Program-made: the position numbers and the translations under genes
Source of the DNA: Sclerodactyla briareus
Lineage: Eukaryota > Echinodermata > Holothuroidea > Dendrochirotida > Sclerodactylidae
DNA: 64,000 nucleotides
Direction of reading: 5' to 3'
Assembly (NCBI GenBank): GCA_026419785.1
Contig: JAODTK010004621.1
Coordinates: 1-64,000 of the forward strand
Shown here: positions 1 to 64,000 of the stretch, piece by piece
Layout of the letters: the number at the start of each line of letters is the position of its first letter
Position numbering within the stretch: the first letter of the stretch is position 1
Notes under the pieces: model-generated
Seen by the model: the letters and a program-made list of their open reading frames with translations, nothing else
Databases searched by the model: none
Told to the model about the DNA's origin: nothing

Positions 1-1080
1 CAACAATGACTGTGCTCTACAACAAAACAAGAGGGTTCTGTACTCCCCAAAAAAAGGTCGACACACCAAACTTCATCTTGATTGGACTACTGTTTCTGGC
101 TCATCGTGTTCACCAATGTTTCCAGACTGAAAACCAGTCTGCATGCAAACCAAAAATGTAAGTGATTTAACACTATCTTGACAATCCCAGAAATTCCTGG
201 CACTTGTCCAACCAAGAACTCTATACACATGTTCAAAAGATTTTCCAACTTTGACCTCTGACCTTACCAAAAAACGGAATCATGTACATATCATGGGGAA
301 CACATATGCACTGCACTTTCAGATGTGCAGAGTTGTCATATTCCAGCTGAGCTAGAGACAGTATCATTTGCACGATTTTCCTTTTGTTGATAGGAAATGG
401 GCACCTGATCTACTGAACACCACATGTGGTTCCTGTACTCTTGATACAGACGCTAACCCCAGCATCCAACGGGATCACACGCTTCTTGAATCCGCGCTTC
501 ACAGATTTTCAGATTTGACCTCTACTGACCTCGAATGACCGTTGATGATCCTGACCCCAAAACCCAGAACGTGCCTTATCATTGGACATACCAAGTATGA
601 GCTGGATCCATCAAACCCAGTCCCGTTAAGGTTTACAAGCAGAAATTGGCAATTCATTATTGAGTTTCCACACCACTATTTCCTAACAAGATAGGGTTCC
701 TTACCCTCAATAAGGAAGCTACACACAAATGCCAGTTGATTCAGACCCAGACATTCTGGACGTACGCATGTTTACAGATTTTCCAAACATATGACCTCAG
801 ATGACCTCTGACTTGACCCCAAACAATTCTGTACTCATCACAGGGAAACATGAGCCTCATCGTCTATGGTCAAATTAACGTGCTTACAAGCTGATTGTGG
901 CAACATTATTTTTCACAGAAATTCCATTTCCTCACCAAACAATGACTGGTGATCTTACAACAAAAACAAGGCTTCTTGTACTCCCCCGACAAAGCGACAG
1001 ACCTACTTCAGCTTGATTGGACACGGGTCTGGACCCCCCCGGGACCGTGTTCACCAGTTTCCAGACGACTACTGGTGGGG
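1..1080. repeat. Degenerate tandem repeat, ~300-bp units with TGACCTCTGACC
   Basis: About three diverged units share the order: a TGACCTCAGATGACCTCTGACC block, ACCCCAAA(AC)AAT, a GGGAACACA block, a CAAGTATGAGCT block and a GTTTACAAG block. The same unit recurs at 32880-33780 and, in part, at 62390-62580. No coding potential is seen; all open frames here are repeat shadows. Confidence 0.7.
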
Positions 1081-1094
1081 AAAACACGACCATC

Positions 1095-1335
1095 TGCTAA
1101 TGTGGCCTTTTCAACAAAATGAAACAATCAATAATAACTAATTTCCTTGTTGTCCAATGTGTGATGTCATGCGTTATTGTGCATTGGGATTCTCCCCATT
1201 TCTCTGCTTATGGCCTGACTTTGAGCCATGATCCACATAAAACCTTGTATTGAAATGGGTTGACCTATAGATAGTTTTCCCCCCATTCTTCACCATAAAT
1301 CTCTGTTGTTCCACGCCTGCAGTTTTCTTTACTTT
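1095..1335 (+). repeat. Dispersed repeat family R1, partial copy
   Basis: Contains the blocks ATGTGTGATGTCATGCGTTA, GGGATTCTCCCCATTTCTCT and CCTTGTATTGAAATGGG, also found at 16930-17430 and, inverted, at 28390-28870. Non-coding. Confidence 0.6.
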
Positions 1336-1810
1336 TCAGAATAACTAGATATCATACGGGCAGGGAGATGACATTATTCCAAAAGCAAGATTCTTGAAGC
1401 TACTCTCAGACAGCCTCGCGTCCCCTTAGTATATCGGTGAATGAACAGATGAATTCCAGTTCATTCACTTTGTTGCAACATTCAGCACCAACGAAGTCAG
1501 ACAGAAGATGTATATGTTCCGAGGCGTTTCAATTACGATGCACACTTGCTCTCTCAACTTTTATTGTCAAGGGGGGGGGGGGGAATTGCCCCCACTGGCT
1601 ATGCCACTGAGCTCATACAACATTCTCAACAGTCAAATAATTCTCCATACTCATTTGTCAAATCAGAGTGTTTATTTACCATGTCATTTCAGATATCAGG
1701 AGTGAAGCCATTGATGGACTAATCGCTTCACCCAGTTACCACACATGGACACTCGCACAGGGCTACGCTTGACTAAGTAAATTCACGATTGGATAGCAAT
1801 GGTACTGCAC

Positions 1811-42618
<40,808 letters not shown>

Positions 42619-42641
42619 CGGTCTCTCGGATCAGACGACCG

Positions 42642-42649
42642 TATTTATA
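42642..42649 (-). promoter_or_regulatory. TATA box of the NSMAF-like gene
   Basis: On the minus strand this reads TATAAATA. It lies about 30 bases upstream of a short stretch that ends in a strong splice donor at 42584/42585. The flanking 42.35-42.96 kb is richer in G+C and CpG than the rest of the region, as expected around a promoter. The start site near 42618 is inferred from TATA spacing only. Confidence 0.35.
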
Positions 42650-43980
42650 AATAGAGCCAATGGAAAGGCCTTGTGTACGTGTATGTGAGGTTGCAGTAGT
42701 GCCTTGCACACGTGGCTCAGACGTGAGGCATACCATACCATACAGAATAACTGATACGATGTTTGGCATGTATTGTACAGTACGTGGCAGTACTGACGCA
42801 GTGCTCGCGGGTTTCGCGGGGAGCGCAGTCCGTTTGCTCTCCCTAGGAATCCAGGAGAGCATGTGCCCGGAGGTATTTTTAAGGACTGACGTGAGTCGCG
42901 TGGGTAAATCAAAATCAAGGAGCGCGATCGCGCTGGCGCTCCTTATAACGCAAGCCCTGTTTTTTGCTCAATATGCGTTCCATGAAGGCTTTCTCTGTTC
43001 ATCATGTTGTTAGGCCTGTGTTTCGGCGATCAAAAAACGGCCCCATTTGAGTTGGAAAAATTGGATTTCGATCGGAATTTCTGCAATTTTTATGTGAAGT
43101 AGAATGACAAGAACAAAATATCAAGATTTGGTGGCAATACACCCACAAATGAGTGGAATATCGTGATTATTCTGGCTTGCTCCGTTGACCCGTAACACAA
43201 AGTGCCCCATTTAGGCTATATGAAAACTGAAAAGAGTTTCGCACGTTATTATGGCCAATTTTCAGGCTAATTATTTATTATCGGTTTATTTCTAGGAATT
43301 TCACTATAATACCTCTCGATTGGTAATCTTATAAGTTTTCTTCTTTGAAGTATTCGACGAACAGGCTTCTAGTATCAGCAAATTCAGGTGAAAACATCGT
43401 GGGATTTCAGTCAATCAGAACGAGCTGTAAATCTGTACTCCCCAGCTCAAACTGTTCGCAGCTTTTTCATTTACAACTAGTTGCGGGCTGTTGTGTAAAA
43501 TCAGCACAGAAATTTTATGAGCTTTCATAAGAAAAAATATAGAGTGTAGGTTGCAGCGTTATGGAGACCGAATTCCAGGAAGATTTTTTTTTTAAATTGC
43601 TGGTTTTCCAAGGTTTCATGTTTTTCACACAGAAAGGAAAATTTCATATAAAACTCAGACGACCGCAAGGGGATAAGATACTAAAATAGCAAACGGCAAG
43701 TGGGATTAGTGTGCCACTTGCCAGTTTCTGGGTGATTCAGGATTTTCTCGTGACCAAGAGGCATTTTTAGGCAATTTTCTGAGAAAAATGAGGTAATTTC
43801 AAATGCAACAAACCTCGGAGGGAATTTTCAGTTTTGTTTGAAAAAATTTCATGCAAATTAACTTCCGAAAAACTTCATAACAAATGAAAGCTTATTCATG
43901 TCCTTTTCAAATGGAACATGTTGCCACTCTGTGGGACTTGGAGTGCCAGAAGTGAGTCACTCTGGAAATATTTGGTTGGC
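42650..43980. other. Intergenic, upstream of the NSMAF promoter
   Basis: CpG-containing up to about 42.95 kb, then AT-rich single-copy-looking DNA. No gene or repeat was recognised. Confidence 0.4.
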
Positions 43981-44019
43981 CAATTCTGAGCAATGCAAAT
44001 TGCGGTGGCAGCAAGGGTT

Positions 44020-44985
44020 TTTATTCATAAGGTCAGTTTGTCATTAGGCCTTTTATTCATAAGGCCTTTTGTTCATAAGGCCCGTTATTCATAATGGCCG
44101 GGGAAAGGGACGTTCGTATTCATAAGGTCGATTTCATAATTCACAAACAGAAGGTCCGATATTCATAATAGTAAAACGGTCCGTTATTCATAATAGGAAA
44201 AAAGGTCCGTTATTCATAATAGGAAAAAAGGTCCGTTATTCATAATAGGAAAAAAAAGGTCCGTTATTCATAATAGGAAAAAAGGTCCGTTATTCATAAT
44301 AGGAAAAAGGGTCCGATAATTCATAATGAGAGAGAAGGTCCGTATTATACTTTGGGAAATCCCCCCAAGGTAAGTTATTCATAACGGGGAAAAGGGTCCC
44401 GTAAGTCATTCATGATACGAAAACAATGACCGGTCGTGGATATGCCAGGGGGGAAAGAGAGATGACAAAAAGTGCAGTTTTAGGGTTTTGCCTCCGTGCC
44501 GGAAAACTCAGCATAGGTAAAATAATATCTGCAAGTATATCATTGAAAAGAAACACATTATGAATAACGGACCTTTTTTGCGATTATGAATAACGGACCT
44601 CTTTTGCTGTTATGATAACGGACCCTTTTCACTATTAGGAATAACGGGCCTTTTCTGCGATTATGAATAACGGACCTCGTTTGCTATTATGAATAACGGT
44701 CCCCTTTCGCTTTTATGAATTACGGACCCTTTTCGCCATTATGAATATCGGACTTTTTACTATTATGAATATCGGACCTTTGTGCTCTGTTATGAATAAC
44801 AGACCCTTTTGATAATTATTAAAAACGGGCCTCTTTGGTCATTATAGAAGATCGACCCATATGACACAGACCCCTTCTTATTATGAATAATTGGCTTTTT
44901 TTTTTGGTCAATTAGGAATAAACGACCCTTTTTTCCGCCAATGGTGCACGTTATACTAACGGGCCTTATATGAACCAGGCCTTAT
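44020..44985. mobile_element. Fold-back (TU-like) element with arms of short tandem repeats
   Basis: The left arm (44020-44400) holds about 13 copies of a ~27-29-base unit, AGGTCCGTTATTCATAATAG plus GAAAAA; five units at 44178-44310 are nearly identical. The right arm (44556-44985) holds about 15 more diverged copies in reverse complement (ATTATGAATAACGGACCTTTT). A 150-base unrelated spacer separates the arms. Outermost units use AAGGCC on both sides (TTCATAAGGCC left, GGCCTTATATGAA right). This is the plan of sea-urchin TU fold-back transposons. No protein is encoded and the target duplication was not found. Confidence 0.75.
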
Positions 44986-44999
44986 AATAGAAAAAGAAC

Positions 45000-46500
45000 A
45001 ATTTGAATACTCGGGCAGTCCCCGATGGGGTTAACACATTACTGAGAGGTCGATCAAACCAAATTCCAATCTTACGGACATGTGAGAGACGTCCAGATGA
45101 ATTCGGTTCAAGCGGTTGAAGGATTTAATTGGCGACTAACGCCTTAAGTTTCCGACAGCGGCGGCGGAAAACAGCGACAGCCGCGGCGGCGGCACGTGAC
45201 CCCCACGACAAAGCTATGACCCTCCCCCCCCCCCCCAGTGGGAAATCGGCCCAACTTCTGACAATTTGATCACCAAACATCACCCTTCTCAGGCAAATTC
45301 AGCGCCGCAGCGCCCTTCACTCTCGCAAGCTGTAATCATACCTTCCCGAAGGGGGAGAAAAATAAAGATGTTAGTCCTGCCATATCGCCATCAATTTGAA
45401 AGAAAATTTGAGAATGTCCTTATGAGTAGCCTATCATAACAGCCGCGATTGTGTCCAATATGTGTCAAATATTCCAGCTGACCGTGTTGTGAAGAATTAC
45501 GGTATTGGATCACATTGCCGAGATGAATCAGCGTTACAACACAGATGCATGCAGGCCCGTAAATATATTGCAATCTTCGCCCCTTCTTTGCCGATTTCTT
45601 GGAATACCAAACCATGGAAGGATTCGACACAGCCTACAAAGCCACAAAGAAGACCCAGTGCAAGTGGCCGCGCTACGAGGGGGCATGGGGGATAGGTTGC
45701 CCCCCAGACTTCAGTCTCGCTGGGATTCACGCGCCCCTCCCCTAACGCCAGTTTCGAGAATGACTAGAGAGAATTGAGTTAAAAAAACCCAAAATTTGTT
45801 TGGGACACATTGAGAATAATCGGTAATCCCAGGTGAGGTTCGTTTTGTATGTTTGTATTATTGTAAATTTGCTGATACTATATTGCCATTAAAATGCACC
45901 AATTCCAAATGGGAATCTTAGGCCATGAAAAGCTCAAGACCGAGAAGCTCCCGGAAGTGAGATCCAAGCCAACTAGGGGGTCCGGGGGTCATGCCCCCCC
46001 CCCTCCCCAACTTTTGGGTAGACTCCACATACATGATGATTTTTCCACACACAAAATGTTTCACATGACTGCTTCGAACACCCCCCACCCCTCCCCGAAA
46101 TTGCTCTCGACCCCCCCCCCCCCACTTTCAAACAGTGGCTGAAACTTGCCAAACTTGCCAAAATTCCTACCAGTAGCATCGCCGCATGCGAAAGGAGTTT
46201 TGCAACTCGAAAACTCGAAAGTACTTTCCATCGAGAGTCACCGTGTTGAGAAGTTCAATTGGACTTGTTCATGGACAAATTTGCGAACGGGCACAATAAC
46301 AGAATAATAGTTTTATTTGATCTGAACAGTGTTCAACTTGGTAGAATAGAATTAACGCTCACATCGACATGTCCTCCAGAGTGTGGTAACTCCAGATATG
46401 AAGCGGTACGTGGTGATTGCTTTCAAACTGTTTCAACACTTAGCTTCACGCGTGGTTGGTACACTGTAAACGAGGGAGGATCCAAACGAAGATATAAATT
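45000..46500. other. Intergenic, no gene recognised
   Basis: Contains C tracts (45225, 46000, 46112), a GCGGCGGCGG patch at 45155-45190 and a GGGGGTCCGGGGGTCATGCC block at 45975 of the kind found at transposon ends. The frames of 70-100 codons match nothing. Confidence 0.4.
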
Positions 46501-46506
46501 GATAAT

Positions 46507-46514
46507 TTATAATA

Positions 46515-46551
<37 letters not shown>
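46507..46551. repeat. (AAT)n microsatellite
   Basis: ATAATAATAATAATAATAAT continues to 46548, directly before the LINE 3' region; it may be an old insertion tail. Confidence 0.85.
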
Positions 46552-46564
46552 TGGAAAGTAGAGG

Positions 46565-47420
46565 AAATTACCAGCCCGGAATTGGCATACTGATGGCTCA
46601 ACCGGCCGGCTCAAAATAGAGATTGAGGCTCTAATCACAGCTGCCCAAGACCAAGCCCTGAACACGAATGCCACCGAGCCAAAATCCTAGGCATCAGAAG
46701 CGACAGCAAGTGCCGAACGTGTGAGGCAATGGACGAAACTGTCAACCACCTGGCGGCGGGATGCCAGAAGCTAGCCCCACGGGAGTACGTAACTTGCCGC
46801 AACTGTGTAGCATCAGCCTTGCATTGGAAGATATCAAGCACTCGACACGGTAGCGGCAATGATGGTCGCTGATCAGCCATGGCTACCCCTCCGGAATTCG
46901 GTAATGGAGACAGATGAAGTCAAGCTGTTGTGCGACTTACGACGAAATACGAAATACGCACTGACAGGATCATAGCTGCAAGGGGACCCGACCTAATCGT
47001 CCCGGAAAAACAGAAAACACACACCACGATATAATGTTGGCAGTTCCCCAACGATAAGAACATCAAGGACCAGGAACAAGAGAAAATAGAAAAATACCAA
47101 GAACTGAGGCTCGAGATACAGCGTCTGTGGAACACCAGAGCGGCTGTGGAACACCAGAGCGGAAGTGGACCCAGTTGTGATCGGGGCACTTGGGGCGGTC
47201 AGCACCAACCTGGAAAAGCACCTTGATAAGATTCCAGGAATTCATGACAGTCAAGCAAGCGATCCTCGGGAGCGCCCACATACTAAGAAAGGTACTTGAT
47301 CTCCCAGAATCCGGGTAGGATTCCGAGGTCAAGGCAGATGGAGGAAGTCCAACTGAATGAGAGTTGTGGTAGAGAATGTGATGATGATATAATAATAATA
47401 AATACATGAATAAAAAAAAA
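46565..47420 (+). mobile_element. 3' part of a non-LTR retrotransposon with CCHC and R2-like endonuclease
   Basis: Plus-strand frames give TGRLKIEIEALITAAQDQAL, then CRTCEAMDETVNHLAAGCQK (C-x2-C-x8-H-x4-C, from about 46711), and further on RPDLIV, EKQKTHTT, AVPQR-type residues, EQEKIEKYQELRLEIQRLW and a C-terminal NLEKHLDKIPG and leucine-rich end. This order, a zinc knuckle and an RPD...K endonuclease with a KYQ...EI.RLW tail, is that of LINEs with a restriction-like endonuclease (R2/NeSL type). It ends in GATGATATAATAATAATAAA and an A-rich tail at 47400-47420. Several frame shifts are present and the RT part is missing. An 18-base unit (TGTGGAACACCAGAGCGG) is doubled at 47127-47162. Confidence 0.75.
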
Positions 47421-47639
47421 TCCATTGTATACAGGGTCCACGACTCACTCTGTACACTGTCATCTTCGTGGTGATGGCTAATTTATCTTACTCCTAACCC
47501 GCTGGGTAAGCTTTCAAGTGATGATGTGGACGTGGATTTTTATTGTTATTCCTGTCTTCGTGTGAGGTAACGTAGAATCCACACCCGACGTCTCTATAGT
47601 TCATTCAATTTGGGATTATAGAGAGTTAGTAGGTTTGCC

Positions 47640-49141
47640 CAGGGGCGGCGCCAGGGTTTTGCAATAGGGGGGGGGGTCGAAACTTGTTGCTTTAATATCT
47701 AAGAAGAGCGCCACCACAGGTTGGCGCGGAGCGTACCAGAAAAATTTTTGCCGTCTGAAGCTCCCAGATGACAGGAGATCGCCTCTCTGGGCCGTTTAAT
47801 CGACACTGAAAATATCTTTAAGTAGGCTTTTTTGTCCTGTCATTTTGTATATTGGGTATTTTTATTGAAATTTTCCTCACTTTATGATGGAGAGGGATGT
47901 TCACGACGACCAGCATCGACCGCATAACAGTAACTGATAGCATACCCCCCCCCCCCCCCCAAAAAAAAATGATCGTGAACGGAGGCCTTCAGTAAAGTGC
48001 GCCTATTGCGGCGAGGACGTAAGATTGTACTGAACTTTGTACTGCCGATTGTTGGACTAAAAACCGCTGGAGTAAATATGCAGACTGGGGTGGCCGGAAT
48101 GCGTCCCTCAGCCGAATACTGATGAACGCCTTCCTTTGAAGTCGACAGCCCCAAACAGTACAAAGTAAGATATGGTGGTCTACAATCGGGGTTAAAGATA
48201 AATTGACGAAAGGAAACACCGGACACGCGTGCGAAAGGGCGCGTAAATTGTGTTTTTCTTAACTTACATAAGTGTTAGAAACTATCACCAAAACATTTTT
48301 TTTCACCAGAATTTGATTGGGGGAACGTGACTCCCCATCTTTGAAGGTTGTTCGAATCCGACAAACTTGACTTTCGGTACAAGTAGATTCATGCATGGAA
48401 TTTCGGATGAAATGCAATTTGATGTAGAAACACACAACCACGCGCGCGAAGGGCGCGAAAATGTTTGAGTTTTGATTTACCTAAGTGTTAAAAACTATCA
48501 CCACAACATTTTTTTTTTTTTGACAAGGATTTGATTGGGGAAACGTGCCCCCCCCATCTTTTTTAAATTTGTTGGAATCCGACCAACTTGATTTTCGGTA
48601 CAAGTAGATTCATGCGGGCATATAATCGGATGAAATGAAAATTGATGTAGAAAACACAACGACGCGCGTGAAGCTCGCGAAAATTTTTTTGGGTTTTGAT
48701 TTACCTAAGTGTTAAGAACTATCACCACAACATTTTTTTTTTTTGACAAGGATTTGATTGGGGAAACGTGCCCCCCCCCCATCTTTGAAGAGTTGTTGGA
48801 ATCCGACAAACTTGGTTCTCGGTACAAGTAAATCCATGAGTGGCATATAATCGGATGAAATGAAAATTGATGATTTAATTTACACAAGAGTTAAATACTA
48901 TCACCACAACATTTTTTTTTTTTGACAAGGATTTGATTGGGGGAACGTGCGCCCCCCCCCCCCTCCTTGTTCGAATCCGACAAACTTGATAGTAGTAGTA
49001 GTACATTAATAAAAGACACCTCCACCCACCCCCTACGGAAATAATTGCGTTAAAACATCGTTCAAACGATTTTATTTTTTCGGCCCAAAACCCATAGGGG
49101 GGGCAAACCGCCCCCCTTGCCCCCCTGTGGCGCCGCCCCTG
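47640..49141. mobile_element. Non-autonomous hAT element, ~1.5 kb
   Basis: The terminal inverted repeats are CAGGGGCGGCGCCA (left) and TGGCGCCGCCCCTG (right), followed by G-rich and C-rich subterminal tracts. The flanks GGTTTGCC and GGTTGCCT look like an 8-bp target duplication with one base lost, which is the hAT size. The left subterminal GAGCGCCACCACAGGTTGGC and GCGGAGCGTA recur next to the left terminus of the hAT element at 54201, so both probably belong to one family. It carries no transposase; its right half is filled by the tandem repeats at 48250-48985. Confidence 0.8.
48250..48985. repeat. Tandem repeat of ~200-220-bp units inside the hAT element
   Basis: Three full copies and one short one of TTACCTAAGTGTTAAGAACT-ATCACCACAACATTTTTTTT-GACAAGGATTTGATTGGGG-AACGTGCCCCCC-ATCCGACAAACTTG-CGGTACAAGTA-TCGGATGAAATG, starting near 48262, 48476, 48700 and 48885. 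The T and C tracts vary in length. The first copy is the most diverged. Confidence 0.85.
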
Positions 49142-49790
49142 GGTTGCCTAAGGTAAGTGGGTATTACTGTCAATTACGGCACCGCTTCGGATTTTGAAAT
49201 GTTGAAACACACAGTATCTTCTTCCCAATTTAGGGACTGCTCAATTGTATAACCTAGAAAATATTGAAGGAAGCGAACACCAGGTGTTCGGACAGTTTAT
49301 TAGACGGTATTAAACAGGGACAGTTCATTAAAAAGTATGGAGACACAAGTAACTGATTGAACCTCATCCAATGAATTGTTCAATAAATGCTATGCCATAT
49401 CGCTTATTCATCAGTTATTCATTATTAAATATTATTATTTCGCATCCGCCTATCAGAGCCATATGGATGTTAATTCCTCATGTTTCCATCCGAACTAGCC
49501 AGCTAGTATCTGTAGTCCTTGAACCGCCAAAGTAAAGAAATTATTCGCAACAAGCAAATTCAATCCCGCATGCACGATTCCATATAGATCCAAGAACCAT
49601 AAATTGTTTAGGTAAAAGATTTTCAATTTTGCTTATCGGCGAAAAGATTGTTAATTACGCATGCATGATTCCATCTAGATTAGCTGGTTTTCGAAGTCTG
49701 TAAATCACGTCGGCTTATCGCCTAAAAGATTGGGTAAATACAATGTCCATGTATTCATGACTTGGCGCACTTTCTATGTATTACCTTAAG
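49142..49790. other. Intergenic, no feature recognised
   Basis: AT-rich. Two similar ~100-base blocks (CGCATGCACGATTCCATATAG at 49567 and CGCATGCATGATTCCATCTAG at 49658, each followed by TTATCGGC/TTATCGCC and AAAAGATT) suggest a local duplication. Confidence 0.4.
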
Positions 49791-49798
49791 AAAGCTAT

Positions 49799-49963
49799 CA
49801 GGGATGTAGTCGAAACCATATAGGCCGAGACCGAAACCAGCCTCACTTCTTGTGTCTCTACCCACGGTAGGTAGGCAGTCTCGGTCACGAAAGTCGAGAC
49901 CGAGTCCGGTAATTCGAGAATAATTCGAGACCGAGACCGCGGTCTCGACTAGCTACATCTCTG
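49799..49963. mobile_element. hAT-type MITE, 165 bp
   Basis: The left end CAGGGATGTAGTCGAAACC and right end GGTCTCGACTAGCTACATCTCTG form terminal inverted repeats. The flanks AAAGCTAT and AAAGCTTA agree in six of eight bases, which fits an old 8-bp hAT duplication. The inside holds GAGACCGAGACC words and the palindrome AGACCGCGGTCT. Confidence 0.75.
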
Positions 49964-50089
49964 AAAGCTTACCATCTACCTTCCCCTGCAGAGGTTGTTT
50001 CTGGATACGAGATGACTGAGGATGTGGCCCATCTACTGCTTTTCCTGCTCTTGATCTCCTTAAGCAGTTATTGTTTTTCATTCTATTAA

Positions 50090-50480
50090 TTTTTCAAAAT
50101 CTCCTCCCTTGTGATCCTGTCAGTATGCGACACACTGAGCATCTTCCTATAAATCCACATCTCAAAAGCTTCAATCTTATCTTCGGTTGTATTTCCTTCG
50201 ATAAGGTACAGGTCTCGGATGCGTCCAGCAGTGTTGAGAGTATATAACACTTCACCATTCTCTTTCGCGTTGTCATCTTTAATTTCTTACTAGCTAGCAC
50301 ATCTTTCAGTTTAATAAAGTAGTCTCGTGCAATAGCGATCCTTGCCTTCGGCTGCCCCATGCAACCGCCCATCATCCGTTATCTGTTGCCCCAGATATTT
50401 AACTTCTTTACCTGTTCTATTGGCTTCCGTCGCGCTTGATCTCGAGCGCCGTAATTTTCATTGTGTATTCGCTGTACAAC
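50090..50480 (-). mobile_element. LINE fragment, C-terminal reverse-transcriptase region
   Basis: The minus strand gives RIAIARDYFIKLKDVLAS, KKLKMTTRKRMVKCYILS and TLLDASETCTLSKEIQ, followed in another frame by a MWIYRKML / DRITREEIL-like end. This is the conserved stretch after the polymerase core in many LINE reverse transcriptases (family pattern: RI..A...F.KL..VL, K.R..KCYI.S.LLYG.ETWT). Broken by frame shifts; no 5' part was found. Confidence 0.75.
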
Positions 50481-50559
50481 ATGATTTTTGTTCTTTAGGT
50501 GTTTCATCTCAGACACATTCTTTCACACCTTGCCCTGACCTCATCTAAGCATATACTGT

Positions 50560-51380
50560 TTAAAATCCTTCATATTCCCCACCCTCCCCGTTATATCATA
50601 ATTTTCTAAAAATTCTCAAAGCTGTATATTGAAATAACCCAAACGAAGCAACATGCTATAGAGCCTCCTACTTTGGAGTGTGGAGTTTCTTTTCAGCTGT
50701 GCTAGTGTACCGGTACATGTTCATTGATCTTTATTTAGCATGATTCAAACTGGCTTAGCTTGCATCTCAAGCTTGTAAACATTATTGTGCAATGAACAAC
50801 ATCCCTCGGAGTTGTAGGATCCCGTAAGCGATCCTCTGAATGTATGTGTTCATTTATCTGTGACATACCGGTCCATACATGTGTTATAAGACTTTTACTC
50901 TGTTGCTAAATTTGAGAATTACCAGATATCTTGCAAATTGCTAAATCATTGATATTCAGAACTTACATGATATGGAAGATTCTTCGCCCGATTCTAACGA
51001 ATAAATCTTACTAAATTTGGAGGGAAATCTGTGTGACCGCAAGAGCTGCGTCATATGCGCGCGACGATATCGTGATATGTGCGTGATGTTTGTAAAATCT
51101 TCGTGAAACGTCAAACGAATTCCGACGCTATGCATAATGTTTCGCGCAAGTTTTGCGAACGCGAATACTTCACGACCAGCTATTGACGAACTTTCCTGAA
51201 GAAACAAAACAGAACGCAACTTTGCGCAGTGATTCCTCGCCTAAATGATTGTCACTAATCTTCAAAGAATAAAGGATATTGTCCTACATTTATACGAAAA
51301 CTCCCCCTCATTGGAAGCCCTGTCATATTTCATTTTTTTTTTTATTGTAAAGGAGGACTTATATATTATAACGGACGGAG
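50560..51380. other. Intergenic, no feature recognised
   Basis: 50950-51240 has more CpG than its neighbours and an 87-codon minus-strand frame without a recognisable family. Confidence 0.35.
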
Positions 51381-51970
51381 TTACCCCTTCTTATTTAATG
51401 CTTTTGCCGACCAGTTGTCTGTTCTATTAGCTATTACTTTCAGTAAAACCTTGCAAGAAGGTATTGTTCCGGATGATTGGAAGAGAGTAAACGTTTCTCA
51501 TAATCTAAAGCAAGGCAATCGGTTACTTCCGTGTAATTACGGGCCAGTGAGTCTTGCTAGTGTTGCGTATCTGCAAGGTGTTATAGAATCCATTATTCGG
51601 GATCATCATGGTGGATTTTTTCCAATCAGTATAGTCTAATTCGGAGTTCTCAGCATGGTTTTAGGAAGAATCGTTCGTATTTGACTAATCTACTAGAATT
51701 ATTGGAAGATGTTACTAGTGTAGTTGACAAAAGCAGTGCTGTTGATTCAATCTTCCTAGACTTCCAGAAAGCTTTTGACAAGGTTCCCCATGAGCGTCTC
51801 TTGCTCAAATTGAAAAGTTTTGGCATTAAGGGTAATGTCCTTGAGTGGATTCGTCAGTGGCTTCCTAAAGCATAGAACAACGACTTTGTCATTAATAGGC
51901 GTTCATATCCTTGGCAAAAAGTCACTGGTGGTGTTCCCCAATGATCGGTTCTTGGGCCATTACTCTTCTG
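51381..51970 (+). mobile_element. LINE fragment, CR1-like reverse transcriptase (fingers and palm start)
   Basis: The plus strand gives FSKTLQEGIVPDDWKRVNVS, KQGNRLLPCNYGPVSLAS and ESIIRD, then in a second frame SVVDKSSAVDSIFLDFQKAF, DKVPHERLLLKLKSFGIKG and VLEWIRQWL. The FLDFQKAFDKVPH motif is the first catalytic block of CR1/Jockey-like LINEs. The GVPQ.SVLGP block appears at about 51930 and the match then stops, before the YADD block. It is therefore truncated at both ends. Confidence 0.88.
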
Positions 51971-53270
51971 TCGGTCGTATATAATGGCAATTTCGAGAAT
52001 TCAGTGCCGATTTCAGCGGCAAAAAAGCTCCCGGACTGTGTGAGAACGTAGTAATGATCAAGCTGGTAGCGCATGCAAATTTGACAAAGAAAAAACTACG
52101 GCGTGAGTGCGTGACAATAGCGGTATCCAGCAGGAATGGGTATATAATATACGTCATGATATCCCTCACCCGCGGACACTGCCAGCTGAAGGCTCGTGTT
52201 TTATTGACATTTCTCCCATGTTATCAAGTTTAGAATTGCCACAGCTTTAACCAGGAAAATGTCGGTTTACGGTTAACCAGGAAATTCAACCAGGATGTCG
52301 AGAGTGTAACGTTTAGCACATCTTGCTCACTTTTTGGCAAATGCGGAGGGAACACTCTAGTTGGGGGAATTGCTCTTCCCCAATGATAGAAATTACTTAA
52401 AAGTGTCCTCAACGAGCTAGGATTCCAACAGGTATGCCCATGTAGTCTAAAATGTCAGATGGTTTCGCAGGGGCCACGACATGTTAGACGGAACATCCTC
52501 TCGATGAATACATACGTGTAATGTAGCCTCGACGATAAATACGAAATTTATTATCAGGTCTCTTCTACATCATTGATTTGAAAGAATTGCTTGGAGAATT
52601 GCAGAAATGACAGGTTAAAGGCACTCACCCGCTGGTACATAGAGGCTGCCTGGTGGCGAGGCCATACGATCAGTGGCGAAGATCCGAACTCTGAAAAAAA
52701 ATCTAGCAAACATGACACTTTTTTTTTTTCTGTCAATACCGATGTTATGGGAAATCACTCACCTAGCACTACTGCCAGGTGAAACACCTCTGCTGGCACA
52801 AGCTAATGCGACGTCATTGGAAATACTCGTCGCAGGTTGGCTAGGACTAGAATGTTCCAGGTCAATCATCTTCGCTGACATAGTGACTAGAAAACCACAT
52901 TCCCTGACGATATTGCTAGGCAATTATGACGTCACCAAATACTCAATTCTCATCGGCCAGTCTCCCCGGATATGATGTAAATGACACTGCTGCTAGAAAA
53001 CAAGTTCTCCTCACACTTTTGCTAGAAAAATGTCACGTGATCAAAATACTCGCCGCTTATTAGCTCATGGGTATGGTGTCCCCACCTACTAGTATAAGAT
53101 ATTCCTGAAAAATACGTCAAAAAGGCTAAGCAGGGTAAGTTCCCGAGGCTGCTGTGGAAAAAGCCATGAGAAGGTCCACATTATCGGAGTCCCAACCCGG
53201 TGAGGGAGACCAGCGCTGTATGCGCAAACATAGGAACACATCGACGCACATAAACACATATCTACCTGGG
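51971..53270. other. Intergenic, no feature recognised
   Basis: Short open frames only. 52790-52990 has several TGACGTCA-like words (GACGTCATTGG, TATGACGTCACC) but no other promoter sign. Confidence 0.35.
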
Positions 53271-53279
53271 AGCTTTCAA

Positions 53280-53770
53280 AACTCGACCTTCGACAGGAGA
53301 GGGTTCCTGAGGAAGCTACGAAGTTTGATGTAGTCCACCGGCAAAAAATTTTTACAAGTGCGGCGGTGACACAATGCTTGGAATCCCATGGAAGCTACGG
53401 CTTGATTGCCAGTTTCCTTAACATCTTGTCAATGAAGGGAAATCTGCCTCTACAATCCCACTCCTAGTCGGCCCGCGCCGCTATTACACAAGGATTTCCA
53501 GAATAGCTCCAGAATTGGAGGATACCCCGTCATCTCCAGGCTCTTACGTGAGTTCTACCCCTCAAGGCTGCCAGCGAAGGCGCTGTTACCTCCATGGGCT
53601 CTCGAAGAGGTCCTCAAAGCACAAGCGGGTATTCTCTACGAATCTCTCAGAAACGGTTTTCTTCGCCAATCTCACCCAAAAAACCTTTCCCTCGAGACAG
53701 CTGCATCAGCTCAGCGCAGGAGCAAAGACTACGCATTGACCACCAGACGATCAGACGATGGGCGAAGTAG
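53280..53770 (+). mobile_element. DIRS/Ngaro-like tyrosine-recombinase relic
   Basis: A fossil fragment. The plus strand gives LLREFYPSRLPAKALLPPWA, LEEVLKAQAG and QRRSKDYAL in one frame. The pattern R.FY.SRPP...L.PPW.L..VL......YEPL and (Q/R)RRS..HAL is that of tyrosine recombinases of DIRS-type retroelements; the arginine after Q would be the first catalytic residue. Upstream, 53385-53480 resembles the N-terminal core-binding region. No reverse transcriptase or terminal repeats were recognised. It is a broken, old copy that stops short of the hAT terminus at 54201. Confidence 0.55.
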
Positions 53771-54200
53771 GTTTTCTTCTGGGACCCAGCATTCCTAGCA
53801 AAGAATAGTCTGTAATTTCACCCACGTATCCGAACAGATCACAAGTAGTGTGTCGGGGAAATCGGAAAAGTGTTTCATACTCCAGGGCGCCGTTACTCCG
53901 CGGGCATGAGGCCCGATGGTTACGAACCAATAATAGGAAACGTTCATCAGGCAATTCAATGGGCGACCCCACGACATCAATGGGGGTCGCTGCATCCGGA
54001 GCCTGGTTCCAAGGCGGCCCGAAGGACGCTCGTGTTATCTGTCTTTCTGCGGAACACCCAGACGCCCGATAAGGACTTCGCCTGTGCCGTGTGTAACTTC
54101 AAACGCAGTTCCTCGGACCCGCCACCGATGACGGCTGTGCTACTCTTGGGCATGTGTATAAAATTGAGGAGAGGGGTGGACTCCCATACTTGACTCATAC

Positions 54201-54360
54201 CAGGGGAGTCGGCAAAAATAATTTTTTGGGGGGCCGTTATGCATGCATGAATATCTACGCGGAGCGCCACCATCGGTTGGCGCGGAGCGTAGAAGCAAAA
54301 TTTGGATTTTCATGTCCCAGATGGTAGGAAATAGCACTTCAAGGCTTTGTTAGCCCTGTC
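54201..54360 (-). mobile_element. hAT terminus next to the transposase-like gene
   Basis: Starts CAGGGGAGTCGGCAAAAATA and continues through TTTTTTGGGGGGCCG. Its GCGGAGCGCCACC and TTGGCGCGGAGCGTAG blocks are shared with the left end of the hAT element at 47640. It lies directly beyond the 3' end of the transposase reading direction, so it is probably that element's 3' terminus. The preceding ACTCATAC would be the target duplication; the same 8-mer occurs at 57793-57800. Confidence 0.6.
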
Positions 54361-54369
54361 AAATCATAA

Positions 54370-56915
54370 TCAATGGGTTTTCGAGATTTTCATGGGCGAT
54401 TTGTGAAAAATTTCGTCTTCCCCCATTCCGATCTCACTACAAGAAGCAATCCTGCTACGGCACTTGTTCAACCGTTCGGGGCCGTCGGGCACTCTAGCGT
54501 CTGGAGTAGAGTGCCAGAATGCATCAATGGCATCTTGCTTGCCGGTGGCGCCCGGAACCGGATGGGCTGCTAAGAGCATCAAATCGCTCAGACGAGATTG
54601 TGTCATCGTCGTTCGCAATGCATTTTTAATGAATTTGGAGAGCCATGAAGCTACGCTCGCATGAACATGAGGTTACTGGCAATGTGAGGACTAGCTGATA
54701 TGCCCGAAAATGTTGGATATGTTTCGCACATTCCTTCTCTACCATGTGTAGATAAATGGCATAATATCTGAGAACATCTACGCGTCATATGGTGTGAGGG
54801 CACGCCAGAAACAGTTGGTACTCGAAGCGGATTGGGATCCTTCTCCAGGTCATCTGGATAGAAAAGACTGTAACTGCATATTGTTCGCTTATCAAAAGCT
54901 GGCCTAATGAGCAGTCCGGTTGACGATAGGAGAGCATACATCGGCGCTGAATCTTGCAGCTTATGCAGCTGTAAACCGATCGATGACATCGAAGTAACCC
55001 GATTCTCAGGTCGGTCTTTCTCGGGACTTGCGCTTCATTGCGCCACATGTCATCAAGTCGTCGGGAAACTCGGCGAGGACGACGGCGTTCGTTTAATTTC
55101 TTTTGACGCGATGTCTCAGCTACTGAGGATGCCTCTTCCAGTAGCGGCGAACTTCTCATATGCCCGCCTCGACGCGATCTCATCCTTGAGGCACTGCACT
55201 GAGAGGCTGCCGCAGCAATGTTCAGCTTTGGGCTCTGCAGACTATTTTGATACACATGGGATACGCTAACAGATTGACATGATAACAAGGCCAGGCAAAA
55301 CTCGAAATCTAGGGATTTTAACAAACCAACGGCATCACAGCTGTCGTGCGGTCGAAGTTGCTAGAAGTGGAAATGGTCTCCAACGTACGAACCACTCCCA
55401 GCAGATGGTCAGAGGGCTTTGCAGGATCTACTCTGGCGACCAAACGCGTACTCGACATGGAATGGATTGTGTCTGTATCCCCCGCTGGATTCGCTCCCTG
55501 CCTCCATAGAATGCCTCTCGAATGCTTGGAAGCACCATGTCTCTTCGTAGACCCTCGATGAAATATACAGTGCTCCGACGGTACCGAAAAAAATACGGGA
55601 CAGCGACGTTTCCTGAGCAAGTGTCAATATAACCAAATTGAGGGGCGATGCGCATAACAGGGACATAGGTATGCCTGCTTGATGAGTGCCGGGATCCCGG
55701 CAGGGTTTTTTTTGGTAGACCAGAGTAGCAACCTGACTAGGACTACACCCATGTATCCCTGACTCGTAATCAGCCAGGCGGCGCCCAACACTTCGTCAAG
55801 GTCGCCTCTATCAAGTTGTACAGGCATTCGCCGTAATGTCCTCGGCGCGTGTGAGATTAGGCATGTTCTCTCTTATTTGTCCGTTGCGTCCGTATACCGC
55901 ACGATGACTGATACTGTCTTGCCGACCCGCATCTGGTTTCGTGTCCAGGCAGAGAGACGAAAGAACTTTGCTGATCACCATTCCCGCAATATTTGTTCAG
56001 CACCTGATCAGCGCGTTGAGTTGATCATTTCGTTTTGTGAGGAGCAGAAAGTAACTGGGGTATGCCTTCGGATTGTCACCAGCTTTGTAAAGGGGCGCTG
56101 CCAAGTCGGTGTTCACCATTGAAAAACAAGGTTCACTACCTCCACGAAGACCACGAGGTTGTGGGAAAACTCCACTTCATCATGCCCTTCTGGAACAGGA
56201 GGCGACGGCGGGAGAGAGGTTTGTTACGTCAACAAAATTGGCAAGAAGTGTGTAGCGATTCTGTCGGTCCTCATTTGCCGTCCCAAACCCGCGTCGGCGT
56301 CTCGATCCAACATCGCGTCGATAGGATTAGAATCCTTGAAGTATTGCCACAGATACATACTGCTGAGTGTTCCTTAGATTTTGCATGTTTATCGGAAGCC
56401 TCGGTTTTTTTTTCTAGGGATCTATTTCACTGACGGAAACCTCCCCTCGGACGTGGGTATCGTAGGTGGGTTTGCCGAAAACTCGCAGGGAAAGCAGAAC
56501 GCAGCATCTTTGACTGAATGTATCAACCATGCTCGGACCATCATACCAGGCAGGTTGAAACGAGCGTCGTTCCCAGCAAAGACGGTTTGTCTGGTAGTTG
56601 CCGGCATCTCGTATGGTCCTCAGACGTATATATTCATCTCTGGTATTCCGATCATCGGGGATGTTCAACCAAGTTTCCCGTTCCCCAACGTTGGGTCGTT
56701 GACTCTGCTGGGTGAGACGTGAGTTGGAGTAGAAATTCCACGTCAGAGGATGTAGCTCCAGGAGCTGGTTCAGAAAAATCGTTAAGCTGTGACGATTGGC
56801 TGGAAGAAGACGGTAAGGGTTGACTGCTTTTCATCTTTTCAATGCATCCGTGAGAAATGAGGGAATAGAAATGGGCATAAGTAAAATCACATCCCTGGAA
56901 CCAAGTGGGAAACAA
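54370..56915 (-). pseudogene. ZMYM1/DUF4371-type hAT transposase, decayed or error-ridden
   Basis: Minus-strand blocks in family order: a TTF-type zinc-finger start (RFNLPGMM, VKDAAFCFPCEF, FGKPTYDTHVRGEVS) at 56430-56610; GHDEVEFSHN with VVNLVF at ~56100-56190; QNEMIN and SAKFF; VIVRYTDATDK near 55890; LNLVILTLAQETSLSRIFFG and TVGALY at ~55560-55650; LLKSLDFEFCLALL and LQSPKLNIAAAAS at ~55220-55330; and the hAT dimerisation end (LTLPVTSCSCERSF, TTMTQSRLSDLMLLAAHP) at ~54560-54690. The full length of about 800-850 codons matches the family, which is often called zinc finger MYM-type protein 1-like. At least a dozen frame changes interrupt it, so as it stands it is a pseudogene unless the sequence is unpolished. 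The longest single frame is 179 codons (54785-55324). Confidence 0.85.
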
Positions 56916-56934
56916 TAAACATAGTTACAGGTGG

Positions 56935-57075
56935 TGCTGTCATGTGATTGATCACGTGACTGAGAAATGCACGAGAGTCCCTGTACAAGCAATGGTGAGC
57001 AATATCAGGTGCTTAGTCAGGTGACCAGTCACGTGATCTGGGATATTTCGGGGAACATGGCGACTGTTACAACTG
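56935..57075 (+). promoter_or_regulatory. Promoter-like patch: two CACGTGA E-boxes and an ATGGCG initiator motif
   Basis: GATTGATCACGTGACTGAG near 56947 and CCAGTCACGTGATCTGG near 57023 each hold an 8-base TCACGTGA site (USF/TFE3-type E-box), 75 bases apart. They are followed at 57052 by GGGGAACATGGCGACTG, a YY1-like initiator/ATG motif. The downstream frame (MATVTTAS) is only eight codons, so no gene can be tied to it. It also sits just upstream of the transposase-like gene on the other strand and could be that element's promoter. Confidence 0.35.
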
Positions 57076-57599
57076 CCTCGTGAATGGGGGCTTAGGCTGC
57101 CGACCGCACCCATTTTCGGTTATGAACATTCCCAACATCCCAGGGAGACATGACTACATAAATAGCAATCAAATCATAATAATCAAGATGAAAACATGAT
57201 GATCATAAAAATGGCATGTTTCATGATAGAAGAGTGAATTAGCGGGCCAAATATTGCCATCGATGCGAGGCGTGCCGCAGCTCGCACGTATAGGGCAAAA
57301 CCATAACATTTAGGATGATGTTTCCGAAAACGCCAAACGAGAAGCTCTTGTCAAGAATTTACAATAGCAACCGAATCCTGTGACCATGAATAAATGAATC
57401 AGAGATTATGCTCACCCTGAACGAGGATTATACGAGCAGCTACCGTTTCATAGCAGTCTACAGGAATACACGGGCATTTCACACAACTGCCTGCTCGTGT
57501 CAGGTTGAGTAGTCGATTTTGAGCTTTCTCCTGTAGTGGCGCTATGTAGCTTTGAATCCGAACCAGTATAGTTGTTCGCAATATTATTGTTTTTCATAT

Positions 57600-57740
57600 C
57601 CCGACAACGTATGCCCATACTGTAGACCAAGAATATCTTCAAGTATCGATGATCAAGTTATTTGTGGCGGGAATTGTCGCCATGAATTTCGACGAAAATA
57701 CTGCAAGCTGGCTGGAATGGGCAAAGGAAAAATGTCACCT
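57600..57740 (+). pseudogene. PHD-finger-like fragment
   Basis: The plus strand reads VCPYCRPRISSSIDDQV and ICGGNCRHEFRRKYCKLAGM. This follows the PHD pattern C-x2-C-...-DD..ICGGNC..(W/E)FHRKC, with Arg where the zinc-binding His is expected. PHD fingers of this type occur in host chromatin proteins and in several transposon proteins. Flanking sequence gives no further domain; the 126-codon frame continues into a GGCCGGGCCCCCCGGGCCC tract. Confidence 0.35.
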
Positions 57741-58689
57741 TTGAAAATTTTGGGGGGGCCGGGCCCCCCGGGCCCAATGGAACGACGCAACGACTCATAC
57801 TGGTCACCATCCATCCTCCCCACTTCAGATAGGAGCTGTTGTAAATTCGGAACTTGCAGCTCGTACGATCCTAGAGAAGGAGGACGATTGGGTGGCCGAT
57901 TTGAGATTCTAGAACTCGCCAGATGTGCATGACTATAGAGGGGGTGTAAGTAAGGGAGTGAGGGAGAGGTTTGCGTCGCTCATATACCGAAAAAACAGAA
58001 AGTTCAGGAGAATCTCAGTGTGTTGATTGCTAAAAATGTAAAGCAGTGAACATCAGTGTTACATGCATTACATTAACAAACTTATTATAAAACATATCAA
58101 GATATAATTCATGCGCTTTCAGCCAAAAAACTCATATATGAAGGAAGAAAGATGAGACAGGGTACAGACCTGGATACTGGGCAGTATTGTCGGATCTGAG
58201 TGAAAGTGAAGCCTCGCCAAAGAACGAAATATCTTTGCTGACGGATATGGGAAGCGGCATCTTCCGCATACGAGGACCGGCAACAAGAACGACCCTGTCA
58301 CCATGCACAGAACGTGTGGTACATTCAATCTAGTATATGTCGCGAAAGGGCGAAAGCTCATTGAATCGAAGTGACGAGTACAGTACAGTCTATGTCGCCA
58401 CAGAGTAACAACCTGGTGTTCCACACTGATACAGCCAACAATTTGGTGCGTTTTTTAGTTGTCTGTTAATGTAAGATAATTACGTAATTCGCCTCCGATA
58501 GAGGGACCTGATTGGCTGACGAGTCATTTGACACCTTTACATCATCTAACAGAGCCAACAGTCCGAGAGACTGATAGTTAGGCCACGGCCCACTGCTAGT
58601 ACTGATTTTGTACACAAAATTAATAACTTCCTTGACAACACAGCTGATTACTGATCTCGTGACCCTTCTCCGTTCGAGTCGCCGTGCAA

Positions 58690-58935
58690 ACATATTTATC
58701 ACTAATATAACGGTCGACAAAAAACGCACCCATAGTTTGAAATAAACACGCTCCTTATACAGGTAACCAATGAAGGGATGCTAGGGATTGTGAAATGCGT
58801 TCATGCCATATGAGCTGAGCGGCTTTGTTTTGTATGCGCTTCAGTTCAGGAAGTAATGTTGTAGACATGTACACCAAGGGTTTCTAATATACGCAGGGGC
58901 TTCTTCAGAGAGAAGAGCCAACGCGAGCATCCTAT
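58690..58935 (-). mobile_element. LINE fragment, C-terminal tail of reverse transcriptase
   Basis: The minus strand reads LLPELKRIQNKAAQLIWHER and ISQSLASLHWLPV, followed in a shifted frame by KERVYFKLWV. The L..LQ..QN.AARLI...R..... L..LHWLPV..R..FK pattern is the tail of many LINE reverse transcriptases. No other part was recognised here; it is not clearly linked to the other LINE pieces. Confidence 0.7.
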
Positions 58936-59146
58936 TGAGTTTTCAGGTCGGTACCAAGGCTCGTGGAAATTGACCTGATTGAAGGTTGCTGGACGATTTG
59001 TTGTTCATTATTTTACAAAACGGTGTAAGAGAGTAACGTAATATGTACATCGCTTTGGCCTGTAAAATGTACTCACATATGAGGCAAATGTTCCCTTGAT
59101 GTCATAAAGTTTTGTATTGCCAAAAAAATGATATTCTGTCAGCACT

Positions 59147-60111
59147 CAGGGGATGGCTAGATTCAGACTGGCCCCCGAACTTTTTCATGTCCAAAACTCA
59201 TGCAGAACGATTTGGGTAGAAATCGGCCAAAACTGGGTCGACCACTTTCCTACTAACTGCCGAAAAATGTTAACGATCGTCGGAAAGAGAATTGCTACGC
59301 GCACAATCGCGTCCCTATTCTGTTCTGTGTAGCCATTGCCTGGCTCCCGACAATTCGGGTCACATTCGTTTTACCTACACTATCTGAAAACGCAAAAGGA
59401 AGCGTTGTTCCTCATTTGAGTCAAGACAGATTACACTATGACACTAATGACCAATTTTGCCTCCTGCATTCAGTGGTCTTCAGTTGCCTCTTCTTTGTGT
59501 TCGTGCTTTCTATTTGTGAAGGTGTTACAGTAGTCTTGCGTTGGGACGATTATTGTTTTTAGCATCTTCCTGACCCTGAATTGTCCTCATCTGTCTATAG
59601 AACAAACTATGCAGAGCTGCTCGACTCCTGAAGAATGATGGCGCACTGCAAGAAATCCGTTATGTTCGAATATGAAGCATAGTCCGGGTAATCGAGAGTA
59701 TCACGACTTAACACACAGACTATGTTTACAGCCATTACTAGGAAGAATTGTTAGCGGTTTATCTAGGAGAAGACATGCACCCCCCTGGGTCCTCTTTTTA
59801 AATGACTCACGATCTGCACATAGATGTAGGATATATGCTCTCCGGATGCTAGGAAATCGCCACCCCTCCCCCGCCAAGGTTTCGAGCCTTCGGGGCTTGC
59901 TCGATCACAGTGACTTTCAGCGACGGTGTTTGCACGGTGTTTGCCACAGTGCGCTTCCAAAAGAAGGCTACATTTTTAACTGCTCATGTGGCGTAGCAAA
60001 CGATGGTCATCACAATGATCTATTTCTCGCAACAAGAACTTAAAAAAATAATTAACAATTCCATCCCCCCCCCTCCTCCCCTCTGGCACTGACCCTGGGC
60101 CTACGCCCCTG
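59147..60111. mobile_element. Probable non-autonomous hAT element, ~965 bp
   Basis: The left end CAGGGGATGGCTAG and right end CCTGGGCCTACGCCCCTG resemble the common hAT terminus CAGGGGCGTAG(C)CAGG. The flanks TCAGCACT and TCAGCACC agree in seven of eight bases. The right subterminal region carries the usual C tract (60064-60083). No transposase frame was seen inside. Confidence 0.55.
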
Positions 60112-60469
60112 TCAGCACCCGGATAAGCGGCAGTCCGCGATTTGTCTGCTCTGTTTATATTCGCTTTGAAACCTGATTGGATCTGATCTTTTTTCCCTTC
60201 CAACACCTATATTAAGTGTGGGCGGTCGTGAGTTCTCCACATGAGGCGTAATGCAATACCAAACAGAAGGATGTGCGAGTATGTGCGACGTACCTGCTCC
60301 CTTCGAGGAGTTTGTTGGATCTGCTTTATTTCTCAGCGGCCTCATCAGAGATGTGAAAGGATTCGGTGTCGTTTAGGATAGTAGCGCAAACACTCTTTAC
60401 GTCGCCTGAACGACTTATTCTAAGTTGTCAATCCTTGTCAACAATCGAGGAATGTATGCAGTAGGTCTG

Positions 60470-60552
60470 TGTGTGTGGGTGCGTTCGTGTGTTCGTGTGT
60501 GCGCGTGGTGTGTGCAAAGAAGGGGGGGGAAGGGTGGGTGTGTGATGTGTGA
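60470..60552 (+). repeat. GT-rich low-complexity stretch
   Basis: GTGTGTGTGGGTGCGTTCGT, GTGTGCGCGTGGTGTGTG and a G tract. The open frames on both strands here are low complexity. Confidence 0.6.
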
Positions 60553-60999
60553 CGCCCTACTTGTGATGAAGATAATCCGAACCACCTGGAGTGTGTGGAT
60601 TGGTGGGGTTTTTTTTTTTTTCAATGGGTCAACTTGAAGGAAGGATTATTTCTGGACATTTTGGCTCTTGTGAAAAACATAATTGACCCCTCTAGTGATG
60701 AACCTAGTTGCTTTCGTGGTAGGTATGTGGGTTCCTCCGAATATCTACAAGACATCTATAGTTTCAGGTCGTGTCAAAAGGCCATTGAGGTGACGAAAAG
60801 ATTTTCTGAAAGACTTGTTTGAACACGATAAGTCTAGAATTATTTGTCTGTATGGGTCATTTTGGTAGGAACAAAATGTGACCAATATAATTCTGGCAAA
60901 ATTATTGTCGTCGAAATGATACACTTGACCACACCTGGATGGGATTCAAGACCCCTTTATTGATGAAGAGGAGAGTCTTTCATGCAAGGAGAGTATTTT

Positions 61000-61079
61000 T
61001 CCCCAAGGTGGCCGCCGATTTTATTTTCGAGTTTTAATACAACTACTGCGTGCCCATCAAATGGTGACGATGGAAGTAG

Positions 61080-61128
<49 letters not shown>

Positions 61129-61260
61129 ATATATATATATATATATAGATATAATATATATAGGCTATGTCATTCGTTACTCATTTGATGGTCAGCGCAG
61201 TAGTTTAGTAATTACGTATTAAAACTCGAAAATAAAATCGGCGGCCACCTTGGAAAATGT
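61000..61260. repeat. Inverted repeat around (TA)n
   Basis: The left arm (61005-61070: CCAAGGTGGCCGCCGATTTT-ATTTTCGAGTTTTAATAC-AACTACTGCG-CATCAAATGG) is repeated in reverse complement at 61172-61255. The two arms flank (TA)n at 61081-61165. The right arm has an extra ~14 bases (GTAATTACTAA-like). A third piece of the arm (ACCGATTTTAATACGTAATT) lies at 61287-61306. Confidence 0.85.
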
Positions 61261-62389
61261 CGACTTCCCCGTACCTATTTTTGTACCGATTTTAATACGT
61301 AATTCGGAGTCAAGAGTCGAAGTGAAAAGAGAACGCCATCCGAATATCCATGTCTGCAGGGTTTAATTAACACAATTAATGCGTGCCATGGTGTGTAAAA
61401 AAACAATCTGAGATACAATGTTTTCTACACATCGTCGGCTACTTCAGGCAAAGGTAACAAGTATTTAGGAAATTCCCATTTAGAGGAGACTATTTGGAAA
61501 TAAATTTTGTATATTGTTGAAACTTTGTCATCAGTGCACTTATGAGTTAGTTAATACGGGCAATTTCAAGTGATTCGGCCTGGTATGAGATTGTGAACGA
61601 GTGGCAACAACAAGGTCCACGGCCGGTGAGCACGCCGGGTTCTATTCTATCAGAAAATTTTCTGTCTTCGTTTGCGAAACAGGCTGGTATTCAATAGTAG
61701 GAAGTTGGAAAAACAGGAAGTTAGGCAAAACGACCAGTTCCATCCTTTGCAACGTCGATCGAATAATCAGAGAACGGTTTCTGAGAGGATCCACATTAAG
61801 GAGGATTTTCGTCGTGATTCCTGATTTTTACCAGCGCCATGGGGACATTGAGACCGATGCAAACTTATCCTAGCAGAAAAAAAAGAGTGTTACACCGCTG
61901 GCGAATTATTATCGGGTCATGTTTCCGTCTATTTGAATGAAGACCTGGGAAGCGAGGAATCCAGTATTACCAGTAGAGGGAGCACAGGTAGGCGTTGCCA
62001 TGGGTTTTTCATCAGCTGTTAGCTCACCTCAGTTTTGAGATACTCTAAAATGTTATAAAAAACGTTTCGAAAAAGTCCGAGCGTTTTGTTGGTATAGACA
62101 AGGATATCAGGGTACGAGAGGGTCCTTGTTAATCCGGTTAATTAATTAATAATTATCGGTCTTTGGTTTGCAAATAGGGGTCCAGGCCGGCTGCGAGACA
62201 ACCTGTGCCTCAGGAAAGAAATAAAAAAAGAATTCAGACGGATTTTCCCCATTTCATGTCTATTTATTGTTCCGGTCGTTGGAACCTCTCTTAAACTCTT
62301 TCCAAAAAGTCACACGAGAAAACAGAATATTGCACTTCCCATGAGAGAACTATCGCACCAAATCAGACTGGATTAGTCAGGCATTGTAA

Positions 62390-62580
62390 CTATCGTGTTT
62401 CATATGGTCGACCTCAAATTATCATTGACCTGATCCCAAGCCTGGGTTTTCATGTCTACTCTTTATTGGAACTAACATACTAAGTGTGAGCGTGTTCGTC
62501 CAGGAATCGAGTTTCGTGGTCACAAGCACGATTGTCATACAACGCACACATACATGCACACTTATATGTCATGACTGCAT
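62390..62580. repeat. Partial copy of the TGACCTCTGACC repeat family
   Basis: Contains GACCTGATCCCAAGCCTGGG, AACATACTAAGTGTGAGCGT, ATCGAGTTTCGTGGTCACAA and an ACACATACATGCACAC tail, the order seen at the end of the array at 32880-33780. Confidence 0.5.
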
Positions 62581-64000
62581 CGATCTCTCTCCATAATCAA
62601 TTAATATGAAAAGTAAGTCGGTCTTAAATGGTTCACACCCGTCGCAATCCATTAACTTACTGTTCACTAAACGTCGAATATATTTCATGTGTTTTCAGTG
62701 CATCCTTTGGTCTGCGTTGTGCTTTTGAATATAATAGGTCTGGTGTTTTCTTTTTTAATATAATTCTTTATTTTTTTAATTAGGTATTATTTGTCAAAGT
62801 TTCCGTATTATTTGCGTTATTCAGCAGGGGGTCTGGAATTTGCCCGTGGAGTCGGTAACGTGTGTGGTGTGCATTAGATCGACCGGGACAGGGTTCGTCA
62901 GATAGGGCACTGTTAAACATATCTCGGAGTTTTCACAGTTACAATGTCACCGCTATAAGTCGTTGCCGGACCCCTGCTCGGAATACTAAGCGTTGTTTTG
63001 GGTCCGTGTACCAGTGTAAAGATCCGTTGATGTGGAATAGGCCTATACTGAACACGAGCAAGCCATTGTTTTCATTTCACATGTCCTTCCCTTAGATGAC
63101 CCCTGGGCGTAGAAAAAAAAATGACCGCTCCTGTGTTATCACTAACATGCTATCATTTTTCTACTTCTACCGGATACGGCTGGCTCAACCAAGAGCTGAT
63201 AGCAGGCGGGTGCGGGGGAAAACCAAAAAACGAAGGAAAAAAAACTATCTACAAAGGATACACTGCGCCTTAAAGGAAGATTTGACAAGGGGGAGATTTA
63301 GCAACCAGCTAGAATGTGCGCGTTCCATCCCTTAATCGTCCGTGGAAAAAAAAATCCTTGTACACATTCAAAAGACCATTAAGGGATACGACAATTGGAG
63401 AGTATTTGCGTGGCGAAGACCCCTACGCGGCGTGTAGTTGTGGGTTCGAGGAAGTGTTCCCGAGAATTACAAGATTATGTTGATTTTAAAGTAATGTCAG
63501 GCCAGCTACTTTGCGGCGATGCTGAAGGGAACCCAGAGGTTTTCGGAACCAGAATTAAAGCCTTCATTGCGGGGTGGGAACAATGGCGGAGTTATATGGG
63601 TTTGATTTAATAACTGTACGATAGTGTACGTTATGTCGGAAGGACAATCCCGGCCGCTGGGGGCACTCTCAAACAGATCTACGCGCATTGCTGGGTTGGA
63701 GCATGAAACGGTGCGGAATATGACATGGTGTGGCCAAAATGTCATGACTCGCCCTTGTGATGAGTATCTTGTTATATTAAAAGTTGTGGAACAATAAGTG
63801 TGAGAGGATTCATCCCATGATACTAACGACAGGGAAGTAATGACAGTTGTAGAGTGGAACCTATTAGTTTATAATAGTTATAACTTTGGACCCTTTACGC
63901 ATCAATAATTAATCCCCACCGAAGTTTGGCCCATCCCCACTCTTCAAGTGTGGTTAAAGGCCTGCATCTTACACGATTCCGTTTGGTCTGGAGGGCCAAT
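62581..64000. other. Intergenic, no feature recognised
   Basis: The open frames of 70-80 codons at 62862, 63096 and 63395 match no family and show no splice or promoter support. Confidence 0.35.

Follow-up and report, generated by a model that had tools for sequence, protein, structure and literature searches.

Foldback elements with arms of tandem repeats

In sea-urchin TU elements and Drosophila FB elements, short direct repeats make up long inverted arms. Judged by the parts of their descriptions used here, Tm1, Tetris and Galileo are closer precedents than the sea-urchin TU elements for the locus presented below. Tm1 is described as a Mutator/Phantom-type foldback family of root-knot nematodes (PMC3169594). 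Galileo is a member of the P superfamily in Drosophila (PMC3688188, PMC3573991, PMC4168063), and the ends of Galileo F are reported to carry different repeat numbers (PMC3573991). For Galileo-G, the THAP domain of the transposase was reported to bind sites within the first two of the four repeats of the long ends. The authors propose that many sites provide specificity, and they write that the same is untested for Foldback and Phantom repeats (PMC3688188). Tetris is a foldback element of Drosophila virilis, for which two alleles were described that differ by one repeat, one of them having gained it through duplication (PMC4079207).

In the window, which is the whole 64-kb stretch of DNA that was analysed, we found a noncoding stretch of 979 bases (44013-44991) in which a single short unit type forms two arrays that face each other. 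Its features are as follows.

44013 to 44424, plus strand: left arm, 17 units (hand cut, unbroken in the window, and TRF)
44013 to 44092, plus strand: outer end of the left arm, where the period is 16 bp (L1-L4 plus the opening 16 bases of L5)
44151 to 44343, plus strand: regular 26-bp portion of the left arm (consensus from TRF: AAGGTCCGTTATTCATAATAGGAAAA)
44177 to 44307, plus strand: near-identical left units L9-L13 (n = 5, hand cut)
44425 to 44553, no strand: spacer or loop, 129 nt between the hand-cut arms
44554 to 44991, minus strand: right arm, 18 units (hand cut and TRF)

Units, core and predicted hairpin

The arms were cut into units by hand, and the joined pieces matched the window without a break. 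An automatic core finder returned no more than 9 sites in the left arm and 4 in the right, probably owing to its handling of overlaps, and the hand cut was used instead. In total 35 units were obtained from both arms, worn units included. In the left arm, L1-L4 and L6 measured 16-19 bp and L8-L14 measured 25-28 bp, with L15-L17 at the inner end being worn. In the right arm, R10-R18 measured 24-27 bp and the outer units were worn and uneven, R2 and R6 being 16 bp long and R1 an 8-bp remnant. The period was 26 bp inside (24-28 bp across L8-L14 and R9-R18) and 16 bp in L1-L4. These outermost left units, together with the start of L5, were of the AAGGCC..TTATTCAT type, which is the core without the linker.

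TRF detected the same periods, with 26-bp arrays at 44151-44343 (7.3 copies, 89% matches) and 44557-44836 (10.8 copies, 75% matches) and a 16-bp array at 44019-44099 (5.0 copies, 75% matches). The 19-mer GGTCCGTTATTCATAATAG, with at most 3 mismatches, occurred 16 times in the 64-kb window and exclusively within 44079-44805. Seven of these occurrences were on the plus strand in the left arm and nine on the minus strand in the right arm, as compared to a mean of 0.01 in 100 shuffles. The element is therefore a single copy within the window. It has no coding capacity, its longest stop-free stretch being 63 codons, and no recognisable feature was seen in the spacer at 44425-44553.

The first-pass annotation had placed a fold-back element at 44020-44985, which was close and is corrected to 44013-44991 by the hand cut, with the exact ends of the element being ill defined. 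It had also described two arrays of about 13 and 15 units; the two arrays were found and the counts become 17 and 18, the earlier ones being lower probably because the hand cut includes worn units. Its unit of 27-29 bases and its spacer of 150 bases gave way to the values above. The layout of facing arms of tandem units was borne out by the TRF arrays, by the strand split of the 19-mer and by a local alignment of arm against arm, which scored 317, whereas none of 50 single-base shuffles of the right arm scored above 57. The longest ungapped arm-to-arm pair was 96 nt long with 83% complementarity.

Confirmation of the very long hairpin that had been predicted is limited to computed folds. For 44015-44990, the RNA fold had an energy of -394.7 kcal/mol against a shuffle mean of -233.7 (sd 5.5, n = 20; z -29.1), and the DNA fold an energy of -214 kcal/mol (20 shuffles, z -18.6). 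In the ViennaRNA fold of 44013-44991, 267 of the 355 predicted pairs joined arm to arm, the outermost being 44053-44990 and the innermost 44416-44557. Flipping the right arm to direct orientation changed the computed energy of this stretch from -395.1 to -229.4, a cost of 166 kcal/mol.

The units share a conserved core, GGTCCGTTATTCATAAT, with a faster-changing linker. In R10-R17 the core was steadier than the linker, as departures from the commonest base were found at 10 of 136 core cells (17 columns) and at 18 of 72 linker cells (9 columns) in the hand alignment, in which units were recognised by their core (Fisher p 0.001; column permutation p 0.004). With gap cells excluded (1 core, 2 linker) the counts were 9/135 and 16/70 (p 0.0013). 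R9, with an odd linker length, and R18, which runs into the spacer, were omitted from the test. In the alignment of 34 units (R1 omitted), the steadiest columns were GG and the AT of TTCAT (32-33 of 34), followed by single C and T positions of the core (30 of 34), a steadiness that is partly circular because the units were recognised by that core; the R10-R17 contrast is less so. The third linker base was G in all five of L9-L13 and C in six of the eight units R10-R17, which indicates arm-specific linkers on one core. Inside the core, a short dyad, TTATTCATAA (TTAT-TC-ATAA), was recognised by eye.

Arm history, flanks and sequence context

Mean identity was 0.94 among L9-L13, 0.87 among L8-L14 and 0.78 among R10-R18, in agreement with the earlier observation that one arm is the more homogeneous. 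Between the arms it was 0.68 (L8-L14 against R10-R18), and the inner part of each arm is therefore closer to itself than to the other arm. The left centre looks like the most recently renewed part. Taken together, the first-pass interpretation is partly supported, in that it was right about the foldback layout, the predicted hairpin and the greater homogeneity of one arm.

Support for a mirrored order of the units in the two arms was mixed. With all right units permuted freely, the double-centred unit-chain score of the real order was reached by 7 of 2000 permutations and the raw score by 49 of 2000. When R1-R9 and R10-R18 were permuted separately within their classes, 118 and 338 of 2000 reached the two chain scores, and the mirrored order within the classes was not significant. 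In the base-level global alignment, the real order was equalled or exceeded by 512 of 2000 permutations in which all right units were shuffled, by 1791 of 2000 in which only R1-R9 changed places, and by 1810 of 2000 in which only R10-R18 did. As an account of the arms, colinear inverted duplication alone had no support in the base-level alignment. Four reciprocal best cross-arm pairs fitted one mirrored order, namely L4-R2 (0.72), L5-R3 (0.71), L8-R10 (0.85) and L14-R12 (0.73), and two violated it, L2-R6 (0.72) and L16-R9 (tied, 0.71). L8-R10 was the sole strong cross-arm unit match. In our reading, the order of the classes, short outside and long inside, is common to both arms, and the order within the classes has mostly been lost through turnover.

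The flanks beyond the arms were compared over 100, 300 and 800 bases, and their inverted similarity was within the range of 100 shuffles each. As no inverted similarity was found outside them, we read the arms as the termini of the element. All left ends at 43980-44061 were paired with all right starts at 44955-45024, and no pair had an exact direct repeat of 8 bp. One exact 7-mer pair near the ends was situated inside the arms; an exact 7-mer was also present in 29% of 300 random boxes of the same size. With one mismatch, there were 7 pairs of 8 bp, 4 of 9 bp and 2 of 10 bp, all of them inside the arms. A target-site duplication may have been erased in an old copy.

Additionally, relatives were searched for in sequence collections and in the literature. 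Patterns of two adjoining units gave 0 matches in viral_contigs and 0 in genome_contigs, and the phage and plasmid records gave no match; because these collections are viral and prokaryotic, such absence says little about a eukaryotic family. A looser pattern matched 9 viral and 31 prokaryotic stretches. When the element was compared to these 40 loci with blastn, two (L031 and L039) gave E 0.01 or better over 42-59 bases. The 19-mer with at most 4 mismatches was found in 7 of the 40 (L003, L008, L018, L021, L034 twice, L038 and L040). Enrichment of both kinds of match is expected, as the loci were picked by the pattern. Inverted arms were absent from the short stretches inspected of four loci (L030, L031, L034 and L039). 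On the basis of blastn of all 40 and the inspected parts of four, the loci were judged to be chance matches. Three literal unit strings gave one match in the literature, in a metabolic engineering paper, which is presumably also due to chance.

Two of these loci contain repeats of their own. In L030, a contig titled as a Ruminococcaceae MAG, positions 6033-6267 hold a short-period direct repeat with TTATTCATAA and 6 pattern matches, and no inverted arms were seen in the 401 bases inspected. In L039, a contig titled as a Desulfomonile tiedjei MAG, a 16-bp unit, TTATTCATAAGAAGTG, is repeated directly about four times at positions 1117-1174. This unit looks like the outer 16-bp units of the element, and the 501 bases inspected had no inverted arms.

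The longest stop-to-stop frame in the 64-kb window was 191 codons. Pfam profiles were run against 40 of the 203 stop-free frames of at least 70 aa; none reached the curated cut-off (best E 0.069), and no transposase-bearing partner was seen among these frames. No tRNA was found in the window with bacterial settings, and no Rfam family reached the gathering score there.

The window holds several other tandem and dispersed repeats. Taken with the modest length of the longest frame and the 40 scanned frames without a Pfam match at cut-off, they suggest that the DNA is probably from a eukaryote. A palindromic short element at 61003-61253, with perfect 38-bp inverted ends (CCAAGGTGGCCGCC...), resembles a small MITE; it is 83% self-complementary over 266 aligned columns, and its loop contains a TA-rich microsatellite about 80 bases long. 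TRF also detected a tandem array of a 173-bp unit at 25836-27269 (8.3 copies, also readable as a 344-bp two-unit period) and one of a 224-bp unit at 48264-48872 (2.8 copies, 86% matches). A dispersed repeat pair in opposite orientation, at 17060-17418 and 28415-28750, was 74% identical over 372 aligned columns, and portions of it recur at 1093-1323.

Origin of the element and comparison with known systems

Long inverted repeats of short tandem units, by which foldback elements are recognised, are present at this locus, and their terminal position is suggested by the lack of inverted similarity in the flanks. We consider the element to be probably an old copy of a foldback-type DNA transposon, non-autonomous and presumably mobile in the past. 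The two arms would then be the long terminal inverted repeats of the transposon. Each arm would have grown through tandem amplification of a short unit, perhaps with the 16-bp form arising first and surviving towards the outer ends, and the 26-bp form with its added linker following. The core GGTCCGTTATTCATAAT would most likely be bound by the transposase of an autonomous partner, and many such sites per end may help the transposase to find the two ends and bring them together. Afterwards the arms would have evolved separately, and a recent local expansion, by slippage or unequal exchange, would have renewed the centre of the left arm. Renewal of one arm would be explained by local repeat changes like those described for Galileo F and Tetris (PMC3573991, PMC4079207).

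A local minisatellite might also have been inverted in place, by template switching or partial inverted duplication, and never have moved, its arms having diverged through unit turnover. Such a history fits a single copy in the window and ends with no 8-bp target-site duplication found near them, and neither the base-level alignment nor the order within classes favours a mirrored arrangement. However, short units lie outside and long ones inside, as would be the case for element ends, with the chain score reached by just 7 of the 2000 free permutations, and a core that is steadier than its linker is not predicted by plain array turnover. We regard inversion in place as unlikely.

The predicted RNA fold is highly stable (z -29.1, with the 267 arm-to-arm pairs), as would be expected of a transcribed long hairpin that gives rise to small RNAs and is retained for that role. 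Any inverted array of such units would fold likewise, though, and the Rfam search of the window speaks against this role as well, which makes it highly improbable. An inverted layout is also what a read folded back on itself during library preparation or assembly typically yields. Such an artefact predicts near-identical arms and mirrored flanks, whereas complementarity is only 83% in the longest ungapped pairing of the arms, the inner units of the two arms average 0.68 identity and inverted similarity in the flanks does not exceed that of shuffles. The arms are too diverged for this explanation, and it was rejected as hardly credible.

The transposon reading can be carried further, to a foldback family with dense arrays of a 16-17-bp transposase-binding core and a replaceable linker, renewed per arm, in which the core would be held by selection during transposition. 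This extension is tentative and, in our judgement, rather doubtful. If true, it would turn the proposal that transposase binds to Foldback and Phantom repeats into a directly testable idea, and the steady core beside a changing linker offers a concrete candidate binding site. If mobility is confirmed, the element adds one more family to the foldback class; otherwise it is just another worn repeat.

Among the published systems, as far as their accounts go, Tm1 is the nearest structural match. One described Tm1 element is 1080 bp long, its inverted ends consist mostly of a short tandem unit, the unit number is unequal between the two ends of one element, and gene-less, MITE-like members occur (PMC3169594). 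Its units, of 13-15 bp as compared to 16 bp in the outer units here, are better conserved at their 5' end, which is comparable to the core and linker described above (PMC3169594). However, the two ends of Tm1 average 93% identity and carry end motifs, whereas the arms here are far more diverged. Its target-site duplications are mostly of 9 bp (8-10 bp in 45 of 53 complete elements), and none was found here (PMC3169594). Compared by eye only, the Motif C unit given for Tm1 (CGATTCAGTATCCGC; PMC3169594) was not matched by the unit here (AAGGTCCGTTATTCATAATAG..). Assigning our element to the Mutator/Phantom type, which is marked by a MULE transposase in an autonomous partner and by duplications of about 9 bp, would be only a guess from published precedents.

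Galileo likewise has long inverted ends. Some of them contain internal tandem repeats, and the repeat number is unequal between the ends of one copy (PMC3573991, PMC4168063). The repeats measure about 210 bp in D. mojavensis F and 140 bp in one D. willistoni copy, as compared to 16-26 bp here, and the Galileo transposase is known, whereas none was seen here. Tetris is similar in being apparently non-autonomous, with modular inverted ends and locally expanding tandem repeats, and differs in its 220-bp repeats, which also form satellite arrays, and in its target-site duplications of 8-10 bp (PMC4079207). The architecture, unequal arms included, is thus of a kind already known from the published descriptions of Galileo, Tetris and, above all, nematode Tm1, and what is new here is at most the family.
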